A program made the position numbers and the translations under genes. The notes below the pieces were generated by a model. The model searched no databases. It was not told the DNA's origin and saw nothing but the letters and a program-made list of their open reading frames with translations. A stretch of DNA of 64,000 nt from Ilyomonas limi (GTDB taxonomy: Bacteria > Bacteroidota > Bacteroidia > Chitinophagales > Chitinophagaceae). The stretch covers positions 1-64,000 of the forward strand of contig NZ_SZQL01000004.1 in assembly GCF_005233845.1 (NCBI RefSeq), in the 5' to 3' direction. Below, in pieces: positions 1 to 64,000 of this stretch (within the stretch, counting starts at the first letter, position 1; each line of letters opens with the position of its first letter).

Positions 1-145
1 GCTGTAGTAACATCTATGAGCTGAAGAATATTCAATCATGTAAATCCACAGCGTACTAAATCTATCTCTTTATGTAGTACCTTTATTCACATATCACCCC
101 TCGAAAACCGCTTTACATAGGATACTTTTGTTAGCGGCAGTGCAA

Positions 146-970
146 TTAATCTTTCTTGTCCCACTTTCCATTCAAAAACTCGAGTGAGACCTTTAAAAAC
201 TCAGATTGAAAATCGGCGTTCAGGTGTGGTAAATGTCCTCCGTTAGGAATAATCCAAAGCCGGCTGTTGGGTATGTATTGATGCATTTCTAACGCTTGCT
301 GTAACGGAACAGCCTCGTCATTATCTCCTTGTACAACCAACCATTTAGCCTTTATCGTACTCAAAATATCCGGAGTAAAGGAAGGGTCTCCATAAAGGGT
401 TAAGTTCTGCCAGAACGCCTTTGCCAAATACACCTGTTTTTCTGGGCCGTGTGGCGCGGCCCATTGCATAAATTGATTCAGTCCATTTTTTGTTACCCAC
501 TCTCTTGTGTACTTACTAAAATAAATTTGTGCCCCGATTGCAATAACAGATTTGAATCTCTCCGGCTGCATTATACTAAGATGTAGTAGCGTCATGCCTC
601 CGCTGCTTGCGCCAATTGCATTCACTTTGTTTAGTTTCAACGAGTCCAACAGGGCAAGAATAATTTTCGCATAGTCTCCATGCTTAAAATTGAAATCGTC
701 TTCCCTATAAATATCAGAGCGTCCATGCCCCATCATGTCAACGGCAATCGTTCTAAACTGTTTTGAGTAGGTCTCTACATAAGGCTTCCAATGGTCAGCA
801 GTTCCAAAAAAACTATGGAGTAATAAAAGAGGTTCTCCGTTACCGGTATCTTCATAATAAATTTTGGTCCCATTATAGTTAAAGAACTTTCCGTTAGGAT
901 TAATTTTTACTTGCCCGTATGTGGCGAAGCAGGAGATAAAAACCAAAATTAAAATTGTGAATTGTTTCAT
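146..970 (-). CDS. secreted alpha/beta-fold hydrolase
   Basis: A 274-residue alpha/beta hydrolase of unknown substrate. The first ~19 residues form a signal peptide (MKQFTILILVFISCFATYG), so it is probably exported. The core fold is visible: the oxyanion-loop segment LLLHSFFGTADHW near residue 50, the strand AVDMMGHGRSD near 77, the nucleophile elbow GASSGG near 120 (Ser nucleophile), an acid in VVQGDNDEAVP near 215, and the catalytic His in PNGGHLPHL near 245. This layout is typical of proline-iminopeptidase and epoxide-hydrolase-like enzymes, but the sequence does not decide the substrate. It lies between two sites containing CCGCTAA, one just after its stop and one before its start, and looks like a single-gene cassette rather than part of an operon. 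Confidence 0.88.
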   Translation of the reverse strand: MKQFTILILVFISCFATYGQVKINPNGKFFNYNGTKIYYEDTGNGEPLLLLHSFFGTADHWKPYVETYSKQFRTIAVDMMGHGRSDIYREDDFNFKHGDYAKIILALLDSLKLNKVNAIGASSGGMTLLHLSIMQPERFKSVIAIGAQIYFSKYTREWVTKNGLNQFMQWAAPHGPEKQVYLAKAFWQNLTLYGDPSFTPDILSTIKAKWLVVQGDNDEAVPLQQALEMHQYIPNSRLWIIPNGGHLPHLNADFQSEFLKVSLEFLNGKWDKKD

Positions 971-1000
971 TTTTTGATTTTTTGAAGTTGTGACTATATT

Positions 1001-1139
1001 GCCGCTAATGGATTAGGGCTTGCCGATGTACCGGCATTAGCATTCCGTCAGCTTAAATTTATTAATAAAGTTGGATAGTGTTCTATTGTTTAGCCTTTGT
1101 TCGTGAGCCGGTATATTAGCAAACCCCTGTTAGCGGTAG
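1001..1139. repeat. attC-like imperfect inverted repeat between two small genes
   Basis: The left arm (about 1001-1036) and right arm (about 1104-1139) are imperfect reverse complements over ~33 nt. Both ends carry CCGCTAA/TTAGCGG pairs, both inner ends carry TACCGGC/GCCGGTA pairs, and bulged, unpaired bases lie between. The spacer is ~65 nt. The whole element (~139 bp) sits exactly between two co-oriented minus-strand genes. The architecture (paired outer box, bulges, paired inner box, loop) is that of integron attC sites, although the outer boxes are not the classical RYYYAAC/GTTRRRY. Confidence 0.5.
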
Positions 1140-1209
1140 ACTTGTTTGTCCAGCCGATATAATACCTGTCTGAAATATTTATTCAAAGCACCAGTCCCAC
1201 TAAATGTCT

Positions 1210-1668
1210 CTAACACTTTTTGTGCTGCGTCAATCTCTGCTTGTCTGTATAATTGTTGGTCACATTTGAAATGCTGCCTAAATAAACCATTCTGTAAATT
1301 AAATTGTCAGGCTGAAGTTGTACAGCTTTGAAAAGCATCTGTTTTCCTTCTTTCTCCAAGTCGTCGTAGTCGCCATACTCATAAGGAAATATTGAGACCG
1401 TGTACCCTGCAATGAAATTGAAATCGGCATTGCCTGCAAAAGTTTTCTTGCCTTCGTCAAACATTATTTGCAGCAAGTGTCGCAAGTTTACTTTGTCATG
1501 GAAGCTACTCGGCGCATCTTCGATGACTGACCACAAAAAGAAATAAAAGTGCTTCCAGACCTTGTAGTCATTTTTATTCTGATTATAAAGTTTACTGTAA
1601 GTATCAAAAGCCTCGTCAAACCGTTCGTTGTCCTCTAAGGTGAATATGTCTTGAAGTGATTGTGTCAT
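1210..1668 (-). CDS. hypothetical helical (TPR-like) protein, probable frameshift near its C terminus
   Basis: A 152-residue open frame that I do not recognise by name. It is acidic and helical, with TPR-like helix pairs at the N terminus (NERFDEAFDTYSKLYNQN) and a long middle region. The last ~12 residues are basic and atypical. Shifting frame near 1238 gives 36 more residues (AEIDAAQKVLETFSGTGALN, then KYFRQVLYRLDKQVYR) that read as natural amphipathic helix and end at a TAA at 1130-1132, immediately before a CCGCTAA box. The native gene is therefore probably 1130-1668 with a one-base lesion or sequencing error. It sits in the cassette-like left edge of the window, with repeats on both sides. 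Confidence 0.6.
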   Translation of the reverse strand: MTQSLQDIFTLEDNERFDEAFDTYSKLYNQNKNDYKVWKHFYFFLWSVIEDAPSSFHDKVNLRHLLQIMFDEGKKTFAGNADFNFIAGYTVSIFPYEYGDYDDLEKEGKQMLFKAVQLQPDNLIYRMVYLGSISNVTNNYTDKQRLTQHKKC

Positions 1669-1719
1669 TTTGAAGACTGTGTCAGCTTACAGCCAACTCC
1701 CAAATATACGCAACCCTAA

Positions 1720-1766
1720 CTAACGGATTGCGCAAGTCCATCCGACAGCCGGCGCATTTGCGTAAC
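1720..1766. repeat. short imperfect palindrome at the right border of the cassette-like region
   Basis: The left arm CTAACGGATTGCGCAAG (from 1720) and the right arm CCGGCGCATTTGCGTAAC (ending 1766) form an imperfect GC-rich hairpin. It separates the small-gene region from the housekeeping-type gene at 1897. It may be the outermost recombination-like site of the array, but its boxes differ from those at 1001-1139. Confidence 0.3.
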
Positions 1767-1878
1767 TATTGCTAATCGTATTGTTCTTACCGGAACAATT
1801 AAATGGCAATTCAACCCCCATTTACCAGCCTGTTCCTTTTTTACCATCTCTCTCTACCATTCAAACCCAAAAAGCTAC

Positions 1879-1886
1879 TATTTTTG
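1879..1886 (+). promoter_or_regulatory. putative Bacteroidota -7 box (TATTTTTG)
   Basis: TATTTTTG matches the Bacteroidota -7 consensus TAnnTTTG and lies 10 nt before the ATG of the nucleoside kinase, implying a very short leader. I see no good -33 TTTG partner, so the call is weak. Confidence 0.3.
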
Positions 1887-1896
1887 ATGCTCCTGA

Positions 1897-2529
1897 ATGC
1901 AATACCATTACATTACCATAGAAGGAAACATTGGAGCCGGCAAAACCACGCTGGCGCACCTGCTGGCAAAAAGACTGAATGCAAGACTGATACTGGAAGA
2001 GTTTGCCGATAATCCTTTTCTACCTAAGTTTTACGAAAATCCAAAGCAGTACGCCTTTCCGCTGGAACTGTTTTTTATGGCAGAACGGTTTAAGCAGCAA
2101 AAAGATATGCTGCATACCACCGATTTATTTCACAGTATTACGGTGTCAGATTACCTCTTTACCAAATGCCTGCTTTTTGCCAAAGTCAACTTGCCCGAAG
2201 AAGAGTTTAAACTCTACCAAAAGCTGTTTGATATTATGGAGCAGCAACTCATTTTTCCGGATTTGCTTATTTATCTGCACAGCCCGGTAAGCAGGCTGCA
2301 GGCAAACATTAAGCGGCGCAACCGCTCGTACGAGCAACAAATACCCGACAGTTACCTGTTGAATATACAAGAAACCTATATGAATTACATCAGGCAATGC
2401 GGGATAAAAACCATTTTTATCGATGCTTCCAATGCCGATTTTTTGAGCGACGAAACGCACCTGCAGGCAGTGCTGAATGTACTGCATGATGGCTTTGCAG
2501 GAGACCAGTTTTATTTGGAGTTTGAATAG
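1897..2529 (+). CDS. deoxynucleoside kinase
   Basis: A cytoplasmic kinase of the dNK family (deoxyadenosine/deoxyguanosine-kinase-like) that phosphorylates a deoxynucleoside for the salvage pathway. The protein begins MQYHYITIEGNIGAGKTTLA: strand plus P-loop GNIGAGKT at residues ~9-16. The EEF segment near 35 is the usual catalytic-base region. The arginine-rich RRNRSYEQQIPDSYL segment near 142 corresponds to the lid. At 210 residues it has the normal length. The ATG at 1897 directly precedes the P-loop strand, so no other start is plausible. It is followed after 76 bp by an MFS transporter on the same strand. Substrate preference cannot be read from the sequence. Confidence 0.9.
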   Translation: MQYHYITIEGNIGAGKTTLAHLLAKRLNARLILEEFADNPFLPKFYENPKQYAFPLELFFMAERFKQQKDMLHTTDLFHSITVSDYLFTKCLLFAKVNLPEEEFKLYQKLFDIMEQQLIFPDLLIYLHSPVSRLQANIKRRNRSYEQQIPDSYLLNIQETYMNYIRQCGIKTIFIDASNADFLSDETHLQAVLNVLHDGFAGDQFYLEFE

Positions 2530-2530
2530 A

Positions 2531-2580
2531 TGTTTCCAGTTGCCAGATACCGGCTACCAGTAACTCCAGACTGGCATCCG
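2531..2580. repeat. degenerate CCAGT/ACTGG intergenic repeat
   Basis: The spacer between the kinase and MFS genes holds short quasi-repeats of CCAGTTGCCAG, TACCGGCTACCAGTAACT and CCAGACTGG. They resemble the copies at 36741-36836, suggesting a dispersed intergenic repeat family. Confidence 0.35.
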
Positions 2581-2605
2581 CATTTGAATAACCTTAACCA
2601 ACAGC

Positions 2606-3853
2606 ATGGCTGAACCAATTACTAAATACAATCCGTTTGCATCTGTAAATATTATCGAATATCGCAACCTGCTGATGGGCAGGTTTACTTTTACCTTCGC
2701 TATCCGCATGCTTACCACCGTTATGGGCTGGTGGATCTACAACCTCACCAACGACCCGTTTGCAATTGGTCTCATTGGTCTTTCGGAAGTAATACCGGCG
2801 GTAAGCATGGCGCTCTATGCCGGGCATATTATAGACCTGAGCGAAAAGCGGAAACTCCTGCTTACCTGTATTGGCTTATACGCATTGGCAGCCGCTATTT
2901 TCTTCTTTTTATCCACGCATTTTACGGCACAGCATTTAAGCAATCACAACATTGCCGCCTGTATTTATGCAGTTATTTTTTGTACTGGTATTGTACGCTC
3001 ATTTGGTGGGCCTACTTTTAGTGTGCTGGTAGCTATCATAGTGCCCAGAGCGTTGCTGCAAAATGCTACTACCTGGAGCCAGGGCGCATATATGTCCGCC
3101 TCGGTGATGGGACATGCGATTGGCGGATTTTTAATTGCCGGTTTTGGCATTACCGGTACGCTGGCAGTTATTGTTTTTATGCTGATTGTTTCCTTTTTAT
3201 GCCTTTTTCGGTTACATAAAAAACCACCGTTAAACGAGCGTAGTGAAAAGCGCACCTGGGAGAGCGTGCGGGAAGGGCTGGTATTCGTATATAAAACAAA
3301 AGAACTGCTCGGTGCTATTTCGCTCGATTTGTTTGCCGTATTGTTTGGCGGTGCGGTAGCAATGGTACCGGTATATGCAAGAGATATATTGAAGGTTGGT
3401 CCGCAAGGCTTTGGCTTTCTCAACGGGGCTTCGGATATGGGGGCGATATCAATTGTTATTCTCATTACCTTATTTCCCCTAAAACGCAGGCAAGGCAGTA
3501 AACTAATGTATGCCGTGGCAGGGTTTGGTATTTGTATCATCGTTTTTGCCGTATCCAAATGGTTCTGGTTATCCTTTTTTGCATTAATGATAAGCGGTAT
3601 GCTGGATGGCGTCAGCGTGGTGGTGCGTGGTACTATTTCGCAGTTGAAAACGCCGGATAATATGCGTGGCCGTGTGTTGAGTGTAAACAGTATGTTTATC
3701 AATAGCAGCAACGAATTAGGCCAGTTTGAAAGTGGTGTAACGGCAAAGTTGATGGGCGTAGTGCCATCCGTAGTGTTTGGCGGCTGTATGACTTTATTGG
3801 TAGTAATTATTACCTGGTTTAAAGCGCCCAGTTTGAGAAAAATGGAATATTAA
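2606..3853 (+). CDS. MFS transporter (MFS_3 / efflux type)
   Basis: A 415-residue inner-membrane protein with about 12 hydrophobic segments. The N-terminal part (YNPFASVNIIEYRNLLMGRF, then a helix ending WWIYNLTNDPFAIGLIGLSE) is typical of the enterobactin-exporter-like MFS_3 group common in Bacteroidota. The cytoplasmic loop LDGVSVVVRGTISQL, then DNMRGRVLSVNSMFI near 330-355, is the conserved R-G-R signature of that group. It probably exports a small hydrophobic or siderophore-like compound, with substrate unknown. It follows the nucleoside kinase by 76 bp on the same strand, so cotranscription is possible but no functional link is evident. Confidence 0.85.
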   Translation: MAEPITKYNPFASVNIIEYRNLLMGRFTFTFAIRMLTTVMGWWIYNLTNDPFAIGLIGLSEVIPAVSMALYAGHIIDLSEKRKLLLTCIGLYALAAAIFFFLSTHFTAQHLSNHNIAACIYAVIFCTGIVRSFGGPTFSVLVAIIVPRALLQNATTWSQGAYMSASVMGHAIGGFLIAGFGITGTLAVIVFMLIVSFLCLFRLHKKPPLNERSEKRTWESVREGLVFVYKTKELLGAISLDLFAVLFGGAVAMVPVYARDILKVGPQGFGFLNGASDMGAISIVILITLFPLKRRQGSKLMYAVAGFGICIIVFAVSKWFWLSFFALMISGMLDGVSVVVRGTISQLKTPDNMRGRVLSVNSMFINSSNELGQFESGVTAKLMGVVPSVVFGGCMTLLVVIITWFKAPSLRKMEY

Positions 3854-4217
3854 GATGTAAGCTTTTAAGATACAAAATGACAAGGAGCATGTTTGAAAGT
3901 TTACAGGTTCCATTGTGTATGAGTTTGTAAATTGAATGGAAAAATGTAACCGTTAAGGCGTGAAAACGCAAAGCATTTATTTAATAAAATTCATTTGCGT
4001 AACCCTGCTTTTACCGGCTGACTCAGATTTCTTCAGGACTTTGGAGTTTATGCGATCCGTAAACTATCAAACTCGTAAGCCCTTAAACTTACTGCTCCCG
4101 CTGTACATGGTCATCTATCATCTGTCCACTCTATTTTCCTTTCATCCGTTTATTTTACAATAACTTTATTCCAAATAGAGAAAACAATATTTTCGCTTAC
4201 TTAAAAAACTACTATTT
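3854..4217. other. intergenic stretch without a recognisable gene
   Basis: A 364-bp AT-rich spacer between the MFS gene and the DUF4836 gene. It contains a remnant of the GGCGTGAAAACGCAAAG type near 3956 (related to the dispersed inverted repeats at 33134 and 48668). The 67-codon open frame in it has no gene-like composition. Confidence 0.5.
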
Positions 4218-5915
4218 ATGACGAAAACAGCTTGCCGCTACGGCACTTTTCTTTTCCTGATAGTCATTTTGATTTCTTCCTGTTCTAAGAAAGCGCCTAA
4301 GCAAACGCAATATATACCCAAAGATGCGAGTGCCGTGTTCAGCATCAACCCCAAACAGTTGTTTGATAAGCTGAACAACAATCACGTGAATATTGATTCC
4401 ATTATGAAAGCTGCTTCTGATGACAGCACGATGCGGTGGACGATGGAAGATATTAAAAATTCGGGTATTGACATGGATGCAGATGTGTACCTGTTTGCAC
4501 AGCAGGCAGGCTCTATTATGAGCGGACAAAACTCGGTATTGGGTTTTGTTGGCGCTTTGCGCAGTACTTCGGATTTTGAAGCTTTTTTGAAGAAAAAAAT
4601 GCCTTCGGTACAATTTCAAAAAGCAAGCGGCTACTCGTATGCCAACCTGAAGGAGGGTTTTGTTGCCGGCTGGAACGATGATGCCGCTATCATAACCAAA
4701 GCAACCAGCATGAATATGCAAAGCGGCGAAATGAACAGCGATGATTTTGGTGCTTCGCAAAAAGCACTCACTACCTATTTCACCCAAAAGGAAGATGCTT
4801 CCATTGCTTCGGTAGATGCCTTTAAAGATGCGGCAAAAGAAAAAGCCGATATGCATTTGTTCACTTCTTCCAATGCTGCTTTGGCTACTATACCTATGCT
4901 GGGTATGAGTAAAGCTTCAGATTTGCTAAAAGATTTATACAGCGCCAGCACTATCAATTTTGAAGATGGCAGAGTGGTGATGGATTCAAAAGCATATATG
5001 AATGATATGCTTGCTGATACACTTAAGAAATATACCGGCTCAAAAGTGAACATGGATATGGTAGATCATTATCCCGGTGCAGTGAACGGCTTTGCGGTGT
5101 TTTCGTTCGATCCCAGGCTGCTTACTGCTGTTATGAACATAGCTGGCGTTACCACCACTGCCAATCAGGGGTTGCAGCAGTTTGGCTTTACGGTAGATGA
5201 TGTAATAAGAGCGTTTAAGGGCGATTTTGCTATTATTTTTTCCAACTTTGGTGTAGAAGAAAAAGCCAGTCCGGAATATCCTGGTATTAAATATAAACAA
5301 CCAGCTGTCAAGATGCTTATCAATGCAGCTATTGGCGATAAAGCATCGTACGATAAAGTGGTGGCAGGTTTGGCGGCGAAAGGAATTATGGTGCAAAAAG
5401 ATGGTCAGTATATGCTGAAAGAAATGGCAGAAGGTACAGCCGATGGTTATGTAATGAATGCCGATGCTAAAAACCTGATCGTGGCTTCGGATGCAGCTTT
5501 ATTACAGCAATACAAAGCCGGCACCGGCAAAGTAGTACTGCCGCAAGGTATTGAAGACAAAGCAAGGGGAAATGCCATGGCTTTTTATGCGGATATTACT
5601 TCTATGCTCAATGCCATTCCGCCCGATACTACCGGCCAGCCAATGATGAACAGTGCAAAACAAACTTTTAGAGATGCCATTATTACCAGCGAGAACATCA
5701 ATGGCAACTCTGTAAAAGGGCGCCTTGAATTGCGCCTGGTAAATGAAAAAGAAAACAGCCTGGCTGCACTTAGCCGTTATTTTGGTACGGTAGCAAATAC
5801 GATAGGCGAGATGAAAGAAATGAATGGTATGAATGATGATACTTTTGGTGCACCAAAACCGGAGGATATGGATACAGCCGCAATGGAGCCGCCCAAAATG
5901 GAACCTGAAAAGTAG
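4218..5915 (+). CDS. DUF4836 family lipoprotein
   Basis: A 565-residue envelope lipoprotein of the Bacteroidota family DUF4836, function unknown. The signal peptide ends in the lipobox ISSC (Cys ~22) followed by SKK. The mature part begins with the family hallmark QYIPKDASAVFSINPKQLFDK near residues 32-52, and several repeated beta/alpha units follow (for example DVYLFAQQAG and GFVGALRSTSDFEAFLKKK). The C terminus is low complexity, Met/Pro/Glu rich (PKPEDMDTAAMEPPKMEPEK). It stands alone and is followed by a strong hairpin terminator at 5935. Anchoring is inferred from the lipobox; nothing in the sequence shows catalysis. Confidence 0.88.
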   Translation: MTKTACRYGTFLFLIVILISSCSKKAPKQTQYIPKDASAVFSINPKQLFDKLNNNHVNIDSIMKAASDDSTMRWTMEDIKNSGIDMDADVYLFAQQAGSIMSGQNSVLGFVGALRSTSDFEAFLKKKMPSVQFQKASGYSYANLKEGFVAGWNDDAAIITKATSMNMQSGEMNSDDFGASQKALTTYFTQKEDASIASVDAFKDAAKEKADMHLFTSSNAALATIPMLGMSKASDLLKDLYSASTINFEDGRVVMDSKAYMNDMLADTLKKYTGSKVNMDMVDHYPGAVNGFAVFSFDPRLLTAVMNIAGVTTTANQGLQQFGFTVDDVIRAFKGDFAIIFSNFGVEEKASPEYPGIKYKQPAVKMLINAAIGDKASYDKVVAGLAAKGIMVQKDGQYMLKEMAEGTADGYVMNADAKNLIVASDAALLQQYKAGTGKVVLPQGIEDKARGNAMAFYADITSMLNAIPPDTTGQPMMNSAKQTFRDAIITSENINGNSVKGRLELRLVNEKENSLAALSRYFGTVANTIGEMKEMNGMNDDTFGAPKPEDMDTAAMEPPKMEPEK

Positions 5916-5934
5916 TTTTTAAATGGTAAATTGT

Positions 5935-5972
5935 AAGTGCCATGCCGCTGAGCGGCATGGCACTTTATTTTT
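5935..5972 (+). terminator. rho-independent terminator after the DUF4836 gene
   Basis: A perfect 14-bp stem (AAGTGCCATGCCGC, loop TGA, GCGGCATGGCACTT) is followed by TATTTTT, 19 bp after the stop codon. Confidence 0.85.
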
Positions 5973-6154
5973 GGAGCAAATAGCAATGTTGCTAACTGTT
6001 ACAGTAGCTGATGTTATTCCATTAAATGCAAGGCTGGTTTACTTAAAATTATTTGCATTTATAGTTTCAAAGAAAGGACGTTATGCAAAGTAATCTTTAC
6101 CCTTCTTTATGCCTTTGCAACTTTTTGGATAAAGAGGTATTTTTAAACAGTCTC

Positions 6155-6895
6155 TTAATCCAAAAAATGCGCGTACTTGTTTTGCTGTAACCAGTTCTTC
6201 ATTTCATCATAGTTTTCTATCATATCTTCCAGCTTACTGGGGTTTAATTTTTTGGAGACCGGCGCTAAGGGTATATCTTTTACATTAATAAAGTTTAGAA
6301 TCTTACTTATCGTGGCATCCCAGTTATCAAAATCTTCATACGCAATTGTAAGCCTGTTCATAGATGCCGTTGTTTGTTCAAGCTGCTTGTTAATGCTGTT
6401 TATGTCTGCCATTTTTTTGCCGAGCATAGTTGTATCTACATGAAACTTAGGCAACTTCTCCGTGGTTTTTCCATTGTTGTGATAAATGCCGGTATGCCTT
6501 GCTCTAAGATCTGATAAGGTATTCTTCAATAAATTTTCGCGCAGGAGCAAAATAACCTTTACATCATTTTTTTTAATGTAATCAATAATGCCGGGTAAGT
6601 AAGCCGTTTGAAAATGCATGAGTTTGAATCCTTTTGCATGTTCACCATTCCTGGCAGTAAAAAACCTGTTGAGAAAAGATTTCAGATTCAGCCACATATT
6701 GGGGAAGTTCAGCATATAAATCAGCTTGTTAGATACGGGTAATTTCCAGAAACGGAAGCTACATTCACCATGAAAGCTGGTGCCCCCCAGCAGGAATACT
6801 TCACCTGCACAAAATATTTCGGGGTGCGTATCGAGCGATTTTACTAATAAAGTAGAGCCTGTTCTTGGGGTAGTAAACACAATAAACTTCGTCAT
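6155..6895 (-). CDS. sulfotransferase family protein
   Basis: A 246-residue PAPS-dependent sulfotransferase of the Stf0/NodH-like group. The 5'-phosphosulfate loop is visible at the N terminus (FTTPRTGSTLLVKSL, residues 6-20). The 3'-phosphate-binding region is likely VILLLRENLLKNTLSDLRAR near 115-134, with Arg and Ser/Asn ligands. The rest is helical, ending in a Lys/Asn-rich tail. Family members transfer sulfate from PAPS to a carbohydrate, lipid or small acceptor; here the acceptor is unknown, and no polysaccharide or lipid biosynthesis genes are nearby. It is a single minus-strand gene with no obvious operon partner. Confidence 0.82.
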   Translation of the reverse strand: MTKFIVFTTPRTGSTLLVKSLDTHPEIFCAGEVFLLGGTSFHGECSFRFWKLPVSNKLIYMLNFPNMWLNLKSFLNRFFTARNGEHAKGFKLMHFQTAYLPGIIDYIKKNDVKVILLLRENLLKNTLSDLRARHTGIYHNNGKTTEKLPKFHVDTTMLGKKMADINSINKQLEQTTASMNRLTIAYEDFDNWDATISKILNFINVKDIPLAPVSKKLNPSKLEDMIENYDEMKNWLQQNKYAHFLD

Positions 6896-7345
6896 ACGGT
6901 TTTATTCTTTAGCTCAGTTATGGCTGCTGTTTTATCCTGCACTCCATCTGTTGCTGTTATGGTGGTACTTGCCGGCAAATATATCAGTAAATTGTTATAT
7001 TCTTAACTGCTTCGTTAAAACATTCAGTAGTGTTTTCAAATGTATGATGGGATGTTGATATATTCCTTTTGCCAACTGCTGTAAAGCATTTAACACATAT
7101 TATCATACATTTGAAAACACTACCAAATATTCTTTACCGCAGAAAACGGTATAAAATATACAGGTAAAACAAATCTTCGCTTAAAACTTAGGATTTGATG
7201 CAGTAAACTTTTAGCGGTTTTTTGCCATTTACCAATTATTCCCCAACGCTTAATAAATCAACTGGCAAAAATATATAACTGACTGTTGATTGGCTTGTAT
7301 GAATTGTAGTGAAATGCAGTGGATGTATTTTATATTTGGTCGCGC
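6896..7345. other. intergenic region with a perfect 22-bp inverted repeat (7027-7048 / 7102-7123)
   Basis: A 450-bp AT-rich spacer between divergently transcribed genes. GTAGTGTTTTCAAATGTATG and two further bases (7027-7048) recur as a perfect reverse complement at 7102-7123, 53 bp apart. There is no target-site duplication and no coding potential between the arms. It could be a MITE remnant, a long hairpin or paired operators for the flanking promoters. Confidence 0.6.
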
Positions 7346-10300
7346 ATGATTTTCCTTAAACATCAACTGGTTGTATTCTTTTTTTTGTTTGTCTGTACCC
7401 TCGGTGTAGTGGCACAACAGGAATATCTTTTTTCTCACATTGGCACCCGCGAGGGCGTGGCCTCCAACGATGTAATAGCTGTGCAGCAGGATAAAGAGGG
7501 CTTCATCTGGATAGCTACGCTAAATGGATTGCAGCGGTACGATGGTTCACGCCTGCTTACCTTTCGGCACAGGGCAGATGATACTACAACCATACCCGGC
7601 AACAAAATATTATTCATGCAAATGGATACCAAAAACCGGCTGTGGCTCCTGTGCGATGATAATGATGTGGGTTATTTTAATACTATTGATTTTACATTTC
7701 ATCCGGTGCATGTGGCAGTGAGCACTAGTGCAATTAAAAAAGCAGAGGGGCATTTATTTATAGATGATACGGGAAATGTTTTTCTGCGGTTATCTGGCGA
7801 GCCTTTACTCCAGTTTGATGAAGCTGCAAATACTTTTTCTGCTGATAATGTCTTGGTTCCATTACCTTCAAAGTGGCATGCCGTATGGTTATTTCAGGAC
7901 GAGCAACAGCATAATTACTGGATAGCCTGCGATTCCGGATTAGTAAAATTTAATCCCAAAACCAAAACGCTTTCTTACCGCAACCATAACAACGATAACG
8001 ATGTAGTAATAAATCAGTATGCTGCGCTAACGCATACATCGTACCCTTATTTGGACAGCAAGGGTAGGTTTTGGATCGTATCGTGGCCACCGTCGGGTTT
8101 ATCTGTTTACAGCTTTAATCTTTATACAAAGCAGCAGGAGCACCGGGAAGTGGCTTTAGGAAAGCTGTTGCGTTATGTATATTACGAAATAGATGGCATA
8201 CAAGAACTAAAGGATGGCACTTTATGGTTTACCGGCTACAACCTGTTGGCTACCTTCAACAACAAAGCAAATAATTTCAAGGTATTTAAAAACGATTTGC
8301 CGGGTGAGTACAGCATTCACTACGATATGATATATCAACTGTATGAAGACCGTGAAAAAAACATTTGGGTTTGCACTAACAAAGGCTTGTATCGCTTTAA
8401 TCCATCGGCACAACTGTTTCGTACCATTAGCCTTAAACGCCCCGGCAAAGACTCGCTTTATACCCCCGATGTTACAGACATTATACAAGCACGAACCGGT
8501 GATATACTGGTGAGCACCTGGGGGAGTGGTATTTTCTCTTACGACAGCAGCCTCGAACCAAAACACTTGTTGTATGTGGATGCCTCGTTTAAAAAAAGCA
8601 ACCTGTTTACCTGGTGTACTCATCAGCGTGCCAATGGTGATATTTGGAGCGGTCATCAAGATGGCAGCTTGTTTATTATTCATACCAACACAAAACAGCA
8701 AACAGACAAGTTGCAGCTGCCGGTTTTTGAAAACAGCACTATCCGGCAAATAGCCGAAGATAAAAAGGGCAATTTGTGGCTGGGCACACAAAAGGGATTA
8801 TTGATAAAATGGGACGCGGCTGCTAATACATTTACCCTCATGCAACGGCTGCAAAGTATCGTGTACCGGCTGTATATAGATTGGCAGGGCGATATATGGG
8901 CATGTACACAAAAAAACGGTATATATAAAATAAATGTAAGCGATGGCAGTATTGCTTTGCACTACACGGCCGAAAGTGATGCTGCAAGGCGGCTGATGAG
9001 GGTAGGTGCTGATGATATTGTGCAATACAACGATAGCTTGTATATCATTGCAAGTGGCGGTTTAAATATATTAAATATTAAAACCAGCACTATTCGTTAT
9101 TTCAACGTCAATAGTGATATTTTTTCCAACACAGTGTCTAATATTGTTGTAGATAAACAGGGGTTGCTGTGGGTAACTACACAAAGCGGCTTGTTCAGCA
9201 TCAACCTGAAAAATAAGGCTGTAGTACACTATGAGGAAAGTGACGGGCTGCAAAATAATTTTTTCAATCCTGCATCTGCAACTGTGCTTAACGACGGGCG
9301 TATAGCTTTGGGTACCAGTCATAATTTTATTGTTTTTAATCCGGGTGAGATAATGCAAACCGGTGCAGTGCCGCCCGGCGTGAAAATTACCGGTTTTGCG
9401 CTGATGAATAAGGCACTGCCATTAGATTCCCTTGCAAAACAAAAAGCCATTGTACTGCCTTATAGCCAAAACTCTATAACTATTGCTTTTTCTACTTTAC
9501 ATTACCAAAACAGTTATGCCATTTTATACAAGCTGGAGGGGTTGGATAAAGAATGGATTAGTGCCAAAAATAATGAGGCAATATACAGTTATTTGCCGCC
9601 GGGCACCTACACCTTTAGCATAAAAGCTGTAAATGCAAATAATACCTTTAGCAACGAAATAACTACTTTATCTATAGCGGTGCAGGCGCCATTTTGGAAA
9701 ACATGGTGGTTTTACAGCCTGTTGTTGCTGGCGGGCATCGCATTTTTATATTGGCTCGACAGAGAGCGTATGAAGCGTAAAGCCGTACTGCAAAATATGC
9801 GCAGCAACATCTCCGGCAGCCTGCACGAAGAGATAAATAATGCACTGCAAAACATCAATGTACTGAGCGAAATTGCCCGCATAAAAGCAGATAAGGAACC
9901 AGAGCAATCGAAAAACTATATAGATGAGATACACCACAAATGCAATAGCCTTATTGAAGCGATGGACGATATGCTGTGGAGCATTGACCCGGCAAACGAT
10001 ACAATGGCGCACACCATTAGCCGAATGAAAGAAATTGCGCATACTATCAGCTATCGGTACAATACTGCTATACAGGTGAATAACGATGACAAAGTAATAC
10101 AGCTAAAACCTGATATGCGGCGCCGCCACGAACTGATGATCATATATAAAATGACCTTGCAACTGTTGGCAGCGCAAATGCACGCACGTACTATCTTAGT
10201 TGAGTTGAGCTTTGTAAAAAGTCATGTACAACTTAATATGTTTGCTGCCGGCGTAAAACTGAACAGCGGCAATACCGTACAGGAAACCATCAGGAGTTTA

Positions 10301-10387
10301 AAAGCAAAAACTGCTATGCTAAAAAGCAGTTTGGAGGTACAGGCAGATGATAAAGGTGTAGGAATTATCCTGTTGGTAAAGCGGTAA
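7346..10387 (+). CDS. propeller-type sensor kinase with degenerate ATP-binding domain
   Basis: A 1013-residue membrane sensor with the architecture of Bacteroidota two-component propeller kinases. A signal peptide (MIFLKHQLVVFFFLFVCTLG) leads into ~14 periplasmic regulator-propeller repeats (for example VQQDKEGFIWIATLNGLQRY, residues ~40-680), then a Y_Y_Y domain ending LPPGTYTFSIKAVNAN, one transmembrane helix near 790-810, and a HisKA_3-like dimerisation helix with the phospho-acceptor motif SGSLHEEINNALQN (His ~826). The usual N box (E-x3-N-x3-KH) reads KMTLQLLAAQM, the DxGxG box reads FAAGVKLN, and the GxGL motif is absent. It is thus probably unable to bind ATP and acts as a pseudokinase or receptor. 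The ATG at 7346 is preferred over an in-frame GTG at 7319 because it begins the signal peptide. The LytTR regulator gene converges on it. Confidence 0.85.
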   Translation: MIFLKHQLVVFFFLFVCTLGVVAQQEYLFSHIGTREGVASNDVIAVQQDKEGFIWIATLNGLQRYDGSRLLTFRHRADDTTTIPGNKILFMQMDTKNRLWLLCDDNDVGYFNTIDFTFHPVHVAVSTSAIKKAEGHLFIDDTGNVFLRLSGEPLLQFDEAANTFSADNVLVPLPSKWHAVWLFQDEQQHNYWIACDSGLVKFNPKTKTLSYRNHNNDNDVVINQYAALTHTSYPYLDSKGRFWIVSWPPSGLSVYSFNLYTKQQEHREVALGKLLRYVYYEIDGIQELKDGTLWFTGYNLLATFNNKANNFKVFKNDLPGEYSIHYDMIYQLYEDREKNIWVCTNKGLYRFNPSAQLFRTISLKRPGKDSLYTPDVTDIIQARTGDILVSTWGSGIFSYDSSLEPKHLLYVDASFKKSNLFTWCTHQRANGDIWSGHQDGSLFIIHTNTKQQTDKLQLPVFENSTIRQIAEDKKGNLWLGTQKGLLIKWDAAANTFTLMQRLQSIVYRLYIDWQGDIWACTQKNGIYKINVSDGSIALHYTAESDAARRLMRVGADDIVQYNDSLYIIASGGLNILNIKTSTIRYFNVNSDIFSNTVSNIVVDKQGLLWVTTQSGLFSINLKNKAVVHYEESDGLQNNFFNPASATVLNDGRIALGTSHNFIVFNPGEIMQTGAVPPGVKITGFALMNKALPLDSLAKQKAIVLPYSQNSITIAFSTLHYQNSYAILYKLEGLDKEWISAKNNEAIYSYLPPGTYTFSIKAVNANNTFSNEITTLSIAVQAPFWKTWWFYSLLLLAGIAFLYWLDRERMKRKAVLQNMRSNISGSLHEEINNALQNINVLSEIARIKADKEPEQSKNYIDEIHHKCNSLIEAMDDMLWSIDPANDTMAHTISRMKEIAHTISYRYNTAIQVNNDDKVIQLKPDMRRRHELMIIYKMTLQLLAAQMHARTILVELSFVKSHVQLNMFAAGVKLNSGNTVQETIRSLKAKTAMLKSSLEVQADDKGVGIILLVKR

Positions 10388-10623
10388 GCGAATGGGGTTA
10401 TTGCACACGCCTGCCTATATCGGAAAACAGGAATGACATGGACTGAAGCACGAATTGTTTTTGGATAAGGATTATACTGATAGAGTGTACTGATGAAGTT
10501 GATAAGTATAGTGTCAAATTAAATTTGAGCTGCGATGGGCATTGTCATTTCACTAAGCAGAAACATTTTACCTGTTCTTAGCTCAAAGTGCACAACTTAC
10601 GGTCTGCAGCTTTCAGCTTTCCC

Positions 10624-11406
10624 CTATTTTCCCATCCATTTTTTGAAATCGCTTACTTTTTCACGGCTTACTACAGCTTCTTTATCCAGTGCAGGGCGTA
10701 ACCCAAGGATAAGCCGGTTGCCAAAGTAGTCATCAATTTTATCTATGCTTGCTGCCGATACATAAAATGAGCGGCTGATGCGGAAATATTGCTGCGGATC
10801 AATCATATCTTCCAATTCATCCATCGTATAGTCCACTACAAATTTTTTATTGTCATGCGTCATGAAAAAGTTCAGGCGGCCATCGCTAAAAAAGTAAGCA
10901 ATGTCTTCTACTTCGATACTTACCAAACGTTGCCCCAACTTTACTAAAAAGCGCTTGCGATATTCTTTCGGTTGGAGCTTCTCCTTTAGTTCTTTTACCA
11001 ATTTGTCAAGACTTACACTGCCGGATGATGATTCTTGCACTGTATAGGTTTCTTTCAATTTTCTATACTTATCCATGGCTGCCTGTAGCTCCTCTTTTTG
11101 TACCGGTTTCAGCAGGTAGTCGATGCTGTTTACTTTAAAAGCTTTCAATGCATATTCATCATACGAAGTAGTAAATACCACAGGACTTTTTACTTCAGTT
11201 AGTTTAAAAATTTCAAAGCTTTGTCCATCTGCCAGCTCAATGTCCATCAATATCAGGTCGGGTGGCGTGTTCTGCTGCAGCCACGATACGGTACTTTCAA
11301 TACTATCTGTTACACCGGCCACCACAGCATGCTCATCTACTGCCTGCAATGTTTTTCTTATCTTCTTTACGGCTAAATCTTCGTCTTCTACTATTAAAAT
11401 ATTCAT
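10624..11406 (-). CDS. LytTR-family response regulator
   Basis: A 260-residue cytoplasmic response regulator. The receiver domain spans residues 1-120 (acid pocket VEDED at 6-10, phospho-acceptor Asp55 in LILMDIELADG, Thr in VFTTSYDEYALKAF, Lys in YLLKPVQKEEL). A Ser-rich linker leads to a LytTR DNA-binding domain (residues ~155-258; KRFLVKLGQRLVSIEVEDIA, ISRSFYVSAASIDKI). It is encoded downstream of two LytS-type kinases on the same strand (gap 152 bp), its probable phosphodonors. It likely binds direct repeats upstream of target promoters; none can be assigned here. Confidence 0.92.
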   Translation of the reverse strand: MNILIVEDEDLAVKKIRKTLQAVDEHAVVAGVTDSIESTVSWLQQNTPPDLILMDIELADGQSFEIFKLTEVKSPVVFTTSYDEYALKAFKVNSIDYLLKPVQKEELQAAMDKYRKLKETYTVQESSSGSVSLDKLVKELKEKLQPKEYRKRFLVKLGQRLVSIEVEDIAYFFSDGRLNFFMTHDNKKFVVDYTMDELEDMIDPQQYFRISRSFYVSAASIDKIDDYFGNRLILGLRPALDKEAVVSREKVSDFKKWMGK

Positions 11407-11558
11407 ACCCTTTTACCGCCTGCAGCGGCAGCTTTTAAGTTTCGTTATTGGATATTATTATAGAAAATAACCAGACAATTATTGTTGTATGCATCTATGT
11501 TTGCCACAACATTATAAACAAATAATTATCTTACTTTTTACGATTCATAATTCACAAT

Positions 11559-12629
11559 TCACACCTTCATCTCCACCACATCATTCATATTGTTCCATAG
11601 CAGTGGCAGTACCACCATAAAGTTGCTTTTGCCTTCCACTACCTGAAACCCTTTTTGTCCCATCAACTGATATTTCAACCGGATGTTATTCAAACCAATC
11701 CGGGTAGATTTTCTATTCAACTGCTTTTTCTGAAGGTTATTATTCACTACCAGTTTGTTGCCGGCGGTAGTAAAAATCTCTATTATCAGCGGCTGCTGGC
11801 GCGATACAATATTGTGCTTTACGGCATTCTCTACCAATAATTGCAAACTAAGCGAAGGCACCTGATATTTGTAATAGCGTTTGTCAATATCTATGTTCAA
11901 CTGCAGTGCATCGCCATACCTCGTTTTGAGCAGTTGAAAATATGAGCTAATGAAAGCAACTTCTTTTTCCAGCGTACTCATACTGTCTTCATTATTCTTC
12001 AGCAGGTAGCGATATACTTTGCTCAACTCATCCAAGAAGTGTTCCGCTTCTTCTTTATCTTCCTGTATCAGCGATGACAGTGTATTGAAGCAATTGAACA
12101 AAAAATGCGGATTGACCTGATTTTTTAACAACTCAAACTCATGTGCGGTATGCGTTTGTTCGGCTAGTTCTTTTTCGGTGAGACTTTCCTTATATTTTTC
12201 CAGCACATATAATACCTCCCATAGCGTATCAAAAATCACATTTATAGAAAGACCGATAAGATAACCCCATTTTAAATCATTGCTGTTTAATTGATAGCCA
12301 AGTATATGAAAAGTATCGTACACCCAGAATATAAAAAGCACCGAAGGGGTCATTACCAGCACATTAGTAAATATTTTATAGAGCACCCGTTTTTTCGTTT
12401 GCTTTAACGAAGGAAACAAGCGGCGGATAAAATGGTCGTACTGAATGTGCATGTACCATGAGCCAATACCAATTGCATAAATGAGCGGATACGAGAAAAC
12501 CCATACTCTCCAGTCGGTCCATTGTTGCTTATCATACAGCACGGTATTAAATGCCACATCAATAAATGGCATGGAAATAAGAAAGCTATACACCTGTACT
12601 TTCAGCGGTTTCGACCATTTCCATTTCAT
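11559..12629 (-). CDS. LytS-type sensor histidine kinase
   Basis: A 356-residue inner-membrane kinase. The N-terminal half has about four membrane helices. A short coiled coil (EKYKESLTEKELAEQTHTAH) precedes the His_kinase domain with phospho-acceptor motif NQVNPHFLFNCFNTLSSL (His ~173). The ATPase part keeps an intact N box (LSLQLLVENAVKHN, ~265) and the glycine motif IGLNNIRLKYQLMG (~318), so catalysis is expected. Its ATG overlaps the TGA of the upstream kinase gene by 4 bp (ATGA), implying translational coupling. The likely partner is the LytTR regulator encoded downstream. Confidence 0.9.
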   Translation of the reverse strand: MKWKWSKPLKVQVYSFLISMPFIDVAFNTVLYDKQQWTDWRVWVFSYPLIYAIGIGSWYMHIQYDHFIRRLFPSLKQTKKRVLYKIFTNVLVMTPSVLFIFWVYDTFHILGYQLNSNDLKWGYLIGLSINVIFDTLWEVLYVLEKYKESLTEKELAEQTHTAHEFELLKNQVNPHFLFNCFNTLSSLIQEDKEEAEHFLDELSKVYRYLLKNNEDSMSTLEKEVAFISSYFQLLKTRYGDALQLNIDIDKRYYKYQVPSLSLQLLVENAVKHNIVSRQQPLIIEIFTTAGNKLVVNNNLQKKQLNRKSTRIGLNNIRLKYQLMGQKGFQVVEGKSNFMVVLPLLWNNMNDVVEMKV

Positions 12630-13678
12630 GCCAGTACCTCTTCTTTTTCAATTAATGGAATAAGAATGTCACGCTGGGTTGCCGTTTCGTAGATCTCCAC
12701 TTCCTTTTGGCTAAGCAACTTATATTTATTGACCAAATCGTCCAAAGCTTCTTCGTAGTTAATGGCATCGCTGCTGTTTTTGGGCTGCAGCGTATTATGT
12801 ATTACCAGCGCATTATGTGTATTGGTATAAATATGAATATGCACTGGATTAGCTTTGCTGAAAGCATTGCGGTAAATAATATTTTCCAGAATTATCTGCA
12901 AGCTCAGCGGTGCAATCATTCTGTAACGGCTACTTTCATCTACATTGATTGCTACATCGAGTGCACTGCCAAAGCGGGTAATATTAAGGTACAAATACGC
13001 GTCGATAAACTTCAGCTCTTCGTCCAGACTCACCAGCGGATCTTCATCACCTTTCAACAGGTAGCGATATACCTTGGTCATTTCATCTAAAAACTGTTCT
13101 GCCTCATCTCCGTCTTCGCTGATGAGGCTTGATAAGGTATTGAAACAATTGAACAAAAAATGCGGATTTATCTGTCGCTTGAGACTCAGCAATCTGCTTT
13201 TTTGGTAGGCGTTTTGAAGCCGCCCTGTTTCGGTAACGGATGTTTTCCACTTGTCCCAGCCGGCAGCCGCTTCGTTAATAAAGGTGAGCATTGTACTGGC
13301 AAGGCATCCAAAGCCAACAGTCCACCATTCCATGCTTCTCAATGGTTTGCACCCAAGCCAACTGATACTTTCGTAAAGAATGTACAAGCTTTGTACAGTC
13401 AGTATATTCATCAGGTAAAAGATGGGCAGCATCAGCGCTATGCGCCTGAACAGATCGCCATCCTGCGGAAAGCGTTTTCTTATCATTAGCGCTACGGTGC
13501 CAAATACTGCATAAATGAAAGCAAAATAAACGGCTGAAATAATAAAACTCTCTACAAAAATTTTAAAAGAGCTGAAGATACACGAGCCGAAAACAAGCGT
13601 ATTCATTGCCATGGTATATGGCGCCATGACCCACGCAAAAATGATGGGTTCTTTTCCGCTGTACCGCCTGATTTGCAT
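12626..13678 (-). CDS. LytS-type kinase paralogue with degenerate ATP-binding motifs
   Basis: A 350-residue paralogue of the adjacent kinase, first in the three-gene unit. The N-terminal membrane helices and the phospho-acceptor segment NPHFLFNCFNTLSSLISEDG (His ~171) are conserved. The N box, however, reads LSLQIILENIIYRN (ENAxKHN in the neighbour), and the IGLxNIxxRY glycine motif is replaced by ALDDLVNKYKLL. Loss of that glycine motif in this family usually means poor or absent ATP hydrolysis. It could serve as the phosphorylatable or sensing half of a heterodimer with the downstream intact kinase, to which it is coupled by a 4-bp overlap. The ATG at 13678 starts the first hydrophobic region. 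Confidence 0.86.
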   Translation of the reverse strand: MQIRRYSGKEPIIFAWVMAPYTMAMNTLVFGSCIFSSFKIFVESFIISAVYFAFIYAVFGTVALMIRKRFPQDGDLFRRIALMLPIFYLMNILTVQSLYILYESISWLGCKPLRSMEWWTVGFGCLASTMLTFINEAAAGWDKWKTSVTETGRLQNAYQKSRLLSLKRQINPHFLFNCFNTLSSLISEDGDEAEQFLDEMTKVYRYLLKGDEDPLVSLDEELKFIDAYLYLNITRFGSALDVAINVDESSRYRMIAPLSLQIILENIIYRNAFSKANPVHIHIYTNTHNALVIHNTLQPKNSSDAINYEEALDDLVNKYKLLSQKEVEIYETATQRDILIPLIEKEEVLA

Positions 13679-13809
13679 ACGCTCAAATTAACGAATGTTG
13701 GTGCAATTAATTGGGGTAAATAGGGCAGAATGTATTTATGAATGATTGAATTGAGAGAAAATGGGTATTAATTGTGAGCGGTGAATTGTGAGCGGTGGTT
13801 GTGAGTAAA

Positions 13810-13846
13810 TAAAAACGCTTGCAGGGCTTTGAATCCTATAAGCGTT
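13810..13846 (-). terminator. probable terminator of the TPR-barrel-HU operon
   Basis: On the minus strand, AACGCTT and AAGCGTT form a 7-bp stem with a partly paired interior, followed by a U-rich tract (TTTTTATTT). It lies 25 bp after the stop of the HU-CCDC81-like gene. Confidence 0.6.
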
Positions 13847-13870
13847 ATCACCCAGTCATAATAAAAATCA

Positions 13871-14437
13871 TTACATCGTAAACAGCAGCACAACAACGGC
13901 TATCACCAGCAAGGCAATGATTACATACACCCACCAATAGTTCTTCTTTTCCACTTCCGGCTGTGCCAGCAATTCTTCCATGTGTTTATTAGTATGCTCG
14001 TCTTCACCCACACGTATGGTATGAACGTCTTCGCGGCGAATGACGCGCTCTACAGGTATCACTGGTAATGGTGTTTTATCAGCATCATATTTTATAAAAG
14101 AAATCACATCGTCGGGTTGTCTGCTTAGTATGCCAATGCCGCTTAAATTGTATTCACCATCTTTCACCAGGGCTTCTTTAATACGGTGCATTTCTTCGTT
14201 GTACAGTTTTACCGAAGTGATTTTATCCACCCTTAAATCGCGCGCAATAAAATTGAAGAACTGGTTGTTGTTGGGCTGGCTTTCGGGCTCAAACTTTATT
14301 TCACTTACTGGCGGATACAGGAGTTTGGCAGTGAAATCAAGTTGTGCCGGTGTTTCTTCCAGCACAAAATTGCCAATGCCATGCAGGCTTAATTTTTTAT
14401 GATGCTTCAAATAATTTCGCAAACTGTATGCAATCAT
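13871..14437 (-). CDS. HU-CCDC81-type protein with C-terminal membrane helix
   Basis: A 188-residue protein. Residues 1-70 (MIAYSLRNYLKHHKKLSLHG, then IGNFVLEE) and 75-125 (VDKITSVKLYNEEMHRIKEA, then LSGIGIL) resemble the tandem HU/CCDC81-like domains found in Bacteroidota SPOR-associated envelope proteins. A C-terminal transmembrane helix (NYWWVYVIIALLVIAVVVLL, ~163-186) anchors it; no SPOR domain follows. Its ATG shares one base with the stop of the upstream barrel gene (TAATG), so the two are translationally coupled. The role is unknown. The context suggests work with the co-encoded TPR and barrel proteins in envelope structure. Confidence 0.75.
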   Translation of the reverse strand: MIAYSLRNYLKHHKKLSLHGIGNFVLEETPAQLDFTAKLLYPPVSEIKFEPESQPNNNQFFNFIARDLRVDKITSVKLYNEEMHRIKEALVKDGEYNLSGIGILSRQPDDVISFIKYDADKTPLPVIPVERVIRREDVHTIRVGEDEHTNKHMEELLAQPEVEKKNYWWVYVIIALLVIAVVVLLFTM

Positions 14438-16140
14438 TATTGTCCGGTTTTTTGACCAAATGAATAAATTATACCTCCCAACACATTAAACCCTAATACC
14501 GGATATTGGTTCCAGCGCTGATATTTATTATTAAAAAGGTTATTAAACTGCAACCATGCGCTAAAGTTGCCTGTTAACTTTACTTCCGCACCGGCATTCA
14601 AATCGAATGCAGGGTCAAGCCGGCGCAATTCCTTGCTGATGGTTAAATAACGTGGTCCATCCCAAAAATACACATCACTTTTAAATAAAACATCCTTCGT
14701 TACCTGCCAGCGCAACGAGCCGTTAATGTCAATGGGCAGCAAGCCGTATGCTTTATCATTATCTGTTAAGTTGCTGTATTTATTGATAGACGCACCTGCT
14801 AAAAACGATAATTTTTCCTGGATAGTATAACCCAGTTCGCCATGCAGGCGAATATCTTTCATGTCGCTTTCATTCACCATGTAAAACGATTTGCCGGTAA
14901 TGGTATCATTTACAAACAGCGGCTGGTTGCGTAGATGTAAATAAGACACTTTTGCATTGTAAGTAACATGGCTGCCGGCAGAACCTTTAAAGCCTGCATA
15001 CTGTTCTGTAATGCGCGTACTTTTCAAGAACTTAGGCTGCTGCAGCCAGGGGTTAAACTCCGAAAGTGATTCATAACTATTCTTATTGTAATAGCCCGTC
15101 CAGCCTGCCATCAGCACAAATTTTTCTTCATTTATTTTAGCTTCGGCTGTAAAGTTGGGCAGTAAGTAAAAATCTTTATTATCCCATGATGGCGTGATAC
15201 CGGCAACAATTTTAAAGGCATTCGCGCCGTATTGTACAGCAGGAGAAAGATATACCAAGTTGTTGTTGATTTTGCCCGCACTATCACTTTTATAACCTGT
15301 AAGATTAGCCGTAATGCCAAAGTTAAAAATGAAGTTGTCTCCAAAGGCTTTCGATACCGGGGCGTCTAATATCAAATTGGTTTCATTACCGTTTTTACCA
15401 TCCGTAAAACCATCTATATACAAGCTGGGATTGTAATTGATGCCCATGCTGTTGATGGTCTTATTGCGCATGCCAACTTTAGCGCCAAATGTATTAAAGC
15501 GGTTGCGCAAATCATCTTTGGGAAATAGTAGTGAATCGGGCTGAAAACCGTACTGGTAGCGGGTTCTGTTGTTATAAAATATTTTGCCGGTAAATTCATT
15601 TACACCATTGGTGATAATGCCTGTTGCATCTACATCGGCATTGCTGTACTGCTGAAAGGGCATATTGCCTTTAGATGAAATGTATTTGGCATGAACATTT
15701 ACAATGCTTTTATTGCCATCTCCAAAAGATAAACCGGCTTGTAAAAAAGGAGTGGCGTAATTGCCAAAACCGGCTTTCACATAATTACTGTTTTCCCAAT
15801 GCATAGCCGTATCTATATCGGCTGCCAACGGCTTTAATGCAGCAGGCTGATAAGCAAAAAACAAATTTTGCGAAGGCACGTTATATTGCAGTGTGGGCAA
15901 CACGCTATCAGCCGGTGGTGCAGCAGCGCTAAAGTTGACTTTTGCAGCGGGTTTCAGTTCTGGTTTGTACGAAGAAGTTACAGTTACAGTTCTGCTGGGG
16001 ATAGTAGTATCGGCAGACGATTTTTCTGCTTGTCTGGTTGTTGTTGCTTTCCTTTTTACAGGTGTTTTTTTGCGTTGCTGCGCATCGGCAAACTGTACTA
16101 AAAACACTAATAAGGCTATTGCTATAAATGATTTTTTCAA
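14437..16140 (-). CDS. outer-membrane beta-barrel protein (TonB-receptor-like, no plug)
   Basis: A 567-residue secreted protein. A signal peptide (MKKSFIAIALLVFLVQFADA) is followed by a basic, low-complexity segment (QQRKKTPVKRKATTTRQAEK) and then alternating hydrophobic/polar beta strands to the end, as in outer-membrane barrels (for example YVKAGFGNYATPFLQAGLSF). The C-terminal strand ends GFNVLGGIIYSFGQKTGQ. The N terminus shows no carboxypeptidase-like or plug domain. The segment TVTVTSSYKPELKPAAKVNF recalls proteins encoded beside large TPR proteins in many Bacteroidota. It starts 3 bp after the TPR gene stop and overlaps the HU-like gene, defining a three-gene operon, so a structural or channel role with the TPR partner is likely. 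Confidence 0.8.
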   Translation of the reverse strand: MKKSFIAIALLVFLVQFADAQQRKKTPVKRKATTTRQAEKSSADTTIPSRTVTVTSSYKPELKPAAKVNFSAAAPPADSVLPTLQYNVPSQNLFFAYQPAALKPLAADIDTAMHWENSNYVKAGFGNYATPFLQAGLSFGDGNKSIVNVHAKYISSKGNMPFQQYSNADVDATGIITNGVNEFTGKIFYNNRTRYQYGFQPDSLLFPKDDLRNRFNTFGAKVGMRNKTINSMGINYNPSLYIDGFTDGKNGNETNLILDAPVSKAFGDNFIFNFGITANLTGYKSDSAGKINNNLVYLSPAVQYGANAFKIVAGITPSWDNKDFYLLPNFTAEAKINEEKFVLMAGWTGYYNKNSYESLSEFNPWLQQPKFLKSTRITEQYAGFKGSAGSHVTYNAKVSYLHLRNQPLFVNDTITGKSFYMVNESDMKDIRLHGELGYTIQEKLSFLAGASINKYSNLTDNDKAYGLLPIDINGSLRWQVTKDVLFKSDVYFWDGPRYLTISKELRRLDPAFDLNAGAEVKLTGNFSAWLQFNNLFNNKYQRWNQYPVLGFNVLGGIIYSFGQKTGQ

Positions 16141-16143
16141 CTT

Positions 16144-19100
16144 TTATTGATTTAAAGTTTGATCTATTTTACTGTTTTTATTTTTCTCCTTTACCACAGT
16201 GTCCAGCTTCTGCTGCGCTTCCTGTTTCAGTGCATCATCAGTGGCATTTTCCACCACACTTTTCAGTGTAGCTTCGGCATTAAAATAGTCGCCCTGGCGG
16301 TAGTACACATCGCCCAGTAAAATATAAGCTTTGGTAATCCAGTAATCGTAAGAGCCGGCTTTATTAATCACATCAAAGCCCGCTTTTTCTGCACTTTTAA
16401 GCTCTCCTTGTTCCAGTGCAATTTCGGCTATGCGGTAGCGTGCTTCTGCGCCATATTCACTCTTGCCCAATGCTACAACCGACTTGTATGCGGCAACGGC
16501 ATCGCTCAACTGATTGTTTGCCTGATAGCTTTTTGCAATCACCAGGTTTGCCATCATTTTATCATCAGTTGCTATACCTTTTTGTGTAAGCAAATCCTGT
16601 GCATTAGGCACTGCCTCTGCAAACTGCTGCAACTTGTACTGGCAACGTAATAAGCCGCGCATGCTTTCCAGTTTGGTATCTTGGCCGGTAGCAATGGTTT
16701 TTAACTGTGCAAAATATTGCTCAGCTTTAGCGTAATCCTTTAGCTCAAAATAGTAAATCCTTGCAGCCTGCAACACTGCAAACTCTGCATATTTATTGGG
16801 TGCTTTATCGGCAACAGCCGTATAGTAGGTTAATGCATTATTGTAGTCTTTTCTGCCGTTGAAAATAGTGCCTGCAAAGTAGCCGGCATCTATGGCGTAG
16901 CGACCATCGGGGAACTGTGAAAGGTAAGACTGAAAGCCTTTTAACGCATTATCCAAATCCTTATTAGAATAACTGATGTAAGCAGCAGTATAAGTTAAAG
17001 AATCCTGCTCGTTGCGGCTTACATCTTTGCCATTCTGCCGCATAAAAGTTACAAACTCATTAGGCTGTTGGCGGCTGATAAAAATGTTTCTTACATACTC
17101 TATTGCTTCATTACTTTCATCCGCACTTGGATAAGCGGACATTAATGTTTTAAAGCTGTTCAATGCCTGGTCATTGTTATCCATATTGAAATAACAAACG
17201 CCAAGTTTTAAGTAAGCCTGCGGCTTAAAAGAAACCGCATTTTTATTTGCAATGATTGCATTAAGCGGTGCAATGGCATTCCCAAATTCTTCATTCGCCA
17301 TGTAAGTGTTTGCCATTTCCATATTTGCATCGGGTACCAATACAGAAGAAGGATAGCGCTGTACAAAGTTCTTCAGCAAGGTTAGCTTTTCAGTCCTTTG
17401 GTTGCTAGCACCGGCAATGATAGCTTTTTGGTAATACGCGTAATCAGCAGCAGGTAAATTCAAGGCAATAATATTCTCGTAAGACTGCAATGCTTTGCTG
17501 TATTTTTTTTGCATGAAATTGCAATCTGCAGCCCTTACAAATGCATCCTGCTGTACGTTGGAAGATGCGGTAGAAACAGTAGTGGTTATCTGCTCAAAGT
17601 TTTTAAGAGCAGCAGCCCAATCTTCCACATCCATATACGCATAACCGAGTGTATATCTTGCATCAGTTGCGTTTACTTCGCCATATGTAACCGGGTTGCG
17701 CAGGTAAGTTGTAAAATAATAAATGGCAGAATCAGCATCATTCAATCTAAAAGATAATTCGCCTTTCCAGAAGTAAGTTGGCTGCAGTTGTGCTTCGTTG
17801 TAATCAGCCGTAAAAATGCGGTTTAATAGTTCATCTGCTGCATCAATCTGCTGCTCATTAATCAATTCTGTTGCTCTGCCATATAATATTCTTGGATACA
17901 CGCGCAAAGCACTTTCGCTTTGCGAATGCAGGCTTTCAAACAAGCTTAATGCTTCTTTATAATTATTCGTGTTTGCTAATACATTTACCAACAATTCTTT
18001 TGCTTCTGGCGCATAAGCAGAATTGCGGTAGGTAGCAAGGAAATTTTGCAGTTCCGTTAATGCCACATCCTGGTAGCCTAATTCATAAGAAAGCTTGGCA
18101 TATAAAAACTTGGAAATTTCTTTTTGCGTAGTATTACTGCTGTTCAATGCACAAAATAAAAAAGCACTGCGCGCATTCGGTTTTTGTCCTGTTTTTAAAT
18201 ATGCATCGCCCAGCAAATACATACTGTTCTGTGCCAGCGAATCCTGCTTGCCACCCAATTCTTTAAAGCCGGTAATTGCTTTATTCCAATCCTGCGCTAC
18301 ATAATACGTGTAGCTCAATTCATATAAATCTTCGCGGCTCACTTTAGGTGTATTACTTACATAATCTTCAAGGTAAGGACGCGCTTTGTTAAACTGCTTT
18401 TTATCAAAATAGGCATGGCCAAGCAACTGTTTTAGTTGCATATTGTAATATTGGTTGCCTTGTTTTAAGGCCGCTTCGCCCGAAGCAATGGCACTATCGC
18501 GGTTGCCGGTGAAATAGTAAATTTCAGTTACATAATACGGCACAATGCTTTGATAAGCAGGTTTATCCTGCACCACTTTAAATGCATTCAAAGCTTCTTT
18601 ATAATTCTTTTCGCCAAATGCAATAAAACCATAATAATAGTTGGCATCTATATAATTCGGGTCGGCCGGTATTTGCCGGATAGAATTAAATAAAGGCTTT
18701 GCTTCGCTGAAGCGCTTCATGGTAAAATAGCCATATGCTTCATGAAACTTCATGTTGGCAATTTCGGTATTGCTTAGGTTGTCAATGCCTGCTTTTTCGT
18801 AATAGGCAATGGCATTCTCAAAATCTTTTTTTCGATAATAATACTCCGCCAACTGGTAGCTCATCATTTGCACGCGCGGCGCATTGTGCTCTACTTCAGT
18901 GAATGTTTTTGCTTTAGGAACTGCTGTTTCATCGTTCAGTTGCAAACCACAGGCAATGGCATAATATTTTGCCTCCAGTTGCTCCGATGTAGGATAGTTG
19001 CTCTGCTTGAAACTGTTTTGGTTGTGCAACTCCTCAAACAGCGGATAAGCCAGGCTAAACTGCTGTTTCATATACAGTTCTTTTGCCAGCTTAAACTCTG

Positions 19101-19200
19101 CGTCAGGATCATTATTTTCTTTAGTTGCCTGCGCATTCACCTGCACTATACTCACTGATAACAAGCAGGATAGAAAAAAGTGTGTTGGTTTCAGCCTCAT
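16144..19200 (-). CDS. large periplasmic/outer-membrane TPR repeat protein
   Basis: A 1018-residue protein with a signal peptide (MRLKPTHFFLSCLLSVSIVQ, cleavage after VNA) and some 20 or more tetratricopeptide repeats along its whole length (for example NAIAYYEKAGIDNLSNTEIA and DAAVAAYKSVVALGKSEYGA). The C terminus is charged (KNKNSKIDQTLNQ). TPR solenoids act as protein-protein scaffolds. In Bacteroidota, such proteins with a co-encoded barrel are envelope components. It is the first gene of the operon with the barrel protein (3-bp gap) and the HU-CCDC81-type protein. No catalytic domain is seen. Confidence 0.88.
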   Translation of the reverse strand: MRLKPTHFFLSCLLSVSIVQVNAQATKENNDPDAEFKLAKELYMKQQFSLAYPLFEELHNQNSFKQSNYPTSEQLEAKYYAIACGLQLNDETAVPKAKTFTEVEHNAPRVQMMSYQLAEYYYRKKDFENAIAYYEKAGIDNLSNTEIANMKFHEAYGYFTMKRFSEAKPLFNSIRQIPADPNYIDANYYYGFIAFGEKNYKEALNAFKVVQDKPAYQSIVPYYVTEIYYFTGNRDSAIASGEAALKQGNQYYNMQLKQLLGHAYFDKKQFNKARPYLEDYVSNTPKVSREDLYELSYTYYVAQDWNKAITGFKELGGKQDSLAQNSMYLLGDAYLKTGQKPNARSAFLFCALNSSNTTQKEISKFLYAKLSYELGYQDVALTELQNFLATYRNSAYAPEAKELLVNVLANTNNYKEALSLFESLHSQSESALRVYPRILYGRATELINEQQIDAADELLNRIFTADYNEAQLQPTYFWKGELSFRLNDADSAIYYFTTYLRNPVTYGEVNATDARYTLGYAYMDVEDWAAALKNFEQITTTVSTASSNVQQDAFVRAADCNFMQKKYSKALQSYENIIALNLPAADYAYYQKAIIAGASNQRTEKLTLLKNFVQRYPSSVLVPDANMEMANTYMANEEFGNAIAPLNAIIANKNAVSFKPQAYLKLGVCYFNMDNNDQALNSFKTLMSAYPSADESNEAIEYVRNIFISRQQPNEFVTFMRQNGKDVSRNEQDSLTYTAAYISYSNKDLDNALKGFQSYLSQFPDGRYAIDAGYFAGTIFNGRKDYNNALTYYTAVADKAPNKYAEFAVLQAARIYYFELKDYAKAEQYFAQLKTIATGQDTKLESMRGLLRCQYKLQQFAEAVPNAQDLLTQKGIATDDKMMANLVIAKSYQANNQLSDAVAAYKSVVALGKSEYGAEARYRIAEIALEQGELKSAEKAGFDVINKAGSYDYWITKAYILLGDVYYRQGDYFNAEATLKSVVENATDDALKQEAQQKLDTVVKEKNKNSKIDQTLNQ

Positions 19201-19336
19201 ATTATTTGGTGAACGTCATTTGTGAATAAATATTTAATAACTGTTCTTAAAAAATTTAAAAAACGGCGTAAAGTTAGTTGCTCACTTATGTGCATAAACA
19301 ATCGCACGCGCTTGTGGATAAAGATTGATAAACCTT

Positions 19337-19344
19337 TACTTTTG
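19337..19344 (+). promoter_or_regulatory. putative -7 box (TACTTTTG) of the DoxX gene
   Basis: TACTTTTG fits the Bacteroidota TAnnTTTG consensus and ends 14 nt before the ATG at 19359. A possible -33 TTG lies at 19312-19314, 22 nt upstream. A leader of roughly 7-9 nt is implied. Confidence 0.4.
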
Positions 19345-19358
19345 TACAAACCTGTGGA

Positions 19359-19775
19359 ATGAAAAGATATAGTTTTAATTCTATCAACTATAGCAGTACT
19401 GCATTTAATACTGCTATGCTGCTGCTGCGGGTAAGCTTCGGTGCTGTTTTAATGGTGAAGCACGGCTTTGCCAAGCTGATGAACTTTGCTACGCTTGAAC
19501 ATACTTTTTATAATTTTATGGGCCTTGGTCCCAAGTTTTCTTTAATACTTATATTGTTTGCAGAAATTTTCTGCAGCCTGCTGATAGTGCTCGGGCTGTT
19601 TACCCGCTGGGCTTGTATTCCGCTTATTATTGCCATGCTGGTAATAATATATGGTGCCGATGCAGGTAAAGATTTCTTAGAGTCGGAACTGGCTATATTT
19701 TTTCTTACTGCATTTGCAGCTATTCTTTTCTGTGGCCCCGGCGGCATCAGCGTAGACGGTATGATAGGCAAGTAG
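19359..19775 (+). CDS. DoxX family membrane protein
   Basis: A 138-residue inner-membrane protein with four hydrophobic helices, the normal DoxX size. The family signature is seen in the first helix and loop (LLLRVSFGAVLMVKHGFAKL, residues ~22-41) and in the GLFTRWACIPLIIAMLVIIY region near 80-99. The C-terminal GPGGISVDGMIGK is typical of this group. DoxX-like proteins are linked to thiosulfate/quinone or redox-stress functions, but most have no assigned reaction. It is a lone gene with its own putative promoter and a short terminator-like hairpin downstream. Confidence 0.88.
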   Translation: MKRYSFNSINYSSTAFNTAMLLLRVSFGAVLMVKHGFAKLMNFATLEHTFYNFMGLGPKFSLILILFAEIFCSLLIVLGLFTRWACIPLIIAMLVIIYGADAGKDFLESELAIFFLTAFAAILFCGPGGISVDGMIGK

Positions 19776-19787
19776 TGTGTTTGGTTT

Positions 19788-19807
19788 AATGGCACTTGCC
19801 GTTTTTT
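19788..19807 (+). terminator. weak terminator after the DoxX gene
   Basis: A 6-bp stem AATGGC/GCCGTT with loop ACTT is followed by TTTT, 12 bp after the stop codon. The stem is short, so confidence is moderate. Confidence 0.45.
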
Positions 19808-19888
19808 AAGGGCTGTTTTTGTGGGACGAGCTGTTGAATAAAGATTTAGCTATTGGTGTGTCGCTCACTGCAACGCCTGTGCATGCCT

Positions 19889-20074
19889 CGTCATTGCAGG
19901 CGAAACGAAACAACCTGTGAATGGTAGTACAATCGCAATAAGCCAGCTGTGGTGATCTTCTAAATAGGGCTAAACTTTATCATCAACTTCCAAATAAGCC
20001 ATTAATAGTAATTTTATGCTATCCACAGATTGCTTGTTTGCCATCATGCGGGCTTCGCTTCGCTCGTAATGACG
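19889..20074. repeat. MITE-like element, copy 1 (inverted ends)
   Basis: The left end begins CGTCATTGC and runs through GGCGAAACGAAACAACCTGT. The right end (20023-20074) is its reverse complement with a short insertion: CCACAGATTGC, then GCTTCGCTTCGCTCGTAATG and ACG. The interior (AACTTCCAAA near 19986) also matches copy 2 at 20901-21054. The two copies bracket the enoyl-CoA hydratase gene. The right end supplies a spurious in-frame extension of that gene. Together with its flanks this accounts for the 19776-20112 gap. Confidence 0.7.
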
Positions 20075-20112
20075 GAGAACCCTGTAGGCGTATATATGAA
20101 AACTATTATATC

Positions 20113-20886
20113 ATGTACACCACTTTACTCACCACTTTAGAAGAAGGCATTTTCACCATCACCATCAACCGTCCTGATAAACTCAATGCATTAAACAGCA
20201 CGGTAATAGATGAACTCTATACAGTTGTTGAGGAAATTTATTCAAACGATGCCATCAAAGCTGCCATCATTACCGGGGCGGGCAACAAAGCATTTATAGC
20301 CGGCGCTGATATTTCGGAGTTTATAAAGAAAAATGATGCGGCGGGAGAGGCGCTTGCGAAATATGGACAAACGCTTTTCAGCAAAATGGAACATTGTTCA
20401 AAGGTTATCATTGCAGCGGTGAATGGTTTTGCATTAGGCGGCGGATGCGAACTGGCAATGGCTTGTCATTTTATAATTGCATCTTCCAATGCCAAATTTG
20501 GACAGCCCGAGATTAATTTAGGCATTATTCCCGGCTATGGCGGCACGCAGCGACTGACGCGGTTAATCAATAAAAACCGCGCAACAGAACTTATCCTTAC
20601 CGGCAGAATGATAGATGCAAGCGAAGCTTTACAATTAGGCATTGCCAATCACGTGTACGAGCCGGAAGAACTATTGCCAAAAGCAAAAGAAATATTGCAA
20701 ACTATTATTGCAAAATCTCCGCTTGCAGTAGAAAAGATTATTGACTGCATCAACCATTTTGATAATACACAGGAAGGTTATTTGTACGAAGCAAAGAGAT
20801 TTGGCGAATGTTTTGGCACAGCGGATATGCAGGAAGGAGCCACTGCTTTTTTAGAAAAAAGAAAGCCGGTGTTTAAAGGGAAGTGA
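20113..20886 (+). CDS. enoyl-CoA hydratase/isomerase family protein
   Basis: A 257-residue crotonase-fold enzyme, probably hydrating enoyl-CoA thioesters in fatty-acid or amino-acid degradation. It shows the oxyanion-hole segments KAAIITGAGNKAFIAGADIS (~53-72) and AAVNGFALGGGCELAMACH (~98-116) with the first catalytic Glu in GGCELA, and the second Glu region FGQPEINLGIIPGYGGTQRL (~126-145). The start is placed at the ATG at 20113 (MYTTLLTTLEEG). The open frame extends 25 codons upstream, but that part is translated repeat sequence. It is monocistronic and flanked by two copies of a MITE-like repeat. Confidence 0.92.
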   Translation: MYTTLLTTLEEGIFTITINRPDKLNALNSTVIDELYTVVEEIYSNDAIKAAIITGAGNKAFIAGADISEFIKKNDAAGEALAKYGQTLFSKMEHCSKVIIAAVNGFALGGGCELAMACHFIIASSNAKFGQPEINLGIIPGYGGTQRLTRLINKNRATELILTGRMIDASEALQLGIANHVYEPEELLPKAKEILQTIIAKSPLAVEKIIDCINHFDNTQEGYLYEAKRFGECFGTADMQEGATAFLEKRKPVFKGK

Positions 20887-20900
20887 TGTGTATGTTGTCT

Positions 20901-21054
20901 CGTCATTGCGAGCGAAGCGAAGCAATCTGTGGGTTGTGGCAAAATCAAAAGAAACCATTTAGGTTGTAATCTGAACATGACAGGTTAAAACTTCCAAAGT
21001 AAATTATCTATATTGATTTATAGCTACCCGCAGATTGTTTCGCTCGCAATGACG
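20901..21054. repeat. MITE-like element, copy 2 (inverted ends)
   Basis: The left end CGTCATTGCGAGCGAAGCGA continues to AGCAATCTGTGG (20901-20932). The right end (21027-21054) is the reverse complement CAGATTGTTTCGCTCGCAAT followed by GACG. The interior shares AACTTCCAAA and the TAGCTACCCGCAGATTG context with copy 1. Such CGTCATTGCGAG-type repeats are dispersed in many bacterial genomes. Confidence 0.7.
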
Positions 21055-21093
21055 TTGATTGTTGCACTTTAAAACATAACGAAAACTCAAAGC

Positions 21094-22128
21094 TCAACCC
21101 TTAAACGCGTTCCAGCCCTGAGCCGTAATATCAAAAGTATTGCCACCCTTAGTAATTATTTTTTTGCCTTCTTCCGGCGGTGTCATGTAGCCAATTACAC
21201 TTATTTCTTCATTCAGGGTTATCTTATCGTAATCACTTTGTTTGAGCGTAAAAATCAATTCATAATCTTCTCCGCCATTTAATGCACAAACGGTAGGGTC
21301 TAAGCCAAACTTATAAGCGGCGGCTCTTGCAAGTTCGTGTATGGGCAATTTTTCTTCGTACAACTTGCAGCCGGTGTTGCTTTGCGTGCACAGGTGCAGT
21401 GCCTCGCTACTGATGCCATCACTCACATCCATCATAGCAGTTGGCATTATATTGTTTTGCTCAAAAAACTGGATAATATCGCGCCGGGCTTCGGGCTTTA
21501 ATATCCGGCCAACAATATAATCTTCGCCTTCCAGATCGGGTTGTATTTGCGGGTTTTCCAGGAAGATTTTTTTCTCTCTTTCCAGCAAGGTCAATCCTAA
21601 AAAGGCGCCACCTACATAGCCGGTTACACATATCAAATCGCCGGGTTGTGCGGTGTTGCGCTTTACAAACTGATCGGGTGTTACTTCACCAATAGCTGTA
21701 ACCGATATAATAAAACCTTTTTGTGAAGCACTCGTATCGCCACCAATTAAATCCACACCATATTTTTCGCAGGCAGCATATACGCCTTCATAAAATTCAT
21801 CCATTGCTTCTACACTAAAACGGTTGCTAAAGGCAATGCTCAGCGTTACCTGTGTAGGCGTGGCATTCATCGCATAAATGTCACTCAGGTTGACAATGAT
21901 ACTTTTATAACCCAAATGCTTCAGCGGTGTGTACATCAGATCAAAGTGAATGCCTTCCACCAGCATATCAGTAGTAATCACCGTTTGTTTGCCGTAATGA
22001 TCTATTACAGCAGCATCATCGCCAATACCAACAATAGTTGAGGCATTCTGTATCTCAAAATTTTTGGTAAGATGATCTATCAAGCCAAACTCACCTAAGG
22101 TAGATATTTCGGTACGGGTGTTTTCCAT
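21094..22128 (-). CDS. thiL: thiamine-monophosphate kinase
   Basis: A 344-residue cytoplasmic enzyme that phosphorylates thiamine monophosphate to thiamine diphosphate with ATP. The family motifs are in order: GEFGLIDHLTK (~12), GIGDDAAVI (~36) for Mg-ATP, TTDMLVEGIHFDL (~52), GYKSIIVNLSDIYAMNATP (~72), GGDTSASQKGF (~128), MMDVSDGISSEALHL (~237) and ALNGGEDYELIF (~278). Length is normal. It is upstream-adjacent to the four-helix-bundle gene (28 bp) and the inositol monophosphatase gene on the same strand, but no other thiamin genes are nearby. Confidence 0.93.
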   Translation of the reverse strand: MENTRTEISTLGEFGLIDHLTKNFEIQNASTIVGIGDDAAVIDHYGKQTVITTDMLVEGIHFDLMYTPLKHLGYKSIIVNLSDIYAMNATPTQVTLSIAFSNRFSVEAMDEFYEGVYAACEKYGVDLIGGDTSASQKGFIISVTAIGEVTPDQFVKRNTAQPGDLICVTGYVGGAFLGLTLLEREKKIFLENPQIQPDLEGEDYIVGRILKPEARRDIIQFFEQNNIMPTAMMDVSDGISSEALHLCTQSNTGCKLYEEKLPIHELARAAAYKFGLDPTVCALNGGEDYELIFTLKQSDYDKITLNEEISVIGYMTPPEEGKKIITKGGNTFDITAQGWNAFKG

Positions 22129-22135
22129 CGGTTAT

Positions 22136-22162
22136 TTACGATTTACAAATTACGATTTACGA
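22136..22162. repeat. ATTTACGA-type repeats flanking the four-helix-bundle gene
   Basis: Three to four degenerate copies of ATTTACGA/AATTACGA lie between thiL and the four-helix-bundle gene. The reverse-complement motif (GTCGTAAATCGTA, ~22540-22552) lies on its other side, so this small gene is bracketed by inverted short repeats. Confidence 0.5.
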
Positions 22163-22522
22163 TTTGTTCTGCATTTGCTTGTGCAGTGTATTTAACGAAG
22201 CTACAATGATGGATAATATTTCATTGCCTTCTTTGTAGATGATATCAATTTTATCTTTAAACGATGGATTGAACTCCACTGTCAATTCAAAGAAATACAA
22301 AGATTCATCTAATTCTTCCTCTACAATCTTTAGTTTATTTATAAAATCGGCTGTTGATTTTGCCCGAAGTGCAGCACTATAATTTGCACCTGCAGAAGAT
22401 GAAGCACGGCACAATTGGTCTGAATAATTTTTATTTACAACATTATAAGGCAACAAAAGGATAAGATGTGCCGAATCGATAGCAAATTTTTTGATTCTTT
22501 GTTTTAATTCTTCTTTCGTCAT
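22157..22522 (-). CDS. four helix bundle protein (23S rRNA-intervening-sequence family)
   Basis: A 121-residue, wholly helical cytoplasmic protein of the four-helix-bundle family first seen in rRNA intervening sequences. Characteristic segments are LKQRIKKFAIDSAHLILLLP (~5-24), the conserved SDQLCRASSSAGANYSAALR (~34-53) and FINKLKIVEEELDESLYFFE (~60-79). Function is unknown; homologues form pentamers and occur as solitary, sporadically distributed genes. It is wedged between thiL and the inositol monophosphatase gene and bordered on both sides by ATTTACGA-type repeats in inverted orientation, which suggests insertion as a unit. Confidence 0.9.
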   Translation of the reverse strand: MTKEELKQRIKKFAIDSAHLILLLPYNVVNKNYSDQLCRASSSAGANYSAALRAKSTADFINKLKIVEEELDESLYFFELTVEFNPSFKDKIDIIYKEGNEILSIIVASLNTLHKQMQNKS

Positions 22523-22558
22523 AAGAAAAATACTAACCTAAAAGTCGTAAATCGTATC

Positions 22559-23332
22559 TCACACTTCCCCATTCACCCACTTTATCAACTCCTCATGTAT
22601 TTTGCCATTGGTGGCAATAATGCCCGGCTGATAGGGGTTGTATATGTTGCCTTTGAGGTCGGTTACTTTGCCACCTGCTTCTTCTACAATTAAGTAGCCC
22701 GCAGCACTGTCCCACGCATTCAATTTATGCTCATAAAAACCATCAAAACGTCCCGCTGCCACCCAGCACAAATCCAATGCAGCACTGCCCAAACGCCGCA
22801 CAGGTACACCTTTGCGAATGAGCCTGTCAAAAACCTGTAATGGTCCATTAGGTGCATCGAGATAAGTATAGGGGAAGCCGGTAACGAGGCAGCTGGTGGC
22901 AACTTCTGTTTTTAGACTTACAAAAATCTCCTTGTTATTCAACGTAGCGCCGTTGCCTTTTTCTGCAAAGAAAAATTCTTTCATAATGGGGTTGTACACC
23001 GCGCCCATGATTATTTTCCCTTCATACTCCAACCCGATAGAGACGGCACAAATGGGAATATTGTTGGCAAAATTGACCGTACCATCAATCGGGTCAATAA
23101 TCCATTTGTAGCTCGATTCCTGAATAATTTCACCACTTTCTTCACTGAGGATATAATGCCCCGGAAAGCTTTCGCGGATAACCTTGAAAATGGTTTTCTC
23201 CGCTGCATGGTCGGCTTCCGTTACCAGGTTGTTGACGCCTTCTTTGTTAGATATTTTAAACTCACCTTCAAAAAATTGTTTGATAACGGCGGCGCCTGCT
23301 TCTGTTGCTTTGAGTAATGTTTGCTTCAACAT
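22559..23332 (-). CDS. inositol monophosphatase family protein
   Basis: A 257-residue Mg-dependent phosphatase of the IMPase/SuhB fold, acting on inositol phosphate or a related sugar/nucleotide phosphate. It shows EADHAAEKTIFKVI (~42), the metal motif ILSEESGE (~66), WIIDPIDGTVNFANNIPICA (~80-99; DPIDGT metal ligands), and the second motif LNAWDSAAGYLIVEEAGG (~205-222) with the WDxAAG Asp. The ATG at 23332 (MLKQTLLKATEAG) is preferred; an in-frame extension of 18 codons lacks family resemblance. A TATCTTTG box lies just upstream of this ATG. Confidence 0.9.
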   Translation of the reverse strand: MLKQTLLKATEAGAAVIKQFFEGEFKISNKEGVNNLVTEADHAAEKTIFKVIRESFPGHYILSEESGEIIQESSYKWIIDPIDGTVNFANNIPICAVSIGLEYEGKIIMGAVYNPIMKEFFFAEKGNGATLNNKEIFVSLKTEVATSCLVTGFPYTYLDAPNGPLQVFDRLIRKGVPVRRLGSAALDLCWVAAGRFDGFYEHKLNAWDSAAGYLIVEEAGGKVTDLKGNIYNPYQPGIIATNGKIHEELIKWVNGEV

Positions 23333-23336
23333 GGGG

Positions 23337-23344
23337 CAAAGATA
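23337..23344 (-). promoter_or_regulatory. putative -7 box (TATCTTTG) of the inositol monophosphatase gene
   Basis: On the minus strand TATCTTTG matches TAnnTTTG and ends 4 nt before the ATG, implying a leaderless or nearly leaderless transcript. No -33 TTTG is seen. Confidence 0.3.
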
Positions 23345-23526
23345 GACGGAGATTTGAGGAGATGGAAAAGATTTATAAAGGAGCATTTTGATGTAATGGT
23401 TATTTATGGTGTACTATTTTAGTTGATGGTTGTTGGGGAATGGAGTATTTTATGCAATTGCTTATAAAATCATTTTATTTTGTAAGCACTTTTATGAATA
23501 AGCATAGCAAGGGGACGGAAGTTTTT

Positions 23527-23583
23527 GGAACCACAAAGACACAAGAACACTTTATGTAACTTTCTTTATGCCTTTGTGGTTCG
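23527..23583. repeat. dispersed inverted repeat (GAACCACAAAG type)
   Basis: GAACCACAAAG (23528-23538) and CTTTGTGGTTC (23572-23582) form a perfect 11-bp inverted repeat around ACACAAGAACACTTTATG-type sequence. Related elements occur at 33134-33207 and 48668-48756. It occupies the 23345-23659 gap between divergent genes, which otherwise shows nothing coding. Confidence 0.55.
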
Positions 23584-23659
23584 AACCTCTTAAAACCTTA
23601 AAAAGTCCTAAGTTTCAAGCACATGCTTCATTGCTGTTTTAATAATTGAATAGTTGTGT

Positions 23660-24460
23660 ATGAATGAAAGCCGACTGGAATTACGCACCGTAAATGTTAT
23701 TCGTTATGTAACGCCTTTGCGCGAAGGCGGCTCGTTGCCCGCCATCATAGATGCAGATGATGGCTTTTTATATGTGCTTAAGTTTAGGGGAGCGGGGCAA
23801 GGTGTGAAAGCGTTGATCGCAGAACTGATATGTGGTGAAATAGCCCGTGCGCTTGGCTTGCATGTGCCGGAGATTGTATTTGCAGCGCTGGACCCCGCTT
23901 ACGGCCGCACCGAGCCGGACGAAGAAATACAGGATTTACTGAAAGCCAGTGCCGGTCTCAACTTGGCTTTGCATTATTTATCCGGCGCTATTACGTACGA
24001 TCCGGTGGTGAATGATATTGATGAGAAATTAGCTTCGCAAATTGTATGGCTTGATAATTTAATAACAAATGTTGACCGCACTGCTCTTAATACCAATATG
24101 CTTATCTGGCACCAGGAGTTGTGGCTGATAGATCATGGTGCGGCATTGTATTTTCATCATGCGTGGCAAAATGTGGCTACACAAGGTGCGCGGCCTTTTG
24201 TTCAAATAAAAGACCATGTGCTACTGCCTTATGCGAGCGAACTGGATGCGGTAAATGAAGCATACAAAGCTATTCTTACGCCGGAGCGTATACGCGAAAT
24301 TGTAGCCTTAGTGCCCGATGAATGGCTGACTGCAGATATCTCCAATACTGCATCGGCTGAAGAAAAGCGGCAGATCTATATTCATTTTTTAGAAACACGT
24401 CTTTCCTTATCCAACCAATTTGTACAAGAAATTAAGTATGCCAGAAATGCACTTATATGA
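23660..24460 (+). CDS. HipA-like kinase family protein
   Basis: A 266-residue protein of the short HipA-like kinase family that lacks the HipA N-terminal domain. Recognisable elements: a substrate/ATP loop RYVTPLREGGSLPAIIDADD (~14-33), the ATP-lysine strand LYVLKFRG (~37), KALIAELICGEIARALGLHV (~50-69), the catalytic segment WLDNLITNVDRTALNTNMLI (~135-154; Asp and Asn) and the metal Asp in LWLIDHGAALYF (~160). The ATG at 23660 is chosen over an in-frame TTG at 23654. It overlaps the DUF3037 gene by 23 bp, a recurrent pairing. It may phosphorylate a protein target; whether the pair is a toxin-antitoxin-like or a regulatory unit is not known. Confidence 0.8.
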   Translation: MNESRLELRTVNVIRYVTPLREGGSLPAIIDADDGFLYVLKFRGAGQGVKALIAELICGEIARALGLHVPEIVFAALDPAYGRTEPDEEIQDLLKASAGLNLALHYLSGAITYDPVVNDIDEKLASQIVWLDNLITNVDRTALNTNMLIWHQELWLIDHGAALYFHHAWQNVATQGARPFVQIKDHVLLPYASELDAVNEAYKAILTPERIREIVALVPDEWLTADISNTASAEEKRQIYIHFLETRLSLSNQFVQEIKYARNALI

Positions 24461-24821
24461 GTATGCGGTTATCCGCATTGTGCCGCGTGTGGAGCGGGAA
24501 GAATTTATGAATGCGGGCGTTATTATGTTTTGCGCTGCGCAACGTTTTTTGGAAGTGAAGTGCAGGCTGGAAACGGAGCGTTTACAAGCTTTTAGAGGTG
24601 AAATAAATATACAGGAAATACAAACCCGCTTAGCGGCGTTTGAGCAAATATGCAAAGGTGGAAAAGAGGGCGGGCCTATTGGACAACTTTCACAAGCATC
24701 GCGTTTTCGCTGGCTTACTGCTGCCCGCAGCACGGTAGTGCAAACCTCCAGGGTGCATCCGGGACTTTGTGTAAATGCTGTTGAAACGTTAGAGATTTTG
24801 TATGAGCAACTGGTATTGTAA
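24438..24821 (+). CDS. DUF3037 family protein
   Basis: A 127-residue protein of family DUF3037, function unknown. It begins MPEMHLYEYAVIRIVPRVER, with the conserved EEFMNAGVIMFCAAQRFLEV (~23-42) and the C-terminal RFRWLTAARSTVVQTSRVHP (~90-109). It overlaps the end of the HipA-like kinase gene by 23 bp, so the two are cotranslated. DUF3037 proteins are usually encoded next to such kinases, and a partner, substrate or inhibitor role is a reasonable inference. The ATG at 24438 is preferred to the in-frame TTG at 24420. Confidence 0.82.
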   Translation: MPEMHLYEYAVIRIVPRVEREEFMNAGVIMFCAAQRFLEVKCRLETERLQAFRGEINIQEIQTRLAAFEQICKGGKEGGPIGQLSQASRFRWLTAARSTVVQTSRVHPGLCVNAVETLEILYEQLVL

Positions 24822-24941
24822 AGTGTAAACATTTTAATTCACTAAAACCAAGACGCTAAGCATTGCAATGAAGTATGCAGCATATGTTTTGTGCAACTTT
24901 TTTGAACCCTTATGATTGCATGTGCTTAAAAGCTATTGCCC

Positions 24942-24974
24942 TGTTATTACAAAGGTTTAATTTTTGTAATAACA
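24942..24974. promoter_or_regulatory. perfect 12-bp inverted repeat upstream of the GH13 gene
   Basis: TGTTATTACAAA and TTTGTAATAACA are exact reverse complements separated by 9 nt, ending 23 nt before the GH13 ATG. There is no U tract after it on the plus strand, so an operator or leader hairpin is more likely than a terminator. Confidence 0.45.
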
Positions 24975-24997
24975 CATAGCATTACAATAATTGGTAT

Positions 24998-26608
24998 ATG
25001 CGGGCAATAAGCAACGAATATCTATGGTGGCAAAAAGGTATTATATATGAGGTGTATGTACGTTCTTTTAAAGACAGCAACGGCGATGGGATTGGCGACT
25101 TGCAGGGTGTTCTTTCCAAATTGGATTACCTGCATTGGTTGGGAATAAAAGCTATCTGGCTAACACCGGTTTATCCATCGCCGATGAAAGATTTTGGGTA
25201 CGATGTGTACGATTACAAAGGCATTCACCCGCAATACGGCACCATGCACGACTTTGATGAATTGCTGCAGGCAGTGCACGCCAGGGATATGAAATTAGTT
25301 ATGGATCTGGTGCCCAATCACACTTCTGATGAACATTCCTGGTTTAAAGCATCCTCTTCATCCAAAGATAATCCCAAACGCGATTGGTATATATGGCACG
25401 ATGCTAAACCCGATGGCACTCCGCCCAACAACTGGCTCAGTGTATTTGGCGGCAGTGCGTGGGAGTGGGACGGACGCACACAACAATATTATTTGCACTC
25501 TTTTCTCAAAGCCCAGCCCGATTTAAATTTCAGGAATAAGGAAGTGCAGCAGGCTATTTTTGAGGTAATGCAATTTTGGCTGGATAAGGGTATTGATGGC
25601 TTCAGGGTAGATTCGATAGCACACTTGGTTAAAGATAAGCTGCTGCGCGATAATCCTTCCAATCCTTATTATAATCCTTCTATGCCGGTATCGCAACAAC
25701 TGGTGCAACTGTTTTCTACCAACCGTCCAGAGGTACACGATGTTATTCACGCCATGCGTGCGGTATTGGATAAATATGAAAACAAGGTAATGATAGGCGA
25801 ACTGTACTTATCGGTAAGTGGCATTATTTCTTACTATGGCTATGATAATAAAGGAGTGCAGTTGCCTGCCAATTTTCAGTTGATTACAGACCCCTGGAAT
25901 GCCGAAACACTGGCGGTTACACTTGCTAAGTCGGAGGCGTTGGTACCGCAATCTGCCTGGCCGCATTGGGCTATCGGCAACCACGATCAGTCACGGGTTA
26001 TCAGCCGGGTTGGGAAAAGCCTGGCAAAAGTAGCGGCTTTGCTTTTGCTTACTTTGCGCGGCACACCTACCATGTATTATGGTGATGAAATAGGCATGCA
26101 CGATGTGAACATACCGGTTGGCGAAATGCAGGACCCACAGGGATTGATGGAACCGGAAAAAAATTTTAGCCGCGACCCGCAACGTACACCAATGCAGTGG
26201 AGCAATGAGGAACAGGCAGGTTTTAGCAGTGGTGAACCGTGGTTGCCCGTTGGTGGCAATTATGCGGCTATTAACGTAGCAGCTGCGCAGCAAGACGATC
26301 ATTCATTGCTGATGCTGTATAAGCAGTTAATCAGCCTGAGGCAGAGCGAACCTTCCTTATCAACCGGCGAATACTTTCCGGTATTTGCCAACAGCGAAAT
26401 GCTCGCTTATATACGCCAGCAGGAAGGTGTTAATCGTTTTTTGATTGTACTGAATATCAGCAAAGTAAAGGGCTATTATGTACAGGATAAAATTCGGTTG
26501 AGCGGTACTGTTGCACTGGCAACATCTAAGAGTATGGAAGGAAAAGTGGTTGGTAAAATTATTGAGCTGGAAGGCGGCGAAGGCATTATTGTAAGGCTGA
26601 ATAACTAA
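24998..26608 (+). CDS. GH13 alpha-glucosidase / alpha-amylase family enzyme
   Basis: A 536-residue cytoplasmic GH13 enzyme (no signal peptide). The catalytic barrel shows region I DLVPNHTSDEHSWF (~103), region II GFRVDSIAHL with the nucleophile Asp (~204), region III MIGELYL with the acid/base Glu (~267) and region IV AIGNHDQSR (~328). The start VYVRSFKDSNGDGIGDLQGV is typical of the oligo-1,6-glucosidase/alpha-glucosidase/trehalose-synthase clade. Length and an ~80-residue C-terminal beta domain fit an exo-acting glucosidase. No maltokinase or trehalose genes are adjacent, so substrate remains open. A perfect inverted repeat immediately upstream may control it. Confidence 0.92.
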   Translation: MRAISNEYLWWQKGIIYEVYVRSFKDSNGDGIGDLQGVLSKLDYLHWLGIKAIWLTPVYPSPMKDFGYDVYDYKGIHPQYGTMHDFDELLQAVHARDMKLVMDLVPNHTSDEHSWFKASSSSKDNPKRDWYIWHDAKPDGTPPNNWLSVFGGSAWEWDGRTQQYYLHSFLKAQPDLNFRNKEVQQAIFEVMQFWLDKGIDGFRVDSIAHLVKDKLLRDNPSNPYYNPSMPVSQQLVQLFSTNRPEVHDVIHAMRAVLDKYENKVMIGELYLSVSGIISYYGYDNKGVQLPANFQLITDPWNAETLAVTLAKSEALVPQSAWPHWAIGNHDQSRVISRVGKSLAKVAALLLLTLRGTPTMYYGDEIGMHDVNIPVGEMQDPQGLMEPEKNFSRDPQRTPMQWSNEEQAGFSSGEPWLPVGGNYAAINVAAAQQDDHSLLMLYKQLISLRQSEPSLSTGEYFPVFANSEMLAYIRQQEGVNRFLIVLNISKVKGYYVQDKIRLSGTVALATSKSMEGKVVGKIIELEGGEGIIVRLNN

Positions 26609-26832
26609 TTATGATTTTTGTGTTTTTGTTCCATTCAGCAGATGGAAGAGTGCAGGTAGCTTTCTAGAATTATATGGATTATCTCTATGCAAAGATTATA
26701 CATTGCTTGCCCAAACTTGAAGTCCGCCCTTTGTTGGCTTTTTAATGTCTGTTTATTAGCGGTCTTATGTATGTGGAGATGTAAAGATGATGTTGCAATA
26801 TTGTAAATTAGCTTCGGGACTGTGCTTACGTA

Positions 26833-27075
26833 TTAATACATCAAAAAATACAAATATGAAGACAGGATCAAACCAATGAGTGTTGCCAGGCTTAGTACAT
26901 TTTGCCATTTTTTAGCAACGCATCGGCTGGTTGTAGAAGACAGCATAATTTCGTTGCGCCCAAAGTAAAACCAGCAGTATAATTTTTTGCCGGAGAAATA
27001 TCGCCAGTAATGCACTGTTTTGTAGATGAGTACGATAATGGTAAGTGCAAGAATGATAAAATATGCTTGTTTCAT
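26833..27075 (-). CDS. small two-helix membrane protein
   Basis: An 80-residue protein that I do not recognise. An N-terminal membrane helix (MKQAYFIILALTIIVLIYKT) is followed by a Tyr/Trp/Lys-rich cytoplasmic or loop segment (HYWRYFSGKKLYCWFYFGRN) and a second helix at the C terminus (LSLATLIGLILSSYLYFLMY). The open frame extends upstream to 27180, but the ATG at 27075 directly precedes the first helix. Both flanking spacers (26609-26832 and 27076-27371) show nothing else. It is possibly real because of its well-formed helices, but it has no family evidence. Confidence 0.5.
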   Translation of the reverse strand: MKQAYFIILALTIIVLIYKTVHYWRYFSGKKLYCWFYFGRNEIMLSSTTSRCVAKKWQNVLSLATLIGLILSSYLYFLMY

Positions 27076-27371
27076 ATTTAACAAGTTTTGGATGCATTTG
27101 GGGTAATGGATTGTACAAAAGTATAATAAAACAAAATGAAGAAACAAACAAAAAAACGTTAATGCCGGAGCGATTTTCAATGACCCGGTGCTGTTATAAA
27201 TGTATGGTGGAAAGATTATTTAGAAGATAGAGTTAGCGTTCACTTCAGTTTTTACATCTTCATTCAAGCAATATCCGTACAAATCTACTCAATGATAATT
27301 GTAACATATACAAACGGGTAACACAACAGCCATGCTGTAGAGACCGGCTGCTGGTTACAAAATACAGGCTA

Positions 27372-28598
27372 TTATTCTAAAGTAACCTGCTTAAATAAAA
27401 TCTGATCTTTCTGTCCTACGTTTTCTGTATAAGCAACGACTACCGTAGTGGCATCAACAGGACATATAACAGGGAATGATGAATTGCTGGTTTCCGGAGT
27501 TATATAGTTCTTCGTTATAGTGGTTCCATTGGCATCCCTTTCTTCAATACCTATTCTGCTGCTGACTGTATTGTTATGCTGAAAACTTTCATTCCATACA
27601 ATTAAAATATTATCGTTGGGTAATGCTGTTATCTGGCAATGTTTAGCTGCTCTGCCACTTACACTATCTCTGCCGGAAAAAGTTGTTCCGTTGTCTTTTG
27701 AATGGTTATAATAAATGCCCGAACTACCACCACCGGTAAACCATGTAAAATGCAATCCTTCTTTATTTTCTGCCATAGCAGGGCCTGTATGCGGGCAGCC
27801 GCTTATTACCCAGTTGTCCTGGCTGATTCTTTGTGGCTGTGTAAATGAATTGCCATTATCAGTTGATACAATATGTACCATATCTCTGATACGGTCATTG
27901 ATAATTGCCCTGTACAAAACATGTATGTTTTTGTTCCGGTCAATAAATAAGTCTGTTCTGCAACACTGGCAACATGGACCGCTGATTAATTTTTCACTCT
28001 GAAAACCATGGTTGCCTTTTGTAACTGCATAATACAATCCTGAACCTTCTGTATTCCATTGCTTTCTGTTGTCGAGCCACACGATGCCCACTTCGCCATT
28101 GGGTAGTAACGCCATATCAAAATAACGCTGGTCGAAACTCGCAGTATCTTCTGTTAAATTGCTCGGCTTTGTCCATGTGTTGCCATCATCAAAAGACTGG
28201 CTGTAATATACCAAGCCGCTATATGGATTATTAGGGTTTGGATTGGCTGCGCCCCATGCTGCAATGATTTCGCCTGAAGGCTTAAAGATTATTTTAGGCA
28301 TATTCTCGCCATGCAGATGAACATTGGTGCTGCCTGGTATTGAAATTATTTTTCCAAAGGTCTTGCCTTCATCGTGTGACACTGCATAACAAAAGATGAA
28401 AGTGGTGGTATCTTTTTGCTTAATCCAGCTTACAACAACGTTGTTTTTATTGTCTTTAGTAAGATACGGGCAAGAGCCTGATGCTGTATCTATCATGGTT
28501 GCTGCTGATGCAATAACAACTTGATTTTTGCCTTTTGTACCACAGGCATTAAGGAGTACTGCTATAATAAATAATATAAATAATAATGCGCTTTTCAT
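27372..28598 (-). CDS. sialidase-like (BNR/Asp-box) propeller lipoprotein with Cys-rich motifs
   Basis: A 408-residue lipoprotein. The signal peptide ends in the lipobox LNAC (Cys ~19). The rest is a six-bladed sialidase-type propeller with Asp-box-like repeats (SHDEGKTFG ~78, SFDDGNTWT ~133, STDNGNSFT ~250, SKDNGTTFS ~302). Unusual for a sialidase, it carries SGPCCQCCRTDLF (~204) and ISGCPHTGPAM (~270), and HCQI (~323). No sialidase arginine triad with FRIP motif is evident, so glycosidase activity is doubtful. Clustered Cys and His point to metal or disulfide chemistry. It is the last gene of a minus-strand group with a TonB-dependent receptor and a small CNGKC protein. Confidence 0.78.
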   Translation of the reverse strand: MKSALLFILFIIAVLLNACGTKGKNQVVIASAATMIDTASGSCPYLTKDNKNNVVVSWIKQKDTTTFIFCYAVSHDEGKTFGKIISIPGSTNVHLHGENMPKIIFKPSGEIIAAWGAANPNPNNPYSGLVYYSQSFDDGNTWTKPSNLTEDTASFDQRYFDMALLPNGEVGIVWLDNRKQWNTEGSGLYYAVTKGNHGFQSEKLISGPCCQCCRTDLFIDRNKNIHVLYRAIINDRIRDMVHIVSTDNGNSFTQPQRISQDNWVISGCPHTGPAMAENKEGLHFTWFTGGGSSGIYYNHSKDNGTTFSGRDSVSGRAAKHCQITALPNDNILIVWNESFQHNNTVSSRIGIEERDANGTTITKNYITPETSNSSFPVICPVDATTVVVAYTENVGQKDQILFKQVTLE

Positions 28599-28762
28599 GT
28601 ATTCGTTTTAAAAAGACGATATGTAAATTGCCCTTAGTGCGTTGTTCCTTAAATTATTTCAGATTTTCGGAGGGTGAGGACACCTGCCGGTAGCCGCTCT
28701 GCATCACCATCCGGAATATTTGAAGCGTTAAAAAAATAATGTTACAGTGTACTTAACAACGG

Positions 28763-31048
28763 TTATTGATTTCTGAAGTTGTAAGCTACACCTATATTCA
28801 GCGTTCTCAACTGACCCGGGCGGTATGAAGTGCCGTAAGCACTTTTTTCTACTACTGTAGCAAACACTTTATCGGTAACGTTCAGGCAATTTGCCCAAAG
28901 CTCCACACCTTTTATGTTGTAGCCCGCTCTTATGTTGAATAGGGTAAAGCCTTTATAAGTAGCAGTATTTTGCGGATCGGTAAAGTATTTATTCATTCCC
29001 TGTACTTCCGCTGCTATTCTAAAGCCTTTAAAATAATGTGGTTTGTAAGTGATTTCGCTGTTGTAAATCAATGGCGGAGCCTGTGCCATTGTATGGCCCG
29101 CATAATCCTTGCCTTGTTCGGCATATTCAACATACCTGTGCGCTGCATAAGCGCCTGAAAGGCGAATGTTTATATCTTCCGTTGGTGCATATTTTATATT
29201 TGCTTCTATGCCTTTGTGGCTTGTTCTGCCTGCATTTTGATTCTGGTAAGATCCATCTGCAAGCCTTACACTTACAATTTCGTTTTTGCCTTCCAGATTA
29301 TATAATGATACTTCAGCATAACCGTTACCGGCTGCAAATGAAACCCATCCACCGGCTTCATAATTGTTGTAAGAAGATGGCATTAACGTGGGCACTTGCA
29401 CACCTGTATATAAGTCGGTAATATCGGGTGGCGCAAAGCCTAGACTATAATTGAGATAAGCGCCTTTATTTTTACCAAAGTCGTAGGTAAGGCCAAGTTT
29501 GGGTGTAAAGTGATCGAAATGGTTGGTTGCATCCGGTGCGCCGGTATAAGCATCTGGCAGTAAATGATTGTCGAATTGGTAATCCAGCCTATCATACCGT
29601 GCTGCAGCTACAAGTTTTAATTTGTCAGTTGGATTGTATTCAAACTGAGTGTAAGCGGCTGTGTTCAAAAGGTCAACACCATAATTGGTGAGCAAACTAT
29701 CCTTTACCGTATAGCTGTAATACACCTTATTGGTATCTCTGTCAATATCTATAAACTGTGCCATATAGGTTGCAGGACTAAAATCAACACTAATACCCGA
29801 AACAAATCTGGCATTTATGGCTTTCAGCTTGGTTATGTGCTGCAACACCGATCCGTAACTATGAAATGCATCTTCATTCACCTGACCTTTTGCCTTCAAC
29901 GGATTGGACGCAATATTGCTGATGTAATAAAAGGGATTTTGACCTATAGTGGCATCGCGGTAAAAAACAGTAAAGCTTGTGGTATTATTTTCATCCCATT
30001 CTTTGGTAAGCGTGCTTCTAAGCCTCAAAGTATTTACTTTACGATAGGTAAACCTGTAAAAACTGGTGTATTCTTTATTATAAAAATGAGCACTGTCTAA
30101 GCCACCCTTCTGATCTGTTTTGTAGCTGATATAATCAGCAACGGTTGAAAGTCTCAGTCTATCATTAAAGTGGTAATCTGCCCTGAGCGTTACGGCTGTT
30201 TTATTAAAATTGTTGTGTTCATTATCAGGCTGGTTCTGATTAGCATAATAACCGCCCACAAAAAAGCCCAGTTTTTTATAGGTATTGCTCAATGCAAAAT
30301 CTGTACGTTTATACCCTTTGCTGCCCATTTCGCCCTGTATTTTACCTGTAAGAAACGGTGTTGGTGATTGTGTAATAAAGTTAATGGCGCCGCCAACTGC
30401 TTCGCTGCCATACAGCGATGAGGCAGGGCCTTTTACCACTTCTATCCGTTGCATAGATGCCTGGTTGATCTCTATCAGTGCATTATGGTTAAAATCGCCT
30501 ACTGTTCTGATAGGTATGCCATCTTCCAGATAAAGAAATAAATTTCTGGTGCCCATGGGTTGACGAACAGACATTTCGTGCTGCTCATTGCCTAAGTCAA
30601 CCATGTAAACGCCCGGTACTTTATTCATGAGCATATCCAGCCGGGTAGCCTTGGTATCGTTTATAGTTGTCTTGGATATTACATTGATTGCTACCGGCAC
30701 TTCTGTACGCCGTTGCACTTCCCTGCCAGCTGTAACCACTACTTCATTAAGATTGGCAAACTGAGGAGTTAACGAAATTAATAATTTAGCACCGGTAGCT
30801 GCCATGCCTTTTGAAGTATAGCCAACAGCGGTAAAAAAGACGCTGTCTCCGGTAGATTTTGTGCTTAGTAAAAAATTACCGTTTTTATCGCTAATAGTAT
30901 TTATTTGTTTATTTGAGGTGGATACCGTAACGCCCTCAATAGGCTGGCTGGTGGTTGCATCCAAAATTTTCCCTGTCATCATTACCTGCGCATACGCCAT
31001 TGGGAGCACCATCCATAGCAGCGCCGTAAAGCATAAATGCTTATACAT
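28763..31048 (-). CDS. TonB-dependent receptor
   Basis: A 761-residue outer-membrane receptor. The signal peptide (MYKHLCFTALLWMVLPMAYA) is followed by a carboxypeptidase-regulatory-like domain (GKILDATTSQPIEGVTVSTS, ~27-105), a plug domain (~115-225, with VPVAINVISKTTINDTKATR and EVVKGPASSLYGSEAVGGAI) and a 22-strand barrel ending in RTLNIGVAYNFRNQ. It transports a metal chelate or similar small ligand using TonB energy. The ATG at 31048 is chosen over one 10 codons upstream because it starts the signal peptide. It lies between the Cys-rich propeller lipoprotein and a small CxxxC protein on the same strand, which suggests a metal (possibly copper) function. Confidence 0.9.
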   Translation of the reverse strand: MYKHLCFTALLWMVLPMAYAQVMMTGKILDATTSQPIEGVTVSTSNKQINTISDKNGNFLLSTKSTGDSVFFTAVGYTSKGMAATGAKLLISLTPQFANLNEVVVTAGREVQRRTEVPVAINVISKTTINDTKATRLDMLMNKVPGVYMVDLGNEQHEMSVRQPMGTRNLFLYLEDGIPIRTVGDFNHNALIEINQASMQRIEVVKGPASSLYGSEAVGGAINFITQSPTPFLTGKIQGEMGSKGYKRTDFALSNTYKKLGFFVGGYYANQNQPDNEHNNFNKTAVTLRADYHFNDRLRLSTVADYISYKTDQKGGLDSAHFYNKEYTSFYRFTYRKVNTLRLRSTLTKEWDENNTTSFTVFYRDATIGQNPFYYISNIASNPLKAKGQVNEDAFHSYGSVLQHITKLKAINARFVSGISVDFSPATYMAQFIDIDRDTNKVYYSYTVKDSLLTNYGVDLLNTAAYTQFEYNPTDKLKLVAAARYDRLDYQFDNHLLPDAYTGAPDATNHFDHFTPKLGLTYDFGKNKGAYLNYSLGFAPPDITDLYTGVQVPTLMPSSYNNYEAGGWVSFAAGNGYAEVSLYNLEGKNEIVSVRLADGSYQNQNAGRTSHKGIEANIKYAPTEDINIRLSGAYAAHRYVEYAEQGKDYAGHTMAQAPPLIYNSEITYKPHYFKGFRIAAEVQGMNKYFTDPQNTATYKGFTLFNIRAGYNIKGVELWANCLNVTDKVFATVVEKSAYGTSYRPGQLRTLNIGVAYNFRNQ

Positions 31049-31128
31049 AATTTGAAATTTAAAGCATAAAAAGATCATCTTCTTTAATAGAATACGAAGA
31101 TGTGCAGTAAGTCGTTATTGAAAATGCT

Positions 31129-31572
31129 TTAAAAAGTTGGCGGATGGAAGATGGAGCAAAGAAATGCAGAGGAAATAGGAGTATCCGTAACATAATATTC
31201 CTGCCTGGTTGAAATTGAAACAACCGCAAAACTGAACTGCTTAGGCAAAAAGAATGGAATAACTTCCAGCCTTTCCTTTTTTGACGTTGGTGCCTGCTGG
31301 TCCTGTTTTTCCTGCTCCTTTAGTCTTTTAGATAAATAGCATTTGCCATTGCAGTGCATTGCTGGTTTATCTTTATTTACACACAAATTGTTGGCGATAT
31401 AGCTTTTGTTTAGCAGATATTCTGCCTGTATAACAAACGAAGTAAATGTTTGTAAAAAGATGCTGATAAAAAGTAATATCGTTGCTAAAACTCTCAATGC
31501 CTTTGCAATGTGCAATGTTTGTGATGCCGCAAAGGTATGGCAGGAAATACAAAATCGAGGTATAGGGTACAT
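31129..31572 (-). CDS. small membrane protein with CNGKCYL motif
   Basis: A protein of up to 147 residues. One hydrophobic segment (VLATILLFISIFLQTFTSFV, ~28-47) is followed by an outer or periplasmic stretch with NNLCVNKDKPAMHCNGKCYL (~61-80) and a Lys/Gln-rich segment (SKRLKEQEKQDQQ). Proteins with this LCVNKDKP-x-CNGKCYL pattern are found in Bacteroidota beside TonB receptors. The function is not established to my knowledge, but the C-x6-10-C-x3-C spacing suggests metal binding or a disulfide. The ATG at 31572 gives a Cys-containing N terminus; a TTG at 31515 (before HIAKALRVLATILL) is an alternative start. It is the first gene of the group with the TonB receptor 81 bp downstream. Confidence 0.65.
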   Translation of the reverse strand: MYPIPRFCISCHTFAASQTLHIAKALRVLATILLFISIFLQTFTSFVIQAEYLLNKSYIANNLCVNKDKPAMHCNGKCYLSKRLKEQEKQDQQAPTSKKERLEVIPFFLPKQFSFAVVSISTRQEYYVTDTPISSAFLCSIFHPPTF

Positions 31573-31665
31573 GATTTCAATCTGCAGGGAGTATGACAGA
31601 TGTCATAGATTGGTTTATTTTCTGCAAAATACCCATTGACATGGTTGCAATATTGCGTACAGCGT

Positions 31666-33117
31666 TTAATCAATCAATAGTAAGCTTTTTGTATTGACCG
31701 GTATTAAATCCTTTTTTTCAGCTTCGCATGTTGAACAATGATAACTGAATGGCAATGCAATAAAAGGGGTACCTGCAGCAATATTTTGTTCTTCATCGCC
31801 CGCTGCTTCATCATATATTGTAAAGCAATACTTACATTGATAAACAACATTCACTTTTACTTCCTCTATAGATGAATCGCTAACAGCAGGCTGTACTATT
31901 GTATGTTCATCATCCTGCTCGTAAAACAACTTGCAAAGCGATACCAAATAAGTTCCTAAATATTCTTTCGCTATTTGCTCTCTGAACAAAATTTCTTCTG
32001 TGGCATTCGGATTAAAATCTTCTTTGTATAAAATGTTGTAACGGTTATACGATTGTAAACGGTTTGGATTTTTTCTTTCTTCTTTTCGAATGATGATAGA
32101 GCCAAATAAATGACTGGTTGTGTTTGTTTGCACTGCAAAGCAAAGTCCGTAAGTGCGTACATCTTCTTTATCAAAATGCCGGATAATCAGTCGCTTAAGC
32201 ATCAATCCTTCTTCGCTTTCTACCTGCCAGTTCAGTTCGTTGGCAGCATGGCGTACATTAATACGGTGTTTGCCTAATATCTTATCCCACAAAGCGCGGT
32301 GTTTACCATCAATGCTTTTGATAATTAGGCTCTTCCAGGGTGTTGTATAAAGCTCGCCAATTTTTGTTTGCATACATACATCACAAACATCCAATAAGAA
32401 CTTTACGGCAAAGGCTTCCCCACGCCGGTAAATGCCCAGCCACCAGGTATTGCCGCTCTTATTGAATCCTTCATAATACGGCAATGAAAAGTTGGTGAGT
32501 TGTAACTTATGTTCAACTGGCTTTGCATGATATACCAATGATAGTTGAAGTTGTGTATGCAAATCCTGCTCCTTAATTACACCCTTTGAAATAAGCTGCT
32601 CCAATTGTTTAGACACCGCAGCAATATCATTGGTATAAATCAGCTCTCTCCAGCGAAAAGCGGATTGCATATTGGGCAGGCGTATATATAAATACCAAAA
32701 GTGCGGTGCAGGCGAAGCAATCCAGTTGATATGACCAGTAAAAAGCGGTACAAAATGTTGCGTGTTGTCGCAAATATTGATCTGTAGTTTTGGCGTATAA
32801 TCGAATAAATCAAACACATCTTTATATACACCTTCGCGCAGCCAGCTATCAGTAGAAAATATTTCTGCAGCAGGGTATGAGCTTACGATGTTGGGCTGTG
32901 CCTGCTTTGTATATTCAAAGTTGATATTGTTTGTTATGCACCTTTCTGCAAAAGCATCCATGCGGTTTACCGGCACATCCAATATCAATTGCTGGCGCAA
33001 GCCAAAACGTACACTTTCCACTCTTGCATCAGCCGCTAACAGCAGCACTTCTTTTAGGTATCCCGGTGATACAATGCCACCTCTAAAATTGATAACAATG
33101 CTTTTTGTTAGTGCCAT
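31666..33117 (-). CDS. sulfite/nitrite-reductase-like protein with C-terminal rubredoxin domain
   Basis: A 483-residue cytoplasmic protein, last in the nitrate gene group. Residues ~1-420 resemble the ferredoxin-like half-domains of siroheme nitrite/sulfite reductases (SIVINFRGGIVSPGYLKEVL; RFGLRQQLILDVP). The siroheme/4Fe-4S ligands (C-x5-C and C-x3-C), present in the neighbouring NirB, are missing. The C terminus (~425-475) is a rubredoxin-type domain: YQCKYCFTIYDEAAGDE, then SYHCSTCEAEK, giving two CxxC pairs for one iron. It probably serves as an electron carrier or assembly/regulatory partner for nitrate or nitrite reduction rather than as a reductase. It lies 97 bp downstream of the nitrate reductase fusion gene. 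Confidence 0.75.
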   Translation of the reverse strand: MALTKSIVINFRGGIVSPGYLKEVLLLAADARVESVRFGLRQQLILDVPVNRMDAFAERCITNNINFEYTKQAQPNIVSSYPAAEIFSTDSWLREGVYKDVFDLFDYTPKLQINICDNTQHFVPLFTGHINWIASPAPHFWYLYIRLPNMQSAFRWRELIYTNDIAAVSKQLEQLISKGVIKEQDLHTQLQLSLVYHAKPVEHKLQLTNFSLPYYEGFNKSGNTWWLGIYRRGEAFAVKFLLDVCDVCMQTKIGELYTTPWKSLIIKSIDGKHRALWDKILGKHRINVRHAANELNWQVESEEGLMLKRLIIRHFDKEDVRTYGLCFAVQTNTTSHLFGSIIIRKEERKNPNRLQSYNRYNILYKEDFNPNATEEILFREQIAKEYLGTYLVSLCKLFYEQDDEHTIVQPAVSDSSIEEVKVNVVYQCKYCFTIYDEAAGDEEQNIAAGTPFIALPFSYHCSTCEAEKKDLIPVNTKSLLLID

Positions 33118-33133
33118 AATTTTTAATGTTTTT

Positions 33134-33207
33134 ACCGCGAAGGCGCGAAGCGGAACTTAAAGAAATTTATTGTTTAATGATTTGTTGCTTCACTTAGCGC
33201 CTTAGCG
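33134..33207. repeat. dispersed inverted repeat (CGCGAAGGCGCGAAG type)
   Basis: CGCGAAGGCGCGAAG (from 33136) pairs with CTTAGCGCCTTAGCG (33193-33207) at 13 of 15 positions. It sits between two nitrate-group genes and resembles the elements at 23528 and 48668. Confidence 0.5.
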
Positions 33208-33214
33208 ATCATAA

Positions 33215-36200
33215 CTATTCAACCAACAATTCGCTTATAATTTCCATTTGCTCCAATAATTTTTGCACCTCCGGGCGGCAACTGCCACAACCCAAGCCGG
33301 CACCGGAAGCCTGACATAATGCTTTTAAATCGGTGCAACCTTCCTTTATTTTATTTACAATATTCCCTTCGCCTACATTGCCACAGGAGCAAACTAATTT
33401 GCCCAACACCGACGCTGCTTTTTTACCCGAACGCAATAACTCTAACCGCTTTTCTGATAGCTCTGTTTTATTTTGAATGAGCTCTTTAAATTCTAAAAAT
33501 TCGGTCTTATCACCAATCAAAATAGCGCCTACCATTACATCTTTACGGATGATACATTTTTTGTAATATCGCCTGGCTTTATCTATAAAAATTACTTCTT
33601 CATAAGTAGCATCATTTGCCGGAGCTTCTGCTATGCCCAGAGAGCATAATTCGGTGCCGTGCATCTTCAATATATTCATTATCAAAGAACCTTCGTAATA
33701 TTGACTAATATCACCGCTGATATGTCTGGCTACGATCTCTGCCTGTTGCTCTGCCGCTGCGGTGATGCCATAAATAGCGCCCTTAAATTCGGCCGCTTCA
33801 CCTATGGCATAAATGGATGAATCGTTCGTCATTAAGTACTCATCTACTACTACGCCGCGCTTGTATTCAAGCCCACATGTTTTTGCTAATTCAATATTTG
33901 GCACGGTGCCAATTGCCATAATAATTGCCTGGCAGTCTATCTCGCGGCCACTTTTCAACCTTATACCTTTTACACAATCAGAGCCCAGCAACCGCTCAAT
34001 TTCATCATTATAAAAAATGTCAATTCCTTTTTCCGTTAATTCTTCCTGCAGCAGTTGGCTGCCAATAGCATCTAATTGTCGGTCCATCAGTTTAGAGCTT
34101 CGCTGAATAATACATACTTCTACACCTATCTCGCGCAGCGAAGCAGCCATTTCGATACCCAATAAACCTGCACCAATAATGACTACTTTTTCATTGGAAG
34201 GCTGTACATGCGCTTTAAAGTTATCAGCATCTACACGGCTGCGCATCGTAAATACACCGCGCATGTTGGGCAAGTCTTTCAATACGGCTGGATGGCTGCC
34301 GGTTGCTATTATCAATATATCATAATGATGCAATTTACCTTTGCTATCTGTCAGTAGCTTGTTTACTCTGTCAATGTGTTTAATACTGATGCCGCGATGC
34401 AGGGTAATGCCAAAGCTATTTTCTTCTTCATCTTTCATTTTTACCAATTGCAGCCAATGCTGTGCACCACTGATATAATCAGGCAACATCACGCGGTTGT
34501 AAAAGGGAAAATATTCTTTGCTGAAGATTTCAATTTCATCTATTGTATTCAATGTGCGGTAGCTTTTTACAAAACCATAAGCACCAGCACCGGCACCAAT
34601 GACCACGATCTTTTGTTTCTTTTTGTTGTAAAGTTTTACAGCTACTGCAGCATATTTAAAATCGGGTTGTTTGCTTTTGGAATCCAATAAGTTATTAGTC
34701 AAATTATTTGCCCGGTTTAAATCGGAGTTCAATATTTTACCCCAATGCATTGGCAGGAAAACAACACCGCTTTTTATATCAGGAGTAAGCTTTGCTTTTA
34801 CCCGTACCTGACCACGATTGTTGCTGATTTCTACCAAGTCATTCTCTGCAATACCTCGCTCCGCCGCATCATCCGGATGTATCTCTAAGAATGATTGAGC
34901 GATATGCTTTTTGAGCTTACTTACCTTACCCGTTTTGGTCATCGTATGCCATTGGTCGCGAATGCGCCCGGTGGTTAAAATAAGTGGTAGATCAGCCGTT
35001 GTTGGCTCCGATTCATTCTCATCATCTACTGCATGAATAATGGCCTTTTTAGAAGGTGTATAAAACTGCTTATTGGTAAATAAGCGTGGTGTTTCCTTGC
35101 CATTTTCTTTATATGGATATTGAATACTGCGGGCATCTTTTAATATTTCATAACTCAGTCCACTGATGTCAATATTGGTACCTTTTGTGGCGCGACAATG
35201 CTCGTCGTAAATTTCAGCAAAGCTGTTATAATCAAATCCGTGGTAACCCATTGCTTTTGCAAAGCGGCAAATAATTTCAGCGTCGGGCAATGCTTCCCCT
35301 GGTGCATCTACCATTTTGTACAAATAAGTAATGCGGCGCTCGGCATTGGTCATGGTGCCTTCTTTCTCGGCCCATGCAGCAGCCGGTAATACCACATCGG
35401 CATATTGTAAGGTTTCAGGCTTATTGCTTACTTCCTGTACCACTACAAATTTAGCTCTTTTCAAACCCGCTTCCACTTTATGAACATCAGGCAGGCTTAC
35501 GAGCGGGTTGGAACCCATTATCCAAATAGCCTTTAATCTACCATCGTTCAGCGCATCAAACATTTCAGTAGCCGTTAAGCCAGGGTTTGAATTAATAGTA
35601 GTACCGCCCCAAAATTGTTGCATAAAAGTACGGTCTGCTTCACTGGCTAAATTGCGATGTGCCGATAACATGGTGGCCATGCCACCCACTTCTCTGCCGC
35701 CCATTGCATTGGGTTGACCCGTTAATGAAAATGGGCCACTGCCCGGCTTACCAATATGACCTGTAATGAGATTTAAGTTGATGAGACTTAAGTTCTTATT
35801 TACCCCGATTACACTTTGATTTAAGCCCATCGTCCACATTGTAATAAAGCCTTTTGACCTCGCGATATAACCAGCCGCTTCGCGTAATTTTTCTTCGGGA
35901 ACATCGCATATTGCTGCCGCTTCTGCTACAGTGCGCTGCATTACCTTTTGCTTATATCTTTCAAAGCCTTCTGTGTGATTTTTTATAAAATGAATATCTA
36001 TTGCTCCTTCTTCCAACAACAATCTGCCAATGGCATGATGCAATACTACATCGGTACCCGGCTTTAGTTGCAAATGCACATTGGCATACGCGCAGGTTTG
36101 TGTGTTGCGCGGGTCACTTACAATAATTTTTAAATCGGGGTTGGAAGCTCTGGCCGCTTCTACTCTTCGCCAGATGATAGGGTGGCACCAGGCAGGGTTA

Positions 36201-36718
36201 GCACCGGCAACAAACAGGCAATCTGCCAGTTCGATATCATCATAACAAACGGGTACGCTGTCATCACCCAAACTCATCTTATAAGCCGTTACCGCGCTAC
36301 TCATGCAGAGGCGGGAATTGGTATCAATATTATTGCTGCCAATAAAACCTTTAATGAGTTTATTCACCACATAATACTCCTCGGTAAGGCATTGCCCGGA
36401 AGCATAAAATGCCACAGAATCGGGACCATATTTTTGAATAAATGTCTTAAAAACAGCCGCCGTTCTTTGCAGTGCTACATTCCATGATACACGCTGGCGC
36501 TGCATCGTTTTACTGTACCGCATTTCAGGGTATAACAAACGATCGGTAGTATTCATCACGGTGTAGTGCAGGTTCATGCCTTTACTGCACAACAGGCCTT
36601 TATTTACCGGATGATCTTTATCACCTTCCACACGCAGGCTACCATTGCGCTCTTTGTGTACGATCACGCCACAGCCTACGCCACAATAACAACAGGTAGT
36701 TTTAAAGGATGATGACAT
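33215..36718 (-). CDS. assimilatory nitrate reductase fused to FAD/NAD(P) electron-input and BFD domains
   Basis: A 1167-residue fusion. Residues 1-~690 are a molybdopterin-guanine-dinucleotide nitrate reductase: a 4Fe-4S site (C9, C12, C16 in CCYCGVGCG; C44 in LLCSKG), the conserved RLCMSSAV with Cys138, and a C-terminal dinucleotide domain (TGRIRDQWHTMTKTGKVSKL ~585). Residues ~698-1090 are a pyridine-nucleotide-disulfide-type oxidoreductase (IVVIGAGAGAYGF for FAD, VVIIGAGLLGIEMAASL for NAD(P)H), like NasB or the NirB N terminus. Residues ~1105-1150 are a BFD-type [2Fe-2S] domain (CSCGNVGEG...GLGCGSCRP). One chain could thus take electrons from NAD(P)H to nitrate. It is in an operon-like series with the narK-type gene upstream. 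Confidence 0.92.
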   Translation of the reverse strand: MSSSFKTTCCYCGVGCGVIVHKERNGSLRVEGDKDHPVNKGLLCSKGMNLHYTVMNTTDRLLYPEMRYSKTMQRQRVSWNVALQRTAAVFKTFIQKYGPDSVAFYASGQCLTEEYYVVNKLIKGFIGSNNIDTNSRLCMSSAVTAYKMSLGDDSVPVCYDDIELADCLFVAGANPAWCHPIIWRRVEAARASNPDLKIIVSDPRNTQTCAYANVHLQLKPGTDVVLHHAIGRLLLEEGAIDIHFIKNHTEGFERYKQKVMQRTVAEAAAICDVPEEKLREAAGYIARSKGFITMWTMGLNQSVIGVNKNLSLINLNLITGHIGKPGSGPFSLTGQPNAMGGREVGGMATMLSAHRNLASEADRTFMQQFWGGTTINSNPGLTATEMFDALNDGRLKAIWIMGSNPLVSLPDVHKVEAGLKRAKFVVVQEVSNKPETLQYADVVLPAAAWAEKEGTMTNAERRITYLYKMVDAPGEALPDAEIICRFAKAMGYHGFDYNSFAEIYDEHCRATKGTNIDISGLSYEILKDARSIQYPYKENGKETPRLFTNKQFYTPSKKAIIHAVDDENESEPTTADLPLILTTGRIRDQWHTMTKTGKVSKLKKHIAQSFLEIHPDDAAERGIAENDLVEISNNRGQVRVKAKLTPDIKSGVVFLPMHWGKILNSDLNRANNLTNNLLDSKSKQPDFKYAAVAVKLYNKKKQKIVVIGAGAGAYGFVKSYRTLNTIDEIEIFSKEYFPFYNRVMLPDYISGAQHWLQLVKMKDEEENSFGITLHRGISIKHIDRVNKLLTDSKGKLHHYDILIIATGSHPAVLKDLPNMRGVFTMRSRVDADNFKAHVQPSNEKVVIIGAGLLGIEMAASLREIGVEVCIIQRSSKLMDRQLDAIGSQLLQEELTEKGIDIFYNDEIERLLGSDCVKGIRLKSGREIDCQAIIMAIGTVPNIELAKTCGLEYKRGVVVDEYLMTNDSSIYAIGEAAEFKGAIYGITAAAEQQAEIVARHISGDISQYYEGSLIMNILKMHGTELCSLGIAEAPANDATYEEVIFIDKARRYYKKCIIRKDVMVGAILIGDKTEFLEFKELIQNKTELSEKRLELLRSGKKAASVLGKLVCSCGNVGEGNIVNKIKEGCTDLKALCQASGAGLGCGSCRPEVQKLLEQMEIISELLVE

Positions 36719-36735
36719 AAGCAGCGTTTTATTTG

Positions 36736-36840
36736 TTACTGATTACCGGATGCCGGTCGCCAGTTACCAGTATCCGGTGATTAATAAATGGCGCGTTCTA
36801 TTTTAATAACCGGAAACCTGTAACCAGTATCCGGCAACCC
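36736..36840. repeat. degenerate ACCAGTATCCGG direct repeats
   Basis: The spacer between the transporter and nitrate reductase genes holds GTTACCAGTATCCGGTGA (near 36762) and GTAACCAGTATCCGGCAA (near 36818), plus the related GGATGCCGGTCGCCAG. They are short direct repeats of a dispersed intergenic family, also seen at 2531-2580. Confidence 0.5.
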
Positions 36841-36842
36841 AC

Positions 36843-38150
36843 CTACGCCAATACCATTTCCGGTTCTGCAACCAGTTCGGTTTTTACTACTTTTATTTTA
36901 TAAAAACGGGTAACAAAAACAATAACAGAGGTGGTAATAATTGCATAGCCGATGTAAGTAAATGCTTCTGCATAAGTAATGCCGTTTGACTTAAATAAAA
37001 AGCCGATCAACATACCACCGAGGTTACCGCCGGCGCCTACAATACCACTGATTAAGCCTACATTTTTTTCATTTACAAAAGGCACAATACCATACGTGGC
37101 ACCATTCGCCATTTTAAGAAACAGCGCAAAAGAAAGCATCATAATAATTGCAAAAGCCAATGTGTCTGCGTGTGCAAATAAAAGGAGTCCGATACCTTCT
37201 AAAAATAATGCTATAGCTAAGAAAATACCTTTGCCCTGCATACCCCATTGCTTACCGGTTTTATCTGAAATAATACCACCTAACGCACGGGCAAACAAGT
37301 TCATAAAACCAAACACGCCTGCCCAAAAACCTGCTGATAATTGTGATAATTTGAAGGTATCGGTAAAGTATAAAGAAGCTATATTATCAAACGTGATTTC
37401 CATACCGAAGCACATGGCATAAGCAAGTGTTAATGCCCAAATGCGCGGGTCTTTTAATACAGTATAGTCGGTTTTTGTGCGGGTGGTTTTTGCTTTGCAA
37501 ATTTCGCTGTAGTTACCTGCGGGTGTGTCTTTCGTGAACTTATAATATAAGAATGCAGCAATCAGCATCATTACACCGGGTACAATCATTGCATAGCGCC
37601 ATGCTTCGCCTTGGGTAAAACCCATCCCAACAATGGCTGCAAATATCAATGGCATCACCATATTGGTAACACCGCCACCCAAATTGCCCCAACCGCCGGC
37701 AACTGCATTAGCCGTGCCTTTTACGTTAGCAGCAAACATTATGGATGTGTGAAATTGGGTAATCACAAATGCAGCGCCGATGATACCAATGGCAGCACGG
37801 AACAATAAGAATGTGGTATAGTCTTTTGCCAGGCCTACCAACATTACTGGTAATGCACCTGCTAAAAGAAGTCTTATAGCTGTTTTACGCGGCCCCCACG
37901 TATCGCACAACTTCCCAATTACTAAGCGGGCAATGATGGTGGAAGAAACAGAAGCAATGATGAGGTTGCCAACCTGTTCTTTGGTCAAATGCAATTCTTC
38001 GCGGATGGCAGGCATTAAAGGAGCCAGGCCAAACCAGCCAAAAAAGCATACAAAAAACATAAACCAGGTGGTATGAAACGTGCGCATTTGCACACCTTTA
38101 AGGCTAAAGATTTTTAATGTATGTAGCGCTTGTACAGATGATGGTTGCAT
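36843..38150 (-). CDS. nitrate/nitrite MFS transporter (NarK/NasA type)
   Basis: A 435-residue inner-membrane transporter with 12 predicted helices. NNP-family signatures are present: FFGWFGLAPLMPAIREELHL after the first helix (~37-56), RLVIGKLCDTWGPRKT loop (~75), FRAAIGIIGAAFVITQFHTS (~117-136; conserved Arg in helix 4), and the glycine-rich nitrate signature AVAGGWGNLGGGVTNMVMPL (~150-169) with its partner GIVGAGGNLGGMLIGFLF (~375). It imports nitrate for the cytoplasmic reductases encoded around it. The ~20-residue N-terminal extension before MRTFHTTWFMFF is unusual, and that internal Met is an alternative start. Confidence 0.92.
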   Translation of the reverse strand: MQPSSVQALHTLKIFSLKGVQMRTFHTTWFMFFVCFFGWFGLAPLMPAIREELHLTKEQVGNLIIASVSSTIIARLVIGKLCDTWGPRKTAIRLLLAGALPVMLVGLAKDYTTFLLFRAAIGIIGAAFVITQFHTSIMFAANVKGTANAVAGGWGNLGGGVTNMVMPLIFAAIVGMGFTQGEAWRYAMIVPGVMMLIAAFLYYKFTKDTPAGNYSEICKAKTTRTKTDYTVLKDPRIWALTLAYAMCFGMEITFDNIASLYFTDTFKLSQLSAGFWAGVFGFMNLFARALGGIISDKTGKQWGMQGKGIFLAIALFLEGIGLLLFAHADTLAFAIIMMLSFALFLKMANGATYGIVPFVNEKNVGLISGIVGAGGNLGGMLIGFLFKSNGITYAEAFTYIGYAIITTSVIVFVTRFYKIKVVKTELVAEPEMVLA

Positions 38151-38212
38151 GAATAAAAGTTCGTTTATTAAAATGGTTCTGATACAATTTGATGAATGAT
38201 TTACAACAAGCG

Positions 38213-38239
38213 CCCGGCTGAGGTTGTTACCTCGCCGGG
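38213..38239. other. intercistronic hairpin between nirD and the transporter gene
   Basis: CCCGGC-T-GAGG and CCTCGCCGGG form a 10-bp GC-rich stem with one bulged base and a 6-nt loop, 7 bp after the nirD stop on the minus strand. No U tract follows, so it is more likely an mRNA-stabilising or partial-attenuation hairpin inside the operon than a terminator. Confidence 0.55.
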
Positions 38240-38245
38240 TGTTAT

Positions 38246-38626
38246 TTAATAGTAAAAACGAGCATATTCTTGGGCAAGTACACCGATGTACACTTTGCCG
38301 TTTTCAATTTTTACAGGATAGGTTTTAATGCTGCTGCAATCATCACCATTCATACAATGACCATCTATCAACGAGAAGGTCTTTTTGTGAAACGGACATG
38401 CCACTTTGGGCTCGCCATCTTGTGAGCCAATCATGCCACGGCTCAGCGCCATTTGCATGCGGTGCGGGCAAACGTTTTGCGTAGCATACCATTCGCCACG
38501 GCGCGTAAAATTGAACAGCGCAATCTGCTCATTTTTGTACTTTACACATACGCCGCCATTCTCGGGCACATCGGCTGTGGTGCAGGCAACAAACCAGTTG
38601 ATTTTTTCGGTAAGTGTTTCGCTCAT
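38246..38626 (-). CDS. nirD: nitrite reductase small subunit (Rieske type)
   Basis: A 126-residue cytoplasmic Rieske-fold protein, small subunit of NAD(P)H-nitrite reductase. The NirD group shows WFVACTTADVPENGGVCVKY (~11-30), NVCPHRMQMALSRGMIG (~51) and VACPFHKKTFSLIDGHCMNG (~75-94). Both CPH and CPFH boxes keep Cys-x-His/Cys-x2-His pairs, so a [2Fe-2S] cluster is possible, unlike in many NirD proteins that have lost it. The ATG at 38626 is preferred over an in-frame TTG at 38632. It is encoded downstream of nirB after a 350-bp spacer and upstream of the transporter gene. Confidence 0.88.
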   Translation of the reverse strand: MSETLTEKINWFVACTTADVPENGGVCVKYKNEQIALFNFTRRGEWYATQNVCPHRMQMALSRGMIGSQDGEPKVACPFHKKTFSLIDGHCMNGDDCSSIKTYPVKIENGKVYIGVLAQEYARFYY

Positions 38627-38976
38627 ATACAATGGTTTTAAATGATGAATTATTCATTTTCATTAATATGAGCAAGCAAATCGAAGTGTAGCCACCAACT
38701 TCCGTCAGTGATAGGTTAGTGGCATATTTTGTTAAACAGTATAGAAAAACACCGTTGGTGTTTTGTTTTTATTTTGGTAACGGGCTGATGTGCTGCTATG
38801 AAGCATTTGGTGTGTCACTCACTTCAACGTTTTGTTCTTTGTTGAGTATCAGCATTCATTTCATTGATTACATTTCTTTCAAAAATCCAAACCCAAATGT
38901 TTTATCAGCTTTATCAGAAAACCCGGTAACATCTTCATCCAAAGGACTTCATCAGGAAATATCTTTATCCCAAAAC
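38627..38976. other. spacer between nirB and nirD without a recognised gene
   Basis: 350 bp between two genes that normally abut. An open frame on the plus strand runs through it into nirB antisense but looks non-coding. I see no hairpin terminator. It may hold a second promoter for the downstream nitrate genes, but no clear -7/-33 pair is visible. Confidence 0.5.
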
Positions 38977-41478
38977 CTATTTCCACTCCATAGCCCGCTT
39001 CTGCTCTCTCAAAGGTTCAAACTGCACAGTAGGATCTTTCTCTTCCGGCGCATTTACAAAATAGGTAAATCGCTTTTGGAGTTCCGGATTCTCTACTACT
39101 TCTTTCCATTCGCATTGATAATTATCTACCAGCAACTGCATTTCGGCTTCTAACTGCGCAGCAATGCCGAGGCTATCATTTACTACTACATTGCGCAGAT
39201 AATCTATGCCACCTTCCATTTTGTTGAGCCAGGTAGCTGTGCGTGTAAGCGGGTCGGCCGTTTTGATATAAAACATTAAGAAGCGGTCAATATATTTAAT
39301 GCAGGTGTCGGAATCAAGGTCAGAAGCTAAGAGCAAGGCATGTTGTGGCTTGCTGCCGCCGTTGCCGCATACATATAAATTCCAGCCTTTTTCGGTTGCG
39401 ATTATGCCAAAGTCTTTTGATTTTGCTTCGGCACATTCACGAATGCAACCCGATACCGCCGATTTTATTTTATGCGGTGCACGCAAACCGCGGTACCTTT
39501 CTTCTATGCGAATGGCATAGCTCACACTATCATGCAATCCAAAGCGGCACCAGGTAGAGCCCACGCAGCTTTTCACCGTACGCAAAGCTTTGCCGTAAGC
39601 ATGGCCACTTTCAAAGCCGGCTTCAATGAGTTCTTTCCAGATGTCTGGTAAGTCGTTTAAGTGTGCACCAAACAGGTCTATGCGCTGGCCACCGGTTATT
39701 TTGGTGTATAAATGATACTTTTTTGCTACCTGACCAATCACAATCAGTTTATCGGGCGTAATTTCTCCGCCGGGAATGCGTGGCACCACAGAATAAGTAC
39801 CGCCTTTTTGAATGTTGGCCAAATAACGGTCGTTGGAATCCTGCGCCGTATCGTTGCCTTTTTTCAAAATCATTTCATTCCATAAACTTGCAAGGATAGA
39901 GCTTACAGCAGGTTTGCATATTTCGCAGCCATCGCCTTTGCCCAATGTATCCAGTACTGCATCAAACGATTTCAATTCTTTCAGTTTCACTAAATCATAC
40001 AACTCCTGTCTTGAATAATTAAAATGCTCGCATACTACATTGCGGATGTATTTACCTTGTGCCTTCATGGTATGTACCATCAGGTCTTTCAGCATGGGCA
40101 CGCAACCACCGCAACCGGTGCCCCCTTTTGTACATTTTTTTATGCTGTCTACCGTTTCGCAACCTTCGGTCACCGCATTACAAATTTGTCCTTTAGTTAC
40201 GTTTTCACAACTGCATATTAAAGCATCATCGGGCAAAGAAGCTACCCCTGCGCCGGCATCGCCTTCTGTACCCCCGCGTGCGCCTAAAATCACGTCTTCG
40301 GGGTTGGGCGGCAGTACTACTTTGTTTTTGGTAGTCTGCAGTAGCATATTGTAAGCTTCGGCTTCGCCAATTAAAATGCCGCCTAATAAATACTTGCCAT
40401 CCGGAGTAATATTGATGCGTTTATAAATGCCTTTCATCGTGTCTTCAAACACTACCGTCCGGCATTCGGATTGAGGTATAAAAGGATTTCCAAAGGATGC
40501 TACATCCACGCCAATCAGCTTGAGCTTGGTGCTCATATCAAAAGGCGTAAAATGTTTGCTGCCGCCGGTAATATTGGTAGCTACCACATCTGCCATTTCG
40601 TAACCGGGTGCCACTAAACCGTAAATCATGCCCTCAAACAGAGCACATTCGCCAATGGCAAAAATGCTCTTATCGGTCGTTTGCAAAAGCTCATTTACTA
40701 CAATACCGCCGCGCTGTCCTACCTCCAGCCCGCACAATTTTGCTAACTCATCACGCGGTTTAATACCTGCTGAAATCACCAGCATATCCACATCGATACT
40801 TGTATCATCAGCGAACTGCATCCCGGCAATGCGGTTATCGCCCAGAATCTGTGATGTGTTTTTATTGGTGTGAATTTTTAAACCTAAATTTTCCAGTTTC
40901 GCCTTTAATATATTGGAGCCGGCATCATCTATCTGGCGCGGCATAAGGCGGGGTGCAAACTCTATTACATGCGTATCTTTTATTCCTAAGTCCAGCAAGG
41001 CTTTAGCCGCCTCCAAGCCCAGCAAGCCGCCGCCGATAACCGCACCGCGCCTTGCTTTTTTAGCATACGCCGTCATCATCTCCAAATCTTCGATGGTGCG
41101 ATATACAAATACGCCTTCTTTTTCTACACCGGCCACCGGCGGCACAAAAGCTGCAGAGCCGGTAGCTATAATCAGGTAATCATATGTTGTAGTAATACCG
41201 TGAAAGGAATGTACTGTTTTGTTTATCCGGTCAATGCTTTGCACCGGGTCGCCTAAGTAAAGTATTATATTATTAGCTGCGTACCAGTTAATTGGCGCAA
41301 GGGTAAGGTCGTTCGCAGTTTTGCCGGAGAAGTATTCACTTAAATGGACGCGGTCGTAGGCTGGTCTTATTTCTTCACCAAAAACAGTAATTTCAAGATT
41401 TGTAGCATTTTCTTTTGCCAGCAATTTTTCGCAAAATTTGTAGCCTACCATGCCGTTTCCAATAACTACCACTTTCAT
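38977..41478 (-). CDS. nirB: NAD(P)H-nitrite reductase large subunit
   Basis: An 833-residue cytoplasmic enzyme reducing nitrite to ammonium with NAD(P)H. Domains in order: FAD/NAD oxidoreductase (MKVVVIGNGMVGYKFCEKLL; second nucleotide site AVIGGGLLGLEAAKALLDLG ~147-166), a BFD-type [2Fe-2S] domain (LICSCENVTKGQICNAV...GCGGCVP ~420-465), a second short Cys-containing segment (GKGDGCEICKPAV ~518), then the nitrite/sulfite reductase ferredoxin-like and heme domains with the siroheme-4Fe-4S ligands CVGSTWC (~639) and CIREC (~676). Length is normal. It is the first gene of the minus-strand nitrate operon, diverging from the siroheme methyltransferase gene. Confidence 0.95.
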   Translation of the reverse strand: MKVVVIGNGMVGYKFCEKLLAKENATNLEITVFGEEIRPAYDRVHLSEYFSGKTANDLTLAPINWYAANNIILYLGDPVQSIDRINKTVHSFHGITTTYDYLIIATGSAAFVPPVAGVEKEGVFVYRTIEDLEMMTAYAKKARRGAVIGGGLLGLEAAKALLDLGIKDTHVIEFAPRLMPRQIDDAGSNILKAKLENLGLKIHTNKNTSQILGDNRIAGMQFADDTSIDVDMLVISAGIKPRDELAKLCGLEVGQRGGIVVNELLQTTDKSIFAIGECALFEGMIYGLVAPGYEMADVVATNITGGSKHFTPFDMSTKLKLIGVDVASFGNPFIPQSECRTVVFEDTMKGIYKRINITPDGKYLLGGILIGEAEAYNMLLQTTKNKVVLPPNPEDVILGARGGTEGDAGAGVASLPDDALICSCENVTKGQICNAVTEGCETVDSIKKCTKGGTGCGGCVPMLKDLMVHTMKAQGKYIRNVVCEHFNYSRQELYDLVKLKELKSFDAVLDTLGKGDGCEICKPAVSSILASLWNEMILKKGNDTAQDSNDRYLANIQKGGTYSVVPRIPGGEITPDKLIVIGQVAKKYHLYTKITGGQRIDLFGAHLNDLPDIWKELIEAGFESGHAYGKALRTVKSCVGSTWCRFGLHDSVSYAIRIEERYRGLRAPHKIKSAVSGCIRECAEAKSKDFGIIATEKGWNLYVCGNGGSKPQHALLLASDLDSDTCIKYIDRFLMFYIKTADPLTRTATWLNKMEGGIDYLRNVVVNDSLGIAAQLEAEMQLLVDNYQCEWKEVVENPELQKRFTYFVNAPEEKDPTVQFEPLREQKRAMEWK

Positions 41479-41684
41479 AAGGATGTATTTATGTGTGTCT
41501 TGATTTGCTTAGCATCCAATTAAATATATTATGTAAAATAATATATACTTGTTTTTTTGAATTGTTCTATATTAAATTGCATTTTCTAAAATTAATTTTG
41601 TAAATTTATAGAAATATGCTTATTATTTCCAAGAATTTTACTTTGAAAATAAATATATAATTTATAATAATACAATAAATTCAC
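41479..41684. promoter_or_regulatory. divergent promoter region between nirB and cobA
   Basis: A 206-bp, very AT-rich spacer that must hold the promoters for the nitrate operon (minus) and the siroheme methyltransferase (plus). It contains the near-palindrome TATATTATGTAAAATAATAT at about 41525-41544, a candidate regulator site. No consensus TAnnTTTG box is obvious. Confidence 0.45.
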
Positions 41685-42467
41685 ATGATAAAACCCCTTT
41701 TATCACTCGTTGGCGCTGGTCCCGGAGATCCCGAACTGATTACTTTAAAAGCAATAAAAGTTTTACAGAGGGCAAACGTCATATTATATGATGCGCTTGC
41801 CAATGAAGAATTGCTGAACTATACTCCGGCAAAAGCCATCAGACAATTTGTTGGAAAGCGATTTGGCTGTCATGCGCTCTCGCAGCAGGAAATCAACACA
41901 CTAATTGTGGATCATGCTTATAAATATGGCCATGTAGTACGGCTAAAAGGTGGCGACCCGTTTGTATTTGGCAGGGCACAGGAGGAAATAGCTGCTGCCT
42001 GTGCTGCTGGCGTTGAAGTGGAAGTGATACCCGGCGTTTCCAGTGCTATTGCTGTACCTGCCTCCCAAATGATACCGCTTACCTGTCGGGGCATTAGCGA
42101 AAGCTTCTGGGTAACCACCGGTACCTTGCAATCGGGCGAGCTATCGCCGGATATACAACTGGCAGCTCAATCTTCTGCAACTGTAGTGATATTAATGGCA
42201 ATGAGTAAGCTGGAATCCATTATGGATGTTTTTAAAGCTAACGGGAAAAAAGATACGCCGGTTGCTATTATCCAAAACGGTACAACCAGCAAAGAAAAAT
42301 ATGTGATTGGTAAAGTAAGTGATATTTATTTCAAAGCGCAATATGAAGGTTTGAGCAACCCGGCGATTATTGTTGTTGGGGAAGTGGTGCGGCTGCATCC
42401 ATCATTAACAAAGGAGTATGCGAGTTTTGGTAGTCGACAGATGATGATTGATGGAAAAGGTATTTAA
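41685..42467 (+). CDS. cobA: uroporphyrinogen-III C-methyltransferase
   Basis: A 260-residue SAM-dependent methyltransferase that forms precorrin-2, the precursor of siroheme for NirB. Signatures: LLSLVGAGPGDPELITLKAI (~5-24), the SUMT motif VRLKGGDPFVFGRAQEEIAA (~86-105), EVIPGVSSAIAVPASQMIPL (~110-129) and the NPAIIVVGEVVRLH near the C terminus. It is a single-domain SumT; the dehydrogenase/ferrochelatase part of CysG is not fused and not found in this window. It diverges from nirB, consistent with coordinate expression. Confidence 0.93.
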   Translation: MIKPLLSLVGAGPGDPELITLKAIKVLQRANVILYDALANEELLNYTPAKAIRQFVGKRFGCHALSQQEINTLIVDHAYKYGHVVRLKGGDPFVFGRAQEEIAAACAAGVEVEVIPGVSSAIAVPASQMIPLTCRGISESFWVTTGTLQSGELSPDIQLAAQSSATVVILMAMSKLESIMDVFKANGKKDTPVAIIQNGTTSKEKYVIGKVSDIYFKAQYEGLSNPAIIVVGEVVRLHPSLTKEYASFGSRQMMIDGKGI

Positions 42468-42679
42468 ATTTAAAGTCATTTTCAGCTGTATATGCTGTAC
42501 AATTCTTTATAAGTAAGTTGCTGTTATTTAGGTGCGTCTGTATTGTGGTTAAACACTTTGCAACAGCTGATACTGCGGTTAAAAATAAGGTAAGGCCTTC
42601 ACAACTAAATATACCCTGAAAAACAACGATATTATTGGTAAAGCTATCTATTCCATGCATGGTAATATACGCAGTTCTC

Positions 42680-42931
42680 TTACATTACGTGCATATCTAT
42701 CTATCTGGAGTACACTTTCTGTCCATCTTTCACAAAAAGGCTTCGCTCAATAGAATATTTTTATTCATTTAAAGGTTCAAAAAGCTGGTCAATGTTTATA
42801 GTTTACAAATGCTTGGTGTGAAAGTCATTGCAGGTGATTTAGGTATAGAAGATAGTTATTACTTTTCCAGATTATTTAAAAAATTAATGGGCGTTGCTTC
42901 CAATGAATACCGGAATCGTTTCAGAAGATAA
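42680..42931 (+). pseudogene. decayed AraC-family regulator (DNA-binding domain remnant)
   Basis: Fragments of an AraC HTH domain occur in successive frames. Near 42700-42745 a segment reading LSVHLSQKGFAQ is followed after a stop by NIFIHLKVQKAGQCL (ends ~42788). In another frame MLGVKVIAG, then DLGIEDSYYFSRLFKKLMG, continues to a stop at 42929-42931. The order and the F-x-R-x-F-K-K signature are those of the second AraC helix-turn-helix. At least one stop and one frameshift interrupt it, and no sensor domain remains upstream. It lies 258 bp before the SusC gene, so it may once have regulated it. Confidence 0.7.
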
Positions 42932-43189
42932 TTGGTTGAATGTGGTGGTAAACTTTATTTTGATTATCCTTATTTTATTGTGTAACCATACCTTATTCCT
43001 ATTGGTCGTTGTTCTTTGCGTTATATATCAAAGACCAAAACTTTTTTCACCTCTTAAATAATAATTATCTCAAAAAGAATAAGATAATAATTATTGCCTT
43101 ATTTTCATGTACCAGTGTGTACTAGTGTACATCTTGGCTAACGTTTGCTATATTATTTTATTCCTTTCCAAATCCCAAATTTACTATTT
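42932..43189. promoter_or_regulatory. region upstream of the SusC/SusD pair with nested palindrome
   Basis: TGTAC-TAGT-GTACA (43118-43131) is a perfect inverted repeat nested in ATGTAC...GTACAT (43108-43132), about 58 bp before the SusC ATG. AATAATAATTATCTC and its near reverse complement AGATAATAATTATTG lie at about 43060-43098. These are candidate operators; no gene is seen here. Confidence 0.4.
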
Positions 43190-46100
43190 ATGAGATCAAA
43201 ATTGATTCGCTTATTGCTTTTATGCCTGTTAGTGTGCCCGGCGCTGGTAGGTTATAGCCAGCAAAAAACAATCCGGGGCGTACTCACAGACGATAAAAAC
43301 GTTGCTGTAGCAGGCGCATCTGTTACGGTTAAAGGAACTACCAGGGGTACCATTACCGATGCAACCGGTAATTTTTCTATCCTCGCATCGTCAAATGATG
43401 TGCTCGAAATTTCGGCTGTTGGCTTTGAAACAAAAGAAGTAGCTGTTGGTAGTTCTGCCTCGCTTACCATACAATTAACACCCGCTACTGCAGATTTAGG
43501 CGGCGTAGTAGTAACGGCATTGGGTATCTCCAAACAAAAACGGCAGCTTGGCTTCTCAGTTACCGAAGTGAAAGGTTCTGAAGTGGCCCGTACCAACGAA
43601 ATCAATCCTATTAATGCTTTGCAGGGCAAGGTAGCAGGCGTGCAAATAGACCAGGGTGCTGGTGGATTGTTTGGAAATTCAAAAATAGTTATTCGCGGTA
43701 ATTCTACGCTAGGCACCAACAATCAGCCCATTTTTGTAATAGACGGCGTGATTATGGATAACGGCACCTTTAATGGTACCGGGCGCGATTTTGGTAACGA
43801 TTTAAAAAATCTCAATCCAGAGAATTTTGAATCTGTTTCTATATTAAAAGGCTCCGCTGCCGCCGCATTGTATGGTAGCCGGGCTATCAATGGCGTTATT
43901 TTAATTACTACCAAAAAAGGCTCTATCCACAAAGGCATTGGTGTTACACTTAATCAAACGATTGATATATCCGACCCTTATGCAGGGCCCGACTTCCAGA
44001 ATATCTTTGGCGGCGGTACTGTTGGCGCTTTCTTTACCGATAGGCGCGACCCCAATTATAAGCCCGATGAAGCATGGACTACAAAAGTATTTCCGGTGGA
44101 TCCTGCTACCGGTAAAGAATACATAGACCAGCAGATTTATCGCGAGCTGGAGAACTGGGGGCCGAGAATGTTGGGGCAGGAAGTAATAAACTACGACGGC
44201 ACGCCCACCCGCTATCTTCCGCAGCCCAACAATTTCTTAGATGCCTTTCAAAAAGGCTTTGGCACCAATACCAATATTGCACTGGAAGGCGGCACCGAAA
44301 AATCTACTTTCCGGCTTTCTTACAACCACAATGAAGGCAATGGCATCGTAAGAACCAACGAATTAAAGAAAGATGCATTTGACCTCAGGGCTACGCACCA
44401 GCTTACAAAGCAGATAAGCATAGATGCCAGTGTGGCTTACAGCAGCTTCAGAGGGCAGAATCCGCCACGGTTAGGCGGTTTGGATGCTTTTGCATCGTAC
44501 AATTTTGGTAAGTTGTTTACCTGGATGTTGCCCAGGAATTATGATACGAAATACTGGATGCAGCCGGAGCATTACACCAGCATTTTTGGCGGCGCACCGG
44601 ATTTGAACGATCCGAATGAGCCAAACAAGGCACCGGAATCGCGGTTTTGGTTTGCTCTTTTCAATAATAAGTATTTGCAAAATGAGCAACTGGTGCGTGG
44701 CAGGATAGCCATCAATGCCGATCTTACTTCGTGGGCAAAGCTTACGTTGGAAGGCAACATCAACAATATTTACATCAAAAGAGAAAATAAAGAGTTGGGC
44801 GAAAGTAAAAATTTTGCCGGCGGTTTGTATGGGTTAGGGTATGAGCAAAAGCAAAGTAAATTTTTGAAAGCAATGCTAATGTTGAACAAAGATTTTACTT
44901 CTGACTTTAGCGCATCTGGCTACATAGGTGCCGAAATGCAACGGTTTGAAAACTCTTTCTCCTATTCCGAAACGAGCGGCGGACTCAACTATCCGGGCAA
45001 CTATTTTATTACCAACTCCAAAAATCCGCCTATTGTAGATGGTGGAATCAGCAGTTCTAAAAAGTTCAATTCTTTATACGCCAGCTTAGACTTATCTTAT
45101 AGAAACCAGTTGTTTTTACAAACCACCTGGCGCGGCGACTGGTCATCGGCTTTAACTTATACCAATGGAACAGGCAATAATTTTTATAATTATCCTGCCG
45201 TAAGCTTGTCCTGGATTTTTACAGAAGCTTTCAAAAATCTGCCTTCTTTTATCAGCTACGGAAAATTAAGAGGCAATGTTGCATGGCTTGGCTCCGATAC
45301 CGATCCATTTACACTAAATCCGGGCTTTGCTTTCAATGGGTTTAGCAGGGCAAATGGCGTTACGGTGCCCACTTCTACCTATAGCAGCAACTCGGTACTC
45401 CAACCCAACATACGGCCATCCCGCAAGTTTGCAAGAGAAGCAGGTTTGGAAATGCGTTTCCTGAAGAGTCGCGCCGGCTTCGACGTTACTTTATATCAGG
45501 ATAATACAAAAGACCAGATATTGGAAATACCCGCACCGGTAGAATCGGGCGTAAGCTCTATATTGATTAATGCAGGTAACATTCAAAACAAAGGCATCGA
45601 GATAGCTATTGATGCAACACCGGTACGCACTGCCAACTTTAGCTGGAACACTGCTTTGAACTATTCGCGCAACCGCAATAAAATTGTTGAATTATATCCG
45701 GGCAGAACAGAATACAAATTGCCAAATACCGATGTGGGCGAAATTAGTTCGTGGGCCGTCGTAGGTGGCTCGTATGGTGTGCTAAGAACCACTATTCACT
45801 CTACGCCTTACCAGGCTAAGGATGCCAACGGAAACAATATTGCTGACCCAAAGAATGGACTTCCGCTGCTTACCTGGCGCTCCGATGCGCGCGCAGCTTT
45901 TCCTGCACGCAGCAATGTATGGCAGGATGTAGGAGATATGAATGCAAAGTTCAGAGGCGGCTGGGAAAATACTTTCAACTATAAAGGCTTTAGCCTGAAT
46001 GTATTGATAGATGCTAAAATAGGCGGCGACTTTGCGCTGATGAGTTACCGGCAAGGCACGCACTCCGGCGTATTCCCTAATACTGTTTTTGGTCGTGATG

Positions 46101-46594
46101 AAGCCACCGGCGGTATCACCTGGACCAGTGCTTACGATGGCAAAACGTATGATGACGGAAGAATAGTAGAAGGCGTGTTTCAACCGGGGATAGTGGTTAC
46201 GCAGCCCGATGGTACACAGGTGGATGTTAGCGGAATGACATTTGAAGAAGCGTATGAAAAAGGTTATGTAGAGCCTACGCATACGCCACAATTTTTCTAT
46301 CGCTATGGTTCTTCCTCAACAGGCGTAGCAGATTTTTGGGTATTGGAAAATTCCTGGATTTCGTTGCGTCAGGTAGCGCTTAGTTATAGTTTTCCAAAGG
46401 GAATTGTTGAAAAATTAAAGCTGAATAATTTATCGCTTTCAGTTATAGGACGTGACCTGTTGTATCTGTATCAGACGCTGCCTCATAATTTTAATCCGGC
46501 TTCCAATAATTCCAATAATACAGCGTTCTCCGGCGAAGTAGGTTTTTTGCCTAAAACAAGAAACATCAATTTTACCCTGAGGGCTTCATTCTAA
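43190..46594 (+). CDS. SusC/RagA-family TonB-dependent receptor
   Basis: A 1134-residue outer-membrane transporter. The signal peptide (MRSKLIRLLLLCLLVCPALV) is followed by a carboxypeptidase-D-like domain (GVLTDDKNVAVAGASVTVKG ~26-110), the SusC plug (VTALGISKQKRQLGFSVTEV ~112-131; GVQIDQGAGGLFGNSKIVIR; SILKGSAAAALYGSRAINGV ~218-237) and a large barrel with C terminus NINFTLRASF. Together with the SusD-like lipoprotein encoded 32 bp downstream it would import oligosaccharides or peptides by the pedal-bin mechanism. No glycoside hydrolase or peptidase gene is adjacent, so the ligand is unknown. The ATG at 43190 is chosen because it starts the signal peptide. Confidence 0.94.
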   Translation: MRSKLIRLLLLCLLVCPALVGYSQQKTIRGVLTDDKNVAVAGASVTVKGTTRGTITDATGNFSILASSNDVLEISAVGFETKEVAVGSSASLTIQLTPATADLGGVVVTALGISKQKRQLGFSVTEVKGSEVARTNEINPINALQGKVAGVQIDQGAGGLFGNSKIVIRGNSTLGTNNQPIFVIDGVIMDNGTFNGTGRDFGNDLKNLNPENFESVSILKGSAAAALYGSRAINGVILITTKKGSIHKGIGVTLNQTIDISDPYAGPDFQNIFGGGTVGAFFTDRRDPNYKPDEAWTTKVFPVDPATGKEYIDQQIYRELENWGPRMLGQEVINYDGTPTRYLPQPNNFLDAFQKGFGTNTNIALEGGTEKSTFRLSYNHNEGNGIVRTNELKKDAFDLRATHQLTKQISIDASVAYSSFRGQNPPRLGGLDAFASYNFGKLFTWMLPRNYDTKYWMQPEHYTSIFGGAPDLNDPNEPNKAPESRFWFALFNNKYLQNEQLVRGRIAINADLTSWAKLTLEGNINNIYIKRENKELGESKNFAGGLYGLGYEQKQSKFLKAMLMLNKDFTSDFSASGYIGAEMQRFENSFSYSETSGGLNYPGNYFITNSKNPPIVDGGISSSKKFNSLYASLDLSYRNQLFLQTTWRGDWSSALTYTNGTGNNFYNYPAVSLSWIFTEAFKNLPSFISYGKLRGNVAWLGSDTDPFTLNPGFAFNGFSRANGVTVPTSTYSSNSVLQPNIRPSRKFAREAGLEMRFLKSRAGFDVTLYQDNTKDQILEIPAPVESGVSSILINAGNIQNKGIEIAIDATPVRTANFSWNTALNYSRNRNKIVELYPGRTEYKLPNTDVGEISSWAVVGGSYGVLRTTIHSTPYQAKDANGNNIADPKNGLPLLTWRSDARAAFPARSNVWQDVGDMNAKFRGGWENTFNYKGFSLNVLIDAKIGGDFALMSYRQGTHSGVFPNTVFGRDEATGGITWTSAYDGKTYDDGRIVEGVFQPGIVVTQPDGTQVDVSGMTFEEAYEKGYVEPTHTPQFFYRYGSSSTGVADFWVLENSWISLRQVALSYSFPKGIVEKLKLNNLSLSVIGRDLLYLYQTLPHNFNPASNNSNNTAFSGEVGFLPKTRNINFTLRASF

Positions 46595-46626
46595 AGCAAT
46601 TTTTTTAACAGTACAACCAATCTATT

Positions 46627-48336
46627 ATGACTTATCATAAATTATATAAAACCGGAGCTTTACTGCTTTGTATTATTACTATCATAAGCTCCTGCAAAAA
46701 GAACTTTGGCGAAATAAATACCGACCCGAGCGTAGTTATCAAACCCGATGTAGGATTCCTGCTTACTTATACAGAAGACCAGATAATGAAGTATCAATAC
46801 ACCGAGTGGATATGGGAAAGCATGGAGCAATTACTACGCTTTACACAACACCTTACTACCGATCCGTATGAACTTACGAGCAATGTAAACCTGAGATACA
46901 ACACGTACTATCAGCAAATTTTACCCAACCTGTTTGAAATACGGAAACAAATAGCTGCCAGACCGGATAGTGCCAGCTATCAAAAGATGAGTGCGGTAAC
47001 GTATGTATTGCAGGTATTACACGGCATAAAAGTTACCGACATGAACGGCTCTATTCCCTACGAAGAGGCTATCAAAGGCAGATCGGATAACTTTTTTAGC
47101 CCTCAATACAATACACAGCAGCAATTGTTTGATATATGGATTGGTCAGTTGGACAATGCTATAGCTGTGCTATCGGACAATGCTACTGCACAGGTGAGTT
47201 ATGACGCGCAGGATGTGTATTATAAAAGTGACTGGACAAAATGGGTAAAGCTGGCAAATTCATTAAAATTAAGAATTGCTGCCCGCCTGGAGCTGCAGGA
47301 AAATGATAAAACAAAGCAGTTATTTCAAGAGGTAATGCAGGATCCGATTGGACCGATTACATCGGTTGGCGATCAGTTGACGTATGTAAATGAAGATTAT
47401 TTTCCGTTCGGAACAGGCGGCGAAATTACCTACCGCAGCCAGCGTTTTGCAACCATTCCTATGGTTGACTTTATGAAGAAAGCGGTGGACCCCAGACTGT
47501 TTATTTATTTTGATGCAAATGGGCTGCAGGGTAGTTATAAGGATACGCTTGCAAAATACAATACCAGCCTGCCATCGTTTATAGAGCCTGATGATCCTTT
47601 AATCATGTACCAGGGCGGTCCTTGCGATTTTACAACACAACCAACTGTTGCCGCATATCTTAAAAATCCATTTCCGGTAGGCAATAACAATGCTGGCAAT
47701 ACAGTAACCAATTATTTTTTGATTTCGCCTGTAAATACAAGATTCTTCTCGCCGAATTATAACAATATACGCACCGGCTTGTATAAAGAAGTAGCTGTAA
47801 CCGCAGCCGAGATAGACCTTACCATTGCAGAGTTTATACAAAAAGGATATGCTGGTAGTGTAAATACCAATGGTACTGCTGCAGATTGGTATAACAAAGG
47901 CATCACTGCTTCTATACAAACGATGAACGACATAGCAGAAGTGGCAGGCTCTACCACTGCATTTAGCGGCAGCGGAGACGACGAAATAAATGCCTATTTA
48001 CAGGATGAAGATATAAAGCTGAACGGGACTAACGACCTTGAAAGAATTTACATACAGGAGCATCTTAATTTCTTCCGCAATCCTAACGAGGCCTTTGTTT
48101 TTTGCAGAAGAACAGGTTATCCTAAAAAGAACTCTGATTATTATCCACGAGAGCCAATGAACGAGATTATTCCAAGAAGGTTCTGGACGCTCGACCCCGG
48201 TGAAACCAACCGGCAAAATTGGGAAGCAGCCATGCAGGAGCAAGGCTTTACGCCTAATGCGCAGGACCTGCCAACACTAAGCAGCCAGCGCGTATGGTAC
48301 GATAAACCAGCGCCTGATTTTGGAGAAGGAAATTAA
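46627..48336 (+). CDS. SusD/RagB-family nutrient-binding lipoprotein (SusD_2 type)
   Basis: A 569-residue outer-membrane surface lipoprotein, partner of the SusC receptor just upstream. The lipobox is ISSC (Cys ~23), followed by KKNFGEINTDPSVVIKPDV, characteristic of the SusD-like_2 group. TPR-like helices follow (YYQQILPNLFEIRKQIAARP; YVLQVLHGIKVTDMNGSIPY; WVKLANSLKLRIAARLELQE), and a C-terminal segment with EHLNFFRNPNEAFVFCRRTG and IPRRFWTLDPGETNRQNWEA. Length is normal and the pair ends at a strong terminator (48352). Confidence 0.93.
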   Translation: MTYHKLYKTGALLLCIITIISSCKKNFGEINTDPSVVIKPDVGFLLTYTEDQIMKYQYTEWIWESMEQLLRFTQHLTTDPYELTSNVNLRYNTYYQQILPNLFEIRKQIAARPDSASYQKMSAVTYVLQVLHGIKVTDMNGSIPYEEAIKGRSDNFFSPQYNTQQQLFDIWIGQLDNAIAVLSDNATAQVSYDAQDVYYKSDWTKWVKLANSLKLRIAARLELQENDKTKQLFQEVMQDPIGPITSVGDQLTYVNEDYFPFGTGGEITYRSQRFATIPMVDFMKKAVDPRLFIYFDANGLQGSYKDTLAKYNTSLPSFIEPDDPLIMYQGGPCDFTTQPTVAAYLKNPFPVGNNNAGNTVTNYFLISPVNTRFFSPNYNNIRTGLYKEVAVTAAEIDLTIAEFIQKGYAGSVNTNGTAADWYNKGITASIQTMNDIAEVAGSTTAFSGSGDDEINAYLQDEDIKLNGTNDLERIYIQEHLNFFRNPNEAFVFCRRTGYPKKNSDYYPREPMNEIIPRRFWTLDPGETNRQNWEAAMQEQGFTPNAQDLPTLSSQRVWYDKPAPDFGEGN

Positions 48337-48351
48337 GCATCCGCTGATGAT

Positions 48352-48391
48352 AAAACAGCCCGGTCACCTCAATAGCCGGGCTGTTTTTGTT
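48352..48391 (+). terminator. rho-independent terminator of the SusC/SusD operon
   Basis: A perfect 12-bp stem AAAACAGCCCGG/CCGGGCTGTTTT with a 12-nt loop and T-rich tail, 16 bp after the SusD stop. Confidence 0.9.
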
Positions 48392-48530
48392 TATTGAAAA
48401 AGGGAATAATGTGGTCAAAAATGGTTGTGATTATTTCAAAATTTATGCTTATAACTTACTTTTTTTGGTAAGCCTTATGTCTCAAAAAACTCATTTTTGG
48501 GCTTCCTATTTAGGATTGCTATAAAACAAA

Positions 48531-48560
48531 AAGTTTACTGAAATAGTTTTCAGTAAACTT
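48531..48560 (-). terminator. 13-bp hairpin, possible terminator for the cutC side
   Basis: AAGTTTACTGAAA, loop TAGT, TTTCAGTAAACTT is a perfect 13-bp hairpin. On the minus strand it is followed by TTTTTGTTTTAT, fitting transcription arriving from cutC, though it lies ~220 bp after that stop. The rest of 48392-48781 contains one dispersed inverted repeat and nothing coding. Confidence 0.5.
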
Positions 48561-48667
48561 CCTTCAAGTCCTTATCAGGACAAGCGTTCAAAGGATTTTA
48601 CCAATCATTTTTGACTATTATACCAAAAAAGGAATAATTTTATTAAAAGAAGTTGTTTACATCATTT

Positions 48668-48756
48668 GAATCACGAAGCTGCAAACAATGCAAAGTTTCA
48701 TAAAGAATATTAATGCATCTTTCATTTAACTTATGCTCTTCGAGTCTTCGTGGTTC
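48668..48756. repeat. dispersed inverted repeat (GAATCACGAAG type)
   Basis: GAATCACGAAG (48668-48678) pairs with CTTCGTGGTTC (48746-48756) with one mismatch, enclosing GCAAACAATGCAAAG. It is related to the copies at 23528 and 33136. Confidence 0.5.
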
Positions 48757-48781
48757 CTGTTTCTTTGCATCTTAATTTGAT

Positions 48782-49513
48782 TTATTGCAATGCTGCTACC
48801 ATTGCTTTTACTTCACTTTCATCTGCTAGATATACATTGCCGTAATCGCTTACTTCTTTGTTTATATAAGTAACAGGATTAGGCGCTATGGTACGTGCAG
48901 AAGAATGAAATTCATGGGCTCCGCTAATGGCTTTTAATGCTTTTATATTAGAAGACTTAACGCCTGCGCCAGGCATAATGATAATGCGGTCACCGGCTTG
49001 TTTCACCAATTGCGCCAGCAGTACTGCTGCATCGGGCGCTGCAGATTTTTGCCCGGAAGTAAGTATGCGTTCGCAGCCACAGCTAATAATGGCTTCCAGC
49101 GCTTCAAACGGATCGGGTGCACAATCAAACACACGGTTGCAGGTAACACCCATAGGTCCGGCCCATTCCACAATACGCTTTAGCCGTTCTGTATCAATAG
49201 TAGCATCTCTCTTTTGTGCGCCTACCGATATGCCATTGCAACCCAGTTGCTTGCACATGGCAATATCTTCTTTCAGAATAGCAAATTCATGATCGTTGTA
49301 AAAATAGTTGCCCGATCTTGGCCGTAAAATGGGATATAATAAAATAGATATTTTTTCTCTTGCGGTCTTGATGGTCCCAAAGCTTGGTGTAGTTCCACCT
49401 TCAATTGGATTATCGCACAGCTCTACTCTTGCTGCTCCTGCCCGCTCTGCAATAATGCAGGAATCTACATGAAATGCACAGACTTCCAGAATAGCTTTTT
49501 TTGTATTCGTCAT
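48782..49513 (-). CDS. cutC: CutC family protein
   Basis: A 243-residue cytoplasmic TIM-barrel protein of the CutC family, historically linked to copper homeostasis, though a direct role is disputed. Motifs: LEVCAFHVDSCIIAERAGAA (~9-28), RVELCDNPIEGGTTPSFGTI (~30-49), ILRPRSGNYFYNDHEFAILK (~62-81), RVFDCAPDPFEALEAIISCG (~125-144), ILTSGQKSAAP (~148) and IMPGAGVKSSNI (~176). It is followed upstream by a GntR-type regulator gene on the same strand (143-bp gap), which may control it. Confidence 0.92.
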   Translation of the reverse strand: MTNTKKAILEVCAFHVDSCIIAERAGAARVELCDNPIEGGTTPSFGTIKTAREKISILLYPILRPRSGNYFYNDHEFAILKEDIAMCKQLGCNGISVGAQKRDATIDTERLKRIVEWAGPMGVTCNRVFDCAPDPFEALEAIISCGCERILTSGQKSAAPDAAVLLAQLVKQAGDRIIIMPGAGVKSSNIKALKAISGAHEFHSSARTIAPNPVTYINKEVSDYGNVYLADESEVKAMVAALQ

Positions 49514-49656
49514 ATTTTAAAATGAAAGTTTAGTATTGATATTTTGCTTTTTTAATAGCTTTTTACTTTGAATGCCATTCAGCCATGAATATTGCGAATA
49601 ATGGCTATGCGGGTACGGTTGATAATGATATGTATTCAAAAATTTTTGCTGCTGCT

Positions 49657-50673
49657 TCAGAAGGATTTTCTGTCTATCATTATACATGTATTCTCCATTG
49701 TTCCCCGCCTGCGCGATGTTATCATTTCTGCAATAGCTTTTCCCATCGCCTCATAATCTATGGAAAAGGTAGTAATGCCATCGGCAATAATACTTTTGAG
49801 ATTGCTTTCGTTATAAGAAATTACACCAATTTCTTTTCCTAATTTCCATTTTTGCAAATTGCAGTACTTAACAATAGTTACCAGATCATTATCCTCCGTT
49901 ACAATATAAGCATCTCCTTCTTTTATATCTCCTGTGTTCACCGTCGTTCTTATGCCTGCTGTACTAGTTGCTTTTTTGGAGAATTTATTAAAACCAGCAA
50001 TAATATCTTTTGCGAATGGATTGTTTGGAACTATCAAAATGAGGCGCTTGTATTTGGAAAGTGCTTCCCCGCTGGAAACTAACAGGGAGTAGATATCCTT
50101 TTCAGAATTTTGAAATACACCGGCAAAATATTTTTTGTATTCTTTATAGCCTGTTTCCAGCATTAGTACTGATTTTGGATCAAGATGCGAAAGAATAACG
50201 GGTGTGTTTTCATTCACCAGTGGCGTAATAATAAAAAGGTTGTAATGTCCTGCATGTTGCCTTATTTGCGTTTCGAATAGTTGTAGGCTATTGTTGTAAA
50301 AAAAGACATCAATAGTATATGCCTTTGGCAGGTTGCTCACCAGCGCCTGGTAAAGTGTTTCTTTATAAAATGAAAAGGAGTTGAACAGTACAAAAATCCG
50401 TTTGTTTTGTTTGGTTTCTGTGCTTGAAATATAATATCCTTTTCCCGGCACAGAATCAATAATGCCCGAAGCACGTAAGTCGTTATAAGCCGTAAAGACA
50501 GAACCACGTGCCAATGAAAATTCTTCTGCTATTTTATTTACCGATGGTAAAGTATCGTCTCTGGTAAGAGCGCCGCTCTCTATGTTGCGAATGATAGATT
50601 GAACAATTTGTTTATATACTGGAGTAACAAGTGAAGAATCAATTTGAATAATATCAGAAACTGCTTTATTCAT
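49657..50673 (-). CDS. GntR-family regulator with LacI-like sensor domain
   Basis: A 338-residue cytoplasmic repressor or activator. Residues ~15-85 form a GntR winged helix (PVYKQIVQSIIRNIESGALT; LPSVNKIAEEFSLARGSVFT; LRASGIIDSVPGKGYYIS). Residues ~92-335 form a LacI/periplasmic-binding-like ligand domain (IFVLFNSFSFYKETLYQALV; LILIVPNNPFAKDIIAGFNK; IGVISYNESNLKSIIADGIT). This AraR/ScrR-like architecture in Bacteroidota normally senses a sugar. Its target may be the adjacent cutC or the divergent propeller/dehydrogenase genes. Confidence 0.9.
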   Translation of the reverse strand: MNKAVSDIIQIDSSLVTPVYKQIVQSIIRNIESGALTRDDTLPSVNKIAEEFSLARGSVFTAYNDLRASGIIDSVPGKGYYISSTETKQNKRIFVLFNSFSFYKETLYQALVSNLPKAYTIDVFFYNNSLQLFETQIRQHAGHYNLFIITPLVNENTPVILSHLDPKSVLMLETGYKEYKKYFAGVFQNSEKDIYSLLVSSGEALSKYKRLILIVPNNPFAKDIIAGFNKFSKKATSTAGIRTTVNTGDIKEGDAYIVTEDNDLVTIVKYCNLQKWKLGKEIGVISYNESNLKSIIADGITTFSIDYEAMGKAIAEMITSRRRGTMENTCIMIDRKSF

Positions 50674-50913
50674 TCAAATACTTTAATAGAATAAAGGTAG
50701 CTAATTTGATGAAGAAGCAACAGGTATATACCAGTATGGTTTTTAATTTTAAAATTATTCGGCCCTGATCATTCAGCTACTTTTTTGTTTGTAAACGTTC
50801 CTGTTCATAGCGTACTTTTCACAGTTTATACGACTTTAAAATGTACTTTCTGAGAAATAGATTCGTAACCAACGCTGAATTGCTCATAAGAAAGCGTATT
50901 ATTACAATAAAAT

Positions 50914-51972
50914 ATGCAGGCTATGAAACACTTACAAAGCCATACATTACAACTCATTGGAGTACATCTTTTCCTGGTAATGTTCCTTTACTCTGCAACT
51001 GCGTGTAATGCACAATCTACACCGCGCCGGTCCTTGCTTGCGCTTTCAAAAACCGACCATACGCTGGCGATCGTAGATCCGGTTACCTTAAAGGTTATTG
51101 CTCGTATTCCTGTAGGCAGCGATCCCCACGAAGTAATTGCCTCTGCCGATGGAAAAACAGCTTACGTTTCCATTTATGGCGGCGGCAGCTTACACGAATT
51201 AAACATAATTGACCTCGTTGCACAAAAGCCATTAACCAACGTTGACACAAGACCGCTTTTTGGCCCGCATGGACTGACGTTCATTAATGGTAAGGCATGG
51301 TTTTCTGCAGAAGGTTCAAAATCTGTTGGCCGCTACGACCCTGCAACGGGCAAGCTGGACTGGAGCATGGGAACGGGGCAGGACGGAACACACATGATTT
51401 ACGTTACTGCCGATGAGAAAAAGATTTATACTACAAATATGGCTTCTGGTACGGTGAGCATTCTTACAGATACGCCGGCCCAGCCGGGAAAATCTGCACC
51501 GTCTAATGCTAAGCCACGGGAAAATTGGACGCAAACAATTGTACCAACTGCAAGAGGGTCGGAAGGGTTTGATGTATCGCCCGATGGAAGTGTATTATGG
51601 ACCGCTTCAAGTGAGGATGGAGCCATTTACATTATTGATCCTGAAGCAAAGAAACCGGCAGCGAAAATAGATGCAAAGGTGTTTGGCGCTAACCGGCTGA
51701 AGTTTACACCAGATGGCAGGCAGGCCTTCATTTCGAGCCTTCGATCGGGCGATTTAACCATTTATGATGTTCAATCGCGTAAAGAGATAAAACGCTTGAA
51801 CATTGGTCATGGTGCGGCCGGTATTCTTATGGATCCCGATGGCACACGTGTTTTTGTTGCTTGTACGCCTGATAATTATGTGGCTGTTATTGATCTTAAA
51901 ACGTTAGAAATCACTAATCGCATTGATGTTGGTGGCGGCCCCGACGGGCTTGCGTGGGCAGCACAACCTTAA
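50914..51972 (+). CDS. YncE-like beta-propeller protein
   Basis: A 352-residue exported protein. A signal peptide (HTLQLIGVHLFLVMFLYSAT, ending ACNA) is followed by a seven-bladed YVTN/YncE propeller with repeats such as LAIVDPVTLKVIARIPVGSD, MIYVTADEKKIYTTNMASGT and IDLKTLEITNRIDVGGGPDG. Such proteins are often substrate-binding or scaffold components of redox or lactonase-like systems; no catalytic residues can be named. A second in-frame Met at 50923 is an alternative start. It is followed by a terminator and then by a dehydrogenase/cytochrome gene on the same strand. Confidence 0.85.
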   Translation: MQAMKHLQSHTLQLIGVHLFLVMFLYSATACNAQSTPRRSLLALSKTDHTLAIVDPVTLKVIARIPVGSDPHEVIASADGKTAYVSIYGGGSLHELNIIDLVAQKPLTNVDTRPLFGPHGLTFINGKAWFSAEGSKSVGRYDPATGKLDWSMGTGQDGTHMIYVTADEKKIYTTNMASGTVSILTDTPAQPGKSAPSNAKPRENWTQTIVPTARGSEGFDVSPDGSVLWTASSEDGAIYIIDPEAKKPAAKIDAKVFGANRLKFTPDGRQAFISSLRSGDLTIYDVQSRKEIKRLNIGHGAAGILMDPDGTRVFVACTPDNYVAVIDLKTLEITNRIDVGGGPDGLAWAAQP

Positions 51973-52419
51973 CTTCTTGAAGGAATTTGAATACTTACAT
52001 TTTATTGTTATCTTTTACCTTAAGTGATTTCGCTTTGCAAAGGCTCTTCCCAAAGAGCCTTTTTTCTTTTTCAAGGCTAAGATTCCGCCTTCACAAAGCT
52101 GCTAAATTTCCTTTATCGTCCGGTGCTTACCAAGTGAAATTGATTACATGATTATACGCCTGCCGAATGGTAAGTATTGACTATTAATAGGTTTAAACAG
52201 GATATTATCCGTTGATAGCAGAACATACTTATTAATTGGTAATACACCAGCAGTTATAAAAGATAGCCCCTTAAATGCCCCTTCCTGTTTGTTTTCATTA
52301 ATTCAGATTTGCCTGGTTATTTATGCAGGTTTATCTTTCTTCAATCATTTTCAATTCGTCATTATTATTAACCTGAATAAAAATTAAATTACCATTGCAT
52401 TTTAAAATAAAGGCTTGCC
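51973..52419. other. intergenic region with terminator and no gene
   Basis: 447 bp. It holds the terminator at 52039-52070 and otherwise AT-rich sequence that must contain the promoter of the dehydrogenase gene; no consensus box is clear. Confidence 0.5.
52039..52070 (+). terminator. rho-independent terminator after the YncE-like gene
   Basis: A perfect 10-bp stem AAAGGCTCTT/AAGAGCCTTT with loop CCCA, followed by TTTTCTTTTT. Confidence 0.88.
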
Positions 52420-54741
52420 ATGTCTCTGCTTTCTTCGCTAATGAAACGAAAAAACGTACTGATTCTTTCGGGTATCATTACTTTCCTGTTGTTTATTTAT
52501 AGTTGTAGCCAGCCCAATAAAACTATACCGCCAACCGGCTTCGAAAGAGTAGTCGTAGATACCAATCCACCTGTTACGCCATTATCGCCGGAAGAGAGTA
52601 TAAAAAAGATCCAACTACCACCGGGTTTTCATGTAGAATTGGTAGCCAGCGAACCAATGGTACAGGAGCCGGTTGCCATTGCCTGGGATGGTAACGGACG
52701 AATGTATGTTGCCGAGATGAACACTTTTATGAAAGATGCGAATGCCACGGGCGAATATGAACCAACAAGCCGGATAAAGCTTCTGGAAGATACGAATGGC
52801 GATGGAAAAATGGATAAAGCAACCGTGTTTATAGATAGCCTCCTTTTGCCCCGTACCATTCTGCCTGTTGGTGATCAGCTATTGGTGGGCATTACCAACA
52901 TACAACACGTCTGGAGTTACAAGGATACGAATGGAGATGGAAAAGCCGATGAGAAAAAAATAGTGTTTAGAAACGATGTGCTGGATGTACGAAATGTAGA
53001 GCACCAGAACGGCGGTTTAGTATGGAATATGGATAACTGGATATATCCCACCCGCGATAACCTGCGGTACAAATACAAAAATGGCGTGTTGATAGCAGAT
53101 ACCCTTGTTGACAATATGATTGGTCAATGGGGGCTTACTACCGACAATTATGGGCGATTATTTTACTCAGAAGCAGGACCGGGTTTACCGGCAGTTCAGT
53201 TTGAACAAATGCCAGCCTATGGCGCTTTGAATTTCAATGACCAGTACACGGAAGATTTTACCAAGCCTTGGCCAATCATCGGCACCATAGATGCCCAGGG
53301 TGGTAGAGAAGCCCTAAGGCCGGAGGATAATACACTCCATTCATTTACCTCCGGTTGTGGGCAATCCATCTTTCGCGGTGACCGTTTACCTGCTGATATG
53401 CAGGGCGATTATTTTATACCCGAACCGGTAGGCAGAATTATAAAAAGAGGCAGGGTAATTAATAAGAACGGAAAATTATATATCGAAGATGTGTATAAAC
53501 AACAAGACTGGCTGGCTTCTGCCGATATGAATTTCCGACCCATTAATACCTATACCGGTCCGGATGGTTGTTTTTACATTGTAGATATGTATCACGGTAT
53601 TATACAGGAGAGCGAATGGACAACACCTGACTCGTATTTGGGTAAGATCATTGCCCAAAAGGGCTTGTATAAAAACAGGGGTATGGGACGTATTTACCGG
53701 ATTGTGCACGACGGATATAAGCGGGATACCACACGTCCGGATATGCTCACCGCACCTGCCAGCAAACTGGTTACCTATCTCAATCACCCTAACGGCTGGT
53801 GGCGCGATAATGCACAAAAAGAAATAATTGTACGCAACGACCAATCGGTTGTACCGGCATTAAAACAGATTGCATTGGGCGAAAAAGCTTCTTTAGCAAA
53901 AGCTCCGGGATCGCTGGCACGTATTCATGCGCTATGGACGCTGGAAGGGTTAAATGCTATTGATAAGAATACTTTATTTGGTGCCTTTAAAGATGCGGAT
54001 CCGCAGGTAAGAAAAGCAGCAGTATGGATCAGTGAAATGTATATTAAAAAGAATGATGAAGAAGTGATTACCAAACTGGCATCCCTTAAAAATGATCCCA
54101 GCCCCGATGTGCGCATTCAGTTATCTCTTTCACTAAGAACCAATACCACCAGGGAGGCACAATCTATTGTAAAAGACCTGCTGGCTGCTAACCTGGATAA
54201 TCAGTTGATGCAATATTCCTACACTGCTTTTACAGAAGCACAACAAAGATTACTGGCAGAGCAGGAACAAACTAAAAACCTAAGTCCTGCCGACCAAAAG
54301 CTGGTTACTGCAGGAGCTACTATTTTTAAACAGTTATGTGCTAATTGTCACGGTGCAGATGGCAAGGGAATAATCATGGGTGGGAAACCTATGCCAGCTC
54401 CGCCGTTGGTTGGCTCGCCGCGTGTAAAGGGTGATAAAACATCACTGATACAATTAGTGCTATATGGGTTAAAAGGGCCCGTGGATGGTAAAACCTATCC
54501 TGATATGATGCCAGCAATGAATAGTCAAAATGATGAATGGATTGCCTCGGTACTCAGTTATATACGCAACAGTGGTGAATTTGGAAATAATGTATCGGTT
54601 GTTACTCCGGAGGAAGTAAAACAAGTACGGGCTACAACCCCCAAAATGAAGGAGGCTTTTACCCTTCAGTTGCTGGAAATATTCAAGCTGGGACGAGCAG
54701 AAAAAAAGAATTGGGGAGAAGCGGAAAACGGAAAGAAATGA
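52420..54741 (+). CDS. PVC-type dehydrogenase lipoprotein with C-terminal cytochrome c
   Basis: A 773-residue lipoprotein (lipobox IYSC, Cys ~29). Residues ~55-425 match the membrane-bound dehydrogenase propeller found with PVC-type heme domains (IQLPPGFHVELVASEPMVQE; IAWDGNGRMYVAEMNTFMKD; SFTSGCGQSIFRGDRLPADM). HEAT-like repeats follow (~455-600), then a cytochrome c domain with heme motif CANCHGADGKG (~641) and GKTYPDMMPAMNSQND as the distal-ligand region. It is probably a periplasmic sugar/alcohol oxidoreductase passing electrons to its own heme. The terminal Lys/Glu-rich tail is normal. It precedes the FGE-like and DUF1080 genes on the same strand, which suggests carbohydrate oxidation. 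Confidence 0.85.
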   Translation: MSLLSSLMKRKNVLILSGIITFLLFIYSCSQPNKTIPPTGFERVVVDTNPPVTPLSPEESIKKIQLPPGFHVELVASEPMVQEPVAIAWDGNGRMYVAEMNTFMKDANATGEYEPTSRIKLLEDTNGDGKMDKATVFIDSLLLPRTILPVGDQLLVGITNIQHVWSYKDTNGDGKADEKKIVFRNDVLDVRNVEHQNGGLVWNMDNWIYPTRDNLRYKYKNGVLIADTLVDNMIGQWGLTTDNYGRLFYSEAGPGLPAVQFEQMPAYGALNFNDQYTEDFTKPWPIIGTIDAQGGREALRPEDNTLHSFTSGCGQSIFRGDRLPADMQGDYFIPEPVGRIIKRGRVINKNGKLYIEDVYKQQDWLASADMNFRPINTYTGPDGCFYIVDMYHGIIQESEWTTPDSYLGKIIAQKGLYKNRGMGRIYRIVHDGYKRDTTRPDMLTAPASKLVTYLNHPNGWWRDNAQKEIIVRNDQSVVPALKQIALGEKASLAKAPGSLARIHALWTLEGLNAIDKNTLFGAFKDADPQVRKAAVWISEMYIKKNDEEVITKLASLKNDPSPDVRIQLSLSLRTNTTREAQSIVKDLLAANLDNQLMQYSYTAFTEAQQRLLAEQEQTKNLSPADQKLVTAGATIFKQLCANCHGADGKGIIMGGKPMPAPPLVGSPRVKGDKTSLIQLVLYGLKGPVDGKTYPDMMPAMNSQNDEWIASVLSYIRNSGEFGNNVSVVTPEEVKQVRATTPKMKEAFTLQLLEIFKLGRAEKKNWGEAENGKK

Positions 54742-55205
54742 GCCGGTTACCCGACTAAGCTGCAAGTTTCAGGCTACAAGCATTAAGATACGAGCGGAAT
54801 GGATTACTATACGTGTTCGTTGGTTTTTTGCAGCCAAACAACCAACTTAAAACAAAGATGCAGCTCAGAGTAAGCGGCGGCGCTGGCCCGGAAAAATGCG
54901 CGGAGCGATCATGTTTTCCTTGAACTAGCGAAGCGATTTCATGAATACTCTTGAAAAAACATCAATGCATTCATACTTTTTTGTTACTTTTTTCTTTCAA
55001 GAGAAAAAAGTAAGACAACAATTGATTGTAAGAAATCAAACTTTTAAAATCATGGTATTCAGTACCCGCTAAAAAATGAAATAAGCTTATGTAATAGTGT
55101 ACTTAGTTCATCAGCAATAGAATAACAGACAAAAAGAAACACACATCAACTCTATTACTCTTTCAATAGTTTTTTAGAATAAAAATTTCAATGATATACC
55201 TGTTT
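54742..55205. repeat. intergenic region with local GC-rich stretch and perfect 12-bp hairpin
   Basis: About 450 bp. A GC-richer stretch at ~54860-54930 is followed by TTACTTTTTTCT (54984-54995), loop TTCAAG, AGAAAAAAGTAA (55002-55013). This pattern recurs in many Bacteroidota intergenic regions and resembles a degenerate dispersed repeat; no gene is seen. Confidence 0.45.
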
Positions 55206-56054
55206 ATGAAATTAAAACCTACCAGCATTATTGCAGCTTGCTCCATTTTATTTTCTGCGAGTGCACTGCATGCACAAGACTCTACTTTTACCAACAGCAT
55301 TGGAATGGAGTTTACACTGATAAAGCCGGGCAGTTTTGTAATGGGAAGGTTTCAACCTCCCTATCCAAAGCCACCCAGCGACACAGTAAAGGCAGGTGCT
55401 CAATCAGGTGCCGAAAGAGGGTATAATGCCGAAGAATATAAGCTGGCTGAGAAACTGGCAAAACAGGATGCACTACCGGGTTTTACCGTTAATATTAAAA
55501 AGCCATTTTATATAGGCAAATTTGAAGTAACCCAGGCCCAGTGGAAAAAAGTAATGGGTTCAAATCCTTCCGTTTTTCAGGGAGATAAAGTTCTGGATAG
55601 TGCTAATAATCACCCTGTAGAGAATGTGACCTGGGAGGATGCGCAGCAGTTTTTGAACAAGCTGACTGGCATGGAAAAAGGAAGAACCTACCGCCTGCCC
55701 ACAGAGTTTGAATGGGAATATGCAGCCCGCGCCGGAGCAACCAGTGATATACCCTGGTCGCAAATTCGTAAAACAGCACAATTAGGCACGCGTACTACCA
55801 ACAAAATAGGCCAAAAGGAAGCAAATGCCTGGGGGTTATACGATATGCTGGGTAATGTATGGGAGTGGGTACAGGATTTTTACAATGAAAAAATATTTGC
55901 AGATGCTGTTCCTCCTGCAACGGGCAACGTGCATGTTTTAAAGGGTGCCTCTTTTGTGGGAGATGTAAAGAATGCCACGTATATGACACATGCTGCAGGT
56001 CCCGGCAATGGCTGGGATGTAGGATTCCGCGTTGTAATGGAAGCAACAAAATAA
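55206..56054 (+). CDS. formylglycine-generating-enzyme-like (SUMF1 domain) protein
   Basis: A 282-residue exported protein with signal peptide MKLKPTSIIAACSILFSASA. The FGE/SUMF1 C-lectin-like fold is recognised by FTLIKPGSFVMGRF (~37), FYIGKFEVTQAQWKKVMGSN (~100-119), PVENVTWEDAQQFLNKLTGM (~137-156), YRLPTEFEWEYAARAG (~163) and NAWGLYDMLGNVWEWVQDFY (~202-221). The stretch between EYAARAG and NAWGLYD is shorter than usual, and the Cys pair of true FGE is not evident. It is therefore unlikely to oxidise sulfatase Cys and more likely a binding or accessory protein. It overlaps functionally with the DUF1080 gene 29 bp downstream. The in-frame ATG at 55191 is an alternative start. Confidence 0.85.
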   Translation: MKLKPTSIIAACSILFSASALHAQDSTFTNSIGMEFTLIKPGSFVMGRFQPPYPKPPSDTVKAGAQSGAERGYNAEEYKLAEKLAKQDALPGFTVNIKKPFYIGKFEVTQAQWKKVMGSNPSVFQGDKVLDSANNHPVENVTWEDAQQFLNKLTGMEKGRTYRLPTEFEWEYAARAGATSDIPWSQIRKTAQLGTRTTNKIGQKEANAWGLYDMLGNVWEWVQDFYNEKIFADAVPPATGNVHVLKGASFVGDVKNATYMTHAAGPGNGWDVGFRVVMEATK

Positions 56055-56083
56055 TTTGATTTCAGTTATTAAAACATTCATCT

Positions 56084-56776
56084 ATGCTCATTAGAATATT
56101 TGCTATTATACTGCTTACCGGTACTGCTTTACAGTGTGGTGCTCAAGACAGCGTACCAAAAGGATTTACCCCGTTATTCAATGAGAAAGACCTTAGCGGC
56201 TGGCATATCAGCCGTACCTCCCACCAGGGAACTACACCCGATTGCCGTGCAGAAAACGGGATGATTGTTCTCAAGGAGCATCCGTATGGGCAAGGTGGGA
56301 TACTTTTAAGTAATAAGAAATACAAAAACTTTGAATTATACCTCGAAGCTAAAATAGATTCCTTCTGCAATGGTGGTATCTTTCTTCGTTCTACTGAAAG
56401 CGGACAAGCTTACCAGATTGAACTGGCAGAGCCGGGCGGAACAGGTGCGCTGCTGGGCGAAATGCTCCGCGTTAGTAAGGGAGCTGAAGCTACCGGGAAA
56501 GCCAAAGTATGGAAGCCAAATGACTGGAATAGCTTCCGTATCAGGATGACAGGTGATACACCCCATATTACGTTATGGATAAACGGTGTGCAGATGTGGG
56601 AAGTGACCGAGCCGGTTAATGACTTTATTGCCGGTGCTACGGAAGGCATGATTGGCTTACAGGCACATTGGTCTGCTACCTACCAGCCAAACGTTGCAGA
56701 ATTTGATATGTCCGGCTCCTGGCGCCCGGGCGGGGCACATCGTTTTCGGCATATAGCAATAAAGGAGTTGGAATAA
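56084..56776 (+). CDS. DUF1080 (3-keto-disaccharide hydrolase-like) protein
   Basis: A 230-residue secreted protein. A signal peptide (MLIRIFAIILLTGTALQCGA) is followed by a concanavalin-like jelly-roll fold of the DUF1080 family. Signature segments: FTPLFNEKDLSGWHISRT (~28), GGILLSNKKYKNFELYLEAK (~71-90), SFCNGGIFLRSTESGQAYQI (~93-112) and WNSFRIRMTGDTPHITLWIN (~148-167). Family members are found with sugar-oxidising dehydrogenases and hydrolyse or bind keto-sugars, which fits its place after the PVC-type dehydrogenase and the FGE-like protein. It is the last gene of the plus-strand group. Confidence 0.88.
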   Translation: MLIRIFAIILLTGTALQCGAQDSVPKGFTPLFNEKDLSGWHISRTSHQGTTPDCRAENGMIVLKEHPYGQGGILLSNKKYKNFELYLEAKIDSFCNGGIFLRSTESGQAYQIELAEPGGTGALLGEMLRVSKGAEATGKAKVWKPNDWNSFRIRMTGDTPHITLWINGVQMWEVTEPVNDFIAGATEGMIGLQAHWSATYQPNVAEFDMSGSWRPGGAHRFRHIAIKELE

Positions 56777-56922
56777 TTCGATACCGGATAAAATAAAGCT
56801 TACTTTTTAAAACGGCAAAGCTTGCAAAGCCTTGTATTACTTAGGAATACAACATCGTTACATCTGGTATATTTTATTGGGAAATATTATAATATTAATG
56901 TTTTTTTCTACTTGCCGGTATA

Positions 56923-57527
56923 AAAGATGACATTCTGCAAACAGCACTCGAGTAATTTCTATTCAAAGGCTCGTTGCACCGCTTGGCATTTCTACCAAAA
57001 CGGTTTATAAACACTTTAAAAACAAAGAGGAATTGTTTGAAGAGCCTTCACCTCTTCATTATGCACAACAATAACAACTGCTGGAAGAACTGGCTGCAGA
57101 TTAAAAGGTTGTTTCATTTTTACTTGATACACGGTACACTGCGTTTGAGAGAGAATACAAGGCGACGAATGTTTTATCAGGAATTGAATTATTACTATCC
57201 CGAGCCGGAAGGAAAAATTCAATCTGCAATAAGTGAAAAGTTCACCAGGCAATTCATCCATATCATTCAAAAAGGGTATTAAGGAAGGTGTATTCCAGCT
57301 TGGTATTCAAACGAAAGTTGTTATGGAAGATATCTGATGTTTTATATGGCGCCGCTGCCCATACAGAACTATTTACACCATTTTCATGCTTTTTCTTTTG
57401 CGGTACTATTAAATGCGGTTGTTTTTTAAGAGGTTTTTGTACAGCAAAAGGTATTCAGGAGTTAGAGGGGCAGGTCCAAACCTTTTATCATCTCGGAAAA
57501 AGCAAAAGCTGTGACTTTGCAAATTAA
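56923..57527 (+). pseudogene. decayed TetR-family regulator
   Basis: Fragments in several frames reconstruct a TetR protein. An N-terminal helix reads KDDILQTALE; the DNA-binding turn LVAPLGISTKTVYKHFKNKE with ELFEE lies at about 56970-57046. Later segments include QLLEELAAD, VVSFLLDTRYTAFEREYKA, FYQELNYYY with KIQSAISEKFTRQF, and a terminal GIQELEGQVQTF. They are interrupted by several stops and frameshifts. The remnant ends at a TAA at 57525-57527. It fills the gap between the DUF1080 gene and tRNA-Ser. Confidence 0.75.
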
Positions 57528-57637
57528 TTCATTGTGTTTAAAACCTAAAAGAGCAGAAATTGTTCCTCTTTTTGCCCCTGAATTGGCAAAATTAGCCCAG
57601 AGCTACAGTAGGGATTGCATTATCAGAAACAAAATTG

Positions 57638-57724
57638 CGGAGACTAAGGGATTCGAACCCTTGATACCCTTTCGAGTATACACACTTTCCAGGCGTGCTC
57701 CTTCAACCACTCGGACAAGTCTCC
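57638..57724 (-). tRNA. tRNA-Ser (anticodon GGA)
   Basis: On the minus strand an 87-nt class II tRNA. The acceptor stem GGAGACT pairs with AGTCTCC, discriminator G. The anticodon loop CTGGAAA gives GGA. A long variable arm (TATACTCGAAAGGGTATC) follows, then the T arm with GGTTCGAATCC. CCA is not encoded. It is upstream of no gene in its own direction. Confidence 0.95.
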
Positions 57725-57759
57725 ATTTTTCTTCGGGCTGCAAAATAAAGGCTTCCGCC

Positions 57760-58524
57760 TTAGCTGCCGAAAATTTTTTCTGCATTAGCTGTTGTTATCG
57801 CTGCTACTTCCTCTAAAGAAGTATTTTTTACCTCTGCCAGATTTTGCGCAATGATAGGTATATAGCTGCTCTCATTGCGCTTGCCGCGATAAGGTACCGG
57901 CGGCAGGTAAGGCGCATCCGTCTCTAACACTATTTTCTCCAGCGAAATGTTTTGTATGGCCTCCGGCAAGCCACTTTTTTTATATGTTAAAATGCCGCCA
58001 ATGCCTAAATAAAAGCCCAAGTTTACAATTTGATGTGCTTCGTGTGCATTACCACTAAAACAATGGAAGATACCGCGCAAACCCTTATCTGCAAATGGTT
58101 TTACGGCATCAATAGTTGGTTGCATGGCATTGCGCGTATGTATTACTATTGGTAAATTGTAGTCCAGCGCCCATTGCATTTGCTGGTTAAATGCTGCTAC
58201 CTGTTGTGTTGCAAATTCGGTGCTCCAATAGTAGTCTAATCCAATTTCTCCAACAGCCGTAAATTTTCGTTTATCAAGCCATTCCTTTACTATTGCCAAC
58301 TCCTGCTCATACCCCGCATTTACATAGCATGGATGCAAACCTATCATCGCAATACATGCCGGATGTTTTGCCTCAAGTGCCAGCATTGCTTCCAGTGTAT
58401 TGCTGTCAATAGCTGGAAGGTAAAATTTTTCAACACCTGCTTTTTTTGCTCTGTTTAGCAATTCATCAATGTCTCCGCTAAATTCTTCACTGTACAAATG
58501 ACAATGCGTATCAATCCATTTCAT
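57760..58524 (-). CDS. TatD family metal-dependent hydrolase (DNase)
   Basis: A 254-residue cytoplasmic TIM-barrel amidohydrolase-fold nuclease. It keeps all metal ligands: [11 protein letters not shown] (~5), [11 protein letters not shown] (Glu ~92), VIHTRNA (His ~127), [13 protein letters not shown] (His ~153) and [14 protein letters not shown] (Asp ~203). Normal length. TatD proteins act as 3'-5' exonucleases or in DNA repair. It is a single minus-strand gene 35 bp from tRNA-Ser. A hairpin and a -7-like box lie just upstream of its start. Confidence 0.93.
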
Positions 58525-58555
58525 ATAATGTTAATGCACTTTTAAACTTCCTGCA

Positions 58556-58592
58556 CGCGGCAAAATTAGTTTAGTTTTGCCGCGTTTATTTT
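58556..58592 (+). terminator. terminator-like hairpin overlapping the tatD promoter region
   Basis: CGCGGCAAAA (58556-58565) and TTTTGCCGCG (58575-58584) form a perfect 10-bp stem, followed on the plus strand by TTTATTTT. No plus-strand gene ends here. On the minus strand the same bases contain TAATTTTG (58561-58568), a -7-like box 36 nt before the tatD ATG. The rest of the 58525-58857 gap shows no gene. Confidence 0.55.
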
Positions 58593-58857
58593 AAAAGAGT
58601 TTACCGTTTTTTATTAAAGAAATAAATGCCATAACTTGTTTTAACAAAAGTAATTTAGCGCTTTATATAATGTGTTATTTGTTAATATTAAAAGAAATGC
58701 AATGCTTAAGCGTAATATGAAATAATCAATATCACAAAGTAAAAGCCGGAGGTCGCTTTTAAAAAAGTGGCGCGGGCATACCAAAAATAAACTTGATGAA
58801 ACTGAAAATTAAAAGAAGAGCATACCAGCAAAAGGTCATTAAATAAGAAAACAAAGT

Positions 58858-60018
58858 ATGTCGAATATTTTATTGATAGATGATGAAAAAGCCATTCGCA
58901 AAACGCTGCAGGAGATTCTTACCTACGAAGGATTTAAGGTAAGAGAAGCTGGTGATGGAGAAGAAGGCTTGAAAATGTTCAACGAGAAAACTTACGATGT
59001 GGTGCTTTGCGATATTAAAATGCCAAAAATTGATGGCATAGAATTTTTGACCAAAGCAAATTCCATCAATCCCGATGTGCCAGTGATTATGATCAGTGGG
59101 CACGGCACTATAGAAACAGCGGTGGAAGCCGTTAAAAAAGGTGCATTCGATTATATATCGAAACCCCCCGATTTAAACCGCATGCTTATTACTATTCGCA
59201 ATGCGATGGACAAAAGTACGCTGAGCAAAGAAGCGCGGGTGCTAAAAAGAAAAGTAAACCGCGTGCAGGAAATGATTGGCGAATCGGAAGCTATCATGCG
59301 CATTAAAGAAACAATAGATAAGGTAGCGCCCACTGATGCGCGCGTGCTCATTACCGGCGAAAATGGCGCGGGTAAAGAATTGGTGGCGCGCTGGATACAT
59401 CACAAAAGTCCGCGCAGCCAGATGCCTATGGTGGAAGTAAACTGTGCGGCTATACCCAGCGAATTGATTGAAAGTGAATTGTTTGGTCATGAAAAAGGTT
59501 CGTTTACATCAGCTATAAAACAGCGTATTGGCAAGTTTGAGCAGGCAAATGGCGGCACTTTGTTTTTGGACGAAGTAGGCGATATGAGCCTGAGCGCCCA
59601 AGCTAAAGTATTGCGTGCACTGCAGGAAGGCAAGATAACGCGCGTAGGCGGCGATAAAGAAATTGAAGTGGATGTACGCGTGGTAACGGCTACTAACAAA
59701 GACCTGCTAAAAGAAGTAGAAGCTAAGAATTTCAGGCTTGACTTGTATCACCGCCTGAGTGTTATTTTGATTCATGTGCCGTCATTAAACGAGCGCCGGC
59801 AGGATATTCCGCTGCTGGTGAATAAATTTTTGACCGATATAGCCGAAGAGTACAACCAGCCGTTAAAAGTTATCAGCGACCGTGCAATGGATGCACTCAT
59901 TCATCACAATTGGACGGGTAATATTCGTGAGCTGAGCAACGTAGTAGAGCGGTTGGTAATTCTTTCCGGACCAACCATTATGCTGGAAGACGTTACTCAT
60001 TATGTGTTTGCGAGGTAA
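58858..60018 (+). CDS. NtrC-type sigma-54-dependent response regulator lacking a Fis domain
   Basis: A 386-residue cytoplasmic regulator. The receiver domain spans ~1-120 (acid pocket DDE at 8-10, phospho-acceptor Asp52 in VVLCDIKMPKIDG, MISGHG, Lys in YISKPPD). The AAA+ domain spans ~140-365, with Walker A GENGAGKE, the sigma-54 loop EKGSFTSA (a GAFTGA variant), Walker B GGTLFLDEVGD and the Arg-finger region FRLDLYHRLSV. The chain ends soon after NIRELSNVVERL with no Fis-type helix-turn-helix, so DNA binding by the usual route is absent. This short form occurs in other Bacteroidota. No cognate kinase gene is adjacent. Confidence 0.92.
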   Translation: MSNILLIDDEKAIRKTLQEILTYEGFKVREAGDGEEGLKMFNEKTYDVVLCDIKMPKIDGIEFLTKANSINPDVPVIMISGHGTIETAVEAVKKGAFDYISKPPDLNRMLITIRNAMDKSTLSKEARVLKRKVNRVQEMIGESEAIMRIKETIDKVAPTDARVLITGENGAGKELVARWIHHKSPRSQMPMVEVNCAAIPSELIESELFGHEKGSFTSAIKQRIGKFEQANGGTLFLDEVGDMSLSAQAKVLRALQEGKITRVGGDKEIEVDVRVVTATNKDLLKEVEAKNFRLDLYHRLSVILIHVPSLNERRQDIPLLVNKFLTDIAEEYNQPLKVISDRAMDALIHHNWTGNIRELSNVVERLVILSGPTIMLEDVTHYVFAR

Positions 60019-60184
60019 GGCAATGCTGCGCATTGCTAAGAGGGTTTTTGATGATAAGTTGCAGCATTACTATTATGAGACATTTCGTGTGCCGTGTCAC
60101 GCCACAGGTGGTGATCACTCCCTTCAATACTTTGCGTGCTTCAGCCATTATATAATAGCCTGCTTATAATCATTATCATTATTG

Positions 60185-60206
60185 TTGGCGGGCTTAAGCC
60201 CGCCAA
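60185..60206. repeat. 22-bp perfect palindrome (REP-like)
   Basis: TTGGCGGGCTT followed directly by AAGCCCGCCAA is a perfect palindrome 22 bp before the miaA start. It is of the kind dispersed between genes as REP-like elements; no U tract follows. Confidence 0.55.
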
Positions 60207-60228
60207 TCATTTATAGTTTTACATTGTT

Positions 60229-61143
60229 TTGAATAATCAGCAGGCACATACCATTATCATTATTGCCGGGCCAACAGCTGTTGGTAAAACAGGCGTTGCT
60301 ATACAATTAGCTCAGCATTTCAATACCAGCATTATTTCTGCCGATTCACGGCAATGTTTTAGGGAATTGAACATCGGCGTAGCCAAACCAACACCTGCGC
60401 AGCTTGCAGCAGTTAAACATTATTTTATCAACACCTATTCTATAGATGAGGAAGTAACAGCGGCTACTTTTGAGCAGTATGCATTAGATGCTACACAAAC
60501 TATTTTTAAATATTCGCCGATAGCTGTTATGGCGGGCGGCACAGGCTTATATATCAAGGCTTTTTGCGATGGTTTGGATGAAATGCCTGCTATTCCTGCA
60601 CATATCCGTCAGCAAATTATTACAGCTTATGAGCAGCAGGGTATTGCCTTTTTGCAGGAAGAATTAGCACAAAAAGATCCGGTATTCTGGCAAACGGCCG
60701 AGCAGCAAAATCAGCAACGTTTGATGCGTGCTTTGGAAGTATTGTATGCAACCGGCAAATCCATTACTACTTACAGGAATAATACACCGGTAAATCGTTC
60801 TTTCAACATCATCAAAATAGGACTGGAGCTACCACGCGAAATATTGTATCAACACATTAATTATCGTGTGGATGAAATGATAAGAGAAGGCTTGATAGCA
60901 GAAGTAAACAATTTATTGCCTTATCAACGTCTCAACGCATTGCAAACTGTTGGCTACAAAGAATTGTTTGATTATTTTAATAACAATATTTCGTTGCAAA
61001 AAGCAATAGAGAACATCAAGCAAAACACCCGCCATTATGCCAAAAGACAGATGACCTGGTTTAAAAAAAATAAAGATTTTACGTGGTTTGCACCGGATGA
61101 TTATAATAATATAATAAAGTATATCTTAGATAAAGTTGCTTGA
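60229..61143 (+). CDS. miaA: tRNA dimethylallyltransferase
   Basis: A 304-residue cytoplasmic enzyme that adds a dimethylallyl group to A37 of tRNAs reading UNN codons. Motifs: P-loop IIAGPTAVGKTGVAIQLAQH (~12-31), IISADSRQCFRELNIGVAKP (~35-54), VMAGGTGLYIKAFCDGLDEM (~98-117), QQNQQRLMRALEVLYATGKS (~163-182), LQTVGYKELFDYF (~243) and NTRHYAKRQMTWFKK (~265). No ATG lies between the upstream in-frame stop (60214) and the P-loop, so initiation must be at TTG 60229 (or ATT 60223). It ends directly against the GH3 gene on the other strand. Confidence 0.93.
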   Translation: MNNQQAHTIIIIAGPTAVGKTGVAIQLAQHFNTSIISADSRQCFRELNIGVAKPTPAQLAAVKHYFINTYSIDEEVTAATFEQYALDATQTIFKYSPIAVMAGGTGLYIKAFCDGLDEMPAIPAHIRQQIITAYEQQGIAFLQEELAQKDPVFWQTAEQQNQQRLMRALEVLYATGKSITTYRNNTPVNRSFNIIKIGLELPREILYQHINYRVDEMIREGLIAEVNNLLPYQRLNALQTVGYKELFDYFNNNISLQKAIENIKQNTRHYAKRQMTWFKKNKDFTWFAPDDYNNIIKYILDKVA

Positions 61144-62853
61144 TTACTTTACTATACCACTGCCGTATTTAAATACATCACCAACTGTTACAGGCAAAGT
61201 ACCTTGTGGTTTATTACTGCCATCTAATACATCAAAAGCTGCTCGCTGAAAAATAGCATCATCTTCGTAGCAAACAACTAAGTTAGGTGCATTGCACATA
61301 TTCTTTACGGCATAAGGATTGCCAAAAACAAACGTAATGGTATTGTTGTTCTGTTGTATTTTATTCATCAGATCAACTGCACTGGCACTCAATCCAAAGT
61401 TGTTGCCCGGATATTTGCCTAACTGGTGCAGCCCGATAATAACAGCATCGTAATTATTTCCCAAAGCGTTTAAAATGGAGGTTGCTTTTTCATCATTGTC
61501 CTTATAGCTAAAGAAATAAGTGTCTGCTTTGTATTTATCCTTTATAGCACTCGTAAATGAGTTGGCGGTATTTATTCCAATACCTACATATGCTACTTTT
61601 TTGTTGGCGGCAAGTGGTAGTAGAGTAGAATTATTCAGGCGAAGCAATGTGGCCGCATTTATTGCAACCTTTTTCCTTATGGAAGCTACATCTGCATTTA
61701 AATCGTTAGTAAGATTATAAGTATTTACCGGTTGTACGGCGTGTAGGCCTACATTATATTTTGCCAGCAATACTTTTTTTACACTGGCTTCTATGTTTCC
61801 CCAATCCAGTTCATTGTTATCCAGCGCTGCTTCAATAGCATTAATACAAGTATCCACATTACCCGGCAAACAAAGCATATCGTTGCCGGCTTTTAACGAT
61901 TGTACTGCGGCCGCTCCCTGCGGAAAATATTTGGCAACGCCTTGCATTTCCAGTGCATCGGTAAAAGAAATGCCATGAAAATTAAGCTGTTTGTGTAATA
62001 AGCCATTTACATTATTGGGCGATAAAGAAGTAGGCAAATGGGCAGTGCTATCTATAGCCGGGATAGATAAGTGTGCAATCATTACGCTGCCAATACCTGC
62101 GTTAAAAACCGCTTTGAAAGGATATAATTCTAAGGAGTCTAGCTGTGCTATAGATTTATTAATTACCGGCAGGTCCAGATGCGAATCCACCGCAACATCG
62201 CCATGGCCTGGAAAGTGCTTGGCGCAGGCCATCACGCCCTCACTTTGCATGCCCTGCATTATTTGTACTCCATATTTAGCCACTTTGTATTTGTCTTCGC
62301 CAAAAGAACGAAAGTTGATTACAGGATTGTTTGGATTGTTATTGATGTCCACCACTGGTGCATAATCTACCTGTATACCGGCGCGCTTGCATTGCTTGCC
62401 AACAGCTTTACCAATTGCATACACCAATGTTTTATCGTTGGTAGCGCCAATTGTTAGCTGGTCAGGAAATTTTGCCACGCTATCGTAGCGCATACCAACA
62501 CCTGTTTCACCATCTATGCAAAACAGGATAGGCGTTTTGGCCATCTCCTGGAATTGATTGATAAAATTGGCTTGCTGTACCGGGCTTCCCTGGAATAAAC
62601 ATATGGAGCCAATATTGTATTTACGAATATCATCAGCTACTTTATCGTCATAAAACACAACGCCATCGGGTGTTTTGGCACTCAGCCGCACCACCATGAG
62701 CTGTGCAATTTTTTCTGCTTTAGATAAGCTTTTGTAAACGCTGTCCACCCAATGCGTTGCCGCAGGTGTTTGCTTGTAAAAATGTTGTGCCTGTGCCGAA
62801 ACAATTGTGCCTGCAGAGAAAAGAAATATTATTAAGCTTTTTATGTATCGCAT
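61144..62853 (-). CDS. GH3 family beta-N-acetylhexosaminidase (NagZ-like, secreted)
   Basis: A 569-residue exported glycoside hydrolase. The signal peptide (MRYIKSLIIFLFSAGTIVSA, ending QAQ) precedes the GH3 barrel (~40-380). It shows the N-acetylglucosaminidase loop ACAKHFPGHGDVAVDSHLDL (~212-231; the Asp-x-His dyad that replaces a Glu acid/base) and the nucleophile region GISFTDALEMQGVAKYF (Asp ~292). A C-terminal alpha/beta domain (~385-569) is present, without the beta-lactamase domain seen in some relatives. It probably removes GlcNAc from peptidoglycan or chitin fragments. The ATG at 62853 is preferred to an in-frame TTG at 62862. The gene converges on miaA with no spacer. Confidence 0.9.
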   Translation of the reverse strand: MRYIKSLIIFLFSAGTIVSAQAQHFYKQTPAATHWVDSVYKSLSKAEKIAQLMVVRLSAKTPDGVVFYDDKVADDIRKYNIGSICLFQGSPVQQANFINQFQEMAKTPILFCIDGETGVGMRYDSVAKFPDQLTIGATNDKTLVYAIGKAVGKQCKRAGIQVDYAPVVDINNNPNNPVINFRSFGEDKYKVAKYGVQIMQGMQSEGVMACAKHFPGHGDVAVDSHLDLPVINKSIAQLDSLELYPFKAVFNAGIGSVMIAHLSIPAIDSTAHLPTSLSPNNVNGLLHKQLNFHGISFTDALEMQGVAKYFPQGAAAVQSLKAGNDMLCLPGNVDTCINAIEAALDNNELDWGNIEASVKKVLLAKYNVGLHAVQPVNTYNLTNDLNADVASIRKKVAINAATLLRLNNSTLLPLAANKKVAYVGIGINTANSFTSAIKDKYKADTYFFSYKDNDEKATSILNALGNNYDAVIIGLHQLGKYPGNNFGLSASAVDLMNKIQQNNNTITFVFGNPYAVKNMCNAPNLVVCYEDDAIFQRAAFDVLDGSNKPQGTLPVTVGDVFKYGSGIVK

Positions 62854-63371
62854 ACTGTGCAATATAAGTGATAAGGAATAGATTAATAAAAAGGAGTGTG
62901 TTAAATGCTGTGTGGAAGAACAAAAATCGGAATACGCATTACTGATTTTTATTTATCAAAATGATTGGTGGAAATTAATAAATAGGCTTGAAATTATAGC
63001 TTTGTTAGGAGCGCCCTGTGTATAGAAAAAATACGACACATTTCAACAGGCTTCACCGGCGTGGCTTAATACGAGTAAGCTCAGATGGAGCTTATTTACC
63101 TTTGTTCTATTATCTGCTATAAACAGGATGCTCTTAACGAAGCTAAGTGTCCCATTGACTTCTATTTTAGGTATAACGTTCTCCATCTGTGTATAAAACA
63201 TTTCACAAAAATTTTTTTTACTATTCACCTGCGGATGCTGTCTCTTTTCTTTGTAAAAATTTTTAAGCAAGTATAGCACGTTACAGTTCAAAACAGGCAA
63301 TCTGTACCATTGCCGTACGTTTACTTATAAGCTGTGCATAGCAAAGGATGTATTTTTAAAGAAGTTTTTCC
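62854..63371. other. intergenic region between divergent glycoside hydrolase genes
   Basis: 518 bp, AT-rich. It must hold the promoters of the GH3 gene (minus) and the GHL10-family gene (plus). An 85-codon open frame on the minus strand has no gene-like features. I recognise no riboswitch or repeat here. Confidence 0.45.
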
Positions 63372-64000
63372 ATGAAGATGATTCGCGTTCCCTTTTTGCT
63401 TTTGTGTTTTTGTTGTTATTTGTCAACTGCGTTTTGCCAGCCCAAATATGAATTTCGTGCAGTGTGGGTTGCCAGCGTGGTAAATATTGATTGGCCCAGC
63501 AAAAAGGGGCTTTCGGTTGCCGAGCAAAAGGCTGAGTTTATCCGCCTCCTCGATATGCACCAGCGCAATGGTATGAATGCTATTATTATGCAGATACGTC
63601 CTGCTGCCGATGCGTTTTATCCATCGCCTTACGAGCCCTGGAGCGAGTACCTGACCGGCACACAAGGCGTGCCGCCGGTACCTTATTACGATCCATTGAA
63701 GTTTATGATAGAAGAAACGCACAAGCGTGGCATGGAGTTTCATGCATGGCTCAATCCTTACCGCGCCGTGTTTGATATTCGTTCTTCTTCCATTGCACCT
63801 AATCATATCACGCGCCAGCATCCCGATTGGTTTATTACGTATGGTAAAAATAAAATCTTCGATCCGGGAAGGCCGGAAGTGATAGACTATGTAACTAAAG
63901 TGGTGAAAGATATTATAACGCGCTACGATGTAGATGGCATTCACATGGATGATTATTTTTATCCATATCCGGTAAGTGGAAAAGATTTTCCCGACTATAA
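63372..64000 (+). CDS. GHL10-family glycoside hydrolase (partial, runs off the window)
   Basis: The first 209 codons of an exported glycoside-hydrolase-like protein. Signal peptide MKMIRVPFLLLCFCCYLSTA (ending FCQ), then PKYEFRAVWVASVVNIDWPS (~24-43), NGMNAIIMQIRPAADAFYPS (~67-86), MEFHAWLNPYRAVF (~119) and the catalytic-type strand VDGIHMDDYFYPYPV (~186) are hallmarks of the GHL10 (PF02638) barrel. Members act on peptidoglycan or other beta-glycans. The rest of the gene is outside the window. Its neighbour, the divergent GH3 hexosaminidase, is consistent with cell-wall sugar turnover. Confidence 0.88.
   Translation, partial: MKMIRVPFLLLCFCCYLSTAFCQPKYEFRAVWVASVVNIDWPSKKGLSVAEQKAEFIRLLDMHQRNGMNAIIMQIRPAADAFYPSPYEPWSEYLTGTQGVPPVPYYDPLKFMIEETHKRGMEFHAWLNPYRAVFDIRSSSIAPNHITRQHPDWFITYGKNKIFDPGRPEVIDYVTKVVKDIITRYDVDGIHMDDYFYPYPVSGKDFPDY

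Follow-up and report, generated by a model that had tools for sequence, protein, structure and literature searches.

How two small genes came to stand alone among attC-like palindromes, with no recombinase beside them, is the question raised by the head of the window (i.e., the whole stretch of DNA analysed here, which comprises the first 64 kb of the 311,195-nt contig C34 in a genome of 5.88 Mb and 70 contigs). A Bacteroidota-specific type of cassette with attC-like sites had been suspected in the initial annotation, and this idea is now strongly supported. The feature is very probably part of an integron-like gene-cassette system of Bacteroidota, served by a recombinase of its own that is not IntI. 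Read on the minus strand from position 1713 to position 1, the locus contains an attI-like motif, a 152-aa open reading frame (ORF), a hairpin site, a hydrolase gene, a broken site, and a repeated sequence, in this order:

1695..1713, minus strand: attI-like motif TTGCGTATATTTGGGA|GTT, with 0 mismatches to GCGTATATTTNNGNGTT (expected by chance 0.04 times per window at up to one mismatch)
between 1697 (G) and 1696 (T), minus strand: predicted crossover of the attI-like motif
1009..1696, minus strand: cassette 1, 688 nt from expected crossover to expected crossover, limited by the attI-like crossover and the R' box of the site
1210..1668, minus strand: ORF of cassette 1, 152 aa, without a Pfam match and with a weak PADLOC TPR match
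1000..1138, minus strand: attC-like recombination site (145.9 bits with covariance model R1, whose training set includes it; covariation; DNA matches in other genomes)
parts of this site, minus strand: R'' 1129-1138; 5' arm 1107-1127; loop 1036-1106 (71 nt); 3' arm 1016-1035; spacer 1010-1015; R' 1000-1009
outer boxes of site 1000-1138, minus strand: TACCGCTAAC and ATTAGCGGCA
146..970, minus strand: gene of cassette 2, alpha/beta hydrolase (Pfam PF00561, E 9.2e-29)
122..139, minus strand: first part only of a third site (R'' at 130-139 and the start of the inner arm), interrupted, with the same layout as at the ends of contigs C20, C41, and C44
1..121, no strand assigned: end of a repeated, presumably mobile, element inside the third site, found at four places in the genome, all of them contig ends

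This layout suggests an attI-like site without an adjoining recombinase, which would hold two cassettes and whose third site would have been struck by the repeated element. The two genes do share their orientation, as had been annotated, and the bulged palindrome between them has indeed the layout of attC and belongs to a covarying, recurring family. The matched boxes proposed as borders had to be revised, since the right border is the attI-like motif and the left one (1-139) is a site broken at about 121. A box was also thought to follow directly on the stop of both genes; this is true for the hydrolase gene (6 nt from stop to box) and not for the 152-aa ORF (71 nt), next to which another frame continues to a stop within the box. 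Because this other frame, which by eye is like the relative in genome G030, reaches its stop inside the box, the present copy of cassette 1 may carry a reading frame shift near its end. The ends of cassette 1 agree in 10 of 14 letters, including five of the seven variable ones, and in cassette 2 the R'' box (130-139) matches the R' box at the gene start (1000-1009) in 9 of 10 letters. Model R1 gives one match at E <= 0.01 in the 64-kb window.

By its own criterion, the initial annotation would fail if the spacer were absent from the rest of the genome and conserved together with both genes in all relatives. On the contrary, the site recurs in the genome. A DNA search with the element, in which up to three candidates were scored per genome, found matches at E <= 0.01 in 47 of 244 family genomes (own genome included), while the cassette-1 gene was matched in three of the 244, again including its own. 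The relative of this gene in G030 (L237) has one site on either side; for the third copy (G106), which lies close to a contig start, no R1 site was found in the stretch retrieved.

A typical site is an imperfect hairpin of roughly 140 or 200 nt. For its structural analysis, 16 of 28 stretches were aligned (A1, partial ones omitted), and 13 of these 16 were kept with trimmed ends in a second alignment (A2), three more (L011, L016, and L026) being discarded on visual inspection because their ends were shifted or short. On A1, RNAalifold gave the inner stem alone (17 pairs), and the outer boxes in the structure of R1 were added by hand; the model was built on Chitinophagaceae-type sites and misses other site types. 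Among the 13 aligned sites, 92.3% of the cells of the inner stem are paired and in 13 of its 18 pairs both partners have changed. Over the whole structure, such double changes are counted in 57 cells, compared with 22.4 +/- 3.6 in shuffled alignments, none of which (0 of 500) reached that value, and the signal is lost when the partner is slid by 1-3 columns. Within this covarying stem an A.C mismatch (columns 26/116) is kept in 13 of 13 sites. The AAC/GTT letters of the outer stem are paired in 13, 13, and 12 of the 13 sites, and the letters beyond them are often unpaired (pairing of 68.5% for this helix). The bottom strand is the more stable one in 28 of 39 and 51 of 66 sites by a small mean difference (1.6 kcal/mol), which is compatible with a folded bottom-strand substrate and no more. 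Weak second R1 matches occur at the same place on the opposite strand, as expected from the palindromic nature of the site.

The search of the genome for further sites by covariance model, suggested in the initial annotation, gave 61 matches at E <= 1 (150 of 2640 candidates were scored; the E-values are rough), mostly in same-strand arrays of small genes. Fifty of them have E < 1e-3, and 32 of these 50 are concentrated in seven small contigs which sum to 46 kb, that is, 0.8% of the genome. The seven array loci contain 33 intervals with an ORF of at least 60 aa (641-3246 nt), in 31 of which the longest ORF is on the strand of the sites; 5 of 38 intervals have no ORF of 60 aa or more. Some of the longer intervals conceal a site missed by R1 (L069 near 9804 and L071 near 4112).

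The logic of these arrays lies in the ends of the cassettes. Behind a gene stands a box complementary to the one at that gene's start, i.e., the R' of the preceding site, rather than to its partner within the same site. In this genome, 6-7 of the seven variable letters match in 25 of 33 pairs, versus 3 of 40 comparisons within a site and 5% at random (43 of 49 R1 matches were taken; weak, partial, and opposite-strand ones were omitted); the 8 pairs that score under 6 do so partly through missed sites in between. At the named loci, the corresponding figures are 33 of 45 pairs, and 24 of 27 at gaps under 1300 nt, versus 6 of 66 within a site and 4.4% at random (66 of 86 sites were taken, loci with a single usable site being omitted). 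As the cassette ends match across the gene, the two ends of each cassette would close on each other with the crossover at G|TT; the frequent disagreement between R'' and R' of one site would follow from a mobile unit that is cut between G and TT and has to fold into a paired site in its circular form. Repeated cassettes point to the same position. The cassette after the attI-like site on C3 and the cassette after the last site on C33 have the start GTTATGCGTAATTTTTGG... in common, and one site end, ...GCGCGAACG|T, precedes a different cassette on each of C36, C40, and C42. For either set, the point at which identity starts or stops is within one letter of the crossover, so that cassettes recur in new surroundings and diverge at G|T. 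It is important to note that the identical stretches of 123 nt are overlaps such as assemblers leave at repeats; what they document is the presence of the same cassettes in other surroundings, and not recombination itself.

The initial annotation had further advised looking for an integron-type tyrosine recombinase. A tyrosine recombinase of 382 aa, different from IntI, was found beside the array on C20 (34776-35924), with the array downstream on the same strand and a TraG-type conjugation protein upstream. A second open recombinase gene faces the edge of contig C3, with an attI-like site behind it and then the beginning of a cassette at the contig edge, and a broken recombinase gene stands ahead of another array on C33. 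The description of the locus as integrase-free is correct locally and fails genome-wide, given the two open genes and the broken one.

A scan of named genomes detected at least 537 relatives of the recombinase, of which the best 80 were kept. At these best 80 loci, R1 identified 86 sites at E <= 0.01, distributed over 38 loci. In a search that took in both strands of both sides, the polarity was the same for 86 of 86 sites: 69 are downstream on the strand of the recombinase and 17 upstream on the opposite strand, with none in the other two combinations, as expected if the array starts beside the recombinase. The recombinase gene is in array orientation at 26 loci and divergent at 12. A model-free test of end matching, with a criterion set after the pattern had been seen, gave 39 and 27 matches in the two expected orientations and 0 and 0 in the controls (33 of 79 loci); it picks up nothing at the head of the window. 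One locus, L171, has no readable frame and was left out of this test, match coordinates being used instead in the polarity count; its record is named as a Phycisphaerales MAG and is possibly misbinned. By either test an array is present at 47 of 80 loci. The remaining 33 show no site by R1 or end matching, and 12 of them run out of contig within 700 nt downstream. The locus counts are not fully independent, because some loci are close relatives (e.g., L158/L160 and L142/L147).

These loci come from Chitinophagaceae, Flavobacteriaceae, Sphingobacteriaceae, Spirosomataceae, Weeksellaceae, and other families. The loci of Flavobacteriaceae contain repeats of the same plan that R1 misses; in L152, for instance, three consecutive ones with the same end matching can be recognized by eye. 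In a sample of the phylum, R1 matched 95 of 395 genomes at E <= 0.001, with eight candidates scored per genome and stricter filters; the genome searches with R1 were made within Bacteroidota. A relative on a Chryseobacterium plasmid is already named "site-specific tyrosine recombinase/integron integrase"; its cassettes are unannotated in the feature table, and R1 finds five same-strand sites behind it.

The start of the arrays is also informative. In five of eight arrays, the R'' box of the first cassette is matched between the recombinase gene and the first site in 13 of 14 letters. Of the other three, L080 matches in 11 letters, L085 in nine at the motif (with a best raw score of 10 elsewhere), and L081 shows no match; two of the eight (L081 and L082) are the same DNA as L101 and L113 among the 80 loci. 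Over these compared stretches, two genomes of the family sample (G102 and G207) thus coincide in every letter with named Chitinophagaceae records, which makes Chitinophagaceae very probably the family in question. The sequence ahead of G|TT often resembles GCGTATATTTACG, and the motif of the window is similar to what follows closely downstream of recombinases at other loci. Exact matches to the motif TTGCGTATATTTNNGAGTT occur three times in the own genome, namely in the window, at C3:105127, and at C56:241796, and the copies on C3 and C56 each have a site on their own strand, 1.1 or 1.9 kb further along. With a site near all three copies, the window would be one of three dispersed attI-like places beside isolated cassettes. 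The 220 nt ahead of the three copies are unrelated by eye, and none of the nine matches of a XerD profile in the genome falls on C34 or C56, those on C3 being some 100 kb off or more. Expression of the first cassette may also start from the attI-like site, as TATATTTG resembles the Bacteroidota -7 promoter box.

The recombinase family itself is distinct. PF00589 and the SAM-like domain PF13495 are both present in all 51 aligned members. With the IntI model, the C20 enzyme stays at 171 bits, below the cut-off of 265, and with its best NCBI model, NF040815 ("site-specific tyrosine recombinase/integron integrase"), it reaches 212 against a cut-off of 220. The own genome has no match over the IntI cut-off, and only one of the 244 family genomes does (G171, in which the gene is broken by a stop); a XerD-type gene over its own cut-off is present in the genome. 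When the profile of the family (A5) is compared with IntI4 (2a3v), residues 6-186 and 245-319 are matched, and 58 IntI4 residues stand against 18 profile positions; the IntI-specific insert was not found in the family in this comparison. The unmatched stretch of IntI4 is presumably where the IntI-specific domain sits. Because the IntI score stays below the cut-off and the IntI domain was not detected, the system is not considered an IntI integron, the additional domain being what defines IntI (PMC9668308). A quick tree built from 48 rows, for which part of the recombinases were taken, rejects the grouping of family and IntI as one clade (p-AU 0.0095) and does not reject the family alone, with TnpF, as one (p-AU 0.19), although the latter is not seen in the best tree; this analysis is provisional because of long branches and the inclusion of only two IntI.

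What the family has is an additional domain at the N-terminus, some 70 aa long and bearing a GxxWSxTxKxWY-like motif, which is predicted alone at pLDDT 95. In VIA-align, its best matches are archaeal XPB N-terminal domains (Z up to 6.5, rmsd 1.8 over 52 residues), and the HARP domain of SMARCAL1 (4o66) follows with Z 4.6 over 48 residues. Since aIF1/eIF1 also reach 5-6.2, the likeness to XPB/HARP and to aIF1/eIF1 might possibly be that of a common arrangement. The best Foldseek match, to YciH, has E 0.058, the sequence of the domain finds nothing below E 0.4 in the PDB, and DUF5710 (Pfam) matches 3 of the 51 members. A search of open-licence PMC text for the HARP domain gave no result.

From these data a mechanism can be proposed. 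A cassette usually consists of one small gene plus an imperfect hairpin site, and its outer boxes are private: at the cassette start, GTT, seven letters, one fixed mismatch, and three more letters are complementary to the letters after the gene, which end in AAC. With such private complementary boxes, the excised circle would regain a paired outer stem. A tyrosine recombinase with the extra N-terminal domain would join the G|TT of a site to the G|TT of another site or, alternatively, to the G|TT of an attI-like sequence some 100-290 nt beyond the recombinase gene. New cassettes would enter at this attI-like sequence, probably as a folded single strand. The sequences themselves show the arrays, their polarity, the matching cassette ends, the recurring cassettes that diverge at G|T, and the attI-like starts; from them we infer that the recombinase catalyses the reaction, that the folded (bottom) strand is the substrate, and that the N-terminal domain helps in its recognition.

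Other explanations should be weighed against this one. One would place the palindromes among MITEs, REP-like elements, intrinsic terminators, or structured RNAs between genes, given that they recur after genes and that their loop sequence is conserved. Their arms, however, vary and yet covary, unlike terminal repeats; at the gathering score, Rfam has no match at the sites of the window or of five array loci; and no terminator or MITE needs boxes that are identical from site to site across a gene. On these three grounds such repeats were rejected, and we regard them as extremely unlikely. Alternatively, the locus might be a cluster of ordinary attC sites mobilised by a classical IntI that is encoded at another place in the genome or in the population, as the AAC/GTT boxes, the hairpin layout, and the cassette logic are those of attC, and the family genome G171 does carry the stop-broken IntI-type gene. 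Nevertheless, the sites have a longer inner stem and loop than is usual for attC, the own genome and the C20 enzyme stay under the IntI cut-off, and the arrays adjoin a different recombinase, with fixed polarity, in many Bacteroidota. By definition, such a cluster (CALIN) has at least two attC within 4 kb and no integrase (PMC9668308); the window holds one complete and one broken site, with arrays on other contigs and recombinases of another type in the genome. With the IntI tests negative, a classical CALIN was rejected as well and seems very unlikely.

A different objection accepts the cassette system as real and makes the recombinase a passenger, the joining being done by XerC/XerD or some other enzyme, as for pdif modules. 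It draws on the 33 loci at which the recombinase has no array, on the XerD-type gene over cut-off in the genome, and on the fact that the role of the partner enzyme is deduced from sequence. Against it stand the uniform polarity, the attI-like sequences beside the recombinase, the position of all three recombinase genes of the genome (one of them broken) at arrays or cassettes, and the recurrence of the same partner across families. It is thus an improbable alternative, if less so than the two before. The pdif/Xer modules themselves, which have 28-bp dif-like sites, resemble the cassettes in being gene modules joined through Xer-type enzymes, but the sites here are long hairpins with cassette-private boxes, and pdif modules were rejected by their type of site.

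The preferred reading, an integron-like system with a non-IntI recombinase, has clear parallels. Integrons share with it the tandem one-gene cassettes in one orientation, the hairpin sites with AAC...GTT, the matching cassette ends, the G|TT crossover logic, the attI-like start beside the recombinase, and a bottom strand that folds slightly better. They differ in their recombinase, since the one described here lacks the IntI insert and has the extra N-terminal domain of about 70 aa, and in their sites, which here measure about 140 or 200 nt and have an inner stem that is long and covaries. The orientation of the recombinase gene, that of the array at 26 loci and divergent at 12, is a further difference. 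The integrons of Treponema and Blastopirellula have their integrase in array orientation, the same layout as at 26 of the 38 loci, but their integrase is of the IntI type. Complete integrons are regarded as rare in Bacteroidota, and the 2022 IntegronFinder survey, in the portions available, names one in Bacteroidetes proper, that of Salinibacter ruber M1 (PMC9024848). The phylum is also listed among those bearing integrons (PMC8618304, PMC9668308, PMC2426708). Judging from the accessible parts of these sources, the Bacteroidota integrons on record were found by IntI (and attC) searches, whereas the present recombinase lies below the IntI cut-off. Among the simple tyrosine recombinases, an integron-like subgroup has been defined (PMC8138268); the available parts of that paper describe no cassettes or sites for its members, and it was compared by description only. 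No earlier report of this cassette system was found in open-licence PMC text, as far as the excerpts returned go, subscription journals and preprints lying outside that collection.

A broader proposal, towards which we lean slightly, would be that of a second integron system of Bacteroidota, common across the phylum, whose recombinase evolved apart from IntI. Its XPB/HARP-like N-terminal domain would recognise the folded cassette sites and replace the IntI domain that reads extrahelical bases, and the system would be the platform from which tet(X), together with a remnant of the recombinase, reached plasmids of Acinetobacter. If true, integron-style gene trading would have arisen, or have been rebuilt, a second time without the IntI-specific domain. 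This would explain the source of many small genes of unknown function in Bacteroidota, provide a concrete test case for a recombinase that reads folded DNA without that domain, and offer a possible source mechanism for tet(X).

In this sense, the cassette system as an explanation of tet(X) mobilisation is a lead. A plasmid protein search with the recombinase returned 384 records, 50 of them from Acinetobacter. In the one plasmid examined, from Acinetobacter baylyi, a shorter relative annotated as tyrosine recombinase (49% identity over 61% of the query) lies directly ahead of tet(X3) on the same strand. Between both genes, the boundary GTTATGTGCCATTTTT can be recognized by eye, and tet(X3) is immediately followed by the beginning of a site (20.9 bits, E 0.003), which is truncated where the retrieved stretch stops; the boxes before and after tet(X3) agree only partially. 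A gene 86% identical to Tet(X3) in a Bacteroidota genome is directly followed by a complete site (60.6 bits, E 5e-13). Of the 10 Tet(X)-like loci examined, no other yielded a site, including four with more than 55% identity, and the TetX-like gene of the own genome, on C43, shows no site at E <= 0.05. The xerD-tet(X3) arrangement is known, and the words "integron" and "cassette" are absent from the main text of the report, as far as it is available (PMC7494873). If the lead is true, the neighbour of tet(X) that is annotated as a tyrosine recombinase, and called xerD in the literature, would be what is left of the cassette recombinase.

Finally, the third site of the window is broken off at about 121 by the repeated sequence. 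The same 132 nt also terminate contigs C20, C41, and C44, in all three cases just within the inner arm of a site; with four such places, the sequence is therefore a repeated, presumably mobile, element in the same spot of four sites. A putative transposase fragment of 46 aa, seemingly from the other end of the element, has no match in Pfam, NCBIfam, or plasmids; two copies of it occur in the genome, both at contig ends. By eye, the repeated element (1-121) looks IS110-like, a tentative assignment. Elements of the IS1111 family target attC (PMC11187229), and the element described here resembles them in occupying one fixed position in several cassette sites.

The recombinase encoded on contig C20 of Ilyomonas limi lies downstream of a TraG/YWFCY conjugation gene (locus L069, 1-2652), and its platform may therefore be carried by a conjugative element. 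On a Chryseobacterium plasmid (L195, NZ_CP041688.1), a recombinase annotated as 'integron integrase' is followed on the same strand by five attC-like cassette sites, and the cassettes are interspersed with an IS110 transposase and a gene for the reverse transcriptase of a group II intron. One genome of the family (L039, contig C24 of G171) contains a gene for an integron integrase of the IntI type; it scores above the cut-off and is interrupted by a stop codon.

Genes related to tet(X) occur at the following loci:

L194, 1552-3702, one strand throughout: Acinetobacter baylyi plasmid NZ_CP104735.1
L205, 381-2664: Bacteroidota genome G299, Tet(X3)-like gene and two sites
L206: I. limi contig C43, 1350-2480, Tet(X)-like gene (71% identity)

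The plasmid locus contains, in order, a shortened relative of the recombinase, an attI-like boundary recognized by eye, tet(X3) and the initial part of a cassette site. In G299, one site lies directly behind the gene, which has 86% identity to Tet(X3), and a further site lies beyond it. On the 4-kb contig C43 the Tet(X)-like gene is accompanied by an AraC-like regulator and by a transposase of the rve type. R1, the covariance model built on Chitinophagaceae-type sites, found no cassette site there.

In four Flavobacteriaceae loci (L149, L152, L156 and L169), repeats with the plan of the sites are located on the strand opposite to the recombinase, upstream of it. These repeats differ in sequence, for example AACAATGTATAACCG...CGGTTATACGAGACCGTTG, and are not detected by R1.

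In just two intervals, on the array contig C36 (L073) and on contig C16 (L078), the longest ORF runs against the array; by eye, one of these ORFs is DNA adenine methylase-like and the other transposase-like. Positions 1-121 of the window are the end of a repeated element, which breaks cassette sites at the identical position in four places of the genome.
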